A DNA stretch of 64,000 bases, taken from contig MHBG01000056.1 in NCBI GenBank assembly GCA_001804785.1, positions 1-64,000 on the forward strand, given 5' to 3'. Both the position numbers and the translations under genes were made by a program. The DNA comes from Lentisphaerae bacterium GWF2_45_14 (GTDB lineage: Bacteria > Verrucomicrobiota > Lentisphaeria > Victivallales > GWF2-45-14). Positions 1 to 64,000 of this stretch are shown here, piece after piece (position 1 is the first letter of the stretch; each line of letters begins with the position of its first letter). The notes under the pieces are model-generated. The model did not search any database. It was not told the origin of the DNA and saw only the letters and a list, made by a program, of their open reading frames with translations.

Positions 1-1
1 C

Positions 2-169
2 CCGCTCCACACGCTAAAAGCCAATATAGACTACGGTTTTGCCGAAGCTAGCACAGTCGCAGGGAAGATAGGTATAAAAGTTTGGATATGTCACAAGGAC
101 CTTACGGAGGAACAGCAGTATGCCATTAATGCCAAAAAGGGTAAAGCACAGAAAGGTTCAGCGCGGTAG
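2..169 (+). CDS. rpsC: 30S ribosomal protein S3, C-terminal part (truncated by window start)
   Basis: Frame 2 reads [55 protein letters not shown], an S3 C-terminus, directly upstream of rplP; too short for the ORF track. Confidence 0.93.
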
Positions 170-536
170 TATCGCGGGTCTCGCGAGAAAGAATAACAAG
201 CTTGATTTCGGTGAATTCGGACTTCAAGCATGTGAGCGCGGAGCTATAACGAACAATCAGATCGAGGCCGCTCGTGTGGCCATTAACCGCCACCTTAAAA
301 GACGCGGTAAAGTCTGGATAAGAATGTTTCCGTATAAACCCTGCACCAAGAAACCCCTTGAAGTGCGAATGGGTAAGGGAAAAGGTAACGTGGAATCTTG
401 GGTAGCGCCCATAAAGCCGGGCAGGATTCTATTCGAAGTGAGCGGATGCTCGGAAACAGTAGCACGCGAGGCAATGTCACGCGCAGCAAACAAACTTTGC
501 GTACGCTGCAAGTTTTTAGCGCGTTCTGCGGGCTGA
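120..536 (+). CDS. rplP: 50S ribosomal protein L16
   Basis: [13 protein letters not shown]...; GGAGG at 106-110 before ATG 120; operon position. Confidence 0.97.
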
Positions 537-556
537 TATTATAGAGGTGTGTTGAA

Positions 557-760
557 ATGAAAATGCAGAAAATCAGGGAAATGACGGCTGTCGAGCTTGA
601 TAATATGCTTGGCGATCTGCTTAAGGAGAGACTGAATCTCAATATTCAGTCAAGAACCGGACAGCTAGAGAACACGGCCAGATTCGGGCAACTCCGTAAG
701 GATATTGCCAAGATAAAAACTGAACAGAATGGCAGAAAAGTTTCCGCCTCTGTCAAATAA
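557..760 (+). CDS. rpmC: 50S ribosomal protein L29
   Basis: [26 protein letters not shown]...; between L16 and S17. Confidence 0.95.
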
Positions 761-780
761 AATACGGATACCTTAAAATT

Positions 781-1056
781 ATGGAAAATATTGCTACGAA
801 AGAAACTAAAAGCAACCGTAAGGAGAGGACCGGTGTTGTTGTAAGCGACTGCCAGGAAAAAACGATTGTAGTCGAAGTTACGAGGACCACCTCCCATAAG
901 CTTTATAAAAAAGTATTGAAACGAAAAAAACGCTATCACGCCCACGATGAGAACAATGAGGCTAAAGTTGGTGATAAGGTGATAATAGCGGAAACCAGAC
1001 CCTTGAGCAAGCTCAAGAGATGGCGTCTCAAAGAAATAATTTCACGCGCCCAGTAA
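781..1056 (+). CDS. rpsQ: 30S ribosomal protein S17
   Basis: [21 protein letters not shown]... [22 protein letters not shown]. Confidence 0.96.
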
Positions 1057-1081
1057 ACGCGGTTACCACGGAGATATCAAA

Positions 1082-1447
1082 ATGTTACAGATGCAATCAG
1101 GAATGGATGTTGCTGATAATTCGGGCGCCAAGCGCCTTGTGGCAATCACGGTGCTGGGACAGAGTAAATCTTACGCCCATATCGGAGATGTTGTGACCGC
1201 GACCGTCAAGGAAGCCATGCCTGGCGGTACCGTCAAAAAAGGCCAAGTGGTTAAGGCGGTTATCGTCAGAACCAGTGCCAAGATCAAAAGGGAAGATGGT
1301 TCCTGCTTGGCATTTGACAAAAACGCGGCCGTGATAATCGATGCACAGAACAATCCCGTAGGTACGCGCATATTTGGACCCGTGGCGCGTGAACTTAGGG
1401 AGAAAAACTTCATGAAAATCGTGTCCCTTGCGCCGGAGGTGCTATAA
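1082..1447 (+). CDS. rplN: 50S ribosomal protein L14
   Basis: [19 protein letters not shown]... [24 protein letters not shown]. Confidence 0.98.
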
Positions 1448-1716
1448 TGCAGAAGAAATATCATGTGAAAAAGGGTGATAAGGTACTTGTCCACAGCGGC
1501 TCTTGGTCTGGTGAAGAGGCTAAGATAACTACTATTCTCAAGAAGAAGGACAGAGTTGTGTTGGAGCTTCTGAATATGACTCCTGCCAAGCAGGAAAAGT
1601 TGGGTAAGAGAGTGCGCAAGACCCAGGAGAACCCGAAAGGCGTTCTTGTTGAAAGGTCTCTATCCGTGCATGTCTCGAATGTCTCGAAAGTCGAAGAAGC
1701 TCAGAAGGGCAGTTAA
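1447..1716 (+). CDS. rplX: 50S ribosomal protein L24
   Basis: YHVKKGDKVLVHSGSWSGEEAKI; KOW-type start; operon order. Confidence 0.92.
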   Translation: MQKKYHVKKGDKVLVHSGSWSGEEAKITTILKKKDRVVLELLNMTPAKQEKLGKRVRKTQENPKGVLVERSLSVHVSNVSKVEEAQKGS

Positions 1717-1721
1717 GGAGA

Positions 1722-2270
1722 GTGGCAAAAATGTCTTTAATGAATAAAAAATATAAAGAAGAAGTCGTTCCGGCCCTCAAGGCGGCGCTCAGTTACTCGA
1801 ACGTGATGCAGGTGCCTAAGATAACGAAGATAGTTATCAGCACTGGTATAAGCTCAGAGAAGGAACGCGATGCTTTCACAGAAGCGAAAGCACAGCTGGC
1901 GCTGATTGCCGGGCAGGCCCCCGTAATAACCAAGGCCAAGAAGAACATATCTAACTTCAAGTTGAGGGTAGGTATGCCGGTTGGCGCGATGGTAACCCTC
2001 AGAAACAGCAGGATGTATGACTTCCTTGACAGGCTTGTCCATAACACTTTGCCGCGCGTTCGCGATTTTCGCGGCGTATCGAGCAAAGGCTATGACGGCT
2101 CGGGGAACTATAATATGGGGCTGCAGGACGTCACGGTTTTCACTGAGGTGGACCCTGATAAACTTAAGCACCAGTTCGGGCTTAACATAACAATTGTTAC
2201 AACAGCGAAAACGGACAAGGAAGCCCATGAGCTACTGAAGCTGATGGAAATTCCGTTCAAGGAAAATTGA
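1722..2270 (+). CDS. rplE: 50S ribosomal protein L5
   Basis: KYKEEVVPALKAALSYSNVMQVPKITKIVISTG... GNYNMGLQD. Confidence 0.97.
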   Translation: MAKMSLMNKKYKEEVVPALKAALSYSNVMQVPKITKIVISTGISSEKERDAFTEAKAQLALIAGQAPVITKAKKNISNFKLRVGMPVGAMVTLRNSRMYDFLDRLVHNTLPRVRDFRGVSSKGYDGSGNYNMGLQDVTVFTEVDPDKLKHQFGLNITIVTTAKTDKEAHELLKLMEIPFKEN

Positions 2271-2284
2271 GGAGTTGAATTTTC

Positions 2285-2470
2285 ATGGCTAAAAAGAGTT
2301 TGATAGCAAAAGCTGGGCGCGTTAGCAAGTTCAAGGTAAGGAACTATAACCGTTGTCAGGCATGCGGTAGGGCCAGGGCTTATATGAGAAAATATAAGGT
2401 ATGCCGAATCTGTTTCAGGGAAATGGCATCTAACGGTCAGATACCCGGCGTGATTAAGGCAAGCTGGTAA
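2285..2470 (+). CDS. rpsN: 30S ribosomal protein S14 (zinc-binding type)
   Basis: 61 aa with CQACGR...CRICFREMA CxxC pairs. Confidence 0.96.
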
Positions 2471-2487
2471 AAGGAGGGCTATAAATA

Positions 2488-2883
2488 ATGAGTATGCAAG
2501 ATCCAATAGCGGATATGCTGACAAGGATCAGGAATGCCAACATGGCTTCTCTGAAAGAGGTTTCCATGCCTTCATCCATGATGAAAGCGTCCATAGCGAA
2601 AGTTATGAAGGATGAAGGATATATCAGCGATTTCCGAGTTGACGGCGAAGATTCGAAGAAGAAGCTTTTACTCTCTTTGAAATACTTTGAGAAGAAACCG
2701 GTTATAGAAGGGCTTAAGAGAATAAGTAAGACTTCGTGCAGGCTTTACTGCGGGTCTGACGATATTCCGAGAGTCAATAACGGGCTTGGCGTTGTGATCC
2801 TTTCGACACCGAAGGGAATAATCAGCGGCAAGGAAGCCAAGCAGCAGAATGTAGGCGGCGAGATTATCTGCTACGTCTGGTAA
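2488..2883 (+). CDS. rpsH: 30S ribosomal protein S8
   Basis: MQDPIADMLTRIRNAN... STPKGIISGKEAKQQNVGGEIICYVW. Confidence 0.98.
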   Translation: MSMQDPIADMLTRIRNANMASLKEVSMPSSMMKASIAKVMKDEGYISDFRVDGEDSKKKLLLSLKYFEKKPVIEGLKRISKTSCRLYCGSDDIPRVNNGLGVVILSTPKGIISGKEAKQQNVGGEIICYVW

Positions 2884-2905
2884 TAAATTAAAGAGGACTC
2901 AAGCA

Positions 2906-3442
2906 ATGTCACGAATCGGAAATAAAATAATAGAGCTACCGTCAGGCGTGAAAGTTTCCGTCAGCGATGGCGTCATCAGTGTGGAAGCCAAGGGAAAGCT
3001 CAGCACCTGTATTCCTCCTATTATCGACGTAAAGGTGGAAGACGGGACAATACGGCTTATCCGTGCGAACGACAACTGCAAAACGAAGGCGCTTCACGGA
3101 CTCACCAGAAGTCTTATAAACAATATGGTCATCGGCGTTACGAAGGGATTTAAGAAAGAACTTCAGATTGTCGGGATCGGTTATAAGGCACAGTTGAACG
3201 GAAGCAAACTTACGCTGGCGCTTGGTTATTCACATCCGGTGGAATACACTGTACCGAAGGGCGTAACGCTCTCCGTAGTGGATAACACCAAGATATTTAT
3301 CGAAGGGATTGACAAGCAGCTCGTGGGAGAAGTCGCGGCCACCATAAGGCGTTTCAGGAAGCCTGAGCCTTACAAGGGCAAAGGGATACGTTATTCTGAC
3401 GAGAGGATAACTCTCAAAGAAGGCAAGACAACAGGCAAATAG
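2906..3442 (+). CDS. rplF: 50S ribosomal protein L6
   Basis: MSRIGNKIIELPSGV... RRFRKPEPYKGKGIRYSDE. Confidence 0.98.
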   Translation: MSRIGNKIIELPSGVKVSVSDGVISVEAKGKLSTCIPPIIDVKVEDGTIRLIRANDNCKTKALHGLTRSLINNMVIGVTKGFKKELQIVGIGYKAQLNGSKLTLALGYSHPVEYTVPKGVTLSVVDNTKIFIEGIDKQLVGEVAATIRRFRKPEPYKGKGIRYSDERITLKEGKTTGK

Positions 3443-3465
3443 TATTTTTTTCTTGGAGATTACTC

Positions 3466-3831
3466 ATGGCTATGTATAAAACAAAAAAAGAGAAGATTAG
3501 AAGGCGCCACATGCGCATACGTAAGAAGATTTCAGGGAGTGCATCTATTCCCCGCTTCAACGTGCATGTGTCAGCGAACCATATCTATATTCAGTTTATA
3601 GATGACGTGTCGGGCCGTACGCTGGCGGCGGCTTCATCGCTTGACCCGCAATTCAAAGAGGCCAAAGTCGGCAAAGGCGTCGCGGGCGCTGAGATACTCG
3701 GGAAACTTGCGGCGGAAAGAGCGATGCAGGCAGGAATCAGTGCGGTGGTTTTCGACCGCGGTGGTTTCAGGTTTCATGGAAAGGTCAAGGCCCTTGCGGA
3801 TTCCGCGAGGAAGACAGGTTTGAAATTTTAG
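3466..3831 (+). CDS. rplR: 50S ribosomal protein L18
   Basis: RRRHMRIRKKISGSASIPRFNVHVSANHIYIQFIDD... FDRGGFRFHGKVKALADSARKTGLKF. Confidence 0.97.
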   Translation: MAMYKTKKEKIRRRHMRIRKKISGSASIPRFNVHVSANHIYIQFIDDVSGRTLAAASSLDPQFKEAKVGKGVAGAEILGKLAAERAMQAGISAVVFDRGGFRFHGKVKALADSARKTGLKF

Positions 3832-3846
3832 GAGACTGATATAATT

Positions 3847-4353
3847 ATGGAAAAGGTTAATTACGGCGAAAGCACCGATAAAAGAGTCGGCGAGCTCGAA
3901 GAGAGCGTAATCTCCATTAATCGCTGCAGTAAAGTGGTTAAGGGGGGGCGAAACTTCAGCTTCGGGGCTCTTGTAGTGGTCGGCGACAAGCTTGGGCATG
4001 TCGGCTACGGCTACGGCAAGGCCAATGAAGTGTCGGATGCTATCAAAAAGGGCAGCGAAGCCGCGAAGAAGAGCCTTATAACAATACCGCTTGCCGGCAG
4101 CACGTTGCCGCACGCGATAGAAGTGAAGTACAGGGGTTCCAAGGTATTGCTTAGACCTGCGTCCGAAGGTACCGGCCTCATCGCCGGTGGCGCGATGCGC
4201 TCAGTTCTTTCGCTCGGCGGAGTCAAAGACGTTCTCGCAAAATCACTGGGATCGTCAAACCCCGCGAACGTTGTAAAGGCTACAATCAAGGCTATTCAGT
4301 CTCTGAGAAGCAAAGACTACATAGTATCGAAAAGAGGCTTGTCCTCACTTTAA
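3847..4353 (+). CDS. rpsE: 30S ribosomal protein S5
   Basis: VISINRCSKVVKGGRNFSFGALVVVGD... Confidence 0.98.
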   Translation: MEKVNYGESTDKRVGELEESVISINRCSKVVKGGRNFSFGALVVVGDKLGHVGYGYGKANEVSDAIKKGSEAAKKSLITIPLAGSTLPHAIEVKYRGSKVLLRPASEGTGLIAGGAMRSVLSLGGVKDVLAKSLGSSNPANVVKATIKAIQSLRSKDYIVSKRGLSSL

Positions 4354-4371
4354 AAACAGGGATATTCGAGA

Positions 4372-4812
4372 ATGAAACTTCATGACATGCATCCTACTCC
4401 CGGCTCAAGGCACAAGAGGAAAAGGGTTGGTCGAGGCGATGGTTCCGGTTCCGGCAGAACAGCCGGGCGTGGAGAAAAAGGTCAGAAATCACGTTCAGGT
4501 TACTCAAGAAAATACCACTTTGAAGGCGGTCAGGTACCATTGATCAGACGTTTGCCGAAGAAGGGTTTCAAGAGTCCGGACCACAAGGAATTCAACATAG
4601 TCAACGTTGAAGCGCTGGAAAAGTTTTTTAACGCCGGCGATAATGTTGACCCTGAAATCCTTGCACAAAAAGGGATTATTGGGAAAAAGCTGGACCTCAA
4701 GATTCTCGCGGAGGGGGAAATAACCAAGCCCCTCAATGTGAAATCAAACGCGTTTTCCGCAGCGGCGAAGGCGAAAATCGAAGCCGCGGGCGGCAAATGT
4801 GAAAAAATCTGA
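4372..4812 (+). CDS. rplO: 50S ribosomal protein L15
   Basis: [45 protein letters not shown]. Confidence 0.98.
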
Positions 4813-4829
4813 GGACTGGCGGTAAAAAT

Positions 4830-6182
4830 ATGCTGAAGGCTTTTGCGAATGTACTGAAAGTAGAAGAGCTGAGGAACAGGATCCTGTTTACGGCGGGAAT
4901 AATAATACTCGTCAGACTCGCCGCAAATATCCCCTGCCCAGGGGTGGACCCTGTCGCACTCAACAACTATGTTAGTGATTTAACAAAGGACGGCGGCGGC
5001 ATGCTCGGAATGTTCGACATGTTTAGCGGCGGAGCTTTGCAGAAATTCGCAATAGCGACTCTCGGCATAATGCCCTATATCTCGGCCTCGATTATAATGC
5101 AGCTTCTTGTTCCCGTACTCCCGGCGCTCGGGAAGATGGTTCGCGAGGGAGAGAGCGGAAGACAAAAAATAAGTCAGTACACCAGATATCTCACAGTAGT
5201 GATATGCCTGGTACAAGGCGCGGTTGCCGCGATGGCGATGGAAAATCCGTCAAGGATTGGTTTGCCCCATGCCAGTCAGCCGCTGGTCTCAACGCCCGGA
5301 AGCTTTTTTGTTATAATGACGATTATTATTCTCACCTGCGCCACGATGATTCTAATGTGGTTGGGCGAGAGGATTACGGAAAAAGGCATAGGCAACGGGA
5401 TTTCGCTCATCATCACAGTGAACATTGTCGACAGGTTTCCAAGCGCTATTTCGGCTCTTTATGACCTTGCCGTTTCAGGCGGCGGAGTAACTGATACCCG
5501 TTTCCGCATGGTACATCTTTTCATTCTTCTCATGGTATTTTTTGCGGTTACGGCATTCACTATAATGCTTATCCAGGGACAGCGTCGCATACCAATCCAG
5601 ATGGCAAGGGCCTCAAGTTCGGGGAAGGTCCGCGCCGGCAGTACATATATTCCGCTCAAGGTCAACTTTTCGGGAGTTATGCCAATAATCTTTGCTGGAG
5701 CGGTGCTGATGGTGCCGAGCATTCTCTTCAACTGGATACCGCAGACAAGATTTCTGGTAGTCTATTTTCAGTACGGAAGTACTTCATACATGATGATTTA
5801 TGGTCTAATGATACTGATTTTTTCATTTTTCTGGGTAGCCAATCAGTTCAATCCGATTCAGATATCGGACAATCTCAAGAAAGAGGGCGCCTACATTCCC
5901 GGAATCAGGCCGGGGAAGCCCACCGCTGACTTCCTGGATGACACTATGACCAAGATAACACTTGCAGGTTCAATCTTACTTGCGGCCCTTGCGGTGTTTC
6001 CGATGCTTCTTTACCAAAACTTCAAGTTGCCATTCTTGATATCGTCATTTTTCGGCGGCACAAGCCTCCTCATCATAGTTGGTGTGCTTCTGGACACATT
6101 GAGCCAGATGGAATCACACCTCACCATGAGGAACTATGACGGCTTCCTCAAGTCTGGCAAACTCCGCGGAAGAAAAGGCTGA
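4830..6182 (+). CDS. secY: Preprotein translocase subunit SecY
   Basis: ELRNRILFTAGIIILVRLAANIPCPGVD... multi-TM; GERITEKGIGNGIS. Confidence 0.98.
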   Translation: MLKAFANVLKVEELRNRILFTAGIIILVRLAANIPCPGVDPVALNNYVSDLTKDGGGMLGMFDMFSGGALQKFAIATLGIMPYISASIIMQLLVPVLPALGKMVREGESGRQKISQYTRYLTVVICLVQGAVAAMAMENPSRIGLPHASQPLVSTPGSFFVIMTIIILTCATMILMWLGERITEKGIGNGISLIITVNIVDRFPSAISALYDLAVSGGGVTDTRFRMVHLFILLMVFFAVTAFTIMLIQGQRRIPIQMARASSSGKVRAGSTYIPLKVNFSGVMPIIFAGAVLMVPSILFNWIPQTRFLVVYFQYGSTSYMMIYGLMILIFSFFWVANQFNPIQISDNLKKEGAYIPGIRPGKPTADFLDDTMTKITLAGSILLAALAVFPMLLYQNFKLPFLISSFFGGTSLLIIVGVLLDTLSQMESHLTMRNYDGFLKSGKLRGRKG

Positions 6183-6220
6183 ATCGAGGGCAAGAAAGCA
6201 CGACCTTTGTGTTTTATGCG

Positions 6221-6246
6221 CCCGTTTTGCCCATAGTAAAAACGGG
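6221..6246 (+). other. Perfect inverted repeat (8-bp stem, CCCGTTTT/AAAACGGG) between secY and cmk
   Basis: CCCGTTTT at 6221-6228 and AAAACGGG at 6239-6246, no T-run on the + strand. Confidence 0.6.
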
Positions 6247-6258
6247 GTCTAGAAATTT

Positions 6259-6942
6259 ATGAGTTCTGACGTGATCGCGATAGACGGGCCAGCCGCGTCC
6301 GGCAAAAGCACTGCGGCAAAAAAACTCTCAGAACGGCTCGGCATCCCATATATAAACACAGGAAATATGTACAGGGCAATCACTTGGCACGCAATGTCTC
6401 AAGGTGTCGCCATTGAAAAGCCTTCCGAAACAACTTTCGCAAAACTCCTTGACAGTCTCGAACTAGACTACATAAAAAACAAAAAAGACGAATTCGAGAT
6501 ATTTGTCAACGGCTCATTTCCCGGAACGGCAATACGTTCGCCCGAAGTGGCGTCAGGCGTAAGCGCGGTCGCCGCCTTGCCTCTAGTAAGAAAGTGGCTC
6601 CTCTCAAAACAACGCGCAATGACAAAGCTGGGACTGCTTGTCATGGAAGGCCGCGATATCGGGACTGAAGTTTTTCCGGATGCCCGCTTTAAATTTTTCC
6701 TTACAGCCTCGGCACTCGTCAGAGCGAAGAGACGGCTTGCACAGGAAGGGGAAACTTATGATGGTGCGACACTGGAATCAGTTGCACGCGAAATAGAGGA
6801 ACGGGATAAAAAGGACATGTCTCGAGCAGTCGCACCACTCAGGAAAGCCGATGACGCTCTTCTCGTGGATAGTTCCGATATGACGATAGAAGAGGTGCTC
6901 GACCGACTGGAATCAATTGTCCGGAATGGTATGGGAAGATGA
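6259..6942 (+). CDS. cmk: Cytidylate kinase
   Basis: VIAIDGPAASGKSTAAKKLSERLGIPYINTGNMYRA... GRDIGTEVFPDA. Confidence 0.96.
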   Translation: MSSDVIAIDGPAASGKSTAAKKLSERLGIPYINTGNMYRAITWHAMSQGVAIEKPSETTFAKLLDSLELDYIKNKKDEFEIFVNGSFPGTAIRSPEVASGVSAVAALPLVRKWLLSKQRAMTKLGLLVMEGRDIGTEVFPDARFKFFLTASALVRAKRRLAQEGETYDGATLESVAREIEERDKKDMSRAVAPLRKADDALLVDSSDMTIEEVLDRLESIVRNGMGR

Positions 6943-7334
6943 CTCGCCGCATTACCGAGCTTAAATACAGAGTGCCGTACGCCGATACCGACCGGATGGG
7001 AATCGTCTATTACGCCAACTATCTCGTTTACTTTGAACGTGCCAGGAACGAAATACTCAGAGATGGCGGACTTACCTACGACCAGCTTGAAAAACTGGGA
7101 TACATGCTGCCCGTCACCGAAGCGGTATGTATTTATAAAAGCCCGGCGCGTTATGATGATATGCTTACGCTCAGCGGATACGTGGAAGAACTTCGCGGAG
7201 CAAGAATAAAAATAGCGTGCAGTGTTCTGAGGGATTCCGAGCTTCTCGCATCAGGCTACACCGTTCATGCCTGCGTGAATTCGGTGGGGAGGCCGGTCAG
7301 ACCGCCGGAAGTGTTGATCAATCTCGGACTTTGA
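6939..7334 (+). CDS. Acyl-CoA thioesterase, YbgC/4-hydroxybenzoyl-CoA thioesterase-like
   Basis: YRVPYADTDRMGIVYYANYLVYFERARNEILR hotdog motif; ATGA overlap with cmk. Confidence 0.9.
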   Translation: MTRRITELKYRVPYADTDRMGIVYYANYLVYFERARNEILRDGGLTYDQLEKLGYMLPVTEAVCIYKSPARYDDMLTLSGYVEELRGARIKIACSVLRDSELLASGYTVHACVNSVGRPVRPPEVLINLGL

Positions 7335-7380
7335 AAATATTTTTTACTTGCCTTGGCTGGGCTGGGATAGGGATTCTGTT

Positions 7381-7941
7381 TTACTTCATCTGATTGTCAC
7401 GGAACATTATTTTCTCCAGGGGTAATCGTTCCGAAAAATGCGGTTCTTCGGCGGGATAGCCAAGGCTCATCAACGAAATTATCTGGAAGCTTCCTGGGAT
7501 TGTGAGGATTTTCCTTGCCTTTCCTGCCTTAAACCAGCCAATCCAGCAAGTGCCGAGTCCAAGTTCCTGTGCCTGAAGAACAAAGTGTTCCCCGGCAATG
7601 CCGACATCTATAAGCTGATATTGTATCCCTGAAATAAATGGAGCGATGGTGTGGGTTATGACCGATTTTTCCGCACAGAGCGCGACAATGACCGGGGCTT
7701 GTCTCAGCCAGGGCATCGGTAGTCCCGGCAGAAGCGCCTCGGCACAAATCCTTTTACGCAGTTCCGCATCTTTAACGATTATAAAGCGACAAGGCTGTTT
7801 GTTGCATGCCGACGGCGCTAGCCGCGCCGCTTCGACACATTGCTCTATCGCCTCATCGGGAACATCTTTTTCAAGGTAGCTCCGGCAGCTTGTCCGTGTC
7901 CTGACAAGATCAATAAAGTTTTTTGTGCTGTTGTCCAGCAT
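7381..7941 (-). CDS. Nitroreductase family protein
   Basis: IDLVRTRTSCRSYLEKDVPDEAIEQCVEAARLAPSACNKQPCRFIIV. Confidence 0.9.
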   Translation of the reverse strand: MLDNSTKNFIDLVRTRTSCRSYLEKDVPDEAIEQCVEAARLAPSACNKQPCRFIIVKDAELRKRICAEALLPGLPMPWLRQAPVIVALCAEKSVITHTIAPFISGIQYQLIDVGIAGEHFVLQAQELGLGTCWIGWFKAGKARKILTIPGSFQIISLMSLGYPAEEPHFSERLPLEKIMFRDNQMK

Positions 7942-7944
7942 CGC

Positions 7945-8559
7945 TTAGAAACCGAATACCGGCCGAACGGATTGTTTGGCTATTTCAACATTGTCTTCCC
8001 ATATGGCAAGGCCCGTGCTGAGATCGGTGAGGGTCATGTGGAAAAAGAAATAGGACTCAGACGCACGTCCGAGCTTTGCCTTCTGCTGGATTATTTCTCC
8101 GGCCAGGCTCATATCCGGCGCGATTGCGGTAGCCATCTTTTGCACGGTGTTCTGATTGAACATTTCGTCGTCGCGCAGGTCGCGTACCTGCTTTGACGCC
8201 TTATCTTCCGGGCCTTCTGCGCCGACGGCGGTTGTGGTCACTGCTTTTCCCGACCTGAGGACGGCCTGGCGTATCTTATCTGTAAGTATTTCGGTATCGA
8301 TATGCTGGGAGGTCTTATTCTTTACGAGGCTTACCATTATGACAGTTTTTCTGCCATCGGGGCGGGATAGCACACCTGACTGGAGGAGTGAGTTTATGCA
8401 CGTCTCGGCGGCGGTCTGCCAGTCTTTGAAGTTTATATCATCGGTTGTTGTAAGTCCCTGATTCCCTGCTGTATCGATGCGGCGCGGGTCGGATCCGCAA
8501 CCGGCCGATATTACAAGCGTTGCGCAGATTATTAGAAGAAAAGATGCCTTTGTTTTCAT
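7945..8559 (-). CDS. Penicillin-binding protein activator LpoB-like lipoprotein
   Basis: Lipobox-like SAGCGSD; SLVKNKTSQHIDTEILTDKIRQAVLRSGK; LTDLSTGLAIWEDNVEIAKQ. Confidence 0.7.
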   Translation of the reverse strand: MKTKASFLLIICATLVISAGCGSDPRRIDTAGNQGLTTTDDINFKDWQTAAETCINSLLQSGVLSRPDGRKTVIMVSLVKNKTSQHIDTEILTDKIRQAVLRSGKAVTTTAVGAEGPEDKASKQVRDLRDDEMFNQNTVQKMATAIAPDMSLAGEIIQQKAKLGRASESYFFFHMTLTDLSTGLAIWEDNVEIAKQSVRPVFGF

Positions 8560-8587
8560 ATTGTCCCTTCCATGTTAGCTTCTATAT

Positions 8588-9706
8588 TTAGAGATTTATT
8601 TTGATCTTGAAATTTTTCTTTTCCTGCTCGACTTTTCGCGTCACAGCTTCTTTTGTCTTTTCTTCGGAGAGCAGTTCTGTAATGAGTCTTTTGACTTTGG
8701 GAAACGGCAGGTAGCCCTGTTTGTTTTTTGATGTTACCATGATTATGTGATAGCCGTAGCGAGTTTTTATGAGGCCGGATATCTGTCCCGGTGCGAGATC
8801 AAACGCGACATCTTCGAATTCTTTCATCATCTTTCCACGCGGAATTGTCCCGAGGCCGCCGGCTGTTTTTTTCCCGCTGGGGCAGTCGCTGTATTCGGCG
8901 GCGAGCTTTTCAAAATTTCCGCCCTGTGTGATGAGGTCTCGTATTTTTGAGGCGCGAAGTTTCGCGCGTTCGTCATTCTCCTCGGTATTTGACGGGTCGG
9001 AAACATTTTCCTGACAACCTTTTTTATCAAGAGGCTTTTCAGCGGGGGCAGTGGGGCTGCCGTCCTTGTTTCTTGGTACATCGTTCCTTATCAGGATGTG
9101 GGACACGGTTACCGACTCGGGATTCAGAAACTGGTTCTGATTATTGCGGTAAAAAGCCTCGGCCTCCTCATCGCTGACGGTCTGCTTGTCTGCGAGGTTC
9201 AGTGTGCTCCATTTTTCCAGGGCCATGGCGAACTGAAGCCTCTTTTGCGAGCTGATTTTCTTTGCATAGGTCTGGAGGGTTTCTCCCTCCGACTCAAGTT
9301 TTTTCTCCATTGCTTTGAGCTGCTCCGGCTGGAGTGCTGACAATTTTTTCTGAAAGCCTTCGGCGACTATTTCCGGTGACGGCGTGATGTTCGCGTCTTT
9401 CATAAGTTTTTCAAGGATCATGCGGTTTATGCGCTGTTCGAGTATTTTTTTAGATACGTCCTTAAGCTGCTCTTCGGGCATTACTGAAACATCGCCGAGC
9501 GGGAACTGGGACTTGACATTCCTGATGAATTCCTCTTTTCCGATCTTTCTATCATTTATTTCGGCTACGATATCTGGCACGAAGGCCCATCGTTCTGTTT
9601 CTGCGTCTGGTTTTTTTCCGACAGGGGCGGCCGTCGTCTGTGCGGCGGCCTCTGTGATTATCAGTACCGAGAGTATAAAAATGAGTATTTTGTTCATGTC
9701 TGGCAC
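8588..9706 (-). CDS. Peptidyl-prolyl cis-trans isomerase, SurA/parvulin type
   Basis: Signal peptide; VTVSHILIRND...; GGNFEKLAAEYSDCPSGKKTAGGLGTIPRGKMMKEFEDVAFDLAPGQISGLIKTRYGYHIIMV. Confidence 0.92.
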   Translation of the reverse strand: MPDMNKILIFILSVLIITEAAAQTTAAPVGKKPDAETERWAFVPDIVAEINDRKIGKEEFIRNVKSQFPLGDVSVMPEEQLKDVSKKILEQRINRMILEKLMKDANITPSPEIVAEGFQKKLSALQPEQLKAMEKKLESEGETLQTYAKKISSQKRLQFAMALEKWSTLNLADKQTVSDEEAEAFYRNNQNQFLNPESVTVSHILIRNDVPRNKDGSPTAPAEKPLDKKGCQENVSDPSNTEENDERAKLRASKIRDLITQGGNFEKLAAEYSDCPSGKKTAGGLGTIPRGKMMKEFEDVAFDLAPGQISGLIKTRYGYHIIMVTSKNKQGYLPFPKVKRLITELLSEEKTKEAVTRKVEQEKKNFKIKINL

Positions 9707-9709
9707 CTG

Positions 9710-10480
9710 TTATTCGATTATAAGTTTTGTGAAGAGCGGACTTTTTCCCTGTTTTCTTAAAAAAGCGGTATACTCCTCGACCAGAGGATTTGACGGCGAT
9801 TCGAGCGCAAGCTCTGCGAGCATATATGGGGCGGCCCAGTTCCCATTTTCGGAGCAGGCCTTTATGTCGGATGCCAAGCTGAAGAAAGCCCTTTCATTTT
9901 CGCTTTTTTCGAGCGTATAAGCACGTTCTATGCTGTCTTTTATGAATCCGTCAAAGACTTTGAGCGACTTGTCGGATTCCCCCATTTTTTTCAAGGTCAC
10001 CGCAGCTTTGGCCATAGAGAGTGCATTTGATGGATTTTTGAGTTCCTTGATGCATGAGTTGAGTTCCATAAGTGAGATAATTTGTTTTTTAGCGTCAAGC
10101 AGTGAGTCGCGCTGTCCGTGGAGCTTTATTGCCTTGTCCAGAATTTTTACCGCTTTCTGTGGCTCATATTTTTTCAGTGCTTCCCCTGCTTCTTTTATGA
10201 CGACATTATCGGTTTCTATATTCTGGAGCTGTGCCAAGAACAAATTTGTTTTGTCTATACTCCTGAGTCTTTCTACTTTAGCGAGTGCTGTTTTGTGATC
10301 TCCGGCCTGCAGAGCCTCGAACAGCTCAAGCGTGAGGCGTGACCTGCTTCTTGGCGGATCGGGCGCTACTTGTTTCGAGCAGCCCTGCGGGAACAATGCG
10401 GTCCATGCAAGTGCGGCGAGCAGTAAATATTTATTCATGTTATTCAAGTTTTTTTTCAATGCTTTCTTAGTTCGGTTCAC
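9710..10480 (-). CDS. Hypothetical lipoprotein with TPR-like helical repeats
   Basis: FPQGCSKQ lipobox; alpha-helical ALxAGDHKTALAKVERL-like repeats. Confidence 0.5.
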   Translation of the reverse strand: MNRTKKALKKNLNNMNKYLLLAALAWTALFPQGCSKQVAPDPPRSRSRLTLELFEALQAGDHKTALAKVERLRSIDKTNLFLAQLQNIETDNVVIKEAGEALKKYEPQKAVKILDKAIKLHGQRDSLLDAKKQIISLMELNSCIKELKNPSNALSMAKAAVTLKKMGESDKSLKVFDGFIKDSIERAYTLEKSENERAFFSLASDIKACSENGNWAAPYMLAELALESPSNPLVEEYTAFLRKQGKSPLFTKLIIE

Positions 10481-10485
10481 AGACT

Positions 10486-13400
10486 TTACTTTAGCGACAT
10501 TAAGATTATTTTCATGTTTCGAAGCGATAATATTCTGTTTATTTCGACGAGCGTCAGGTAGGACGCTTCATCCATAAATGCAGAATTCGTCTTCACTGAC
10601 ATCGAAACATTCAGCGTGTTTTTTCTATCCTGTTGCGTATTTATTTTTATTTCTCCGAAATTCTCCGGTCCATTCCATGAAATATTTCTTGGGATGGAGA
10701 GGATTTCTGCGGTGTTTTCAGGTAGCACTATTTCGTAATTCAGTGAATAGTCGGAACTGTATGACTTATAGAAGGGGTTTTCGCGCTTCTGGGTGGGCGT
10801 GCTGACTGCTGCGGACGGGTTGAATCCCGGCAGGGCGAGATACATAAACTTATTGTCTTTCACCGCGTATTTTTTTATTTCAAAGGCCATCGTTTCAACG
10901 CCGGGATATGAGCTGTAATCGGTTACGAGTTCGCCTGTCATCGTTGCCGATTCGGAAACGGCGTTCGCCGCTTCCTGGCAGTAGCGCTTTCTCAGCTCTG
11001 GAGTCATCTCCGCAAAACGTTTATGGAACGACTGATACGCCATGCCGTAGTAACGGACAGTCCTTGTCATCAGAGCGTTGCCATCTTCGTTGATTTGCAA
11101 TTTGACATTTGTTTCCGTCCGGGTTGAGTCGTTGGCTTTTATAACGTTCTGAACCGCTGATGGTATATCCATAGATATATTTTTTTCACTAGCTGTAGAG
11201 CCAAGTTTCGCATACTGGTTTGTATCGTTGAGATATATTGCTTCTCCAGCGACAATAGTTTTTACAAGTATCGATGAATAAAGATTGGCCTGAGATGATT
11301 CCTCAAGCGGATCAACTACTTTTGTAATCCCTTCATACGGCGAAACAAGCACGAATTTAGAATCAAATCCGACGGCCTTCAGCATTGCGTAGAACAATAC
11401 GGCTCTGTCGGGATTATTGCCATAGGCATCGCCCAGTGTGGTGTCCGCGTCGGATATCGATTCGAGCGGGAGTTCGTTGAGCCCCGGTCCGGCGGACCTT
11501 ATGCTTTTTGCAACGAAATCCCTTATTTTAATCATCTTGTCCCTGTCGTTAGGGACACCATCGGTAAGTGCTTTTGCCTTCTGTCCTGCTTTTTCGGATA
11601 CGGACGCTGCTTTTTTGAGTCTTTCGTCAAGCAGTTTCCCGTAATCGTCCCATTTTCCATCTGAGACAAATACCGTCTGGTTAAAGGTCCACCACGGCGG
11701 CATGGAGCTTTCTTCTTTGACGGCCTTTACGTCCTTTATGGAGAATTTATATTTTTTGATATTGCCCGAGCATCCGCCCACGCTCATGATGGGAGAAGAA
11801 ACTCTGAACTGTTTTGACAGCTCTTGTGGTATCGAAATCTCGAGTTCCTTTTCGAGGAGCTTCTCGGTGTATCTGAAATACGACATGAATGAGATGAAGG
11901 GCTGTTTTGTATATTTTCTTTTTATTGTGTACTCGATGATGGCGCCGGGGGCGACTCCGGGGAGACTCGCTACAAGTATTTTCGCAGGCGGGTAGCGAGG
12001 CGCGGAGCTTACCCAGGAAGCGTCCATCATATTAAGTTCTTCCTTTGTCAATTCTTTCACGCTGCCGTCGGGAAGCGTCACCTTTGCCTCGATGGAAGCC
12101 TCTTCCCATATCGGATTGAAGAATATCTTGACCTCGGAATGCTTCTTCGTTCCGGCGTAGGTATTTATCTTCTTTCTGACGCTGGTGACAGATTCATACG
12201 AGTTCGCGTCTATGATATTAAACGACTGCGTCTCTTTTTCTATCACGGCATCGGGAACTTTGCCGTTCGTGCCGTTGAGCGTTGGGAATATCGGCATTTT
12301 TCTTGATTCATACTCGATTTCCTTGAGATTCTTTTTTAGCTCAAGATACTGTGCCGGGGAAAACTCGACCGCATTTATCAGGAATCTGTTTTTGCCGGTC
12401 AGTGATTTTTCGTTATATTTCAAATTCCTTTGCCAGAGTATCTCTGTATTTTCAATAGGCGGATATGCCGGAATTGCCAGAGGCGCCTTCGGAGCGGCCT
12501 CCATACTGAGCGTCAGCGATTCTTCGACGCCGCACGCGATATCCGTCATGAATGGGTATTTTCTCTTTTCCAGTCCGGTTTGTCCGAGTACGAAATTGAC
12601 TGCCCCGAAAGAAGTTCCGAACCAGGGACTTCTGAACATTGAGCAGCGCTCGCCATTTATCATAAAATCGGGGGCCTCATATTTTATGAAGGCCTTGAGC
12701 GGCAGCGAAGTGTCCCGCATGTCCGACGGTTCTAGGCGGAACTCCTTTATCGTTGCGCCCGGAATGATTGCTTTGAGTCGGCTTTCGAAAAACTCCTGCG
12801 CTTTTTCGGGCTTCCAAGTCGAAAACGCTCCGCGGTAGATGCCGTCATTCACGCCCTTGAAGTTCATGAGGGTTTCTGCGGTCAGGATGTTTTCCGTGCT
12901 TATCGTTCCTGTCGTGGAGATTTCGAGCATGTTTTTCGAGGCTGGAACGATTGGGGAGGTAAGGAGCTTTTCGCCTTCAGGTTTTGCCACAAGATAACTT
13001 TTATTGCTGAGGTAGGCGGGGCAGAGGTCGGATGTGCTTTCGTCCGTCGAGTCCATCAGAATATATTTGCCGTTCTCGTCCTCTACGCACGTGATTGCGT
13101 GATTGAAATAAGGAAGCGGCACATCCTCATCCATTTTGGGGCCCGCGTTTATAAGGACGGGGTATGCCTTGAATCCGGCAATGCGTAGCATAGCGGTCAA
13201 TAAGGCAGCCTTGTCTCTGCAGACTCCGTACTTATTTTCAAACGTGATATTTACATCGTGCGGCTCGTAGCCAGGCGCTTCCGTTTCCGTCGTTATTCCC
13301 ATGTAGCGGATATTCTGGGATACGTATCTGAATATAGCCCTCATCTGTTCGTTCTTGTCGCTTATTTTGGCTGTCAGTGCGTCAACTTTTTCCTTCATTT

Positions 13401-14241
13401 CGGGCGTGGTTTTTTCGAGGTGAGGGGCCGAGAGTTTCCAGTACCAGCGCGAAAGATATTTCCAGTCAGGAATCGTACTTACGATAAGGCGTTGAACTAC
13501 TGTCCAGTAGGGCGGCATATCGGGTTCGTCGAACATTCGCGGTACATTTTTTGCCAGCCAGTTGTAAATGATTCTTCCATCTTTTTCTTCTTTGCTGAAT
13601 GAAACGGTATCCTTAATCTCGTCACGCAGTCTTATATTTGCCAGAGCGAGTTCCGAAGGCATGTCGATTACAATGCGTGAGTATAGAATTGGACTATGCC
13701 CTTCGAAGATGCTGTAATCACTCCACGTATCGGGAACACGCGTCTTGACGGTGTTGGAAAGGTATACATAATGGACCGTGTCGCCTATTTCAAGGCCGGG
13801 CAGCGTTACCTGAACTATCTTATCGTTGGGGTTATAGATATTGCTGCCCATCTGGGAACTGTCGACTGCGGTCTTTGAGTTCTTTTCAATGTCTACAGGC
13901 AGTTTCCGACCATCCGGCTTGATTATCTCGACAACTTGAACTTCAACGGTTTCATAGGGCAGAGTAAAGTTGAACGAAATGGTTTTGCCTTCGCGCTTCC
14001 CTTTTTCCGTGAGGACTTTCTGGTAAACTTCGCTCCAGGTTTTATAGGTGCCGTCTTTATTGCAGATATTCTTTTCGCACTCGGCGAGGATCACGGAGTC
14101 GGCGTCCGGAAATTTCTCAAGAGTGGCAGTCTGCGAACTCTTTATCGCCTCGTCGGATGCTATCAGCGGCTGCTCCGCCCGCAAGATTCCGCCGCAGACA
14201 AGAAACGCAAAAATAAGTAATGACAAAGTCAGCTTCTTCAT
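10486..14241 (-). CDS. Tandem DUF3857-transglutaminase double-module secreted protein (1251 aa)
   Basis: Module 1: YVYLSN...; YGVCRDKAALLTAMLRIAGF, FNHAITCV, LMDSTDE. Module 2: VTLPDGSVKEL...; YGNNPDRAVLFYAMLKAVGF. Confidence 0.82.
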   Translation of the reverse strand: MKKLTLSLLIFAFLVCGGILRAEQPLIASDEAIKSSQTATLEKFPDADSVILAECEKNICNKDGTYKTWSEVYQKVLTEKGKREGKTISFNFTLPYETVEVQVVEIIKPDGRKLPVDIEKNSKTAVDSSQMGSNIYNPNDKIVQVTLPGLEIGDTVHYVYLSNTVKTRVPDTWSDYSIFEGHSPILYSRIVIDMPSELALANIRLRDEIKDTVSFSKEEKDGRIIYNWLAKNVPRMFDEPDMPPYWTVVQRLIVSTIPDWKYLSRWYWKLSAPHLEKTTPEMKEKVDALTAKISDKNEQMRAIFRYVSQNIRYMGITTETEAPGYEPHDVNITFENKYGVCRDKAALLTAMLRIAGFKAYPVLINAGPKMDEDVPLPYFNHAITCVEDENGKYILMDSTDESTSDLCPAYLSNKSYLVAKPEGEKLLTSPIVPASKNMLEISTTGTISTENILTAETLMNFKGVNDGIYRGAFSTWKPEKAQEFFESRLKAIIPGATIKEFRLEPSDMRDTSLPLKAFIKYEAPDFMINGERCSMFRSPWFGTSFGAVNFVLGQTGLEKRKYPFMTDIACGVEESLTLSMEAAPKAPLAIPAYPPIENTEILWQRNLKYNEKSLTGKNRFLINAVEFSPAQYLELKKNLKEIEYESRKMPIFPTLNGTNGKVPDAVIEKETQSFNIIDANSYESVTSVRKKINTYAGTKKHSEVKIFFNPIWEEASIEAKVTLPDGSVKELTKEELNMMDASWVSSAPRYPPAKILVASLPGVAPGAIIEYTIKRKYTKQPFISFMSYFRYTEKLLEKELEISIPQELSKQFRVSSPIMSVGGCSGNIKKYKFSIKDVKAVKEESSMPPWWTFNQTVFVSDGKWDDYGKLLDERLKKAASVSEKAGQKAKALTDGVPNDRDKMIKIRDFVAKSIRSAGPGLNELPLESISDADTTLGDAYGNNPDRAVLFYAMLKAVGFDSKFVLVSPYEGITKVVDPLEESSQANLYSSILVKTIVAGEAIYLNDTNQYAKLGSTASEKNISMDIPSAVQNVIKANDSTRTETNVKLQINEDGNALMTRTVRYYGMAYQSFHKRFAEMTPELRKRYCQEAANAVSESATMTGELVTDYSSYPGVETMAFEIKKYAVKDNKFMYLALPGFNPSAAVSTPTQKRENPFYKSYSSDYSLNYEIVLPENTAEILSIPRNISWNGPENFGEIKINTQQDRKNTLNVSMSVKTNSAFMDEASYLTLVEINRILSLRNMKIILMSLK

Positions 14242-14331
14242 TCAGTATTCCCCTTTTTTACAGATTTTTCCAATCCAGATAAGATAGCATCGTTTTGAAT
14301 TATCTCAAAATCGTGGCACATTTACAAGGTA

Positions 14332-17138
14332 ATGAAAAGGCTTTTTATTTTATCAACTATTTTTGTTCTGACGGCTCTACATTCCGCAGAGCCTCAGGCT
14401 TATCTCGATGCGAATGATGCAGCTCAGGCTCACGCCGCAAGTCCCGCCGGCTGGACGGTAAATGACCTTAGAACCATTGTCTCAAAAGGAGCGGACTCCA
14501 ATACCTGGAACTCCGACGGCTCAAAGGTGCTTATGCGTGCCTTTACAAGCGCCCAATATTATAACCTCACAACAAAATTAAACCAGAACCTCTGGCCGAC
14601 CTTATGGGTTACAACCGGCGATGAGCTTCCTCAATGGTATCAGGCCAATAATGTTACGGCATCCGATATCGCGCTCAAATCCGCACAGCTTCACGGGCTT
14701 CCGGTTTCTTCTCTTGCCCAGTATAACGCAATTGTCGAAGTATGGGTCAGCCCGGCAAATATTTTCCGCCCCACGAAAGACCCGACTCTAAGCGCCCAGC
14801 CGACCGCGCTGCCGACCGAGGCCTTCGTCAAGCCCGCCGGGATGTCGGTCGCCGATTTCGATAAATTCAAAACATGGTACAATGACAATATCACAAGCAG
14901 CTATGACAAGCCCGACCCAAGCGACCGCTACCCTTGGACCCAGCTCGGATATACCTACGACTGGGGCAGTGACGGTACCTCGTTGACGGATATACGCGGA
15001 CTCAGCGAGTTTGTAATCCTCGGAACAAAGGCCGGATACACGGCACCGATTACGACATACAGCGTTTACAGCATTCAGTCCTACGTCTATCAGACCGGCG
15101 GACTCGGTAGCGGCAATTTTAATGTGACAAGTTCCTGCGACACGATCTGGGCAGGCTCTAATTTTCAGCCATCCGGCAACAATATCACAATCACTTCCAA
15201 CGGCTCGGTTTCAGGAGGAGAAGGTATTTATGTTTCCTCTTCCGGCTATACCATAAACAACAGCGGAACTATTTACGGACCCACATCTCAAAAATATTAT
15301 GGTGCCGCGCCCGCCGGATACGGCATATACTTTGACAATGGCGGCACGGTTATAAATAACTCAACAGGAAGAATTTATGGCGACAGTAACGCAATCGGCT
15401 CCAGCGCGGGAGCCGTTACCATAAATGACTACGGTTATATTTCAGGTTCGCAGTACGCGATAAAAACAGGCACGGGAAACGACAGCCTTAACGTTTATAA
15501 TACCGGCTTGGTAGAGGGCAATATAGATATGGGTGGCGGCACCAACTCGATTACCATAAATAACGGAGGGACAATCGATGGAACAGTCTCCTCCTCAGGC
15601 GGGGGCGACGATACCCTCACAGTCAACCGGGGAGGCAGCCTTAAAGGAAATGTCAACTTCGGACTGAGCGGCGGCAAAGTCATATTCAACGGTGGTACTT
15701 ATACGTCCGTCATCAATACAGCCGCCGCCACGTCAAATAAGATAACGGTCGAAGAAATAGAACTCAACAGCGGCTCAACTCTTGAAGTCCAACTAACAGG
15801 TAACAGTATGCTTAAAGACGGGCGATCTATACAAGTCCTTCACTGCGAAAGGCTGATGGGCGATTTTACGAATGTAAATTCCCCCTACCCAATGCTCGAT
15901 TTTGGCCAGTACAGAGGAAGCGGTTCCGTGACGTTGAACCTTCGTGTCAACCATAATTCCTACGGTGATGTGGCCGGTCTCCTCGATTCAAGACTCGTTT
16001 CCACAGGATATGCTCTCGATGAACAGGCTCCCGACGCCGCCGGAGATATGGAAAATATACTCGCTCAAATAGACCTCATGACTTCCGTAGGCGACATAGC
16101 CTCCGCCGTAAGGCAGCTTGCTCCCGTTCCCTACACAGCCTCCCTCATACTACATTTGAGACCGACCGCGCATTTCACGATATGGTCGTCGACCGCACTC
16201 GATTCCTTGATGATTATTCTTCAGATAAGGCGGCTCCCGCGTTGACCATTGCCGGAAACCCTGAAAATAAAACCGCAATTCCAGCTCTTTCCCCAGAACG
16301 CTGCGAGTGGAACCCCTATGTTACCGGAGTGGGCCTTTGGGGTCGACAGAAAAGCAAAGGCGACGTCCCCGGCTATACATACGATATGGGCGGCGGAATT
16401 GTCGGTATGGAAAGAAAATTTGGTGAAAACCTTACCACGGGAATAGCCATAGGCGGTTCCAGAACAGTCGTCAACCTCAGAGATGAAGGCGGCAGCCGTA
16501 TAAATACCGATGGTGCAAGACCCATTATTTATGGAGGCTACACCCTTAAAAATCTTGAAATAGGCCTTTCCGCTGGCTACGGCTATAACCAGTACGACAC
16601 GAAACGTGAAATACAGTTTGCTTCAGTAGACAGGACCGCGAAGGGCTCGCACGACGGGCACGAGTTCACAAGTTCCGGAAATATTGGCTGGAAATTCTAT
16701 CTTACTGAAAAAACGGTACTTGAACCGCTGGTAGGCTTCTACTACTCAAGTCTTTACGAAAATTCTTTTGATGAAGAGGATGCTGGCGCCGCGAATCTCA
16801 ATGTCAGAAGCCGGACTTCCAATTCATTGAAAAGTGCGCCGGGTATCCGTTTCTACCATGATTTTACCGTCCTCGAAACAATGTCATTGCGCCCCGAATT
16901 TACGGCAAAATGGCTTCATGAGTTTCTTGATGCACGCTACGACTCTACCGCCTCATTTGCTAACGGGAGCAGTTTTTCATATAATGGTATGGACCTTGAT
17001 CGTGACGCCGCACAGCTCAGCATGAAAATAGCTTTCAGGCCCTTTCGCTACTTCGGAACTTTCGCCGAATATTCGACGCTTATTTCGCCCAGCCTGTACA
17101 GCAACTCCGTCTACGCCGGTATCGAAGCCTTCTTCTAG
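14332..17138 (+). pseudogene. Autotransporter (beta-helical passenger plus beta-barrel) split by a frameshift near 16141-16160
   Basis: ORF 14332-16245 has signal peptide and Gly/Ser/Asn beta-helix repeats; ORF 16182-17138 is an outer-membrane barrel ending YAGIEAFF; frame 3 upstream of 16182 reads PHTTFETDRAFHDMVVDRTRFLDD, continuing the passenger/barrel junction. Confidence 0.82.
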
Positions 17139-17188
17139 TAAAGCAAAAAATTGAATCTCGGCAGAGGGCATTAATATGCCGGAAGTGC

Positions 17189-18859
17189 TCAGGTGTTTGT
17201 ATTGAGAACCGAGGGGTCGTATCCTTCGGGAGCGTTGAATCCGAGGAGTTCGATGCACGTCGCTGCAAGCGAACTTATACCGAGCCCTTCGTTCAGTTCC
17301 TTCGCATATTCACCTTTGTAATCGGGGTCATAGATTATGCATGGCACCGGATTGAGCGAATGGCTTGTCTTTGAGGCCGGACGGCCTTCGGGATTAAGTA
17401 GAACATTGCCTTTTTTGTCGTGTTCGATCATGTCGTCGGAGTTGCCGTGATCGGCGCTGATAACCATTACACCGCCTGCGGCGGCCACATCTTTACGGAT
17501 TCTTTCGACGCATATATCGAGGGCGTTGATAGCGATAATCACGGACTGGTAAATTCCCGTGTGTCCAACCATATCGCCATTCGCAAAATTGAGCCTTATA
17601 AAGTCATATTTGCCGGATTTTATGGCTTCGCAGACCTTGTCGGTTATTTCGGCGCATTTCATCCAGGGACGCTGTTCAAAGGGTACCACATCGGAGGGCA
17701 CTTCGACATAATCATCAAGTTTATCATCGAATTTGCCTGAGCGGTTGCCATTAAAGAAGTAGGTGACATGCCCGAACTTCTGGGTCTCGCTTATCGCCAG
17801 CTGCCTTACGCCTGAGGCGCAGAGATATTCATCAACGGTGCGGTCGATTGTGGGCGGATTGACAAGGTATCTTTTCGGCACGTGAAGATCGCCGTCGTAC
17901 TCCATCATTCCGGCATAGAGGACATTGGGCCGGGGGGAGCGGTCGAACCGGTCGAAGCTGTCTTCTTCAAAGGCGGCTGTTATTTCTATTGCCCTGTCGC
18001 CGCGGAAGTTGAAGTATATTACCGAATCGCCGTCTTTTATGGGGCCGACTGGTGTTTTGCCGTCATCGGAAATCACGAATGGCGGCAGATCCTGGTCTAT
18101 CGCGTGAGTTTCATTGCGGAGCGAGGTAACGGCTTCTTCGGCGTTTTTAAAGTAATGCCCGTTGCCTCTTACGTGAACGTCCCATCCTTTTTTTACCATG
18201 TCCCAGTTTGCGCCGTAGCGGTCCATTGTTATGAACATGCGTCCGCCGCCTGAGGCAATCCTGAAATCGCGTCCGTCTTTGTTGAGCGAGGCGAGGAACT
18301 CTTCAAAGGGTCTTATATACTCCAGTGCGGAGGTCTCGGGTACGTCACGTCCGTCGAGGAGTGTATGTATCCTTACTTTTTTGACACCTTCTGCGGCTGC
18401 CTTTTCGAGCATTGCCTTGAGGTGGTCGATATGGCTGTGAACGTTGCCGTCTGAAAAAAGGCCGAGGAAGTGAAGGGTGCTGTTCTTGTCGAGACAGTTC
18501 TTAATGAGGTCTTTCCATGTCTTGCCCTCGAACATGCTGCCGTTCGCGATGGCGTCGGATACGAGCTTTGCTCCCTGAGCGAAGACGCGCCCTGATCCGA
18601 TGGCGTTATGACCGACTTCGCTGTTGCCCATGTCATCGTTGCTCGGCATGCCTACGGCCAGACCGTGGGCCTTGAGTTTTGTCATGGGGGATTCGTCCAT
18701 GAGCCTCTGGAGGTTGGGCTTCCAGGCGTTGAGGAAGGCGTCGCCGTCCTTATATTTTCCAAAGCCTACGCCGTCAAGTATTACCAGTACGACGGGGCCT
18801 TTTCTTTTATTGAATCGCGGATTTTTCTTCAAAGCTTCAAGCATCGTAAGTTTCTCCAT
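17189..18859 (-). CDS. gpmI: 2,3-bisphosphoglycerate-independent phosphoglycerate mutase
   Basis: GPVVLVILDGVGFGKYKDGDAFLNAWKPNL... MPSNDDMGNSEVGHNAIGSGRVFAQGAKLV; ISADHGNSDDMIE. Confidence 0.96.
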   Translation of the reverse strand: MEKLTMLEALKKNPRFNKRKGPVVLVILDGVGFGKYKDGDAFLNAWKPNLQRLMDESPMTKLKAHGLAVGMPSNDDMGNSEVGHNAIGSGRVFAQGAKLVSDAIANGSMFEGKTWKDLIKNCLDKNSTLHFLGLFSDGNVHSHIDHLKAMLEKAAAEGVKKVRIHTLLDGRDVPETSALEYIRPFEEFLASLNKDGRDFRIASGGGRMFITMDRYGANWDMVKKGWDVHVRGNGHYFKNAEEAVTSLRNETHAIDQDLPPFVISDDGKTPVGPIKDGDSVIYFNFRGDRAIEITAAFEEDSFDRFDRSPRPNVLYAGMMEYDGDLHVPKRYLVNPPTIDRTVDEYLCASGVRQLAISETQKFGHVTYFFNGNRSGKFDDKLDDYVEVPSDVVPFEQRPWMKCAEITDKVCEAIKSGKYDFIRLNFANGDMVGHTGIYQSVIIAINALDICVERIRKDVAAAGGVMVISADHGNSDDMIEHDKKGNVLLNPEGRPASKTSHSLNPVPCIIYDPDYKGEYAKELNEGLGISSLAATCIELLGFNAPEGYDPSVLNTNT

Positions 18860-18873
18860 GTTGATGACGGTTT

Positions 18874-19671
18874 TTAGGCGCGGCGGCCGGGCTTGTTACT
18901 TTTAAGTACGCCGCGATGTGATGCTTCTACAAATTTTATAAATTCATCGACTTCAGGGATTGCCGGAAGCGTGTTTCGCATTTGCTCGAGGGCATTTTTC
19001 GTGTTCAAGCCACTTCTGAAGAAGACTTTATAGATATTCTTGATTGTGTGGATGGTTTCTTCGGAGAAATTGTTTCTTGTGAGGCCGACGATGTTTATGC
19101 CTCTGATTGCGCCGTTTCTGCCGTCCGCAATCATGAAGGGCGGCACGTCGAGCGATACCACGGAGCCGCCGCTCAGGACGGAGAAGCGTCCAATACGGCA
19201 GAACTGGTGCATGCCGGTATGCCCTGAGAGCAGGCAGTTGTCGCCGACTTGGCAGTATCCGGAAAGTCCTGCATAATCGACCATTACTATTTTATTTCCG
19301 AGAACGCAGTTATGCGCGATGTGGGCGTTGGCAAGGATGAAGCAGTTGTTGCCTATGACTGTTTCCGATTCGGGCTTAGTGCCCGTATTAACAGTAACGC
19401 TTTCCCTGAAGGTATTGCCGTCGCCGATTCTTAGATAAGTTATTCCGCCTTCAACGTTATGGTCTTCCGCATCCGTGCCGAGCGTGGTGAAGGGGTAGAC
19501 GGTATTTCCCTTACCCATCGTTGTGTGACCCGTAATGTAGCAGTGGGCCATGAGTTTTGACCCAGCGCCGATCTCAACATCAGGCCCGACATAGCAGAAC
19601 GGGCCTATTTCAACATCTTCTGCAATCCTAGCTCCTGCTTCAACGATCGCGCTGGGATGAATCACTGGCAT
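18874..19671 (-). CDS. lpxA: UDP-N-acetylglucosamine acyltransferase
   Basis: MPVIHPSAIVEAGARIAEDVEIGPFCYVGPDVEIGAGSKL hexapeptide repeats; AHIAHNCVLGN. Confidence 0.96.
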   Translation of the reverse strand: MPVIHPSAIVEAGARIAEDVEIGPFCYVGPDVEIGAGSKLMAHCYITGHTTMGKGNTVYPFTTLGTDAEDHNVEGGITYLRIGDGNTFRESVTVNTGTKPESETVIGNNCFILANAHIAHNCVLGNKIVMVDYAGLSGYCQVGDNCLLSGHTGMHQFCRIGRFSVLSGGSVVSLDVPPFMIADGRNGAIRGINIVGLTRNNFSEETIHTIKNIYKVFFRSGLNTKNALEQMRNTLPAIPEVDEFIKFVEASHRGVLKSNKPGRRA

Positions 19672-19737
19672 TTTTTTTGAGTTCCTTATATTATTGTGCG
19701 TACCAAGTTTGAGTCGGGACGGATTAGAAAGTCCCCA

Positions 19738-19839
19738 TTATTTTCTTGACATATTCGGGTTTTTTACCTTGGCTTTGCATCTTTCAAGATAGGCTTTACG
19801 ACGTTTTTTCTTTTCACCTTTGTTGTACTGCTTTCCCAT
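19738..19839 (-). CDS. 33-aa highly basic small protein MGKQYNKGEKKKRRKAYLERCKAKVKNPNMSRK
   Basis: Complete ORF read on the minus strand with GGAG ribosome-binding site (taaggagttaagcaATG-type context); 14 of 33 residues Lys/Arg; absent from ORF track because of length. Confidence 0.7.
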   Translation of the reverse strand: MGKQYNKGEKKKRRKAYLERCKAKVKNPNMSRK

Positions 19840-20004
19840 ATTGCTTAACTCCTTATCTTATGGATTAAAGTCATATAAGATACATGCGTTTTGTCAGAAG
19901 GGAAGCCATTCCAATAGATTTATTGTGCCGAATCAGAGAAAAAGACGTTTTTTGACATAAAAATCATGGAAATAAAGAGTTTACATATTGAGAATGCCCG
20001 CGAC

Positions 20005-20033
20005 ATGGAGTATTATATATGCAGGGTGTATGA
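20005..20033 (+). promoter_or_regulatory. Possible sigma70 promoter TTGAGA-N17-TATTAT upstream of the msbA-like gene (approximate position)
   Basis: ttgagaatgcccgcgacatggagtattat read from sequence; spacing 17. Confidence 0.4.
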
Positions 20034-20118
20034 ACAAAAAAAGGTCGTACCCGTAAATGAATACCATTCCGATTTAGAATCAGTTCTTCCTTAATCCCAG
20101 GTTGTGGCCTCAGCAAGG

Positions 20119-20147
20119 CTCCCCAATAGGGGAGTAATTTTTTTTTT
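20119..20147 (+). terminator. Rho-independent terminator/attenuator
   Basis: CTCCCC-aata-GGGGAG followed by taa and a 10-T run; ends 18 nt before the msbA-like ATG. Confidence 0.82.
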
Positions 20148-20165
20148 AATGAAAGTCTTCCTGAA

Positions 20166-21971
20166 ATGAACTACAAGGTTTTTTTTAATCTTATAAAGCC
20201 ATACAAAGTGCTTGTCGCAGGTACGGCGGTTACCCTCGTGGCTTTCGTCACGCTGGGGTTGCTCATGCCGTGGGTTCTTAAAGTCATTATAGACAGGGTG
20301 CTGGGAAGTGCCGACATAAGCTATCTATACATCATTCTAGGCTCGATCATCCTGATTTATTTTATCAGGGACATATTCTGGTATGTCAGCCATTACATGA
20401 TGTTTTACATGTCCGAGAGGATAATGTTCGACATCAGGAAGGGGCTCTTCAAGCACATCCAAAGCCTCTCACTAAGGTTCTATCAGGAGTACAGAACGGG
20501 TAAACTCATATCGAACATCATTTCCGACGTCGCCATGATGCAGCAGATGTTTTCCGCGACGCTGGCTAATACGGCTATGCATTTGTTCATGATGATATTC
20601 ATCGTAGCTGTTCTTATGACCATAAACGCCAAGCTTGCCTTTATCTGCGTGCTCATGGTTCCCTTGCAGTTCATAAACTTCGTCTACTTCAAAAAGTACA
20701 TCCAGGCGAAAAGTATGACCCTTCGCGAAAGAATGTCGGAAATATCCGCAAACTTGGCCGAGACCCTGAACGGTATGAAGGTCGTGAAGTCCTTTTCCAA
20801 GGAAAGAACGGAAAACCGCTTTTTCGTGTCGCAGTTGAGACCGGCGTTCAACCTGAGTATCGACCTCCAGATGAAAGGGCTTTTCTGCTGGATGATTGCT
20901 GAACTTATATACATATTCACTGTCGTCGCCATGATAGGGGTCGGCGGCTACTACGTCTCGAAGGGCAGAATGACGCTTGGCGACTTTGTGGCGTTCTATA
21001 CCTATCTTGGAATGATTCTCGGTCCCATAAATGGGCTGAGCAGTCTCTCTACAGTATTCTCACAGGGTATTGCCAGCATGGAAAGAATCCTGAAACTTCT
21101 CGGCACCGTTCCCGAAATAAAAGAATGCGAGCATCCGATACACTTGGACAATCTCAAGGGCAATGTGGAATTCAGGGATGTTAATTTTGCATATAACGGG
21201 AAGCCAACCCTTAAGCATTTTGAACTCAAGATCAAACCGGGGCAGAAAGTCGCGCTCGTCGGACCCAGCGGCTCCGGGAAATCAACAATCGCCAACCTGA
21301 TATTGCGATTTTATGACGTCAATTCAGGAGAAATCCTTATCGATAATACTGACATTAGAAAACTACATATAGATTCCTACCGCAATAATATCGGAATAGT
21401 CCTCCAGGAGCCTTTCCTGTTCAGCGGTTCAATACATGACAACATCGCCTATGCCAGAAACTCCGCCACCGATGAGGAAGTCCTGCATGCCGCAAGAATG
21501 GCCAACGTCGAAGAATTCGTCAATACCCTCGAAAATGGCTATAAAACCGAACTCGGCGAAAATGGAGCCAGCCTGTCAGGCGGTCAGAAACAGCGTATCG
21601 CTATTGCTCGTGCCATTCTCAATGATCCGAAGATACTTATCCTCGACGAAGCCACCTCCGCCCTGGATACCGTCTCCGAGTTCTTCGTTCAGGAAGCCCT
21701 CGATAACCTGATGAAGGACAGAACAACAATCATAATTGCCCACAGGCTTTCCACAATCAAGAACGCCGACCTCATCGTCGTCATGGAAAACGGCGAAATA
21801 AAGCAGACCGGAACCCACCGACAGCTCATGAGGACAGACGGCCTCTACAAGGATCTCTATATGACTCAGGAAAAAACAAACAAAGGTCCCGAAGGGCACG
21901 GGCCGGAGCATTCCGAAGGCCCTTTTTTAAAGAAGACCGCTAAGACCGCACTGAAGAAAAAAGCGGCATAA
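20166..21971 (+). CDS. ABC transporter, fused permease/ATPase (MsbA-like exporter)
   Basis: 6-TM domain; GPSGSGKSTIANLILRFYD, LSGGQKQRIAIARAILNDPKILILDEATSALD. Confidence 0.92.
   Translation: MNYKVFFNLIKPYKVLVAGTAVTLVAFVTLGLLMPWVLKVIIDRVLGSADISYLYIILGSIILIYFIRDIFWYVSHYMMFYMSERIMFDIRKGLFKHIQSLSLRFYQEYRTGKLISNIISDVAMMQQMFSATLANTAMHLFMMIFIVAVLMTINAKLAFICVLMVPLQFINFVYFKKYIQAKSMTLRERMSEISANLAETLNGMKVVKSFSKERTENRFFVSQLRPAFNLSIDLQMKGLFCWMIAELIYIFTVVAMIGVGGYYVSKGRMTLGDFVAFYTYLGMILGPINGLSSLSTVFSQGIASMERILKLLGTVPEIKECEHPIHLDNLKGNVEFRDVNFAYNGKPTLKHFELKIKPGQKVALVGPSGSGKSTIANLILRFYDVNSGEILIDNTDIRKLHIDSYRNNIGIVLQEPFLFSGSIHDNIAYARNSATDEEVLHAARMANVEEFVNTLENGYKTELGENGASLSGGQKQRIAIARAILNDPKILILDEATSALDTVSEFFVQEALDNLMKDRTTIIIAHRLSTIKNADLIVVMENGEIKQTGTHRQLMRTDGLYKDLYMTQEKTNKGPEGHGPEHSEGPFLKKTAKTALKKKAA
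21900..21928 (+). terminator. Terminator-like hairpin inside the 3' end of the exporter ORF
   Basis: GGGCCGG-agcatt-CC-gaa-GGCCC followed by TTTTTT. Confidence 0.5.
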
Positions 21972-21983
21972 AACTCAAGGTGT

Positions 21984-23066
21984 TTGCCAATGATCCCGAA
22001 ACAAGATAGTATAATACACAAATTCAAGGTGTTCAGGGTACTGATGTTCGCCGCATCGTTTCTTATGACGATAATTCTTCTCATCCTTTTCCTGGGAAAA
22101 ATGGAAGAGACCGTCTTTGCCGAAGGCGTGGTCAGAGGACTTGACGACTATGAACTCAGGACTCAGGTCAACAGCCGCATAAAAGCCATATGTAAAGATC
22201 TCGGCGAAAGCGTCAAGAAAGGCGATATCATTATTGAACTCGACTCAAGAAAGCTTACCGACGAAATTGAAATACACAAAAATCTTACCGATGAGCTTGA
22301 GGCCGAACTGTCCGTGAAAAGAAAATCATTGATTGTCCTGCGCAATGACCCCCTTCCAAGATACTATAAACACAGTGAAATAGCACTGGAAGAACGCCTT
22401 AAGCAGTTTGATAAAAGCAAGGAAAAACTCGAGATATATAAGGGGCTCAGGAACAAGAAGGTCGTATCCAAGGTCGAATTCGATAGAATTGAGAAGGAAT
22501 ATTTCACCGAAAAGGCGGAGCTCGAAAAGGCTCGCGAAGACCATGAAACCGTTATGGACGGCCTCGGCGAAAAAATCCTTAAAAGTGCAGAGAGCGAAAT
22601 AAAACTCCTCGAAGTAAAGCTCCAGAATAAGAAAAAACAGCTAAGCCTCCTCGAAGACCATCTTTCCGATTATATCATAAAGGCCAACGATAACGGCGTG
22701 GTCACTTTTATGCCTTACAGAAAAGGGCGCTATGTGGAAGAGGGCGAAGTCATTGCCAAAATGTCTACGGTAAAGCAGAAGAAACTTGTTGTCTACGTCG
22801 ACGAAAGGCAGATATTCAAGGTCAAGACAGGACAGGAGGCCAGAATCAGCAGCAGAAGCTACGACAAGTTCACATTCGGCTACTTCCCGGGACGAGTTAT
22901 CCAAATCGCCGAACTTCCCGAAAAGCGCGACAATAATTTCTGCTACCCCGTCGAAATCCTTATTACCGAAGAACCCTACAATCTCAAACTGGGATCGACT
23001 GCCGAAACGTTAATCGTTACCGGCAGCGAAAGAATTATCACCGCTCTTCTGGGCCTAGACCGCTAA
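21984..23066 (+). CDS. HlyD-family membrane fusion/periplasmic adaptor protein
   Basis: N-terminal TM, VNSRIKAICKDLGESVKKGDIIIELDSRKL lipoyl-like motif, long coiled coil, second half barrel. Confidence 0.82.
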   Translation: MPMIPKQDSIIHKFKVFRVLMFAASFLMTIILLILFLGKMEETVFAEGVVRGLDDYELRTQVNSRIKAICKDLGESVKKGDIIIELDSRKLTDEIEIHKNLTDELEAELSVKRKSLIVLRNDPLPRYYKHSEIALEERLKQFDKSKEKLEIYKGLRNKKVVSKVEFDRIEKEYFTEKAELEKAREDHETVMDGLGEKILKSAESEIKLLEVKLQNKKKQLSLLEDHLSDYIIKANDNGVVTFMPYRKGRYVEEGEVIAKMSTVKQKKLVVYVDERQIFKVKTGQEARISSRSYDKFTFGYFPGRVIQIAELPEKRDNNFCYPVEILITEEPYNLKLGSTAETLIVTGSERIITALLGLDR

Positions 23067-23135
23067 CTGCGGCCTGCTCACGGAAACTTTCCGGTTTAAG
23101 GGCAGTATATTAATGTAAAGCCCATTTTGTGGCGC

Positions 23136-24221
23136 TTAATAAGAATCCCTTTCGCGGGTCCACGTGTGAATCTGTTTTTCTGTCTTCATCCAGTTTGATG
23201 CGCTCACGGTCTCGACAAACTTCTCAAAGTAGAGCTTTATCGCTTCCGTGAAAATATTCAGGAATTCGATTCTTTCCTGGAAAGAGCTTTCGCGTTCCAT
23301 TTCTTCGCCTTCGGGAAGAACAAGCCCGGAAAATGCGAACTTATCGATATCGATTGAACCTTTCCATACTTCCTGGTCCCTGGCAATGGTGAATTTGGCC
23401 TTCTTGAGTTTTTTGCCGACCTGAAGCGCGGCTTTGGCTTCGGCACTCTGGAGAGGGTTTCCTTTTTTTATCGTGGTTTCGCAGGACCCCTTGGTTTCAT
23501 CGGAGGACAGCGCGAATGTAAGCGGGCCTTCAATCATTATTTCAAAGTCGCCGAACTGCTTATGGGTTGCCTTGCCGCCATGCATTTCACTGTAGAACCA
23601 GAGCCAGGTCAGGAAGTCCCGCGCGGGCATGTGGTTATCGTCGGCAGAATCCTCTGAGAAGTTGACGAACGGTATTTTGTGGATGCGTTCGCCGAGCATT
23701 TCCTCTATGTTGAGGTGGATCGGCTCAATCTCGGTCGTCTTAAAGAATGCTACGAGAAAATTGTCTATCTGGGTTGTGGAGCCAGTACCCACATAAAGGG
23801 TATTCGAGGCCATATCAAGTACCATTGGGATTCCGCTTATCGAAGGAGGCATTTTTTTGAGGTTCTTTTCGATGGCCTCAAGCTTGATCCTCCTCTTTTC
23901 CTTTGGCGGAACTTTCATGCTGTTGTTTTCCTGCATATACGCGAGTTCCGCACGCTTGCATATCGCGTTGAGGAGAGTTGCCGGAATCTTGCGTTCGGCG
24001 GTCCTGAGGTTGAGGAAGAGGTGTCCGCCGCAGAGCGAGGTTGCCTCGTCGATCTCATTTTCCAGCAGGTGGCGTCCGCTGACCCAGCCTGTTGACGGCT
24101 CATCGCCGAGCTGGTCGAGCTGTCCGGCCTTGTTTGACTCAAACAGTTTGAGGTAATCTTCAGGCAATGTGCGCGGCATTTTAAATATTGTCATAGCAAA
24201 CGAACCATATTCAAACGGCAT
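23136..24221 (-). CDS. RdgC-like recombination-associated protein (distant)
   Basis: GWVS...GGHLFLNLRTAERKIPATLLNAICKRA; PPKEKRRIKLEAIEKNLKKMPP; LDMASNTLYVGTGSTTQIDNFLVAF, matching RdgC motif order as recalled. Confidence 0.55.
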   Translation of the reverse strand: MPFEYGSFAMTIFKMPRTLPEDYLKLFESNKAGQLDQLGDEPSTGWVSGRHLLENEIDEATSLCGGHLFLNLRTAERKIPATLLNAICKRAELAYMQENNSMKVPPKEKRRIKLEAIEKNLKKMPPSISGIPMVLDMASNTLYVGTGSTTQIDNFLVAFFKTTEIEPIHLNIEEMLGERIHKIPFVNFSEDSADDNHMPARDFLTWLWFYSEMHGGKATHKQFGDFEIMIEGPLTFALSSDETKGSCETTIKKGNPLQSAEAKAALQVGKKLKKAKFTIARDQEVWKGSIDIDKFAFSGLVLPEGEEMERESSFQERIEFLNIFTEAIKLYFEKFVETVSASNWMKTEKQIHTWTRERDSY

Positions 24222-24344
24222 AATCAGTCTCCATTTTTAAATCAATTGACGAGTTTGTAATATTAACGCTTCCCATCCCTTCTTTCAAACTCTCATGAAT
24301 TAAATTTGTTGCTATCGTTACCGGATCTCTCGTTGCCATCTTTG

Positions 24345-25568
24345 TTATGGTTTCAGGCCGCCTTTATGCAATTGATATTTCAACCAGGCGTAAACGGTAT
24401 CGCCCATTTGCTGATATCCGGATTGTGCGGGATGGAATGCGTTGGACTGCCTGGCTATTTTTTGGCTGCTGTCAACATTGACCGCCTCCTCTCGAGTCGG
24501 GAATCCATTCTCGGTATCAAGATTGATATGAAACGGTATGATATCAAAGCCGAGTACTTTCGCTTTGCTGATAAGCGCGCGATTAAAGTGGTCAAGATTT
24601 TTTCTTACCTGCCACCGTGTCTGCTGGCATCCGTAGTTGGCTCCAAATGCATCTTGCGATGAGGCTGGAGGCGGCAAAAGTCCAACTCCGATGATTACAT
24701 TCGGAGAGACACGTCTGAATTCGCTGATCATCTCTTCCAAGTATGGATAGACCTTCTTTTTCATGATGTCCTCCATGGTGTCGTCGGTTCCGAAGAATAC
24801 ATTGTTAATGCCAAGCAGAATGGTTACAGCATCGGGCGAAGCGCCATCATTGTACTTCTCGCAGTATTTTTTGAAGTCAAACACAGGTTTTCCATTTTCT
24901 TCGAAAATGAAACGACTGTTTGCTTCTTGCGGACGTTGCGGGTGCAGTCCGTCATTTTTGTCGGATTCCGCGAGGTTGTAGCGTGTGAAAAACGAATCCC
25001 ATCCCCATCCACCCCAGCCCTCATGACGTAATTCGGGAAAATTTTTTGTCCCGCGGCTGCCTATGGTGCGAAAGACAGGATTGCCCTTTTTAGACATTAA
25101 GCCGCAGATATGAGCCGGATACACCGAGGCAGCGGTTTGACTGGCTCCCATCATCAGTACTGTGAGTTTTTTCCCCTCTCCCGCATTGGCCGGGCATACA
25201 ATGATTTTCGATTTGGCATAATCTACTATTTTCCCCGAGGAGTCAATAACATTGAGTACCCATGGGTGTTCACCAACATCTTCAGGCTTCGGCGTGAAGC
25301 GCCAGCGTTTTTCGTCGTTTCGTCCCTTTTTGCACTTAACCTCAAATACATAATTAGCGGAGTTCACCGTCGTAACAATGTTGTCATAATAGACATTCGT
25401 TTCAATATCAGGAACAGCATATATCACCTCAGGCACAAGAAGTTTGACATTGATTTCGTTTGCTCCCTCCGCGAATAGAGATGTTGCGCCAGGCGAAAGA
25501 CATATTAACAGCTTTAGATAGTTCTTGATACCCACTCTTACAATACTCCTTAACTTATGAATTTCCAT
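24345..25568 (-). CDS. SGNH/GDSL-type hydrolase, secreted
   Basis: KKLTVLMMGASQTAAS...; VTILLGINNVFFG; FHPAQSGYQQMGDTVY. Confidence 0.75.
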   Translation of the reverse strand: MEIHKLRSIVRVGIKNYLKLLICLSPGATSLFAEGANEINVKLLVPEVIYAVPDIETNVYYDNIVTTVNSANYVFEVKCKKGRNDEKRWRFTPKPEDVGEHPWVLNVIDSSGKIVDYAKSKIIVCPANAGEGKKLTVLMMGASQTAASVYPAHICGLMSKKGNPVFRTIGSRGTKNFPELRHEGWGGWGWDSFFTRYNLAESDKNDGLHPQRPQEANSRFIFEENGKPVFDFKKYCEKYNDGASPDAVTILLGINNVFFGTDDTMEDIMKKKVYPYLEEMISEFRRVSPNVIIGVGLLPPPASSQDAFGANYGCQQTRWQVRKNLDHFNRALISKAKVLGFDIIPFHINLDTENGFPTREEAVNVDSSQKIARQSNAFHPAQSGYQQMGDTVYAWLKYQLHKGGLKP

Positions 25569-25639
25569 GATTTTTCTTCGATGGATTCTTTACTTTTAGC
25601 TCGCAATCCATATTTTTCATTTGGCACGGTACCCGTTAT

Positions 25640-26353
25640 TTAATAAGGCAAGAGGCCTTTGTTGAAGCGAATATTTCCGTCTGATCTTATATGACAGTTT
25701 CCGTCCATTATCATGTTTTTTTGCCCTATTGAGTCAACATGGAAATCAGCAAACAGAAAATTCGCGATATTGTCATGCCGGGGATCAGGCTTCATCCCAT
25801 ATCCGGCAGCTTCCATTGACCATGGGGTAGCGGGCCGGGGACGCCCGCAGGAAGGATCAAGCAATCCGTCATAAAGCAAAAATAGAGTTGAAGAATTTTT
25901 CCACTTTGTTATTCTTGCGCTTTTATACGTATGTAGTCCGTCCGCGTTCCATACATCCATGAACGCGACTTCGTAGTCGGCCACGCTGACAGTATAGCTT
26001 TCGGCAATATCCACGAGATCAGCCGTTATTCGCGTGGAGGGACATCGGTAAATTGTTTTTTCTACTCTTTTTTTCCAATTCAGCCTAGGCGGTTCATTCA
26101 AATAAGGAGCCAGGCGTTCCGACCAGTCTGAATAACCGCCGTCAGTATATGGCGGAAGTAAATCGTGGTAATCCTGAGAATAGCTGATTAGGCCCGTTCC
26201 TATTTGTTTAAGTCTCCCTGCACAGTCGATTCGCTTTGCTGTCAGCTGAGTCTTTTTCAACGCAGGCAGGAGCATGCTCGCAAGCAACGCTATAATGGAA
26301 ATGACCACGAGCAGTTCGATGAGTGTGAACTTGTGACGGTGGCGAGATTTCAT
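25640..26353 (-). CDS. Type IV pseudopilin-like protein (DUF1559-type)
   Basis: KFTLIELLVVISIIALLASMLLPALKKTQ prepilin cleavage/methylation motif; C-terminal FADFHVD. Confidence 0.88.
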   Translation of the reverse strand: MKSRHRHKFTLIELLVVISIIALLASMLLPALKKTQLTAKRIDCAGRLKQIGTGLISYSQDYHDLLPPYTDGGYSDWSERLAPYLNEPPRLNWKKRVEKTIYRCPSTRITADLVDIAESYTVSVADYEVAFMDVWNADGLHTYKSARITKWKNSSTLFLLYDGLLDPSCGRPRPATPWSMEAAGYGMKPDPRHDNIANFLFADFHVDSIGQKNMIMDGNCHIRSDGNIRFNKGLLPY

Positions 26354-26363
26354 AATTCTCCCC

Positions 26364-29147
26364 CTACTCTGTTATTTTTATGTTATCGACAATCAGCCAT
26401 CCCCAGTATGGATTTGGCTGGTATTCGCAAGAATCCAATGCTTTTCCCCGATCCGGCACAGACAGTTCCGAAGTGATGTTTTTGATCGAAAATGTGTTTT
26501 TACCCTTCTTAAGTATGTTCTTTGGAATAGCAATTTTTCTGGTTCCGGGATGTTCGTAAAACTTTACTTGAGGGCTTTTTTGGTATACGGATTTGCCGTT
26601 TACGAAAACTTCAATGCCGCAATTACGTTCCTCTTGTCCAGTCACCGTCAATTCCATCTCATTCGAGGGGGCTTCGTCAAGAAACAAATCTGCGGAGACA
26701 ATGGATTTAAGCAATGCCGGTCTCCTTATCACAATATAGCTTCCATTCCTGGCAGGTTCTCCTCCGCTAAAAGCTGAAGCAGGCAGTTCCCATCCATTTT
26801 TAATCTTTTTCTGCAATATATTCTTCTTCTCTTTGAGGGCTGCGAGCGGGTTCGCTATAAGCTCTTTTATCGCAGGCTCATCATACCATTTTCCTTTAGC
26901 ATTGAGTTTTAAACCTGCTTTTCTCCAAAACCATTCTGTTATATTCTGATGATTTTTGTCCACGTAGAATATTTCTTCCTCTGCTGCAATCTGGGCGAAT
27001 TCCCTCAGATTATTTGCGAAGTCTTTTAGGTTCAAATCATTTACATTTGTGAAGGGATTGTTTTCATTCAAGTCGTTGTAAAGCAAAAACAATTTTTCGC
27101 CTTTGACGCGCCTCAGCAGTTTTGGATTGTCTTTTGACGCATTCTCTGCCGCGGCAAAGACTCTGTATGCTTTATTCTTGAAGTCGTCACTAATGACCCC
27201 GTAGTTGAAAATTTCGCAGTTTTGATGGATTTGACGTTCGTCAAATTGTTTATAGAGAAGGTCAAAATATTCGCGCATAAATGGGGCGGCTGGCCCGTAG
27301 TATTCTCTCATAAAGTTGTCTATTGCCTGTTCGACATCAATTCCGGGATACCAGAGCAGTTGCGAAATCACGTTGACAAACAGCGCGTTGAATTGCCTGG
27401 GAGTTCCGCAAAGAGTCAGTCCCGTTACCCCGTTTGCGCTGTAAAAGCGTATTTTCTCGACCATCGCATAGAACGAGCCGAAGATGCTCAAGGCCTCCTG
27501 CGCTCCTGATGGATAGTCAAAAACATACAGCTGGCCCGAAAAATTTTTAAACCACGCTGAAATTTCTGCCATCCCCTGGCTGTTGTGTTTACAGAACGCA
27601 TGACTGTGACACCACCATTTAGGCCTGAAGGGGCAATACGTCATACGCACATGAGGGGCAGGGTTTACCTTTACAGGCATTTTATCCGAGCCTTCGTAAA
27701 GAAACATAAAAAATATTTTGTCTGGATATTTCTCGGCCGCTTTTTCGCTCACCTTGTTCACAAATGCAAGGACTCTGTCGGTATAATTCCCCTCTTCAAC
27801 GTCCATGGCCTTGCAGTCTTTGCATACACATCTGTAATGATAGCCGTCGCCTTGGCCTATTGAAAAATATTTAGCCTGAGGCTCCAGTTCAATCCATTTG
27901 ATAAGGTTTTCCGACGCGAGCGCCTGAACTTTCGGGTTGGACATACAAAGATGGACAAAATCATCGCTGTCTCCCGGTTTATGAGAAAGCCTGTTTCCGT
28001 CTTTCTGCAAAGCAAAGTATTCTGGATGCTCTTTATGATATTTATCGAAGTTCACCAGAAAGCCGTTTGTGTGAATGGTTCCGCTTCTGCCTCCTATTTT
28101 TCGAGGGGACGCGATAAAGGAGTTTATCAAAAAATCAGAATTTAAATTTCCGCCGCCCGAACGGAATGCGAAGGCTGGCGTTCTTTTAAAGGCGACAGAG
28201 GCAAGGGGCAATGTCTCTATCTTGGGATATTCTATTTCCTTTGACGATAAAAATTTTACGCCGATGGACTTTAGAAATGCAGAGATTCCGGAGACAAGCC
28301 CCGGGGCATCTTTTCCAGCTATGCTTAAAACAAGGTCTTTGTTTTTTACAAAAAAACCTCCAGGGCCGACGTCTTTTAATTCTTCGTTCGATATTTTATT
28401 TGAATCAATGGCTGCTTTTCCTATCAGAATAGAGCCTTCAAAGTTTTCAGGCTGCTTTTCTGAAAGACAACTGACAGGGAGCAGTTCTCCTGTCATGTTA
28501 TATAGATGTTTTTGCAAAAATTTCGCAGCGATGTTGCCGTAATCATCTTGCGGTGATGATACATAGATGCTTTTACATTCGACCCGCCTGTCGGCCGAAG
28601 AAATAAATATTTTATTTTGCGCCGTTTTTGACGGCGGCAGCGGCCTCAGAGATATATATGAAGCATAGGCCAAAGTGTCGGGTGAATCGGAACTAAATGC
28701 CACTTGTATCAGGTCTAGTATTTTCTCCGGTGGAATTTGAAGTTCAATGCTTATATTATTCCATTCTTTTGACGGTCCAAAGCTCTTACTGAGAAGGGTC
28801 CAGTAGCTTTCCCTTTTTACTGTCTCAGGCAAGAAGGCCTGGATAAAAAGAGTCATACTTCCCGACTCAACTTTAAAGCGGGCATTCAACAAATACCTTT
28901 CGGAAACTTCGTGTGCAACGTCCATGCGCTGAAGAACTCGGAATTCTTTTTGCATGCGCATCCCTTCCTCGCTTTTGGAAACATTTCCAATCCCTTTGTC
29001 CATGCTCCATCCGAGCAATGTGTCAGTCAATGGAATAATTTTTGAGAAGTCCCCGTTTCTAATCAGTTCTTCTCTGGAACTTTCTGTGGAACAAGCCGAG
29101 TTAAAGATTGCCGAAAAAAGACCTAGTAGTAAAAAGATTTTCCTCAT
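26364..29147 (-). CDS. DUF4838-type secreted carbohydrate-active protein
   Basis: GH115/alpha-glucuronidase-like N-terminal region (YGNIAAKFLQKHLYNMTGELLPV); PEYFALQKDGNR; YFSIGQGDGYHYRCVCKDCKAMD; C-terminal jelly-roll-like domain. Confidence 0.72.
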   Translation of the reverse strand: MRKIFLLLGLFSAIFNSACSTESSREELIRNGDFSKIIPLTDTLLGWSMDKGIGNVSKSEEGMRMQKEFRVLQRMDVAHEVSERYLLNARFKVESGSMTLFIQAFLPETVKRESYWTLLSKSFGPSKEWNNISIELQIPPEKILDLIQVAFSSDSPDTLAYASYISLRPLPPSKTAQNKIFISSADRRVECKSIYVSSPQDDYGNIAAKFLQKHLYNMTGELLPVSCLSEKQPENFEGSILIGKAAIDSNKISNEELKDVGPGGFFVKNKDLVLSIAGKDAPGLVSGISAFLKSIGVKFLSSKEIEYPKIETLPLASVAFKRTPAFAFRSGGGNLNSDFLINSFIASPRKIGGRSGTIHTNGFLVNFDKYHKEHPEYFALQKDGNRLSHKPGDSDDFVHLCMSNPKVQALASENLIKWIELEPQAKYFSIGQGDGYHYRCVCKDCKAMDVEEGNYTDRVLAFVNKVSEKAAEKYPDKIFFMFLYEGSDKMPVKVNPAPHVRMTYCPFRPKWWCHSHAFCKHNSQGMAEISAWFKNFSGQLYVFDYPSGAQEALSIFGSFYAMVEKIRFYSANGVTGLTLCGTPRQFNALFVNVISQLLWYPGIDVEQAIDNFMREYYGPAAPFMREYFDLLYKQFDERQIHQNCEIFNYGVISDDFKNKAYRVFAAAENASKDNPKLLRRVKGEKLFLLYNDLNENNPFTNVNDLNLKDFANNLREFAQIAAEEEIFYVDKNHQNITEWFWRKAGLKLNAKGKWYDEPAIKELIANPLAALKEKKNILQKKIKNGWELPASAFSGGEPARNGSYIVIRRPALLKSIVSADLFLDEAPSNEMELTVTGQEERNCGIEVFVNGKSVYQKSPQVKFYEHPGTRKIAIPKNILKKGKNTFSIKNITSELSVPDRGKALDSCEYQPNPYWGWLIVDNIKITE

Positions 29148-29173
29148 TACAAGTTTCCTTATCCTTTAACGTT

Positions 29174-30142
29174 TCATTCTAAATTTTTAACAGAATCTCT
29201 CTCAATCAATTGATTAGGTAAAACAATGCTTTCAGGGCCGTCGGCGCCCTGTTCTATGATTCTGACAAGGGTGTTTACGGTCTCTTCGCCAATGGCGTAT
29301 AATCCCTGATCAATTGTCGTGAGGGCAGGAGTAAGGTACTCAGATACGCCAACATTTTCAAAGCTTAATATTGAGACATCTTCAGGAATTCTGAAATTTA
29401 ACAGATTCAGGGCATGGGTAACCTCCAGTCCTATGTTTTCTCCCGCCGCAAATATTGCAGTTGGTTTATGCCTCATCATTTTCGCCATTATTTCAAGCGT
29501 ATTTCCACGAGGCGAGCTCGTGGAAATCAGGTTTTCCTCAACGGTTATGCCGTTTCTCGAAAGCTCCGACTTGAATCCTTTGGCGCGCTCCATGTCTCCC
29601 CAGTTCACCAGGTTGTTAAGCATGAGTCCTATTCTTCTGTGCCCCTTTGAAACAAGATATTCAACAGCTTTTCTGCTGCCCCCTCTGTGGTCGGAGCATA
29701 CGTGGGAGAGTCCCGGGATGAAATTATTTACCGTTACAATTGGCGTTCCTGTTTTTTCTCTGACCATTGCTGTTGTTTCTGGAGAATAAACCAGCGATAC
29801 AGCCCCTTTGACAAACCGCTCAAAATGATATTTATTCTCATGAAGGGGCACTATTTCGACTCCATAGCCCAGCTCTGCAGTTCTTTTCATTATTGAGTAA
29901 AATATAATGTTTTCATAGCCAGGTCGTTTGAAAGAATGAAGACCATTTATCAGAATGGCTATTTTCTTTTCAACTGTCGCAAACTTTGGTGTGTAATCTA
30001 ATTGCCGGGCGACACTCAGCACGTTGCTGGAGACCTCGTCTTTTACGTAGGGATGCTTGTTGAAAACCCTAGAAACGGTGCATGCCGAAACCCCGGCTTT
30101 TTTAGCAATGTCTTGAATGGTGATTTTCTGTTTAAGTCTCAT
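29174..30142 (-). CDS. LacI-family transcriptional regulator (start moved from 30184 to the ATG at 30142)
   Basis: KITIQDIAKKAGVSACTVSRVFNKHPYVKDEV HTH; track start at 30184 lies at or upstream of the expected transcription start of the consensus promoter. Confidence 0.92.
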   Translation of the reverse strand: MRLKQKITIQDIAKKAGVSACTVSRVFNKHPYVKDEVSSNVLSVARQLDYTPKFATVEKKIAILINGLHSFKRPGYENIIFYSIMKRTAELGYGVEIVPLHENKYHFERFVKGAVSLVYSPETTAMVREKTGTPIVTVNNFIPGLSHVCSDHRGGSRKAVEYLVSKGHRRIGLMLNNLVNWGDMERAKGFKSELSRNGITVEENLISTSSPRGNTLEIMAKMMRHKPTAIFAAGENIGLEVTHALNLLNFRIPEDVSILSFENVGVSEYLTPALTTIDQGLYAIGEETVNTLVRIIEQGADGPESIVLPNQLIERDSVKNLE

Positions 30143-30187
30143 TTTTGTAAAAAAAACATCTTTTGTGAAATTTTTAGCATGCACCGG

Positions 30188-30216
30188 ATTATAGCATCGA
30201 AATTTTGTTTTGTCAA
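30188..30216 (-). promoter_or_regulatory. Perfect-consensus sigma70 promoter for the LacI-family regulator
   Basis: Minus strand TTGACA-aaacaaaatttcgatgc(17)-TATAAT. Confidence 0.85.
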
Positions 30217-30328
30217 TATTTTTTTGAATTTATTGAGTTTATTGCTCCAAAATGACTTTTGACGGTCGCGTCCGTCTTGCAAAGATGTGCAAATTGCCGG
30301 AACAGTATTGAAAGTTGAGTAGTTTTGA
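30211..30328. repeat. 118-bp direct repeat, copy 1
   Basis: 114 of 118 positions identical by manual alignment to 31978-32095. Confidence 0.93.
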
Positions 30329-30385
30329 TGGATTTGACGTTCATCGAATTGCTTATAGAGAAGGTCAAAATATTCACGCATAAAT
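30321..30385 (-). pseudogene. ~65-bp fragment duplicated from the DUF4838 gene
   Basis: Near-identical to 27218-27282 (agttttgatggatttgacgtt...cgcataaat); minus frame encodes MREYFDLLYKQFDERQIHQN in both. Confidence 0.85.
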
Positions 30386-30390
30386 ATGGC

Positions 30391-31773
30391 TCAGACGGCA
30401 ATATCTTCCGGGGACTCTTCTCTTTTTCCCTCTGGGGAACCACCGAAAAGAGCCGTACTAAGGGTCAGGGGGCCTACCCTGCCGCAAAACATCAGAAGAA
30501 TGATGACTATTTTGCCGATTGTGCTTAGTCCTGAAGTAATTCCCATGCTCAGGCCGACGGTGCCGATTGCCGACGCCGCTTCGAAGAAATTTTTCTCAAA
30601 TGATGTCATCTCGGAAAGTTCCAGCAGGTAAGCTCCAATGGACAGGGCGATCAGGTAAAGTCCGATGTTGGAAACTGCTATCCAGATGCGTTCGCGCGGA
30701 ACAACCCTTCCCCAGAAATGAACGTCCGATTCGCTGTTGATCGTACTCCTCATAACGCCGAGGACTGCCGTAACGCTTGTTACCTTGATCCCGCCGCCTG
30801 TCCCTGACGGCGACGAACCTATTATCATAAGTACGGTCAGAACCAGTACCGACGACTTGGACAGATCGGCTATGCTGACACTGTTGAAACCCGTTGTCGT
30901 TATCGCGTTCATGCACTGAAAGAACGCGGCGAGGATGCGTTTTTCAGGAGCCATGTGCTGGATGGAAGGCTCTGCCAGAAAAAGGTGTGCAGTCCCGATA
31001 AATGTAAGAGCGAGTGTCGCCGATAATATGATTTTCGTAGTCAGCGTGACTTGTTTTGAACTGCCGATAAATATTCTTCCGAAGTCGACACATACTATGA
31101 ACCCGACCGCTCCCAGGTAACCCAACGCCGCAGTCACCGCGTTCAGCCAAAAGTTTCCGGCAAATGCTTCAAAACTGTTGTTGTAGAGTGAAAAACCGGC
31201 GGTGCAGAATGACGATACACTGTGAAAAATCGAACTCCATAACGGATAGTCGACATTCGCATTCCGGAAACACGGATAGTATGCAGCAACGCCGCAGGCT
31301 TCGATGAACACCGTGAAAAACACTACCCCCAATATGAATCTGTCGATCTTGAATCCTTCGGGCAGGCTGAATACGGTATGGCTGACGGCTTTTCTGACGT
31401 CGGGAAGCTCCCTTCTTTGCGCAAGGACGAGAAAGGAACCTAGTGTCATGTAGCCGATACCGCCAAGCTGAATCAGGAAAAGTATGACGACCTGCCCGAA
31501 AAAACTGTAATTGTCGGCAATGCTGACGGTCACAAGTCCGGTCGTCGAGATCGCCGAGACTGTCGTGAATAGATTGTCGAGTGCGCCCACTTTATTTCCT
31601 TCCATGGACAGAGGAAGCGAAAGAGCGAACCAGCCCACGACGATGTACGAAAGATACCCGAAGAGCGCGATCCTTGCAGGATGCAGACTGCTAAAAGTAC
31701 GGCAGGCGCCTTTGCACGATGAAATGAATCTGTGCAAATACGCTCCGCCATCCGGAATACCGGATGCGTTCAT
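30391..31773 (-). CDS. TrkH/KtrB-family potassium uptake protein
   Basis: STTGLVTVSIAD; CTAGFSLYNNS; TTGFNSVSIAD; GTVGLSMGITS four P-loop motifs; GGIKVTSVTAVLGV; SD AGGAGG at 31782-31787. Confidence 0.92.
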   Translation of the reverse strand: MNASGIPDGGAYLHRFISSCKGACRTFSSLHPARIALFGYLSYIVVGWFALSLPLSMEGNKVGALDNLFTTVSAISTTGLVTVSIADNYSFFGQVVILFLIQLGGIGYMTLGSFLVLAQRRELPDVRKAVSHTVFSLPEGFKIDRFILGVVFFTVFIEACGVAAYYPCFRNANVDYPLWSSIFHSVSSFCTAGFSLYNNSFEAFAGNFWLNAVTAALGYLGAVGFIVCVDFGRIFIGSSKQVTLTTKIILSATLALTFIGTAHLFLAEPSIQHMAPEKRILAAFFQCMNAITTTGFNSVSIADLSKSSVLVLTVLMIIGSSPSGTGGGIKVTSVTAVLGVMRSTINSESDVHFWGRVVPRERIWIAVSNIGLYLIALSIGAYLLELSEMTSFEKNFFEAASAIGTVGLSMGITSGLSTIGKIVIILLMFCGRVGPLTLSTALFGGSPEGKREESPEDIAV

Positions 31774-31791
31774 AATAAAAACCTCCTTTTT

Positions 31792-31816
31792 AAAACACGA
31801 GGAAAGCCTCGGTTTT
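31792..31816 (-). terminator. Intrinsic terminator (riboswitch expression platform)
   Basis: Minus strand AAAACCGAGG-CTTT-CCTCG-T-GTTTT; about 10-bp stem with one bulge ending in TTTT. Confidence 0.65.
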
Positions 31817-31829
31817 CCGGAGGTTCTCC

Positions 31830-31948
31830 TCTTCCATGCCTACGAGGTTAGCTGACGGGCTCGGGCGGAAGAGACTGCCCTACGCCTTGCGGCGATACGC
31901 CCCGATTGTAATGGGTCCCCCGTTTCCGCTCATGCGGAACTCGGCAAA
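31830..31948 (-). ncRNA. ydaO/yuaA-type cyclic-di-AMP riboswitch aptamer
   Basis: Minus strand GCCGAGUUCCGC...GGAAACGGGGGACCCAUUACAAUCGGGGCGUAUCGCC...GUAGGGCAGUCUCUUCCGCCCGAGCCCGUCAGCUAACCUCGUAGGC, matching the family consensus as remembered. Confidence 0.93.
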
Positions 31949-31954
31949 ACGCAT

Positions 31955-31983
31955 ATTATAATATATGTTATTGATGTTGTCAA
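31955..31983 (-). promoter_or_regulatory. Perfect-consensus sigma70 promoter for riboswitch-trkH
   Basis: Minus strand TTGACA-acatcaataacatatat(17)-TATAAT. Confidence 0.88.
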
Positions 31984-32095
31984 TAATTTTTTGAATTTAT
32001 TGAGTTTATTGCTCCAAAATGACTTTTGACGGTCGCGTCCGTCTTACGAAGATGTGCAAATTGCCGGAACAGCATTGAAAGTTGAGTAGTTTTGA
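31978..32095. repeat. 118-bp direct repeat, copy 2
   Basis: Four mismatches to 30211-30328. Confidence 0.93.
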
Positions 32096-32236
32096 ATTAT
32101 ATTCAGAATTCAGGCAAAGTTTAGATTTTTCTTTATTCTTCAACATCAATTCTTGAGAAAATTTAATACCTGAACTAACTCCCCAACGATTGCTTTATGA
32201 CTAAAAAAAACAGGCTAATATAGGAGCTGATTGACA

Positions 32237-34150
32237 ATGCCGGAAATCTTAAGAGCGGTTGCTATTACCGCTGAAAATCTGGAAATGGCATATGGCGAAC
32301 AGGTGGTTCTCGATAAGGCAAGTCTGACCATTCATGATGGTGACCGGATCGGACTGGTTGGAGACAATGGCTGCGGCAAATCGACTTTCATGAAGATACT
32401 TGCGGCAATAGAGACTCCGAATCAGGGAGAAATAACCCGCAGAAAAGGTCTAAAAACAGGTTATCTGCCTCAAGAGTTCGTTCTCAATGAAAATTCTTCC
32501 GTCCATGACAATATTATGGACAGTGCCAAGTTCATTACTGATCTGCTTGCCGAATATGAAAGCTTGCCGCATGATTCAGGGAAGAGTCATCACCTGGAAA
32601 ATGAAATCACCCAGCTTGGCGGCTGGAATCTCGACTGCGAAATCGACACCATAATGACTAAGCTGAAATGTCCGGAGAAAGAAACTATTATTTCTCAACT
32701 CTCAGGAGGGGAAAAGCGCCGGGTTGCTTTGGCTAAGGCTCTGATTTCCAAACCGGAATTGCTGATTCTGGACGAACCGACAAACCATCTGGATACTGAG
32801 TCCATTGACTGGCTTGAAGAATACATGCAAAATTATCGCGGCGCATGTATTTTTGTAACCCATGACCGGTATTTCCTGGACAGAGTTACAAACAAGATAG
32901 TAGAATTGAACAGGGGAGTATTTCAGTCATATAAAGGAAATTATTCGAATTACCTGAAAGAAAAGGCGGAACGGGCGGACAGAGAAGAATTAGTGGAGAA
33001 TAAACGTCAGAGCTTTCTGCGAAAAGAACTTGAATGGGTGCGGCGTTCTCCGAAGGCACGCACGACCAAAGCGCAGTATCGCGTAGACCGCTACCATGAT
33101 GTCGCAGCGCAAACCGCTCTGGAAAAAACTCAGGACGTCGAACTTATTATTCCGCCAGCCGCCAGAATGGGCAACCGGGTGGTTGACCTTGATGACATTG
33201 GGGTTTCATTTGAAAACCGGACTCTCTTCGAGCATTTATCTCTGGAAATACAGCCGGCTTCGCGGATTGGAATAATCGGTTCAAACGGAGTGGGCAAGAC
33301 GACTCTGCTGAAAACCATTCTTGGAATTAACCAGCCAACCAGTGGCACTGTAGAAATTTCATCGAATACCAAGTTCAATTATATTGATCAGGAACGCTTG
33401 GTGCTGAATAACGAAAACACCGTTCTGGAAGAAATAGGAGAGGGAAGCAGTCATATCATTATCGGAACGGAACAGATATCAATATGGGGATATCTGAAGC
33501 GTTTCCTTTTTGCCGATGAACGAATCGGAATCAGGGTCGGACAATTGTCAGGCGGTGAACGGGCTCGTTTGCTGCTCGCCAAGATACTCAAGCGTGGCGG
33601 TAATTTTATTGTCCTCGATGAACCCACTAATGATCTTGACCTTTCAACTTTACGGGTTCTGGAGAACGCCCTGCTCAATTTCGCGGGTTGCGTACTGCTT
33701 GTCAGCCATGACCGTTATTTTCTCAATCGGATATGCACTGGAATTATTGCCTTTGAGAAGAATGGCGACATAAAATATCATGTGGGGAATTATGATCACT
33801 ACATGAGTCAGCAGGCTAAATGCTTCACAGAAAAGACCAAGGAAACGCAAATTAAAAGAGAGAAGAACTCCATCCCAAATCCCATCCCGTCTCCGAATAG
33901 CTCAACGCCCCGTAAATTGAAATGGAAAGAACAACGGGAACTTGACGAAATGGAAGAAAATATTATGAAACTGGAAAGCAAAATTGAAGAATTGCATTCA
34001 TGGTTTTCATCTCCGTTTTTTTTCAAGGAATCCCCGCAGAAAATAAAAGATGTACAAGTAGAACTCGACGAATCCGAAATCCGTCTAAATCAACTTTATC
34101 TGCGTTGGGATGAACTTGAGTCAATAAAAAATGGAACATTGAAAGATTAA
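32237..34150 (+). CDS. ABC-F family ATPase (Uup/EttA/ARE-like)
   Basis: Two ABC domains (GDNGCGKST, GSNGVGKTT), two LSGGE signatures, no TM segments, acidic/coiled C-terminus; start at second Met chosen. Confidence 0.9.
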   Translation: MPEILRAVAITAENLEMAYGEQVVLDKASLTIHDGDRIGLVGDNGCGKSTFMKILAAIETPNQGEITRRKGLKTGYLPQEFVLNENSSVHDNIMDSAKFITDLLAEYESLPHDSGKSHHLENEITQLGGWNLDCEIDTIMTKLKCPEKETIISQLSGGEKRRVALAKALISKPELLILDEPTNHLDTESIDWLEEYMQNYRGACIFVTHDRYFLDRVTNKIVELNRGVFQSYKGNYSNYLKEKAERADREELVENKRQSFLRKELEWVRRSPKARTTKAQYRVDRYHDVAAQTALEKTQDVELIIPPAARMGNRVVDLDDIGVSFENRTLFEHLSLEIQPASRIGIIGSNGVGKTTLLKTILGINQPTSGTVEISSNTKFNYIDQERLVLNNENTVLEEIGEGSSHIIIGTEQISIWGYLKRFLFADERIGIRVGQLSGGERARLLLAKILKRGGNFIVLDEPTNDLDLSTLRVLENALLNFAGCVLLVSHDRYFLNRICTGIIAFEKNGDIKYHVGNYDHYMSQQAKCFTEKTKETQIKREKNSIPNPIPSPNSSTPRKLKWKEQRELDEMEENIMKLESKIEELHSWFSSPFFFKESPQKIKDVQVELDESEIRLNQLYLRWDELESIKNGTLKD

Positions 34151-34178
34151 CATGCCGTCTCCGTATTGGCAGAAGGGG

Positions 34179-34838
34179 CTATCTTTTATGGTTTTGTTCG
34201 TCAAGCAGGGCATTGATTTCGTCATAGATGAAGTAAAAATATGAGGAATTTCCACTGCGGGCGCAACGACGGAGCGAGTCTCCTTTCTTGTGTGCCTTCA
34301 AAACACTGTAAAGTTCTCCGAGGGGAAGGAGTAGGAGAAGATTAAGATAGCGGATGAAAAGCAGTCCGCTGATGAATGAAATACACGCGATAAAAACAGC
34401 CCCCCAGGCACCGGTCGTTCCCAGCCTTCTGGCGTTCTTGTCAGCTTTTCCCATTGCTTCACGATTAAGTAAAGCCAGTTTCATGATACTTTTAATTTCC
34501 TTGTCAATAGCATTGACATCGCCTTCAAGGGCGGATTTGGAATACTTTTTTATTTCTGCCAGTATAGCAGGTTCACCCTTTTCGGTAATATTATTTTCCG
34601 CACGTTGAATAGCGTCGTAAAATCTCTTTTTGTCAGTATCTTCAAGTTTCCTGTTATTCATGATGGCAAGCTCCGCCAGCATTCCTTCGCAGGAGGCGAG
34701 GGATTTGTCATTTTCAGAAATGATTTTAGCTATGGCCGGAGTCATCCTGTTTAGCAACGCAACTGTTCCTGTCGCGAGGATGAGGTTCAGAATCAGTAGA
34801 AACCATGTTCCAAGAAGTAGAGACCTTCGCATTTTCAT
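34179..34838 (-). CDS. Membrane protein with two TM helices flanking a helical extracytoplasmic domain (4HB/HAMP-like, no kinase)
   Basis: TM near residues 7-28, helical region, TM near 148-168, short basic cytoplasmic tail; overlaps the TrkA-like gene by 4 bp. Confidence 0.6.
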   Translation of the reverse strand: MKMRRSLLLGTWFLLILNLILATGTVALLNRMTPAIAKIISENDKSLASCEGMLAELAIMNNRKLEDTDKKRFYDAIQRAENNITEKGEPAILAEIKKYSKSALEGDVNAIDKEIKSIMKLALLNREAMGKADKNARRLGTTGAWGAVFIACISFISGLLFIRYLNLLLLLPLGELYSVLKAHKKGDSLRRCARSGNSSYFYFIYDEINALLDEQNHKR

Positions 34839-35506
34839 GATTGACGGTTCTCCATGAGTTTCGCTATTGCATCGGGTTTTGAGATGACAATCAGGTTGTC
34901 TTCAGTATGCAGGACGGCTTGGGGGTTGGGCAGTGATATGGCGTCTGTTTTTGTACTGCGGATTGCTATGACGCTAATCTCGTAACGTTTAGGCAGCGAC
35001 AATTCCAGAAGCGTCGATCCGGCAAAATGCTCCGGTATCTGGATTTCGGTTATATGCAGGTCGCTTCCCAGCGGCATGTCACTGATTACTTTCGCATAGA
35101 TTAAACGGGATGAGAGTCGTTGTCCGAATTCCATTTCAGGGTTTACCACAAGGTGCGCACCGACAAGTTTCAGTATCCTGGCGTGAATCGTGTTGCAAGA
35201 CCTGGCTACTACTCTCGAAACGCCATATTGCCTAAGTAGCGCGGTGCAGATAATTGAGCTTTCTTTGGATTCTTCTCCTATGGCGCATATTGCCAAATCC
35301 CTGTTGGAGGGCATTGCCTGCGCAAGCGCGTTTTCATCAGTGGCATCAAGCTGGATGGCTTCTATTCCCAGGCCGGATACAATATCTACAAGTTCTTTGC
35401 TTCGGTCAATGGCTAATACGTCTATTCCTTTTTCTGACAATGATTTAGCGACAGACATGCCAAATTTCCCCATGCCTATTACCAATGCCTGTTGCGCCAT
35501 ATTCAT
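34835..35506 (-). CDS. TrkA/KtrA-type RCK potassium regulator
   Basis: QALVIGMGKFGMSVAKSLSEKGIDVLAIDRSKELVDIV; LDATDENALAQA; TrkA-C-like tail. Confidence 0.92.
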   Translation of the reverse strand: MNMAQQALVIGMGKFGMSVAKSLSEKGIDVLAIDRSKELVDIVSGLGIEAIQLDATDENALAQAMPSNRDLAICAIGEESKESSIICTALLRQYGVSRVVARSCNTIHARILKLVGAHLVVNPEMEFGQRLSSRLIYAKVISDMPLGSDLHITEIQIPEHFAGSTLLELSLPKRYEISVIAIRSTKTDAISLPNPQAVLHTEDNLIVISKPDAIAKLMENRQS

Positions 35507-35522
35507 TACTCCCGTTTTTTCA

Positions 35523-37580
35523 TTATGTGATTGGAATTTTAACTGATGGATACTGAGCGTTTTTCCTGAGAACCGGAGAGCTCAAAACCATGAACATAGT
35601 AAGAGGCCCTATTCTTCCCAGAAACATCGTAAGTATAATAATTACTTTGCCAATTTCGTCCAGCCGCTGAGTGGCTCCCGTTGACAAGCCGACTGTCCCC
35701 AGCGCGGAAAAAGCCTCGAATACGATATCCCGTACAGGAATTAACTGCGTGAGTTCCAGCGCCATCACCGAGATAAGTAAGAAAAGCAGTCCGGCTCCAA
35801 TCACGGCTATTGATTTGTAAACAGTTTCAAATTCAATTTTATGGTTTCTCACAACAATATCCGGACGACCTCTTACGATTGACGACATACACAACACAAA
35901 AACCGCCAGCGTAGTAGTTTTTATCCCGCCCGCGGTACTGCCAGGACTGCCGCCGATAAACATGAAAACCAGCATTATCAAATAAACGGGGGGGCTTATG
36001 CTCGAGATATCTATGGAATTGAATCCGGCCGTACGGAGTGTTGCCGATTGAAACCATGCGTTGTGAATTTTATCCGCATACGAGAGATTGCTAAGGGTTG
36101 AATTCCATTCCATAGCAGCGATGACAACCGTTCCAGAGAGAAGAAGCAGAGCCGAGGAAACCAGCACTAAAAAGGCGGGAGGCGAAACTCTCCTGCCGAA
36201 AATAAAATCAGGAATAAACGCACATACGGCAGGAGAAAGCCCCCCGAGGATAATCAGTATTGCCACAATATGCAGAATTAACGGATGTTGCTGATAATCC
36301 ATGAGACTGTTGGACTGCAAGGCAAATCCAGCATTGCAGAAAGCAGATATAGACGTAAAAACTCCTCTCCATAACGCTGTTAAGATATTGTCTTCGCGAA
36401 GATAGAAGAGGATTGTGAGAATGATAGCTCCGATGCTTTCGGCCAAGAGTGTAAATACGAGTACTCTGCGCAAAGACTTATAAAGTTGTCCGTGCTCATT
36501 GCCGTTCACCGTCGCTAAAATCCGTTCCTGTCTTAAACTGAAACGCTTTCCAATAGCATGCAAGGCTATTGTTGCTATTGCCATTATTCCTAATCCCCCG
36601 GCTTGTATAAGCAGAAGAATGAAAAACTGTCCAGTAATAGAAAAATCTACCGGAGTATCCAGAACTATAAGCCCGGTTACACACACCGCGCTTACTGAAG
36701 TGAATGCGGCATCTATAGGAGCTATCCATTTATCCGAAGCGGAAGCCGCGGGAAGCATAAGTAAAAGCGTCCCGACAGTTATCAATCCGAAAAAAGTTGA
36801 GACAAGTAGTCTTGCAGGATGCCCCAAAAGTGGTTCAATCCATGAAGTGTCTTCCGTTTTTGAAGTCAGGGACTGAGGCAGAAAAACAAGGCATCCAACA
36901 GGCCATAAAATAGAAAAACCAATCAGATGCTCATTATGCACAAAACCGGAAATAACAACAATCAAAACCAGAAGAAAAAAGAGAATGTTCAGCCATGCAC
37001 GAATCCTGTGAGAATCCCTGATCGACCACAATATTCCCAGTGTTCCGGCAATTAATCCGCATACCGCCGCAGTCGACGGTACCAGCATATAGTGTCCCCT
37101 GTAAAAGACAAAAGTGATAACCAGAAACGGTATCGCCGCGATTGCCGCAGAACGCGCCCTGAATAAAATACGCTCCATTTGCTTTATGCTGCGATAAACG
37201 TTTCTTGCCTTCGGCATGTTTTCGCTTACAAAATATACGAAAAAAGATAATCCGACGACAGTGAGCAGCGTCCCCATCGGAGATGTCAATATTTTAGGCA
37301 GACACGCCGAAGCTGAAAGGAAAAAACCGCTGAATGCAAAAAGTTTTGCCAATCCCGGACTTGTCGGACAGTATATTATACCTGCGAGAATAGAAATGGC
37401 CGACAAAGAAAATATAACAGCTATCCACGGCATATGAAGCAAAGAACTAAGTCCATAAGACCACGAGCAAATAAGAAGCGGGATTACAGTAAGGGTATAA
37501 AGGACACCTTCCAGTTTCAACGCCTGTAACGCCGAATTTGGAATATCGTCATTGTCTGATTTTTTAAACACAAAAGTCAT
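35523..37580 (-). CDS. TrkH-family potassium transporter with about 230-aa N-terminal membrane extension
   Basis: C-terminal TrkH motifs (VTGLIVLDT, CNAGFALQSN, TAGFNSIDIS, GTVGLSTGATQ); extra multi-TM N-terminus. Confidence 0.9.
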   Translation of the reverse strand: MTFVFKKSDNDDIPNSALQALKLEGVLYTLTVIPLLICSWSYGLSSLLHMPWIAVIFSLSAISILAGIIYCPTSPGLAKLFAFSGFFLSASACLPKILTSPMGTLLTVVGLSFFVYFVSENMPKARNVYRSIKQMERILFRARSAAIAAIPFLVITFVFYRGHYMLVPSTAAVCGLIAGTLGILWSIRDSHRIRAWLNILFFLLVLIVVISGFVHNEHLIGFSILWPVGCLVFLPQSLTSKTEDTSWIEPLLGHPARLLVSTFFGLITVGTLLLMLPAASASDKWIAPIDAAFTSVSAVCVTGLIVLDTPVDFSITGQFFILLLIQAGGLGIMAIATIALHAIGKRFSLRQERILATVNGNEHGQLYKSLRRVLVFTLLAESIGAIILTILFYLREDNILTALWRGVFTSISAFCNAGFALQSNSLMDYQQHPLILHIVAILIILGGLSPAVCAFIPDFIFGRRVSPPAFLVLVSSALLLLSGTVVIAAMEWNSTLSNLSYADKIHNAWFQSATLRTAGFNSIDISSISPPVYLIMLVFMFIGGSPGSTAGGIKTTTLAVFVLCMSSIVRGRPDIVVRNHKIEFETVYKSIAVIGAGLLFLLISVMALELTQLIPVRDIVFEAFSALGTVGLSTGATQRLDEIGKVIIILTMFLGRIGPLTMFMVLSSPVLRKNAQYPSVKIPIT

Positions 37581-37882
37581 ACAATCCTAGATTCATAATA
37601 TTCGATATACTTGCGGTTAAAGTACTCCTGCAACAACAGATATTCAATAAGTTGCAATTTCCTTCTTTTATATATGTTGTTTATCTTTCCGGTTGCTTTG
37701 ATCTCATCGTAATCCGTCATTTCCTGGGGGGGGCAAATAAAAAACAGGGCAGGTTTACTATTCGTGGACTCCGTATATCGTTTTTTTTATCCAGGAATTC
37801 GTGTTATCATGGGGTAAAACAAGGTATCACAAGGGAATGGTACTCGATGGTGCTTTGAGCTGTAAGCCGTTGATATTTAAGA

Positions 37883-37967
37883 TGGTGGTGGGGGGTGGAT
37901 TCGAACCACCGAAGTCGTAGACAGCAGATTTACAGTCTGCCCCCTTTGGCCGCTCGGGAACCCCACC
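37883..37967 (-). tRNA. tRNA-Tyr (GTA), CCA encoded
   Basis: Minus strand GGTGGGGTTCCCGAGCGGCCAAAGGGGGCAGACTGTAAATCTG...GGTGGTTCGAATCCACCCCCCACCACCA; 7-bp acceptor, long variable arm. Confidence 0.96.
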
Positions 37968-38110
37968 ATTGAGGACTGTTTAATGAACTGGATTTTCCTA
38001 AACAGAGCCATTAAGATAGTCTGCCTTTTATAGTAGTCAAACCGCAAAAAGCCTAAAATCCTAAAAAAATAAACAGCGGGGCTTTTTTAAAGAAATTTCT
38101 GAAACAGCTC

Positions 38111-38139
38111 TTGACTTGCCATAGGTTTTGCGGTAAAAT
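38111..38139 (+). promoter_or_regulatory. Sigma70 promoter TTGACT-N17-TAAAAT
   Basis: Read directly; the track ORF start at 38111 coincides with the -35 box. Confidence 0.75.
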
Positions 38140-38163
38140 AAAACCAAACAGTTGGTTTTATTT
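38136..38163. promoter_or_regulatory. 28-bp perfect palindromic operator, 12-bp arms and 4-nt spacer
   Basis: AAATAAAACCAA-acag-TTGGTTTTATTT overlapping the -10 and transcription start. Confidence 0.85.
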
Positions 38164-38179
38164 ATTGAAGGAAGCTAAA

Positions 38180-39202
38180 TTGATAATAGAAAACGAAGCT
38201 CAACTTGACGACGTTCTCTCCGTTCCCTGTCCCGAGCTGGTCGCGATGATGAAAAGGCTCGACGGCGACATCATGGTGCTCGGAATAGCTGGGAAAATGG
38301 GCCTTACACTTGGTCGGATGGCCGTGAATGCGGTGAAAGAGGCAGGTGTGCCGAATAAAGTTATAGGGGTTTCCCGTTTTAGCGAGCCGGACTCGGAAAG
38401 GAAGCTCAACGAATGGGGAATCGAAACCATAAAATGCAATCTTCTCGACCAGAATTCGGTAAATAAGTTGCCGAAAGCGAAAAATGTGATATATATGGCG
38501 GGGCGTAAATTCGGGACGGACGGTGCCGAGGACCTAACCTGGGCCATGAATGTGACCGCCCCCGCGTATGTTGCTTCTCATTTCAAGGAAAGCCGGATTG
38601 TTGTCTTTTCGACAGGCTGCGTTTATCCGCTTATTCCCTTGAAATGCGGCGGATGTACCGAGGTCGACAGTCCCGTTCCCGTCGGCGAGTACGCGCAGTC
38701 CTGTCTGGGGCGTGAGCGTGTATTTTCGTACTTTGCAAAGGCGAACCGCACGCCGGTACTGCTTTTCCGTCTGAACTATGCGATCGATCTTCGCTATGGC
38801 GTACTTCACGATATCGGTTCAAGTGTCTGGCAGGGAACTCCTGTGCCGGCGTCGGTCGGGCATTTCAATATCATCTGGCAGGGTGACGCTAACAACCGCG
38901 CGCTTCTTTCCCTTGAGCATTGCGAGTCGCCCGCCGTTCCTCTGAATATCACCGGGCCTGAAACGGTATCTACAACCTTTATCGCCGAGTATTTCGCTAA
39001 GATTATGGGCAAGACGGTCACGTATTCCGGCGAGTCAGCCGATGTGGCCTATTTGAACAATGCAGCGAAGTCCTTCAGGCTTTTTGGGTATCCAACGGTT
39101 TCGCTTTCCGAGATGATGGATTTGCAGGCTCATTGGATAATGGAAGGCGGAAAAAGTCTCGGCAAGCCGACTCATTTTGAAGTAAATAACGGTAAATACT
39201 GA
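38180..39202 (+). CDS. NAD-dependent epimerase/dehydratase family protein (likely TTG start at 38180)
   Basis: IMVLGIAGKMGLTLGRMAV Rossmann motif; VFSTGCVYP; GAAGGA upstream of TTG. Confidence 0.82.
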   Translation: MIIENEAQLDDVLSVPCPELVAMMKRLDGDIMVLGIAGKMGLTLGRMAVNAVKEAGVPNKVIGVSRFSEPDSERKLNEWGIETIKCNLLDQNSVNKLPKAKNVIYMAGRKFGTDGAEDLTWAMNVTAPAYVASHFKESRIVVFSTGCVYPLIPLKCGGCTEVDSPVPVGEYAQSCLGRERVFSYFAKANRTPVLLFRLNYAIDLRYGVLHDIGSSVWQGTPVPASVGHFNIIWQGDANNRALLSLEHCESPAVPLNITGPETVSTTFIAEYFAKIMGKTVTYSGESADVAYLNNAAKSFRLFGYPTVSLSEMMDLQAHWIMEGGKSLGKPTHFEVNNGKY

Positions 39203-39219
39203 AAAGAGGGGAACAAGCC

Positions 39220-40296
39220 ATGAAGATAGGCAATATTGATAAGGAAATCCTTTCAAATGTAAGAAAAGGGTGCGTTATCCCGGCAATGCCTTTGGCGCTC
39301 GATGGGAACAGAATTTTTGACCCCATCTGTCAGCGCTCGCTCGCGAGGTACTACATAGACGCCGGGGCAGGGGGGATAGCTGTTGGCGTTCACTCCACAC
39401 AGTTTGAGATAAGAGACCCTGAGATTGGGCTTTTTGAGACTGTCCTTTCAAAAGTTTCGGATTTTATAGACGAATGGTCGGAGAAGAGGGAAAAGAAGAT
39501 TTTCAAAGTTTCCGGCATATGCGGAAAGACTCCACAGGCACTGAAGGAGACAGCCTTTGTTCTTTCGAAGGGCTATCATGCTGCTCTTCTCAGCCTTTCG
39601 GCGTTGAGTAATTCTAGCGAAGACGAAATGATTGAACATGTGAAAGCTGTCGCAAATGAGATTCCGGTGATAGGGTTTTATCTTCAGCCTTCTGTTGGCG
39701 GCTGCGCGCTTCCGTATTCCTTCTGGCGCCGCTTTGCAGAAATAGAAAACGTCATCGCCATAAAAATGGCTCCATTCAACAGATATCAGACTTTTGACGT
39801 TGTTCGTGCCGTCTGCGATGCGGGGAAGGAAAGCGATATAACGCTCTATACAGGCAATGACGACAATATCCTTATCGACTTGCTTACGGAATACAAAGTT
39901 GCCACGGAAAAAGGTACGAAGAAAATCAGAATTAAAGGAGGGCTGCTTGGGCACTGGTGCGTATGGACACAGAAAGCGGTCTCGCTTCTGAGTGAGGTTC
40001 ATTCAGTTATCTCCGAAGGCCGCGCTATTCCTTCCGAAATGCTTACGCGCGCCGCCGAGATTACCGATAGCAACGCCGCATTTTTCGATCCCGCTCACGC
40101 GTTTGCCGGTTGCATCCCCGGAATTCATGAGATACTTCGCCGTCAGGGGCTTATAAAAGGCACATGGTGCCTTAATCCGAAAGAAGTTCTTTCGCCAGGG
40201 CAGAGTGAAGAAATAGACCGTGTTTACAGGTCATATCCGCATCTGCACGATGATGACTTCGTGAAATCTTATCTCAATGAATGGGGGAGGGATTGA
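39220..40296 (+). CDS. Dihydrodipicolinate synthase/N-acetylneuraminate lyase superfamily protein
   Basis: VIPAMPLALD; GFYLQPSVGG; VIAIKMAPFNRY Schiff-base Lys region. Confidence 0.85.
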   Translation: MKIGNIDKEILSNVRKGCVIPAMPLALDGNRIFDPICQRSLARYYIDAGAGGIAVGVHSTQFEIRDPEIGLFETVLSKVSDFIDEWSEKREKKIFKVSGICGKTPQALKETAFVLSKGYHAALLSLSALSNSSEDEMIEHVKAVANEIPVIGFYLQPSVGGCALPYSFWRRFAEIENVIAIKMAPFNRYQTFDVVRAVCDAGKESDITLYTGNDDNILIDLLTEYKVATEKGTKKIRIKGGLLGHWCVWTQKAVSLLSEVHSVISEGRAIPSEMLTRAAEITDSNAAFFDPAHAFAGCIPGIHEILRRQGLIKGTWCLNPKEVLSPGQSEEIDRVYRSYPHLHDDDFVKSYLNEWGRD

Positions 40297-40299
40297 ATC

Positions 40300-40914
40300 G
40301 TGCAGAAAAGGGCTCTTGAGACTAGAGGCAGAATACTCGCCTCCGCGGTAAAGCTGTTTTCAAAGTCCGGCTACCACGGAACAAGTGTCGATCTTATCGC
40401 CGAAAAGTCTGCCTGCAACAAGCAGCGCATATACGCATATTTTGGTGGTAAGGCGGCACTTTTTGAAGAATCATTGCGGCATGTTTTTGAGGAGGTGAAC
40501 CGCTCGGACGAAGTCCTTATGAACATCACGAAAGATTCTCTTCCCGATATGACGGGTATTATTCTGCGTCATTATTTCAGCGTGCACAAAGCTCATCCGG
40601 ATTTCTGGCGTCTTATTTCATGGGCCAATCTTGAAGATGAACCATTTCATAAATGCCTTAAAGATATAAAGGAGAAGAGCTACTCATACCTGAAGAAGCT
40701 TTATGGAGAGGGACAGTCGGCCGGCATATTCGAAAGGAAAGTATCCTTCGAAGTATATATTTTTACGATAATGTCAATTTCCTTTATTTACTATTCGAAC
40801 AGAAGGACACTTTCCCACTCGCTTGACGAGAAGCTTTTTACAGCTAAAGGTGCCGAGAATCTCATTGTGGAAGCAGAGCTGCTCCTTGGCCCGTGCCGTC
40901 AGCAAATGCAGTGA
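40300..40914 (+). CDS. TetR-family transcriptional regulator
   Basis: RILASAVKLFSKSGYHGTSVDLIAEKSACNKQRIYAYFGGKAALFEESL. Confidence 0.95.
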   Translation: MQKRALETRGRILASAVKLFSKSGYHGTSVDLIAEKSACNKQRIYAYFGGKAALFEESLRHVFEEVNRSDEVLMNITKDSLPDMTGIILRHYFSVHKAHPDFWRLISWANLEDEPFHKCLKDIKEKSYSYLKKLYGEGQSAGIFERKVSFEVYIFTIMSISFIYYSNRRTLSHSLDEKLFTAKGAENLIVEAELLLGPCRQQMQ

Positions 40915-40931
40915 GTGAAAACGACACAGTT

Positions 40932-40947
40932 CTGTTCAACTGAACAG
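40932..40947. promoter_or_regulatory. 16-bp palindrome CTGTTCA-AC-TGAACAG between TetR and histidine kinase genes
   Basis: 7-bp perfect arms, 2-nt spacer. Confidence 0.6.
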
Positions 40948-41014
40948 TCTGGTTTGTAATATGAGCATTGAGGCTGTAAAGTACGCGAAATAGTTTGTGG
41001 GGAGTATTGTCGGA

Positions 41015-43024
41015 ATGCCTGCTACAAAAAGTATTTTCAAAGTCAATCTCTACAGTTGGTTTGCCACTATCTGTGCTGTCAGCATTGCTTTTTCAGGATT
41101 CTTTATTTATCAGAAGATACAGGAGTATCATGGACGAATAAGGATTTTTGAGGGAAACAATCAGCAGTACCGCGAAGACATTCTTGCGATGCAGGTCGAG
41201 AGTGTTATGAAATATCTCTCATGGCGTTCTTCGGTACTGAAGGATGGGCCTGTCTCCGGATCTCAGAAGAATCTTGTAGTTAACGAGATAAGAAATATAA
41301 AATTCGGGCCGTCTTCGGATGGCAACGTTTTTGTGATGTCATCCAATGGTACCGTTCTTGCGCATCCGGCGGGAAAGCTCCTTGAGGGCCGCAAATATGC
41401 GTCAGGCCGAAATCCGGCGATACTTAAGAGCATAATCCACGCATCTAAACGTCGGGGCGGCGGGTTCACTAGTTACGAGGAACTTTCTGCGGACACGGGA
41501 GCTCTTGATAAAAAAATTATATATTCTTCTTATTTCCAGCCTTGGGATTTGGTGGTATGCGCGGAGCTTGATCCATTCGCCGTCAGGAGGGTCTTTGTAG
41601 AGAACAAGACCAATCTGAAAATAGCACTCATCTGCGAGACCGGTTTTATCATCTTCATGTGTCTGGTTGTGACAGTCCTTGCCATCGGATTTTCATATTC
41701 CGTTTCCAAAGTGCTTAAGAAAGAGGTTGACCTTATAACATCCTATCTTGAGGACTCCGTGAACGGCAGTCCCTGCATGGATATGTCGCTTTTTAGATTT
41801 ACTGAGCTTAAGTTCATCGCAATCAATGCCGTCAAAATGATTGCCAAAATAAAATACCTTGTAGCCAGAATAAAAGAAATGGCGATCAACTCCGAACGTT
41901 CCAGCCGCGCCAAAAGCTGCTATCTCGCCAATATGAGCCACGAAATAAGAAATCCCCTCAACGGCATCCTCGGGATGGCTGAACTCCTGAAGGATACAAA
42001 TCTCGATAAGGAGCAGAAGGAATACCTTCTCGCAATTTTTGCGTCCTGCCATTCACTCGTTTCTCTGGTTAACAGTATAAGGGATTTTTCCGCAGGTGAG
42101 ACCGGGAATATTGAGATCGTTAAACAACCTTTCAACCTGAAAAACCTCTTGACAAAAGTAGTCGACTACGAAGAGCCGGACGCTGTGAATAAAAATATAA
42201 AACTTTCTTTCAACATCTCAGACGAAGCCCCTGAATGGGTTGAAGGTGATTCAGGGAAAATTTTCCAGGCACTTACTACGCTTGTTGAAAATGCGCTTGT
42301 CTTTATTGAGTCGGGCTCTATTTCTATTTCACTTTCTTGCAATCAGCGCGATGACGAACGGGCCGAACTGCTTTTTTCCGTCACAGATACGGGGCCTGGT
42401 ATCTCAGAAGATAAACAGGATCTTATATTTGATTTTGCGCATCATGATATTTCAGTCTCCAGCGAGTTTGCCTCCGTCAGTCTGGGACTTGCCGTCTGCA
42501 AAGAGCTTGTAGAAGCTATGGGCGGTAAAATCCGGATTTCCAGCGAGGACGGCAAAGGCGCCACGTTCAGCTTTACTATTCCTGTGCTGATAGCGAAGGG
42601 GGCTTTGGCAGAAGAGAACGTTGCCGATATTTTCGTTGAAACTTTGCGCCGAGACATTAAGGTTCTTCTCGTAGAGGATGATCCGATAAATCAGAAGGTC
42701 GGGATAAGTTTCCTTAAACGCGCTGGCTGTGAATCTGTTGACATCGCCTTTAACGGTCTTCAGGGAGTGGATAAATTTAGGTCAGGCAACTACGACATAA
42801 TCTTTATGGACTGCGAAATGCCGAAGAAGGACGGATATGTCGCAACTTCCGAAATCCGAAATCTGGAAAAAGGCGAAAAAAGAATTCCCATAATCGCACT
42901 TACGGCCAACGCCTTGCAGGCAGACAAGGAAAAGTGTCTCAAGGCGGGTATGGACGACCATCTGTCAAAACCAGTTAGTTCCGAAGCAATTGCCGCGATA
43001 CTGGCTAAGTACTTTTCCGTATAG
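41015..43024 (+). CDS. Hybrid sensor histidine kinase (extracytoplasmic Cache-like domain, HisKA, HATPase, REC)
   Basis: Two N-terminal TM helices; [40 protein letters not shown]...[20 protein letters not shown] before ATG 41015. Confidence 0.93.
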
Positions 43025-43040
43025 CGGACTCAGTTTTTAT

Positions 43041-43883
43041 TCAGCGGATATCAAGCTCGATCTGGAGCCCTGTGCCGAGAGGTCTGAGTTTGCCCGGCAG
43101 AGCTGAAGAAAGCGCGCAATAGCCTTCTATCCCCGTGCAGTGACCGAGGTGGAGCATTGTGTCGCGCGTTTCGAAGAACCGCGATATTTTTACGATTTCG
43201 GGGAAGGGGGCTTCTTTTGTATGACTGCCCCCGATAATGTGGCTCACGGGTTTTCCTGAGATCTTCTCCGCATACTTGCACATCTCGTCAATTCCGTTAT
43301 GGCCGCAGCCAGCAATGAGGCATGAGGATTCTTTTCCTGAAATCAGCATGGATAGTTCATCTTCGAAGCGGTCGGACATTTCATTTCCATTTTCAGCAAT
43401 CGTTGTAAAGGGCCAATTTTCGTAGAACTGCGTGCGTCCGCCGGGGATTGAAAAAAGAGTTATGGCATCTGAAATATCTTTTGAAGCCTCAATGAATTCC
43501 ACTCTGTTCTCGAGTTCCGCAAGAGAAATAGTGTTTTTTGCTCTTTCAGGTATGCCGACATTTTTGAAACGTCCGTTTTTTCTCGAAAATTTTTCATCCA
43601 TTGCTTTTCTGCTGAGATAAAGTGTTGCGCGCGGCGCTACGGCAAGGGCCTTTTCAATGCCGCCGGTGTGGTCATAATGTCCGTGGCTTAGGATTATCGC
43701 ATCGGCACCGAAAAGCTCGATCTGCATTTTCATGGCGTTGGCCGAGAACATGTTATTCGGCCCTGTATCGAAGATGGCGTTAAGGTTTTCAGTTTCAATA
43801 AGGGCAGAGAAACCCTGGCAGGCTTCAAACGGATAAGCGGTGGCATAATTGTCCGTCAGTATTGAAATTCTGACAAGTCCCAT
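43041..43883 (-). CDS. Metallo-beta-lactamase-fold hydrolase
   Basis: DAIILSHGHYDHTGG HxHxDH motif; AGCGHNGI; GGSH. Confidence 0.9.
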   Translation of the reverse strand: MGLVRISILTDNYATAYPFEACQGFSALIETENLNAIFDTGPNNMFSANAMKMQIELFGADAIILSHGHYDHTGGIEKALAVAPRATLYLSRKAMDEKFSRKNGRFKNVGIPERAKNTISLAELENRVEFIEASKDISDAITLFSIPGGRTQFYENWPFTTIAENGNEMSDRFEDELSMLISGKESSCLIAGCGHNGIDEMCKYAEKISGKPVSHIIGGSHTKEAPFPEIVKISRFFETRDTMLHLGHCTGIEGYCALSSALPGKLRPLGTGLQIELDIR

Positions 43884-43896
43884 CTGCGGCGCGCCC

Positions 43897-44112
43897 CTAT
43901 TTTTGTCTGAAAATTATTCTGCCTTTGTTCAAGTCATAGGGTGACATTTCCAGGGTTACCGCATCTCCGGGCAATATGCGTATGAAATTCAATCGCATCT
44001 TGCCGCTTATGTGCGCCAGTACCATGTGTTTGTTTGACAGCTCGACTTTGAACATGGTGTTGGGCAGCAGTTCCCTGACAACACCCTCGACCTTGATTAT
44101 GTCTTTAGCCAC
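43897..44112 (-). CDS. infA: Translation initiation factor IF-1
   Basis: [71 protein letters not shown]. Confidence 0.97.
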
Positions 44113-44861
44113 GTTAATATCTCCGGTTGGTTGTCGGTTATTAGTACCGTATGCTCGAAATGGGCAGAGACTTTTCTGTCCAGCGTTCTTACTGTCCAGT
44201 TGTCCGGTTCGGTATAGACCTTATGGGTCCCGAGATTGAGCATTGGCTCTATCGCGAGTACCATTCCGGGGTTGAGCATCGGTCCTCTATTGTTTGTTAC
44301 GAAATTAGGTATTTCAGGCGGCTCGTGCAGCATTGTGCCGCATCCGTGCCCTACATATTCCCTCACTATTCCAAGGCCCGCTTTCCGGGCCGTCTTTTCT
44401 ATTTCAGCGCTGATATTCCGGATGTAATTGCCTTTCAAGGCGGCACTTATTCCGGCCATGAGGGCCTCTTCGGTTTTTTCGAGAAGCATAAGTATGCCCG
44501 GGGCTGGTGCCCCCAGGACGAAGGATTTTGCCGTATCGCCGATGGCCCCGGCGATATTTACGCCGATATCAATGCTTACCACGTCGCCTTCACGCATAAT
44601 CTCCTCTAACGAGCCTATCCCATGTACTACCTTGTCGTTCAGGGAGATACATGTTTGTCCAGGGTATCCCCTGTATCCGAGAAAAGCGCTCTTTCCGCCT
44701 CGTGATGCGATTAGATTTCCCGCGATATCGTCAAGTTCCTTGGTCGACATGCCGGGAGCGGCTATTGATATAAGCTGCTCGCGGACAAAGGCCGCAGCCT
44801 GTGCTGCTATTTTGATGGCACTTATTTCTTCTGGCGTGTGGATTACAAAATCTCTAGCCAT
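44097..44861 (-). CDS. map: Methionine aminopeptidase, type I
   Basis: [56 protein letters not shown]. Confidence 0.97.
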
Positions 44862-45520
44862 TACTTTAGCACCTTGAGCAAGGCTGTGTAGGACTCTTCC
44901 TTTGGAAGACCGGCGTTTATTTCGCTTAACAGCTTTTTGTCTTCATAAAATGCAATCAGCGGTGACGTCTGTTCTTCATATACTTTCAGGCGGTTTACCG
45001 CGGTCTCGTATGAATCATCGGGGCGCTGAAAAAGCTCTCCGCCGCATTCATCACAGATGCCTTCTTTTCTGGGCCGTGCGAATATTTTATTAAAATTGAT
45101 GCCGCATGATTTACAAGTAAGTCTTGCCGTCAATCGTTTTATCAGAAGGTCCTTTTCGGCCTTGAAATATATTACCAGATCAAGTTTCCTGTTTGTCTTA
45201 ATGAGTTCCTTTTCAAGGAGTTCAGCTTGCCTTACTGTCCGGGGGAATCCGTCAAGGATGAACCCATCCGCGCAATCTTTTTCCTCGAGCCTGCTTCCTG
45301 TCATTTCGGCTACAATCTCATCCGGTACGAGTTGGCCTTTGTTTACATATTCCTCTGCTTTTTTCCCGAGTTCGGAACCCTTATTAATTTCCACACGGAA
45401 GATATCGCCCGTAGATATGTGGGGGAGGCTGGATTCTTCCCTCAGCATTGCCGAAAGAGTCCCTTTCCCCGCTCCGGGCGGTCCGAGAAGCACCAGGTTT
45501 TTCATTTTAAACATATTCAT
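44861..45520 (-). CDS. adk: Adenylate kinase
   Basis: NLVLLGPPGAGKGTLSAML; FILDGFPRTVRQAE; Cys-containing LID CKSCG...CDECGGEL. Confidence 0.97.
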   Translation of the reverse strand: MNMFKMKNLVLLGPPGAGKGTLSAMLREESSLPHISTGDIFRVEINKGSELGKKAEEYVNKGQLVPDEIVAEMTGSRLEEKDCADGFILDGFPRTVRQAELLEKELIKTNRKLDLVIYFKAEKDLLIKRLTARLTCKSCGINFNKIFARPRKEGICDECGGELFQRPDDSYETAVNRLKVYEEQTSPLIAFYEDKKLLSEINAGLPKEESYTALLKVLK

Positions 45521-45582
45521 CAGGCCTCAATTTTGATTTTATCCTCTTCTAATTTAGCACGGATGTGCGCATATTAAAAGGC

Positions 45583-46851
45583 TCATTCATGCCATCTGCC
45601 GATGCTTTTTAGGAATTCTCCTATTGAAGTGCTCTCCATTTCTGTCTGTTCGCCGGTTTTCATATTTTTGCAGACAATCAGATTTTTCTCCAGTTCGTTG
45701 TCTCCGCATATCAGGGCGAATGACGCTGCGACTCTGTCAGCCGCACGCATTTGAGCTTTAAGGCTTTTTATATCCACCTCGGCTATTACGGGTATTCCAG
45801 CATGCCGGAGTTTGGAGGCAAGCGCCATATTGAAGTCTCTGGCCTTTTCTCCTAATGCGGCGAGAAAGACACATCCAGGGCCTTTTTCCGGAAGCCCTGC
45901 GTCCAGCGATTCCCGTGCCATGAGCAACCTCTCGATGCCTGCCGCAAATCCGACGCCTATAACCGGTTTCTTATTTTCTGGGAGGAATATTTCGTAACGT
46001 CCCCCGCCTGCTATGGCGTTCTGCGCTCCGAGTCCTGGGTGAGAAACTTCGAAGACCGTGTGTACGTAGTAGTCAAGTCCCCTTACGAGCCTTGGCGATA
46101 CCTCGAAATCGGCGCCGCCCGCAGAGAGGGCGTTGCACACTTTATCAAAGTAGCCTCTTGTTTCGGGGCTGAAGAATGTTGTCGCGTCGGGCGCCGAATT
46201 TATAAACTCCTGGCATTGCGGCTGTTTACAATCAAGTATTCGCCATACGTTTCTTGAGAGCCTTGCCTTGCAGTCCTCGCAGAGGGCAGTCTCAGATTTT
46301 GAAAAATGTTCTCTGAGCTTTTCTTCCGCCGGTTTGCGGTCTTCCGCCGTGCCGCGGGTATTTATCTGAAGCTTTGAATTCCTTATTCCGCTTTCTTCCA
46401 GAAAGTGCATGAGCATAAGTATTGATTCGGCGTCAAGCTCGGGCGCGACATGTCCGACATTTTCGACGCCGACCTGATGAAACTGCCTTTTGCGTCCGGC
46501 TGCCGGCCTTTCGCCTCGGAACATCGGCCCCATGTAAAAGACCCTTTTCTCGTTGCCGTTCATGACATCTGTATTGAGCAGCGCCCTCATTACTCCGGCA
46601 GTACCCTCCGGCCTGAGTGTGAGACTTCTTCCGCCTCTGTCTTCGAATGTATACATCTCCTTCTGAACTACTTCAGTATCCCCCCCGATTCCTCTTTCAA
46701 ATACTTCGGTATATTCGAAGACGGGAGTTCTGAGTTCTCCGTAGCCATAGAGTGAAAAGATTTTTATTGCGGATTCTTCGATGAAGCGCCATGAGGCGGC
46801 CTCTTCCGGAAAGATATCCGAAGTCCCAGGAGGCGGTAGTGATTTTGACAT
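45583..46851 (-). CDS. hisS: Histidyl-tRNA synthetase (likely ATG at 46851)
   Basis: PPPGTSDIFPEEAASWRFIEE; LTLRPEGTAGVMRA; LVRGLDYYVHTVFEV; GGGRYE. Confidence 0.95.
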   Translation of the reverse strand: MSKSLPPPGTSDIFPEEAASWRFIEESAIKIFSLYGYGELRTPVFEYTEVFERGIGGDTEVVQKEMYTFEDRGGRSLTLRPEGTAGVMRALLNTDVMNGNEKRVFYMGPMFRGERPAAGRKRQFHQVGVENVGHVAPELDAESILMLMHFLEESGIRNSKLQINTRGTAEDRKPAEEKLREHFSKSETALCEDCKARLSRNVWRILDCKQPQCQEFINSAPDATTFFSPETRGYFDKVCNALSAGGADFEVSPRLVRGLDYYVHTVFEVSHPGLGAQNAIAGGGRYEIFLPENKKPVIGVGFAAGIERLLMARESLDAGLPEKGPGCVFLAALGEKARDFNMALASKLRHAGIPVIAEVDIKSLKAQMRAADRVAASFALICGDNELEKNLIVCKNMKTGEQTEMESTSIGEFLKSIGRWHE

Positions 46852-46949
46852 TTTCTTGTCCCGTATAAATTCAGTTAATATATTGTCGCCAGCAAATGAA
46901 AATGGGTGAATGCTGCTCATTTGTGTCCAGCCTCTGGCTGCTGGAAAAA

Positions 46950-46977
46950 AATATGCCTCGCATCTGATAATACGAGG
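46950..46977. terminator. Bidirectional intrinsic terminator downstream of the HU gene
   Basis: ATGCCTCG-catctgataata-CGAGGCAT flanked by A-rich and T-rich tracts. Confidence 0.85.
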
Positions 46978-47011
46978 CATTTTTCATAAACATTGTAAAG
47001 CGGAAAACCGC

Positions 47012-47317
47012 TTATCTTTTTCTGAGAGTTTTCGGTTTGAGTTTTTCAACGCGCTCTTTGAGCTCTTTGCCGGCGCGGAACTTAACAACAACTCTTTCAG
47101 GTATTACAACTTCATTTTTCGGCTTGTTCGGGTTACGGCCCTTGCGGCTCTTTCTTATTTTAACTTCGAATATACCAAAATTTCTGAGTTCTATGTTTTT
47201 GCCGGAGGCAAGTTCATCGCCCATGTAATCAAGAGTTTTTTGTACTACGGCAGCGACATCGCTCTGTGTCAGGCCCGTTTCGGACGATATCTTCACGACG
47301 ATATCTCTCTTTGTCAT
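47012..47317 (-). CDS. HU/IHF-family DNA-binding protein
   Basis: MTKRDIVVKISSETGLTQSDVAAVVQKTLDYMGDELASGKNIELRNFGIFEVKIRKSRKGRNPNKP. Confidence 0.95.
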   Translation of the reverse strand: MTKRDIVVKISSETGLTQSDVAAVVQKTLDYMGDELASGKNIELRNFGIFEVKIRKSRKGRNPNKPKNEVVIPERVVVKFRAGKELKERVEKLKPKTLRKR

Positions 47318-47429
47318 TTTTTGATTCTCCTATTTAAAAATGAACGTTAAAATAAATTGAAACAGGTCAGTAAAATAATGCATAAGCTTCAGCAGTCAAA
47401 GGTAATAATGTAAAAAAGAGGTTTTTTTT

Positions 47430-50400
47430 TCAGGATGCCGTGATTTTTTGAATCAGTGCGAGGAGGGTTTCAAGGTTTGGTGATTCGGCGGATGATGGCG
47501 TCAGGTGCGGTATTTTCCCGTCGGGTTTAAGGATTCCCGAGATATTTTCCAACAATACTCTGCCTTCTGAAACTTTAAGCGACTTAAATCCGGCGCGGGC
47601 GGTGCATATTTTTATTTTCATCAGTGCCGCCATGTTCAAGGTCTCTCGTGGAATACTCCCGTACCTGTCTTTGAGTTCTGACAAAAGTTCTTCTATTTCA
47701 GAATGTTTTGATGCTGAACACATTTGTCTGTATGCCTCCAGCCTGAGTCGTTCCGAGCTTATGTATTCTGGCGGTATGCAGACTGGGATTTTGCCGGGCG
47801 GCGCTTTGTGCCCATAAGATATAAAGTCGATTGCGATATCTACTTCAGGCAGGAATTCAAGATTCTTTTCTCCCTTAAGCTGCGCTACGGTTACGCGTAG
47901 TATTTGACAGTACAGTTCGAAGCCGATTGCGTTTATATGTCCGCTCTGCTCCTGTCCCAGCAGGTTTCCTGAACCTCTGATCTCCAGGTCGCGGAGCGCA
48001 AGTTTAAATCCGGCGCCCAGTTGTGTGTAGCGCCTGATGGCTGCTATTCTTTTTCTCGCGTCGGATGTAATTATATCATGCTCGGGCAGAAGCAGGTAGG
48101 CGTATGCCTGATTTTTCCATCGGCCGATTCTTCCTCTGAGCTGATAAAGTTCGGCGAGCCCGAAGCGGTCGCAGCGTTCTATAATTATTGTGTTGGCGTT
48201 TGGGATGTCAAGGCCGGACTCTATTATCGTGGTGGAAACGAGTACGTCGATTGAGCCTGAGATGAATTCAGACATGACAAGTTCCAGTTCGTCCTCATCC
48301 ATCTTTCCATGAGCTGTCTCGAAGCGCACGTCGGGCATAAGTCTTCTTAGATTATCGCAGGTTTCCTCTATCGACTTTACACGGTTGTGGAGGTAGAATG
48401 CCTGTCCGCCGCGGCTTATTTCATTCTGGATTGCCGATACTATCAACGCCTCGTCGTAGCGCGAGACAATTGTCTGGACGGGGAGTCTTTTTCCGGGCGC
48501 GGTCATTATTGTGCTCAGGTCGCGCATACCCGCCATGGACATGTAAAGGGTCCTGGGGATTGGAGTCGCCGTCATCGTGAGAATGTCGACAGTGGCGCGG
48601 AGCTTTTTGAATTTTTCCTTGTGTTCGACACCGAAGCGCTGTTCCTCGTCAATCACGACAAGACCGAGGTTGGAGAACGTCACGTCTCCCTGCACAAGCC
48701 GGTGGGTTCCTATCACTATATCGACCTTGCCTTCCGCGAGACGCTTTATTATGTCCCTTTGCTCTGCCGGTGATTTGAAGCGGCTGAGGGTCTCTATTAT
48801 GATCGGGTATTCGGCGAAACGTTCCGAGAAACTGTAGAAGTGTTGCTGCGCGAGAATCGTCGTGGGGACAAGTACTGCGGCCTGTCGGCCCGCCGAGACG
48901 CATTTGAAGGCTGCTCTTATAGCAACTTCGGTTTTGCCGTAGCCGACATCTCCGCAGAGGAGACGGTCCATCGGGTCGGGGCGCATCATGTCCCCTTTTA
49001 TTTCTCTTGACGCTTTGATCTGGTCCGGAGTGTCCTCATAGGGGAACGCGCTTTCAAACATTTTCTGCCATATATCGTCTTCGGGAAATGCGAACCCTGA
49101 TGCCGTTGCCCTCATTGCCTGTATTTTTATCATTTCGAGGGCGAGGTCCCTGACCGATCTTGACGCCGCGAGTTTTGCCCTGTCCCAGTGGCGTGAGCCT
49201 ACGTGGCTCAGTCGCATGTCACTTTTGCCCGAGCCGATATATCGTGTTATCATATTTGCCTGGAGGAGCGGGATATACATTTTTTTCTCTTCGGCGAACT
49301 CCATTACTATGACTTCTTGTAATGCTCCCATGGTTTTTATCTCGCGGATGCCTTTGTATATCCCGATACCGTGAATGAGATGCACGACGGTATCGCCTTC
49401 TTCGATGTCCGCAAACTGCTGGAGCGGGGCTTCTGTGGCTTTTTCCTTGTCTGGCGCAATGTCAATAAGTATCTCGGGCCTTTTCTTCAATGCCGCCGCC
49501 GAATAGAATATTTCCCGCTCGGTGAGGAATACAATCTTTTCAATGGGAAATATCATCCCGTAAGGCAGCTCGGCCTTTCCTGTCTCGACTGATGAAGCAT
49601 CAAGTTTATGCTCTGCGCACCACTTGATGATATGTGCCTCGGATGCCTCGTTTGTTCCGAGAAGTGCCGCCTTGTAACCCGTACTTACCCATTGCCTTAC
49701 CTGGTCTGCCGTGAGTTGGCGCATTATTTCGCCGGCTCCGGCCGCGCTTTCGTCGGGAAGCTCGCAGCAAAGGTGAGCGGCGGATGGGAAACATGGCGAA
49801 ACTGGAGAGTTTTCACTTGCGAGCGCGGACTCCACACTGTCCAGGAGTTTAATGATTTTTCCGCTTTTACCCGTCTCCATAAGTCTATCCCATTTTCCTA
49901 TATCCTCAGGGGATGAGAATTTTTCAATGTGTGCCTTCGTCTGCTGCGGGAAAAGCGCGGCGAACAGAGCAAATTTCCCTTTCATGCATTCAATAAACGG
50001 GATCTCATCGGCGTTTTCGCCTGGCATGGCCGCTCTTCGGATAATGCGGCATGAATCGACTTCACGCAATGACCTCTGAGTTTCTGACGAGAATTCCCTT
50101 ATCGACTCTACTTCATCTCCCCAGAATTCAATTCTTACCGGGTGAGCGGCGGATGGTGAAAAAACATCTATGATTCCGCCCCGCTTTGAGAACTCTCCGG
50201 GCGCACTTACCTCAAATTCATCGTCATAATCAAGCTCTACCAAACTCCTCAGTAACTTCTGAAACGGATATTTCATCCCTCGGTGAACCTCAAGCTGGGA
50301 CAGAATTATTTTTTCAGGAGGCAGTGTGGGAGAAAGAAATCCGGCTGCGCTGGAAATTATTATTCCGGAATTTCCGCTGAAAGCATCGAAAAGCGTCTTG

Positions 50401-50711
50401 GCTCTTTCTGGTTCCGCACCCGGCATGAATCTTATTCCTGATGAGACCTCGGGAAGGAATGAAACATTGATGTCCAACTCAAGTGTTTTTATCCAGAGAA
50501 CGGTCTCCGAGAATATTCTTTCGGCGTCAATGAGTATCGGTGCGGAGAGGAGCAGCGGTCTGTTTCCGCCGAGTGCAAGTTTCAAGGCAAGCGGAGCCGC
50601 AGCTTCCCTTTCCACGTTCCTGAAGAACTCCGGAATCGGAGCTTTTTCGGTCGTAACCCAGTTTTTTATTGAGGCAAACCAGCCTTTTTTTATTCCTTTA
50701 GCCCTTGACAT
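47430..50711 (-). CDS. mfd: Transcription-repair coupling factor
   Basis: GDTVVHLIHGIGIYKGI RID region; DRLLCGDVGYGKTEVAIRAAFK; VIDEEQRFGVEHKEK; TRG motif region. Confidence 0.97.
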   Translation of the reverse strand: MSRAKGIKKGWFASIKNWVTTEKAPIPEFFRNVEREAAAPLALKLALGGNRPLLLSAPILIDAERIFSETVLWIKTLELDINVSFLPEVSSGIRFMPGAEPERAKTLFDAFSGNSGIIISSAAGFLSPTLPPEKIILSQLEVHRGMKYPFQKLLRSLVELDYDDEFEVSAPGEFSKRGGIIDVFSPSAAHPVRIEFWGDEVESIREFSSETQRSLREVDSCRIIRRAAMPGENADEIPFIECMKGKFALFAALFPQQTKAHIEKFSSPEDIGKWDRLMETGKSGKIIKLLDSVESALASENSPVSPCFPSAAHLCCELPDESAAGAGEIMRQLTADQVRQWVSTGYKAALLGTNEASEAHIIKWCAEHKLDASSVETGKAELPYGMIFPIEKIVFLTEREIFYSAAALKKRPEILIDIAPDKEKATEAPLQQFADIEEGDTVVHLIHGIGIYKGIREIKTMGALQEVIVMEFAEEKKMYIPLLQANMITRYIGSGKSDMRLSHVGSRHWDRAKLAASRSVRDLALEMIKIQAMRATASGFAFPEDDIWQKMFESAFPYEDTPDQIKASREIKGDMMRPDPMDRLLCGDVGYGKTEVAIRAAFKCVSAGRQAAVLVPTTILAQQHFYSFSERFAEYPIIIETLSRFKSPAEQRDIIKRLAEGKVDIVIGTHRLVQGDVTFSNLGLVVIDEEQRFGVEHKEKFKKLRATVDILTMTATPIPRTLYMSMAGMRDLSTIMTAPGKRLPVQTIVSRYDEALIVSAIQNEISRGGQAFYLHNRVKSIEETCDNLRRLMPDVRFETAHGKMDEDELELVMSEFISGSIDVLVSTTIIESGLDIPNANTIIIERCDRFGLAELYQLRGRIGRWKNQAYAYLLLPEHDIITSDARKRIAAIRRYTQLGAGFKLALRDLEIRGSGNLLGQEQSGHINAIGFELYCQILRVTVAQLKGEKNLEFLPEVDIAIDFISYGHKAPPGKIPVCIPPEYISSERLRLEAYRQMCSASKHSEIEELLSELKDRYGSIPRETLNMAALMKIKICTARAGFKSLKVSEGRVLLENISGILKPDGKIPHLTPSSAESPNLETLLALIQKITAS

Positions 50712-50834
50712 TTACGGTATTTCGGATAAATTTTTCTCTTTTTGTATAGCATTGCTGATGAGAATATACATTTTTTTGCATATTTTTCATGCGACAATGA
50801 ATAATAAAAATATTAAATCGAATAGATTGAAAGA

Positions 50835-52829
50835 ATGGCTGTGTTAAAAAAAATGTCGAAAAAAGAAGACAAAAGCAGCAAAAAATCTACAGCGAAAGCT
50901 CAGATAAAAAAAGAAGTTAAAAAAACTTCCGCCGTAGCTGCATCGGCAAAAAAGAGTACCGGTAATGCCGGGAAAAAAAGTGCCGCCGCTCTCGGAGGAA
51001 AAGATAATAATAAAAAGCCTACGAATAAAAAAACGGATGCTAAAAAGGCAATTCCTGTGAAAAAACATTCAGTCAAGGAAGCTGTCGTTAAAGCTTCGGT
51101 TAAAAAGGTACCGGCTGTCAAGGCTCCCGTGAAGAAGATTCCTGTCAAAAAGGCAGCACCTGTCAAAAAGGCGTTACCTGTCAAAAAGGCGGTACCTGTC
51201 AAAAAGGCGGCACCTGTCAAAAAGGCATTACCTGTCAAAAAGGCGGTACCTGTCAAAAAGGCAGTACCTGTCAAAAAGGCGGTACCTGTCAAAAAGGCAT
51301 TACCTGTCAAAAAGGCATTACCTGTCAAAAAGGCATTACCTGTCAAAAAGGCGGTACCTGTCAAAAAGGCGGTACCTGTCAAAAAGGCGGTACCTGTCAA
51401 AAAGGCGGTACCTGTCAAAAAGGCGGTACCTGTCAAGGAAGTTTCAGCTAAGACGGCCCCTGTGGTCGCAAAGCCCTCAATAAAAAAAGCCCCGGAGAAA
51501 AAGACTGCTATAGTCAAAGCTCCGGTTGTTGTCAAAGCTCCGCTACCGACTGTTTCCAAAATTGTTGAACAGCCGTCAAAGGCTGTGAAACCTTCTCCGT
51601 CAACCGCAAAAAAAATGGTAGGTAAGCCGGATTCCAAGGATTCTCAAAAAACTAAAAAACAGAGAAGAGACGCGCTTGCCGGACTGGGATATACCGAAGA
51701 GGAGCTTAAGCTTCTGGCAGAGACCGAGGGGTTTATTCCTGTTGTTGTCGAGCCGATGCCGGAAAAAGATTCTGAGGACGAAACTCTTCCTGCTGAAGAT
51801 ATTGCCGAGTTTGAGGATTTGGAAGACTTTGACGAGAAGGTTATCCTTGAAGAAATCCAGGATGAAAAAATAGAAGACTATGATCTCAGTGAGCTTCCCG
51901 ATTTCGATGATGATTCCAATAAGAAACAGAAGACCAAAAAGGATCGCGAAGCGGAAAGAAAACTAGCCCTCAAGGGTAAGCAGGTTACTATTTCCAAGAA
52001 TGACACAATGAAGCTCTATATGGGCGAAATCGGACAGATATCACTTGTGTCAAAAGAAGAGGAAGTCGAGCTTGCCGCCAGGATTCACGGACATGACCGT
52101 CACGCATACGATGACGCCAGGGCCGTTCTTATCAAGGCGAACCTCAGGCTCGTTGTGAAAATAGCCCATGACTTCAAAGGTCTCGGACTCCCTCTGCTCG
52201 ACCTTATCTCAGAAGGTAATATCGGCCTCATGAGGGCCGTTGAAAAATTCGACCCCGCAAAAGGCGCGAAGTTTAGCTCATACGCGGCATGGTGGATAAA
52301 GCAGTCCATGCGCAGAGCACTTGCCAATCAGAGCCGGACGATAAGAATTCCAGTCCAGTCGGCGGGCAAGATAAATAAAATAAAATCAGTCAGAATGAAG
52401 CTTACCGAAGAGCTCGGACGCGAACCGACCGACGCTGAAATAGCCGGGCATCTCGACTTCAGTGAGAGGACTGTAGCTGGACTGCGTCTCGCGGATTTGA
52501 GGACATTTTCGCTTCACGATCCTATCCAGCAGGGCGAGGACGGCGAGTTTCAGGACATTATCCCGGACCGCGGCGCCATGACCCCCGACAGGATTCTCGG
52601 CGACGTAGAGTCTGTGGACAGGCTTCTGAACCTTCTGCTTGATCTCGACCCCAGGGAACGGATGATACTCAAGATGCGTTTCGGACTCGACGGCAGTCGC
52701 CCGAAGACACTGGAGGAAGTTAGTCAGCAGATAGGCAGGACCCGCGAAAGAGTAAGGCAGATACAGAACCAGGCCCTCACCAAGCTCAGAACGATGCTTG
52801 CTGATGAGGCTGATTTTGTAAGCGAATGA
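50835..52829 (+). CDS. rpoD: Primary sigma-70 factor with long Lys-rich repetitive N-terminal extension
   Basis: Sigma regions 1.2-4 ([71 protein letters not shown]); N-terminal PVKKA repeats. Confidence 0.93.
51138..51443 (+). repeat. 18-bp coding tandem repeat, 17 units
   Basis: Units of (gta/tta/gca)-cctgtcaaaaaggc-N encoding [V/L/A/I]PVKKA; 16 PVKKA units plus a terminal PVKEV. Confidence 0.95.
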
Positions 52830-52922
52830 TTTTTTGCTTGAAGGATTGTAATAATCCCGTCAAGCTGTATCTTATTGACTGTTTTTGGCGATTTTACTAT
52901 TGTGAGAGGAGGTGATTTATCC

Positions 52923-53087
52923 ATGGAAGTTACAGAAGTACGTCTTAAGAAAGGCGAAGCGATAGACCGTGCGTTGCGCAGACTCAAGAAAAAGCTGGAT
53001 AAGGAAGGCACCTTGAAGGAACTCCGTAATCGCAGGCACTACGAAAAGCCTAGCGAAAAGAAACGCCGTAATAGCAAAAAGCACTAG
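52923..53087 (+). CDS. rpsU: 30S ribosomal protein S21
   Basis: [62 protein letters not shown]. Confidence 0.92.
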
Positions 53088-53116
53088 AGAAAGCTTTCTA
53101 CAATTATAAGGTTTCA

Positions 53117-53152
53117 GGGCGTCCCGGAAATGTTTTCGTAACGCCCTTTTTT
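53117..53152 (+). terminator. Intrinsic terminator after rpsU
   Basis: GGGCGT...ACGCCC followed by TTTTTT. Confidence 0.8.
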
Positions 53153-53159
53153 ATTTAAT

Positions 53160-54335
53160 ATGCCCGATAATTTTTCCGATATAGCTCCAGCTAAGAGAAA
53201 ATGGGGATTCCTCCCCATTCTTGATTATTATGTTTTCAGCCAGTTCATGATTCCGCTTTCCGTACTCATAATCGGCTTTATACTCCTTTTTGTCATAGGG
53301 GATATATTTAATGACCTTCAGGACTTCCTGGAGTCCGATACCGATAGAGCAAAACTGCCTATCATGATAGAATACTTTATTCTTCTGCTTCCGGGGAACA
53401 TACGCTTCATCCTTCCGATATCAGTGCTCCTTTCCTGCATGTACACCATGGCTAACTTCGGTAAAAATATGGAAGTTACTGCTATGAGGGCGTCGGGAAT
53501 ATCGCTTCTTCGCTGCGGCGGCTCAATTTATGTGGTGGCCTTGATTATAACGGGTATAAATTTCTGGTTCAACGAGCAGCTGGTACCTGTCTGTGAAAGC
53601 CGTGCCGAAACTCTGAAGGACAAAACGACCAGAGGCGATGCCTACAGGTCTGACCTTCAGAATATGCTTACCTACGTAAGTCCGAACAAAAAACACACCT
53701 GGCTTTTTAAATATTTTACTGAGGCTGGCGTTCAGAAGGAAGTAATGCTGAAAAGCTATTTGCTCCCCGAGTCAGCCATGGAAAACAGAAAACTTATCTA
53801 CGATATCCAAGCGGCAGAGTCCAGTTTTGTCCCCGGCGAAGGATGGGTGTTCAAGGATGGTACGATTACCCTTTATACCGAAGACGGTTTTATGCCGAGG
53901 AACCCCGAACCATTCCAAAGGCTAGTGAAAGGTGTGGATGAACTGCCGGAAACCCCCTCCGAAATATTGAACTCTGCCCGCCCGCCGGAAGACCTGCCGA
54001 CATGGTCCATATGGCAGATACTTCATTTTACCAAAGACATGGATGATATTTGTCGCTACAAGTACGCCACTATATTTTTCCACAGGATTGCCTTTCCGTG
54101 GTCATGCCTTATCGCCGTTTTTCTCGGAATCCCTCTCGCCGCTAAAAACGAACGCGGGGGTATTTTCAAGTCCATCCTCTCGGCGGTAGCCGTTATCATC
54201 GTATACCAGATGTCCTCGGAAGTATTTCTTGTCCTCGGCAAGCAGGGCTATCTTTATCCTGTGGTTGCCGGACTCTTTCCAACTATACTCTTTATAGCGT
54301 ACGGCTGGTATAACATAGTTAAACAGAACGCCTGA
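53160..54335 (+). CDS. LptF/LptG-family (YjgP/YjgQ) permease
   Basis: ILDYYVFSQFMIPLSVLIIGFILLFVIGDIFNDL; FFHRIAFPWSCLIAVFLGIPLAAKNERGG. Confidence 0.87.
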   Translation: MPDNFSDIAPAKRKWGFLPILDYYVFSQFMIPLSVLIIGFILLFVIGDIFNDLQDFLESDTDRAKLPIMIEYFILLLPGNIRFILPISVLLSCMYTMANFGKNMEVTAMRASGISLLRCGGSIYVVALIITGINFWFNEQLVPVCESRAETLKDKTTRGDAYRSDLQNMLTYVSPNKKHTWLFKYFTEAGVQKEVMLKSYLLPESAMENRKLIYDIQAAESSFVPGEGWVFKDGTITLYTEDGFMPRNPEPFQRLVKGVDELPETPSEILNSARPPEDLPTWSIWQILHFTKDMDDICRYKYATIFFHRIAFPWSCLIAVFLGIPLAAKNERGGIFKSILSAVAVIIVYQMSSEVFLVLGKQGYLYPVVAGLFPTILFIAYGWYNIVKQNA

Positions 54336-54340
54336 TCATT

Positions 54341-54577
54341 ATGCCGAAAAAAGTCAAACAGAATGCCTATAGGGGATTTATTGGTTTTTTGGTGACGCCG
54401 ATTCTTTTCGTCAATCTCTTTGTAATCTGGAAGCTCTACCGTTCCGCCGGGCACTGGGCCTTTACTGTCATTCCTTATTCGCTGGATGAAAAACTTACGT
54501 ATCTCGCGATGCTTCTGCTCTTGAACTCTCTGGCCCTTGTGGTACTTGTTCTTTACGTGAGGTTCGCGCGTTCATGA
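54341..54577 (+). CDS. Small two-TM membrane protein
   Basis: 78 aa, two hydrophobic segments, immediately downstream of the lptF-like gene. Confidence 0.6.
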   Translation: MPKKVKQNAYRGFIGFLVTPILFVNLFVIWKLYRSAGHWAFTVIPYSLDEKLTYLAMLLLLNSLALVVLVLYVRFARS

Positions 54578-54599
54578 TAAAAATCAAGGGGGGAATGAA

Positions 54600-55187
54600 A
54601 TGAGCAGTGGAGATTCTTCTTTTTCGTGTGAGGACAAGCTTTTTCTTCTCAGGCTTGCGCGTTCCGCGATGGAAGCGAAGCTTTTGAAAAAATCGGCGCC
54701 TGATCTGGGGACGCTTCCCGGAAGTCTGAACGTTACGGCATCGTGTTTTGTAACACTTCATACGAAGGGCGGCGAGCTCCGCGGCTGCATCGGAAATATC
54801 GGAGGTTTCGAGCCGCTCGGCAGTAATGTGCTGCACAATGCGGTTAATTCGGCTTTTCGCGATCCGCGCTTCGCTCCTGTTTCCAGTATTGAGGAGTTGA
54901 ACCGTCTTGAAATAGAAATATCCATTCTTACAGCCCCCGAGAAAATAGCGTCTCTTGATGAATTTATCGTCGGCGAGCATGGCATAATTATTCAGAAGGG
55001 CGGAGCTTCCGCTGTTTTTCTGCCGCAGGTCGCGCCAGAGCAGGGATGGGACAAGAATACGACGCTGACGCATCTTTCAATGAAGGCCGGAATGTCCCCT
55101 GACGCCTGGCGGGAGAAGGGTGCCGAATTCAGTGTGTTCAGAGCTATTGTTTTTGCAGAAAAGGATTTCAAAGGAGAAATTAATTGA
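54600..55187 (+). CDS. AMMECR1-domain protein (AmmeMemoRadiSam system protein A-like)
   Basis: CFVTLHTKGGELRGCIGNIGGFEPLGSNVLHNAVNSAFRDPRF; FLPQVAPEQGWDKN. Confidence 0.92.
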   Translation: MSSGDSSFSCEDKLFLLRLARSAMEAKLLKKSAPDLGTLPGSLNVTASCFVTLHTKGGELRGCIGNIGGFEPLGSNVLHNAVNSAFRDPRFAPVSSIEELNRLEIEISILTAPEKIASLDEFIVGEHGIIIQKGGASAVFLPQVAPEQGWDKNTTLTHLSMKAGMSPDAWREKGAEFSVFRAIVFAEKDFKGEIN

Positions 55188-56782
55188 GAATAATTCTTGA
55201 CGGTCTTAGAGTCTTTGTAAAAAAAGTCCCGGTGTCTGTAACAAATCTTGATCAGGAGTTGAAGCCTTTTATCTCGTCTTTTTCGGGTATCCCCGAAGAT
55301 GATATCCGTTCATATCGGATTCTCAGGAAAACCCTTGACGCCAGGGAACGGAGAAAACTCCATTTTATATTCAAGATCGATGTCGATGTCGTCGAGTCCT
55401 CAAAACAGGCGGCCAAATTTCCATCTCCGTCGCTTCAGGTTTCGCATCCTCTTCGGCAACTTTCGCCATTAAAGGGCATTCCGCTTAACCCTGTTGTTGT
55501 CGGCTCCGGGCCCGCCGGTCTCATGGCGGCTCTTCTTCTTGCGGAGTACGGACTGAAACCCATTATATGCGAGCGTGGTCGCGATGTGAATTCCCGGCAC
55601 GAGGATATCGGTCAGTTTCTCCAGTCCAGACAGCTCAACACCGAAAGCAATTATCTTTTCGGGGAGGGCGGCGCCGGAACATATTCCGATGGAAAGCTTT
55701 ATACCAGGATAAACGATCCTGCGTCGTCTTATGTGCTTGAGTCGTTTGTTGCCGCCGGTGCGCCGGAGGAAATCCTTTATCTCAAGCGCCCGCACATCGG
55801 TTCCGATATGCTTCCCAAAATGGTGAAAAATATCCGCGAAAAAATAATCTCGCTTGGCGGTTCGTTCCTGTGGTCTACCGCGGTTTCCGATGTCTTTATC
55901 GAGAAGAAACGCTGTCGCGGCGTGATTACTTCTAAGGGTGAAAAAATAGAAGCCCCATTTGTTCTGATGGCCCCCGGACTCAGCGCCAGAGATATAATAA
56001 CGGCCCTGATAGGAAATGGAGTTAATTACTTTCTCAAGGGCTTCCAGATAGGTTGCCGTGTCGAGCATTCTCAGAGTTTTGTCAATATGTTCCAGTACGG
56101 CATCGACCCGCTTCCGCCATTTCTGAGCGCAGCCGAATACAACTTCGTGAGTCGTCCGCCCAACGACAGAAACGCGGGCGCTGTTACATTTTGCATGTGT
56201 CCCGGCGGTGAAATAATTCCGGCCGTAAATCAGCAGGGCAGGCTTTCCACCAACGGAATGAGCCCCTATGGCCGAAACGGTCATTTTGCGAACTCGGCGA
56301 TAATCGTCAATCAGGATCCTTCCGGGTTTAAAACATACGTGGATGCGTTTGCTTTTATCGATAACATTGAGAGGCTCGCATTTGAGGCTGGCGGCTCAGA
56401 TTTTGCGGCTCCGGCCCAGGATGCCTATTCATTTGTGCGCGGCGAGGAAAGTCTTTCTTCAAGCAAAAGCAGCTACAGATTTGGAACTGTTTCAGCCAGA
56501 ATCGATACCATTTTGCCGCAGAGAACGGCTGATGCCGTTAGCGAGGCCCTTATCCATTTTGAAAAAATGGCCGCCGGCTTTATGACTTCCGGCAAAATAA
56601 TAGGAGTTGAGACTCATGTGTCAAGTCCGGTGCGCTTTTTCAGACATCCCGAGACATTTCAGTCGTCGCTTGAGGGCCTTTATTTCGCGGGCGAGGGTGC
56701 CGGATATGCGGGCGGCATAATGTCAAGCGCTGTCGACGGTCTCAACATAGCCGAGAAGATCCTCAGAAACGGTATCTCTTGA
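55184..56782 (+). CDS. FAD-dependent dehydrogenase (COG2509-like)
   Basis: NPVVVGSGPAGLMAALLLAEYGLKPIICERG; GTYSDGKLYTR; LYFAGEGAGYAGGIMSSAVDGL. Confidence 0.9.
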   Translation: MRIILDGLRVFVKKVPVSVTNLDQELKPFISSFSGIPEDDIRSYRILRKTLDARERRKLHFIFKIDVDVVESSKQAAKFPSPSLQVSHPLRQLSPLKGIPLNPVVVGSGPAGLMAALLLAEYGLKPIICERGRDVNSRHEDIGQFLQSRQLNTESNYLFGEGGAGTYSDGKLYTRINDPASSYVLESFVAAGAPEEILYLKRPHIGSDMLPKMVKNIREKIISLGGSFLWSTAVSDVFIEKKRCRGVITSKGEKIEAPFVLMAPGLSARDIITALIGNGVNYFLKGFQIGCRVEHSQSFVNMFQYGIDPLPPFLSAAEYNFVSRPPNDRNAGAVTFCMCPGGEIIPAVNQQGRLSTNGMSPYGRNGHFANSAIIVNQDPSGFKTYVDAFAFIDNIERLAFEAGGSDFAAPAQDAYSFVRGEESLSSSKSSYRFGTVSARIDTILPQRTADAVSEALIHFEKMAAGFMTSGKIIGVETHVSSPVRFFRHPETFQSSLEGLYFAGEGAGYAGGIMSSAVDGLNIAEKILRNGIS

Positions 56783-56839
56783 AACTCTAAGTCTTTATGC
56801 TATTTATATTGTTTTTAATGTCAGGCAGGATGCGAATAA

Positions 56840-57946
56840 ATGAAACTGATCTTTATTACAGACCATATGAAATTTTCCGGGGGGCGCCGTCTTATGTTCG
56901 ACTATGCCCTCTATCTTATGAAAAAGGGACACGAAGTAAGTGTCCTTGTTGAGAAGAAGGAAGGCGGACTTTCTGATTATATCCCGGCAAAAGTTGTCCC
57001 CGCTCTCAGTGCCGAACATATTCCGGAGGCCGATCTGATCATTGCCACCAGCCCCAAAGAAGTCCGTCAGGCATGGGAGGCGCACAGGGGAAAGGTCGTT
57101 CATTTTTGTCAGGGATTGGAACTCGTTGATCTTGAACAGCGTATAAGTGGCGCTGTTACTCCGATCCGCTATCAGGGCAATGGTATTCTCAAGAAGCTGA
57201 AAATCTTCAAGAAGAAGTTTGAGTGGCGCAGAAAACACCGCATATTCGACGATGCCTATAAGCTGCCGACACATCTTATCGCGATAACGGATCCCATGTG
57301 CAAGTACTTGGAGGACCGCTACCAGCGTCCCGCTTACCTTTGCCGGAACGGGGTTGATCTTGAAAATCTTAATCCGCGGGCCGACTGGAAGCCGGAGCAT
57401 TTTACAGAGACCAGACCAATGCGGATAGTAAATGTAGGTCCTATCGAGGTAACTTATAAGGGCATACCCGTCACGGTCAAAGCCGTGGAAATGGCAAGAG
57501 CCAGAGATATCCCGCTGGATTTTATGAGATTGGCCTCGATTGCGGGCAAGAATGAAATGGGTGGAGGTCTTACTTATAACCTTCTTTTAAATTCACCTCG
57601 TCGTGAATTTTGCGAGGCATTGAGCTCATGTGATGTATATATATCGAACTCCACGGAACGCGAGGGATTCGGGCTTCCCGCCGTTGAGGCTATGGCCTCC
57701 GGACTTCTCTGCATATTGAGCGATATCACGGCATATAGAAGCTTCTCTTCTGAGACAGGGCATTGCATCTTTGTCCCCGGAGATGATGCCGGAGCCACTG
57801 CCGACGCAATAGAGAAAATATACAAAATGCCGCTTAGCGAAATGTCTCAGATGCGTGCCAAGGCGATTACCCTCGCATCGCAGTTTTCGCATCAGAAGGC
57901 CTGTGCCGAGTTTGAACAGATACTCGAAAAAATAAACGCCCTCTGA
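56840..57946 (+). CDS. GT4-type glycosyltransferase
   Basis: VYISNSTEREGFGLPAVEAMASGLLCI; PLPAYLCRNGVD-like acceptor region. Confidence 0.88.
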   Translation: MKLIFITDHMKFSGGRRLMFDYALYLMKKGHEVSVLVEKKEGGLSDYIPAKVVPALSAEHIPEADLIIATSPKEVRQAWEAHRGKVVHFCQGLELVDLEQRISGAVTPIRYQGNGILKKLKIFKKKFEWRRKHRIFDDAYKLPTHLIAITDPMCKYLEDRYQRPAYLCRNGVDLENLNPRADWKPEHFTETRPMRIVNVGPIEVTYKGIPVTVKAVEMARARDIPLDFMRLASIAGKNEMGGGLTYNLLLNSPRREFCEALSSCDVYISNSTEREGFGLPAVEAMASGLLCILSDITAYRSFSSETGHCIFVPGDDAGATADAIEKIYKMPLSEMSQMRAKAITLASQFSHQKACAEFEQILEKINAL

Positions 57947-57951
57947 CTTTT

Positions 57952-60045
57952 TCAGTCGGCGTCTATCACCGAAAACTTTGCTTCGTACGGCTGAAGATAT
58001 ACGGACCGTTTTCTATTTTTTATATCATATTCGAAGACTTGCGGCGCTCCGCTGAAATTAAGCAATGCCACGCCCCGTGAACCGTCTCCTGCCTTCCAGA
58101 TGCTGCCCATTACTGCCGACTGTGAAAAACTGACCGGAGTCTTCGATGTCGGCTCCCATGTAGCGTTTATCTGAGGAATATCGTTGAGCGGGCTTAATTC
58201 CCCGAGAAGTTCGCCGTATATCATGTATTTTTTTGCTTCGAGCTTTACTGCAATGAGTTTCTTCAGAAATTCAGTTTGTTTTTCATATTTTTTCAGGAAA
58301 CCTTCCCCTTCCATTTCCTTATGGCTTAGCCATGTATTCTGGATTCCCCAGAGAAAGAGACGGCCCTGCATCATGACGAAGAAGTTGAAATTACCGTTGT
58401 CAGGCATAGGGTGGATGAAATATATATTATATCCTGAATAAACAGCCTGGCAGAGCGGGATGCTTTCATGCGAATATTTCTCGAATCCAAGAAAGCCGTC
58501 AATGTTGTCCATATATGGTTCGGCGGCTCCTTCCGTTGTCAATGCTACGTGTTTGCCTGAAAATGACGCATGGATTTTTGTGAGCATGTCTCTGTATCCG
58601 TCAACCCAGTATGACCCGCCGCCTAGAGGATGATTGTGGGATTTATTAAAACAGTTGGCTGGAGATGCCGCTCCGGTCTGGTCTATATAAATGGCGTTGA
58701 TACCGTAGTTCAAAGCTAGTTCTTTGGCGACGTTGATTACTTTTTTCTGCCAGAATTCCTGTGTCGGACACATTGCCGAGAATATCTGTTTTGAGGCATA
58801 GCTTTCCGTGTATGGTGATTTCAGGTCGGGTTTTAGGGCCAGGCAGCTCTGGACTTCCGGCTCGTAGAAATCCGTATTGGACTGGTCCCATATTCTTCCG
58901 TTTATATAAGGCATGACCGTATTGCCTGAATTCACAAGTTCTTCAGCGACCTCTTTCATATTTGAAGAGCGCACCGGAAAATAGTAAGGGTATTCCTTGT
59001 CAGAACGTCTCGTTGTCCATTCATACCAATGCGCGCCAACAGGCGCATTTAAAGTCTTTTGTGCCAGTAGCGTGAATTCTTTGATTGCGCTCGAGCCCTG
59101 CCAGAGCAGAAGCCATGCTCCGCATTCCTTGAACGATACAGGAATGTCTTTTCTGTCTATGAGTTTTTCCTTTTGGGCCCATTTCTGTTTCAGGGCCCAC
59201 GCCCTGTAGATTTTTGCCGCATGCCACCAATTTCCTTTGAAAGGCTTCACTACTACAGGGAAGGTCGAATTATATCCGGTTCCGGGCATTCCCATGTTCT
59301 CTGGCTGTATTTTCATTGCAATACTCTGGTCCACCGATATTTGAAAGGCTTTGCTTTTTGATTCGCCGTCATGCGCCGCGAAATAGAGTCCGGAGTTTGC
59401 AATGCTGAGGGAAATAAACTGTACCGGACAATGAATCGATGGATATGTGAAATAACCGGCTTCCACGTTGTTTTTCTTTAGGAATCCGCCAAGTTTTCCG
59501 CCGGGGAAAACTACGTCCGCTGTACCAGGCGTTGAGGTATTTGAGAGTATCGGATATTCTACAATCCACGCACCGTATTTTTTACTTTTGTTATCGACTT
59601 TTATTTCCCATCGGCTGCCGGAGTCATTGGAAAGCGTGATGACGACGGTTACATCAATTATGTTTTTTTCTCCGGGCAGACTCAGATTTTTCCATGACAT
59701 GGTTATTGAATTATCTTCCCTTGTAAAACTTTTTTCAGAATCGGAGAGACTTGTGATAAAGCAGTTATTTTTTTTATCCCCGCTATTTGGCAGAGACCTG
59801 AATTCAATTCTCCAAAGGGCCGGATTTTTTTCGGGAGCTTTGACGAATTTATGATTATCCGCCGCCTTATTGACTATTCCGTCGCATGAAAAACCTTTTG
59901 ACGAGTCGCAGAAGATTATTTTCATTGAATCGTCTTCAAGTATCAGCGGATTTTTTTGCGTGCAGCTCTGCTGTTGATTCAGGCAGGCGTTGGATAGTAA
60001 GAGCAGGATTAGGGAAGGGACGATCCTGAGAACGGGATTTAACAT
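57952..60045 (-). CDS. Secreted lipoprotein, glycoside hydrolase-like (DUF6259-type)
   Basis: SNACLNQQ lipobox; WWHAAKIYRAWALKQKW; GINAIYIDQTGAASPANCFN; HVALTTEGAAEPYM. Confidence 0.65.
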   Translation of the reverse strand: MLNPVLRIVPSLILLLLSNACLNQQQSCTQKNPLILEDDSMKIIFCDSSKGFSCDGIVNKAADNHKFVKAPEKNPALWRIEFRSLPNSGDKKNNCFITSLSDSEKSFTREDNSITMSWKNLSLPGEKNIIDVTVVITLSNDSGSRWEIKVDNKSKKYGAWIVEYPILSNTSTPGTADVVFPGGKLGGFLKKNNVEAGYFTYPSIHCPVQFISLSIANSGLYFAAHDGESKSKAFQISVDQSIAMKIQPENMGMPGTGYNSTFPVVVKPFKGNWWHAAKIYRAWALKQKWAQKEKLIDRKDIPVSFKECGAWLLLWQGSSAIKEFTLLAQKTLNAPVGAHWYEWTTRRSDKEYPYYFPVRSSNMKEVAEELVNSGNTVMPYINGRIWDQSNTDFYEPEVQSCLALKPDLKSPYTESYASKQIFSAMCPTQEFWQKKVINVAKELALNYGINAIYIDQTGAASPANCFNKSHNHPLGGGSYWVDGYRDMLTKIHASFSGKHVALTTEGAAEPYMDNIDGFLGFEKYSHESIPLCQAVYSGYNIYFIHPMPDNGNFNFFVMMQGRLFLWGIQNTWLSHKEMEGEGFLKKYEKQTEFLKKLIAVKLEAKKYMIYGELLGELSPLNDIPQINATWEPTSKTPVSFSQSAVMGSIWKAGDGSRGVALLNFSGAPQVFEYDIKNRKRSVYLQPYEAKFSVIDAD

Positions 60046-60066
60046 ACGTACTCCGTTTTTTAAAGA

Positions 60067-60720
60067 TTATTTGTAAAGGGTATTTCCATCGTGTTCAAAA
60101 GCGCCAGGCAGCTCGGTTCTTCCAATACCTGCCGTATGTCCGTCGAGAAATAATGCGTTTGTCCTGCCGTTGTGCCAGAAACCAATACAGCATATAGATG
60201 TCTCCATAGGGTTTATTTGTCTTTCAAATCCGGCAAAATATCCCCAGTCTCCTTCATGCCCGTCCCATATTATGGCTGAACCCGAAGGACTGCTGACCTT
60301 CAGCGACTTCAGCATTGGACAAGTGTTATCTGAAGGTATGCCCATCATATCCCGATTCCATGAATAATTTGTCCGGTAGGAGCCGGGGGCCTGGTCCGGG
60401 AATTTTACTTCGGTATTGCTTGTGCAGTAGAAGTTTTCGTAGGATGTCCAGCGTTGGTAATCCTGGGTTATTCCCATCAGCGGGGCGAGGAGGATGGGCC
60501 ATGTGTAATTGTTGTCTGCATGTGTTGGCGGAATCCATCCATCATTTTCGGCGGTGTAGAAAGCTACTCCCAGGCCTATTTGCTTTTGCTTGTTGGCGCA
60601 AGTTATCTGGTGTGCTTTGTTTTTAGCGTTTCTGAGGGCTGGCAGGAGCATAGAGGCCAATATTGATATTATGGTTATAACTATCAGCAGCTCAATGAGC
60701 GTGAACTTTTTAACCTTCAT
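60067..60720 (-). CDS. Type IV pseudopilin-like protein (DUF1559-type)
   Basis: KKFTLIELLIVITIISILASMLLPALRNAKNKAHQITCANKQKQIGLG; C-terminal NALFLDGHTAGI. Confidence 0.88.
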   Translation of the reverse strand: MKVKKFTLIELLIVITIISILASMLLPALRNAKNKAHQITCANKQKQIGLGVAFYTAENDGWIPPTHADNNYTWPILLAPLMGITQDYQRWTSYENFYCTSNTEVKFPDQAPGSYRTNYSWNRDMMGIPSDNTCPMLKSLKVSSPSGSAIIWDGHEGDWGYFAGFERQINPMETSICCIGFWHNGRTNALFLDGHTAGIGRTELPGAFEHDGNTLYK

Positions 60721-61801
60721 TGTGTTTTCCTTTTTAGGGTTTTGTTCGGGATCAATGAGCCGGGTATATCAAGTCGGTCTTCGATATACCCTTTCTGTCT
60801 CTTCTTCCGCAAGGCATTCAGTCCAGATTCGATTAATTCTTTGAAGTCGGTCTTGACACTGGTCAGGTAGGGCGGCGCGTTTATGAACTGTTCAAGTCCG
60901 TCAAAGCCCATGACGCCGATGTCATCGGGAACTTTTATCTCCTGCGAAGCCAGATAATCAATGACTCCGACTGCTTTGATGTCGGTATCGACGAATATGC
61001 TGTCGAAGCTGGAGTTTTTCCCGAGAAGCAGAGATGCCCCTCTTGCTCCGTCGCATTGAGATTCTATTCCAAGTACGACATTGTTCATGTCGAACATCAA
61101 GCCGTAATCGGAAAGGGCCTTTTTGTATCCGTCAAATTTCTCAGTCATTTTACTGGAGCCGATGTAGGCTATTTTTCTGTATCCCGCGCTTGCGATGTAA
61201 CTTATTCCTTTATAAACGCTTTCGTGTAAAGCGCATGATAAATGCAGGCATTTGAGGTCAGAATCAGTCCGGCTTCCGATTATCACGACTTGCGTTTTTT
61301 GTGATTCTATCAGGTTTGAAATAAGTTTGGAAAATTCACTTTCCCCGCCGAAAAAAACAGCATCATACCCTTTAAGCCGAATACCAATGCTATTCGAATT
61401 GTCTTTCGGGTGAACAATCACGGTTGAAAATGTTTCATTATCAAGCAGTGACTGCATGAATGCTGAATATATTTTATTTACGATATGCCAGTTGTCCGGA
61501 TTGGCTTCTCTGTCTCCAATATTCATTCGAGACGATATAAGCGCATAGTTCCTGCAGGCGGTTTCTTTCAGTTCAGGCCCGACAAATGTTCCCCTGCCTT
61601 GAATGCGATACAATATTTTTTCCCTGTTCAGTTGCTGTAATGCCTTATGGGCCGTCATTGGGTCGACTTTTAAGAGTTCCGCCAATTCTCTCTGCGAGAA
61701 AAATCTCGCGCCGGGAAGCGGATTGTTATTTTTAATCCATGAAAGGACTTCCGCCCTGACCTTCTCGGCGCCTTTAAGATGTTTTGCGGATTCAAGCGGC
61801 A
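60717..61801 (-). CDS. GntR-type HTH / LacI-type ligand domain regulator (likely ATG at 61801)
   Basis: ARFFSQRELAELLKVDPMTAHKALQQLNREKILYRIQGRGTFV; IGVMGFDGLEQFINAPPYLTSVKTD. Confidence 0.9.
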
Positions 61802-61817
61802 TAAGTTTTCCCAATAT

Positions 61818-61844
61818 GAATTATAAGTGAATTATAAGTGAATT
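61818..61844. repeat. 11-bp tandem direct repeat GAATTATAAGT x2 plus partial third
   Basis: Each full unit contains a TATAAT on the minus strand. Confidence 0.85.
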
Positions 61845-61859
61845 GTTTTGTTTTGTCAA
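61831..61859 (-). promoter_or_regulatory. Perfect-consensus sigma70 promoter for the GntR/LacI-type regulator
   Basis: Minus strand TTGACA-aaacaaaacaattcact(17)-TATAAT. Confidence 0.87.
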
Positions 61860-61952
61860 GGCATATCCGCTTTTTAAATACTGGAATATTTCCACTTTAA
61901 AAATTATTTGTTACGTGCTATCTTGAAGGATAATCAAACTCAGAGGGTAGAA

Positions 61953-63107
61953 GTGAGTACATTTGTAGGAATAGGAATGGGACCGATCCAGACTGGAATT
62001 TTTCTTTCGGGAGCGGCAAAGGGCGGCTTCGACCGCATCGTAGTGGCTGAAGTTGATGAAAAAATAAAGGAAGCAGTGAATAGCTCGGGCGGCAAAATAT
62101 CCATAAATATCGCGGGAGCAGACGGCATATACAGAGAAACCATACCGAATATAGAGATACTCAATCCTGCGGACAAGGATGATCTTGAAAAGCTCGTAGA
62201 GGCAGCTGTCGACGCAGAGGAATTTGCCACTGCACTCCCGAACGTTGACATTTTCAGGCATGTAGCGCCGTGGATGCGCCGTGCGTTTGAAAAAAAACCT
62301 GAAGCAACAAGATATATATATGCCGCGGAGAACAACAACCACGCTGCCGAAATCCTGACGGAAGCGGTAGGGGGTAATTTCCCGAATACCCATTTTCTCA
62401 ATACGGTCGTCGGCAAGATGAGCGGCGTTGTTTCATCTGCCGAGGCGGCTCAGGATAATCTGGCTCTTCTCGCTCCCGGCGCAGACCGAGGACATCTCGT
62501 GGAAGAATTCAACACAATATACATAAGTTCCGCCCCCGGCGTGAACGCTATAAAGACAAAGTATCTTTTTCCGAAAACCGATCTTTTCCCTTTCGAAGAA
62601 GCTAAGCTTTACGGGCACAATGCGATACACTTTCTTCTCGGAATGCTGGGGAAGATAGACGGCTTCGAATTTATGAGCCAGCTCAGGGGAAATGAAAAGC
62701 TAATACCCTTCGCGCGCTCAGCCTTTATCGACGAATGCGGCACCGCTCTCTGCAAAAAATGGAAAGGAGCGGACAGCCTTTTTACCATTGAAGGCTTCAG
62801 GAATTATGTAGAAGACCTGCTTGTTAGAATGACAAATCCCTTTTTGAAGGACGCTATCTCCAGGATCACCAGGGACTTGCCGAGAAAACTCTCCTGGGAT
62901 GACCGCTCTGTCGGTACTATGCGCCTTGTAGTGAGTCAGGGTATAAAACCTGACAAAATATCGTCCGGCGCGGCGCTTGCCGCCGTCGAGCTTTTTAGCA
63001 ATGACTCTAAGGCGGTCAGGGCAGGATTCGAGAAACTCTGGCCTCAGCCGTGGACTGACGAACACGAGACTGTTTTAACGCACATTTTTGAAAAAGCCGG
63101 TATTTAA
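61953..63107 (+). CDS. Mannitol-1-phosphate dehydrogenase-like protein (probable GTG start at 61953)
   Basis: FVGIGMGPIQTG Rossmann; AENNNHAAE; KLYGHNAIHFLLGMLG; NPFLKDAISRITRDLPRKLSWDDRSVG. Confidence 0.68.
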   Translation: MSTFVGIGMGPIQTGIFLSGAAKGGFDRIVVAEVDEKIKEAVNSSGGKISINIAGADGIYRETIPNIEILNPADKDDLEKLVEAAVDAEEFATALPNVDIFRHVAPWMRRAFEKKPEATRYIYAAENNNHAAEILTEAVGGNFPNTHFLNTVVGKMSGVVSSAEAAQDNLALLAPGADRGHLVEEFNTIYISSAPGVNAIKTKYLFPKTDLFPFEEAKLYGHNAIHFLLGMLGKIDGFEFMSQLRGNEKLIPFARSAFIDECGTALCKKWKGADSLFTIEGFRNYVEDLLVRMTNPFLKDAISRITRDLPRKLSWDDRSVGTMRLVVSQGIKPDKISSGAALAAVELFSNDSKAVRAGFEKLWPQPWTDEHETVLTHIFEKAGI

Positions 63108-64000
63108 AGCAATTCCGGTTGTTCGGCGGCGGCTTTGTTAAATTTTTTCCTGAGCGTTCCGAGTACTCTGTCGACGCCGGGGAAATCGCGAAACGTAAAG
63201 CCCGATTCCTTGAAGAAACTGCTTTCCTCAAGGAGCGCAGCTATTTCCGGCTTTCCAGCAAGAAATTTATCTACTCCTATAATGAGGGGAAGTTCCTGTC
63301 TGCTCTCACATGTGTGCAGTAGTTCCATAATATGTGTCGAATGCCAGCGGTGAAATAGTTCGAGGTAAACGGTGCGCGGGCTGTTTTTTTTGCGGAAGCT
63401 GAAATCGGGGAATACCAGCTCCTGCCCGCCGAGATTGAGAAATGAGGAGTGCCCGCATATCTCCCAGTCCAGTGACTTTTCTTTGAAGAGCTTGTGGAAC
63501 ATGACGATTTCTTCGGGGACATAGCTTGAGAAGTTTTTGTAATGGCTTACGAGCCCGGAACTCTCATCGAGAGAGAGTTTGAGTTCTTTGTCGTTAATCT
63601 TGATGACGGCCTTGAGTCTCCAGTGTGCCATATCGCATACGGCAGGAAAGAAGGAGGCCAGCTGAAGTCCGTACTTCTGTGTGTTTTCAAAGATGCTTGC
63701 GGGCCCGTCAACGCTCATCGCCAGAGAGTCGGGCATGCCGTCATTTACCTTTGAACTTTTTCCTTTGCTGATTTGTGCAAGGAGCCTGAAAAACTTTAAA
63801 TATTTAAGCATCTTCCTCATTTTTGCGGGCTCTGGCTCTTCTATCTCTATTTCGAGGCCGGCGCTATGGAGCAGGAGTGACTGGACAAGAGAGCAGTTAT
63901 AGCGTTCAAGGAGCTCGCGCGGGAATATTTTTTTGACGGATTTTAACGTTTCATTGTCGGGCAGGTCTGAGTATATTCCCTTCTGGTCGAACAGCAGTAT
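63104..64000 (-). CDS. DUF790-type (Bax1-like) putative nuclease, truncated by window end
   Basis: Frame open to position 64000, adding ILLFDQKGIYSDLPDNETLKSVKKIFPRELLERYNCSLVQSLLLHSAGLEIEIEEPEPAK upstream of the track Met; C-terminal VFPDFSF...LELFHRWH. Confidence 0.72.
   Translation of the reverse strand: MLLFDQKGIYSDLPDNETLKSVKKIFPRELLERYNCSLVQSLLLHSAGLEIEIEEPEPAKMRKMLKYLKFFRLLAQISKGKSSKVNDGMPDSLAMSVDGPASIFENTQKYGLQLASFFPAVCDMAHWRLKAVIKINDKELKLSLDESSGLVSHYKNFSSYVPEEIVMFHKLFKEKSLDWEICGHSSFLNLGGQELVFPDFSFRKKNSPRTVYLELFHRWHSTHIMELLHTCESRQELPLIIGVDKFLAGKPEIAALLEESSFFKESGFTFRDFPGVDRVLGTLRKKFNKAAAEQPELL

Follow-up and report, generated by a model that had tools for sequence, protein, structure and literature searches.

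A predicted c-di-AMP riboswitch before trkH in Lentisphaerae bacterium GWF2_45_14 and the competing folds of its expression platform

Riboswitches for c-di-AMP have been predicted before the potassium transport genes ktr, trk, kdp and kup in several phyla, Verrucomicrobia among them, and in the one that precedes kdpFABC in B. thuringiensis, c-di-AMP promotes intrinsic termination (PMC6488665). The architecture of the aptamer is known from the crystal structure of a T. tengcongensis RNA, which contains two c-di-AMP molecules and whose sequence is printed in PMC5393176. Since those predictions already extended to trk and to Verrucomicrobia (PMC6488665), the riboswitch predicted here adds a member to a known class, and what the analysis adds to prior knowledge is a corrected expression platform and a trkH pattern across the order.

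The trkH leader and its aptamer

In the window, by which we mean the whole 64-kb stretch of DNA that was analysed, the minus strand between 31983 and 31773 carries, in order, a promoter, an RF00379 aptamer, a hairpin, an AAGGAGG and the ATG of trkH. A sequence-only reading of this DNA had proposed a ydaO/yuaA-like c-di-AMP aptamer here, and the covariance-model search on which that proposal turned was significant: RF00379 matched over the full model (1-134) at 31822-31956 on the minus strand, with 94.5 bits and an E-value of 5.2e-21 (Rfam gathering cut-off, 38 bits). Helix P1 begins with UGCC at 31946; the ten positions at the start of the model are unpaired and partly overlap the promoter. 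The conserved core sequences of the family, GGGGGACCC, GUAGGG and CCCGUCAGCUAACCUCG, are all present, and the core as a whole (ACGGGGGACCCA / GUAGGG / CCCGAGCCCGUCAGCUAACCUCG) is nearly identical to that of the crystallised T. tengcongensis RNA (sequence from PMC5393176). The loop-tail pseudoknot is present as CUCUUCC:GGAAGAG (minus strand, 5' strand at 31867-31873 and 3' strand at 31829-31835), a helix that in most relatives has kept its pairing with the sequence changed on both sides, for example CUUCUAAA:UUUAGAAG in relative L006 and UUUAAUGG:UCAUUAAA in L015, in a search that selected a different match in a few rows; the pairing also exists in the T. tengcongensis sequence. The aptamer is intact, has the top RF00379 score across the 388 phylum genomes sampled, and is the only match in its own genome, which is 89% complete. 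By sequence and structure, the leader element is a c-di-AMP riboswitch, and would be expected to bind that ligand.

Situated 48 nt upstream of trkH, the aptamer lies in the leader of a gene of potassium physiology. The product of trkH (30391-31773, minus strand, 460 aa) matched PF02386 with an E-value of 4.2e-45, which upheld the earlier identification of a potassium transporter as the target; it also matched TIGR00933 (E 4.6e-79) at a score below the cut-off of that model, and no trkA lies adjacent to the gene. The ribosome-binding site and start codon that had been read from the sequence were likewise found, as AAGGAGG at 31788-31782 and an ATG at 31773, and so was the perfect sigma-70-type promoter, TTGACA-N17-TATAAT, at 31955-31983 on the minus strand (12 of 12 positions). 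Transcription would be expected to start at about 31950-31947, a few bases 5' of P1, and since the -10 element ends some nine bases before that helix, the transcript should begin almost directly with P1. Three such perfect sites occur in the window, where shuffles predict 0.01, a number well beyond chance. One of the others (30188-30216, minus strand) ends only four bases before the GTG listed as the start of a lacI-like ORF (29174-30184), so that the true start of this gene is probably further downstream, and the third is at 61831-61859 (minus strand). Between the lacI-like gene and trkH, 83 bp at 30308-30390 are an 88% copy of 27205-27287, inside a DUF4838 gene (26364-29147), and are a duplication remnant.

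A second trkH (685 aa) is located 3-6 kb away, at 34179-37580 on the minus strand, together with a 223-aa single-unit trkA and a 219-aa ORF that has no Pfam match; no riboswitch was found before these genes in a scan of the window. The 223-aa protein carries a TrkA_C domain, a domain that binds c-di-AMP in some relatives, and by analogy potassium may possibly be under c-di-AMP control at the protein level as well. Contamination of the contig was considered and is disfavoured, as the nearest relative (64%) of this second trkH, which lies within the window 4-6 kb from the riboswitch, comes from the organism's own order.

The genome encodes one diadenylate cyclase domain, which resides in a CdaA that scored 215.9 bits against TIGR00159 (NCBIfam equivalog cut-off, 188.8), its gene being flanked by a folP-like ORF and, following it, a YbbR/CdaR-like ORF (G000:C53, L002 353-3077). 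A PgpH-like 7TM-HD protein and a stand-alone DHH-DHHA1 protein are also encoded. The cyclase above its equivalog cut-off, the PgpH-like protein and the RF00379 match together favour the earlier supposition that the organism makes c-di-AMP.

Competing folds in the expression platform

Downstream of the aptamer the leader can adopt mutually competing folds. The proposed ON-state hairpin (31799-31831, minus strand; -17.5 kcal/mol), which would act as an antiterminator and as an anti-anti-Shine-Dalgarno element, pairs GAGGAGA with UUUCCUC and CCUC with GAGG, and requires part of the 3' strand of the pseudoknot. Its competitor is a terminator-like hairpin, AAAAC-CGAGG-CUUU-CCUCG-U-GUUUU (31792-31816, minus strand; -10.1 kcal/mol), the core stem of which, CGAGG-CTTT-CCTCG, is at 31811-31798 and can be lengthened to AAAAC...GTTTT if one T is bulged. 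In the third fold this small hairpin is nested in a 10-bp helix (31828-31819/31786-31777) that hides the ribosome-binding site: by sequence and folding, an anti-Shine-Dalgarno strand, GAGAACCUCC (31819-31828, minus strand), pairs with the segment formed by AAGGAGG and UUUUU (31777-31788, minus strand), for -24.3 kcal/mol when folded to the start codon.

Compared with dinucleotide shuffles, the nested fold is outstanding (-24.3 versus -12.6 +/- 2.9 kcal/mol, about 1 in 1000 shuffles being as stable) and the ON-state hairpin is moderately unusual (1.2% as stable), whereas neither the small hairpin alone (6.8%) nor the difference in energy between the states with the pseudoknot strand free and occupied (matched by 9.8%) is unusual. 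The anti-Shine-Dalgarno match itself had a p of about 0.04 in the window leader. The built-in terminator of the sequence-only reading thus stands as a hairpin, but its function as a terminator is uncertain: the U-tract, UGUUUUAAAA, is weak, the computed d-score is about -35 by a d'Aubenton-Carafa-type E. coli rule, and the hairpin is nested in the helix that hides the ribosome-binding site. Terminator-like sites in the 1 kb around it numbered one, against 1.0 expected.

In simulated growth of the transcript, with folding programs that model neither pseudoknot nor ligand, the stem of the small hairpin had, when the 3' end had reached 31791, a probability of 0.00 if the pseudoknot strand was left free and of 0.80 if it was occupied. 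Once the ribosome-binding site had been made, the nested fold dominated with the strand free or occupied, and in the full-length RNA at equilibrium the anti-Shine-Dalgarno pairing had a probability of 0.98 in either case. The ribosome-binding site was open only while the 31831-31799 hairpin persisted, which it did not at equilibrium, and was paired with a probability of 0.98 in the proxy for the bound state.

The leader in related genomes

Genomes with an RF00379 match numbered at least 24 of 388 in the phylum and at least 5 of 137 in the order, where a cyclase was found in at least 131 of 137; the large genome searches were run with stricter filters, so that these counts are lower bounds, and by them the cyclase is nearly universal in the order and the riboswitch rare. 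In all five order carriers (the window and relatives L006, L014, L017 and L027) the aptamer precedes trkH and is itself preceded by a TTGACA-N17-TATAAT-like site (10-12 of 12 positions) that ends at most four bases from the start of the aptamer model. The four relatives thus resemble the window in having the aptamer before trkH, the promoter abutting it and a hairpin just 5' of the ribosome-binding site, but their aptamers are of 166-170 nt and start GCCUAA, where that of the window is of 135 nt and starts GCCGAG, and their platforms are longer (92-106 nt) and, unlike that of the window, include a CACUC segment.

In L006, L014 and L027 the stretch from the aptamer to the ribosome-binding site yielded no hairpin-plus-U-tract, and the sole such site in L017 overlaps the ribosome-binding site. 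The CACUC segment of the four relatives is able to pair with either the ribosome-binding site or the aptamer tail; an alignment of the four longer platforms brought the CACUC of L014, L017 and L027 together and placed that of L006 differently. An exploratory segment search for a shared anti-Shine-Dalgarno/tail segment across the five leaders gave single p values of 0.03-0.49 and a combined value of 0.03, so that its excess over shuffles is only marginal. In the ensembles, the ribosome-binding site was for the most part as accessible as in shuffles, with the exception of the switch in L014 and L027.

A tree of TrkH proteins grouped the window protein with three members of the phylum that have no aptamer (100/97) and placed the other four riboswitch-linked proteins in a clade of their own (100/99), separate from that of the window. 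The surroundings of the close TrkH relatives without an aptamer (L058-L060, L026) were scanned for weak RF00379 matches and contained none. Together with the compact form of the window aptamer, the tree suggests either two acquisitions of the riboswitch or its loss in the other three. The region near one of these TrkH genes (L059, 3267-3398, plus strand) had a near-threshold match (E 0.002) to a SAM-I/IV riboswitch, its 40.3 bits falling short of the cut-off of 41.1. In the rest of the phylum, the ORFs that follow RF00379 matches resembled, by eye, other ion transporters, band-7-like proteins and a citrate-synthase-like protein. By the same inspection, an 86.3-bit aptamer in L004 is about 62 nt before a citrate-synthase-like ORF, an unusual target, and those in L010, L021, L022 and L024 precede band-7/flotillin-like ORFs, a less usual one.

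A possible mechanism and its place among known systems

We propose, with belief and doubt evenly balanced, that a real c-di-AMP riboswitch is present here and turns trkH off mainly by sequestration of the Shine-Dalgarno sequence. The direction is most likely OFF: high c-di-AMP, and hence high potassium, would shut down trkH. With ligand bound, the aptamer pseudoknot would hold GGAAGAG (31835-31829), and the remainder of the leader would fold into the hairpin at 31816-31792 within the helix 31828-31819/31786-31777, hiding the ribosome-binding site. With no ligand, part of the pseudoknot strand would join the 31831-31799 hairpin, breaking the small hairpin and removing one strand of the helix, and polymerase would read on with the nascent ribosome-binding site open. 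Sequestration of that site would be the main output, to which termination at the weak U-tract may add. Because the ribosome-binding site is predicted closed at equilibrium in both states, such a translational switch would need a kinetic decision during transcription.

How the unliganded state is reached had been read differently from the sequence, with AACCUCG of the conserved aptamer segment pairing to CGAGG of the terminator stem as the antiterminator. The complementarity exists (AACCTCG at 31849-31843, CGAGG at 31811-31807), but it amounts to five continuous pairs at long distance, and in constrained folds of the full leader forcing it gave -49.5 kcal/mol, versus -57.5 with the local antiterminator and -59.1 unconstrained; at a cost of some 8-10 kcal/mol and an ensemble probability of 0.00, this long-range pairing was rejected on energy and is very improbable. 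In the folding models the stronger rival is the local hairpin 31831-31799, to which the pseudoknot strand contributes. That same hairpin would serve as antiterminator if the riboswitch instead turned trkH off by intrinsic termination at the hairpin 31816-31792, an account that we regard as possible though rather doubtful. The clean decision in the simulated transcript is fitted more simply by a terminator than by a translational switch, at least as modelled, and kdpFABC of B. thuringiensis offers a precedent for ligand-promoted termination (PMC6488665). Yet termination would have to occur at the U-tract described above, with its score far below zero by the E. coli rule, and at a hairpin no better than shuffles; in three of the four relatives it lacks a hairpin-plus-U-tract counterpart in the interval from aptamer to ribosome-binding site, and it leaves the 10-bp helix that covers this site in the window without explanation. 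Given the weak U-tract, the negative score and the position of the hairpin inside that helix, translational control is no less likely than termination, and the strength of the nested fold and the relatives' platforms also argue for it.

Should the riboswitch turn trkH on, or the aptamer be a relic without regulation, the prediction that the full-length RNA is closed in both states would be accommodated, and neither direction nor activity can be read from sequence. Both are nevertheless improbable: an increase of potassium uptake by c-di-AMP would contradict known physiology, a relic would hardly be expected to retain an intact, top-scoring aptamer beneath a perfect promoter, and the studied potassium members of the family are OFF switches (PMC6488665). 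Extending the preferred reading, sequestration of the ribosome-binding site, to the group is more tentative, and here our doubt slightly exceeds our confidence: its c-di-AMP riboswitches may mainly hide the trkH ribosome-binding site by an anti-Shine-Dalgarno strand released on pseudoknot formation, rather than use the usual terminator, and the window aptamer, its TrkH grouping with riboswitch-less relatives, may have been acquired independently of those of the order.

Existing knowledge of the c-di-AMP riboswitch class is unchanged by this member, which provides a clean, strongly scoring unit of riboswitch and trkH from a lineage that has been little studied and, if its output is on translation, would usefully illustrate a c-di-AMP platform based on the pseudoknot strand. 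Like the rest of RF00379, it matches the covariance model over its full length, has the conserved core and the tail pseudoknot, and precedes a potassium transporter gene; it is unlike the class in its compact, 135-nt form, in a short platform with 47 nt separating the pseudoknot strand from the ribosome-binding site, and in having a nested anti-Shine-Dalgarno helix and not a canonical U-tract terminator. With the kdpFABC riboswitch of B. thuringiensis it shares the aptamer family, a role in potassium uptake and an expected OFF state at high ligand, but there the target is KdpFABC and a canonical terminator lies 143 bp before the start codon (PMC6488665), whereas the hairpin of the window abuts the ribosome-binding site.
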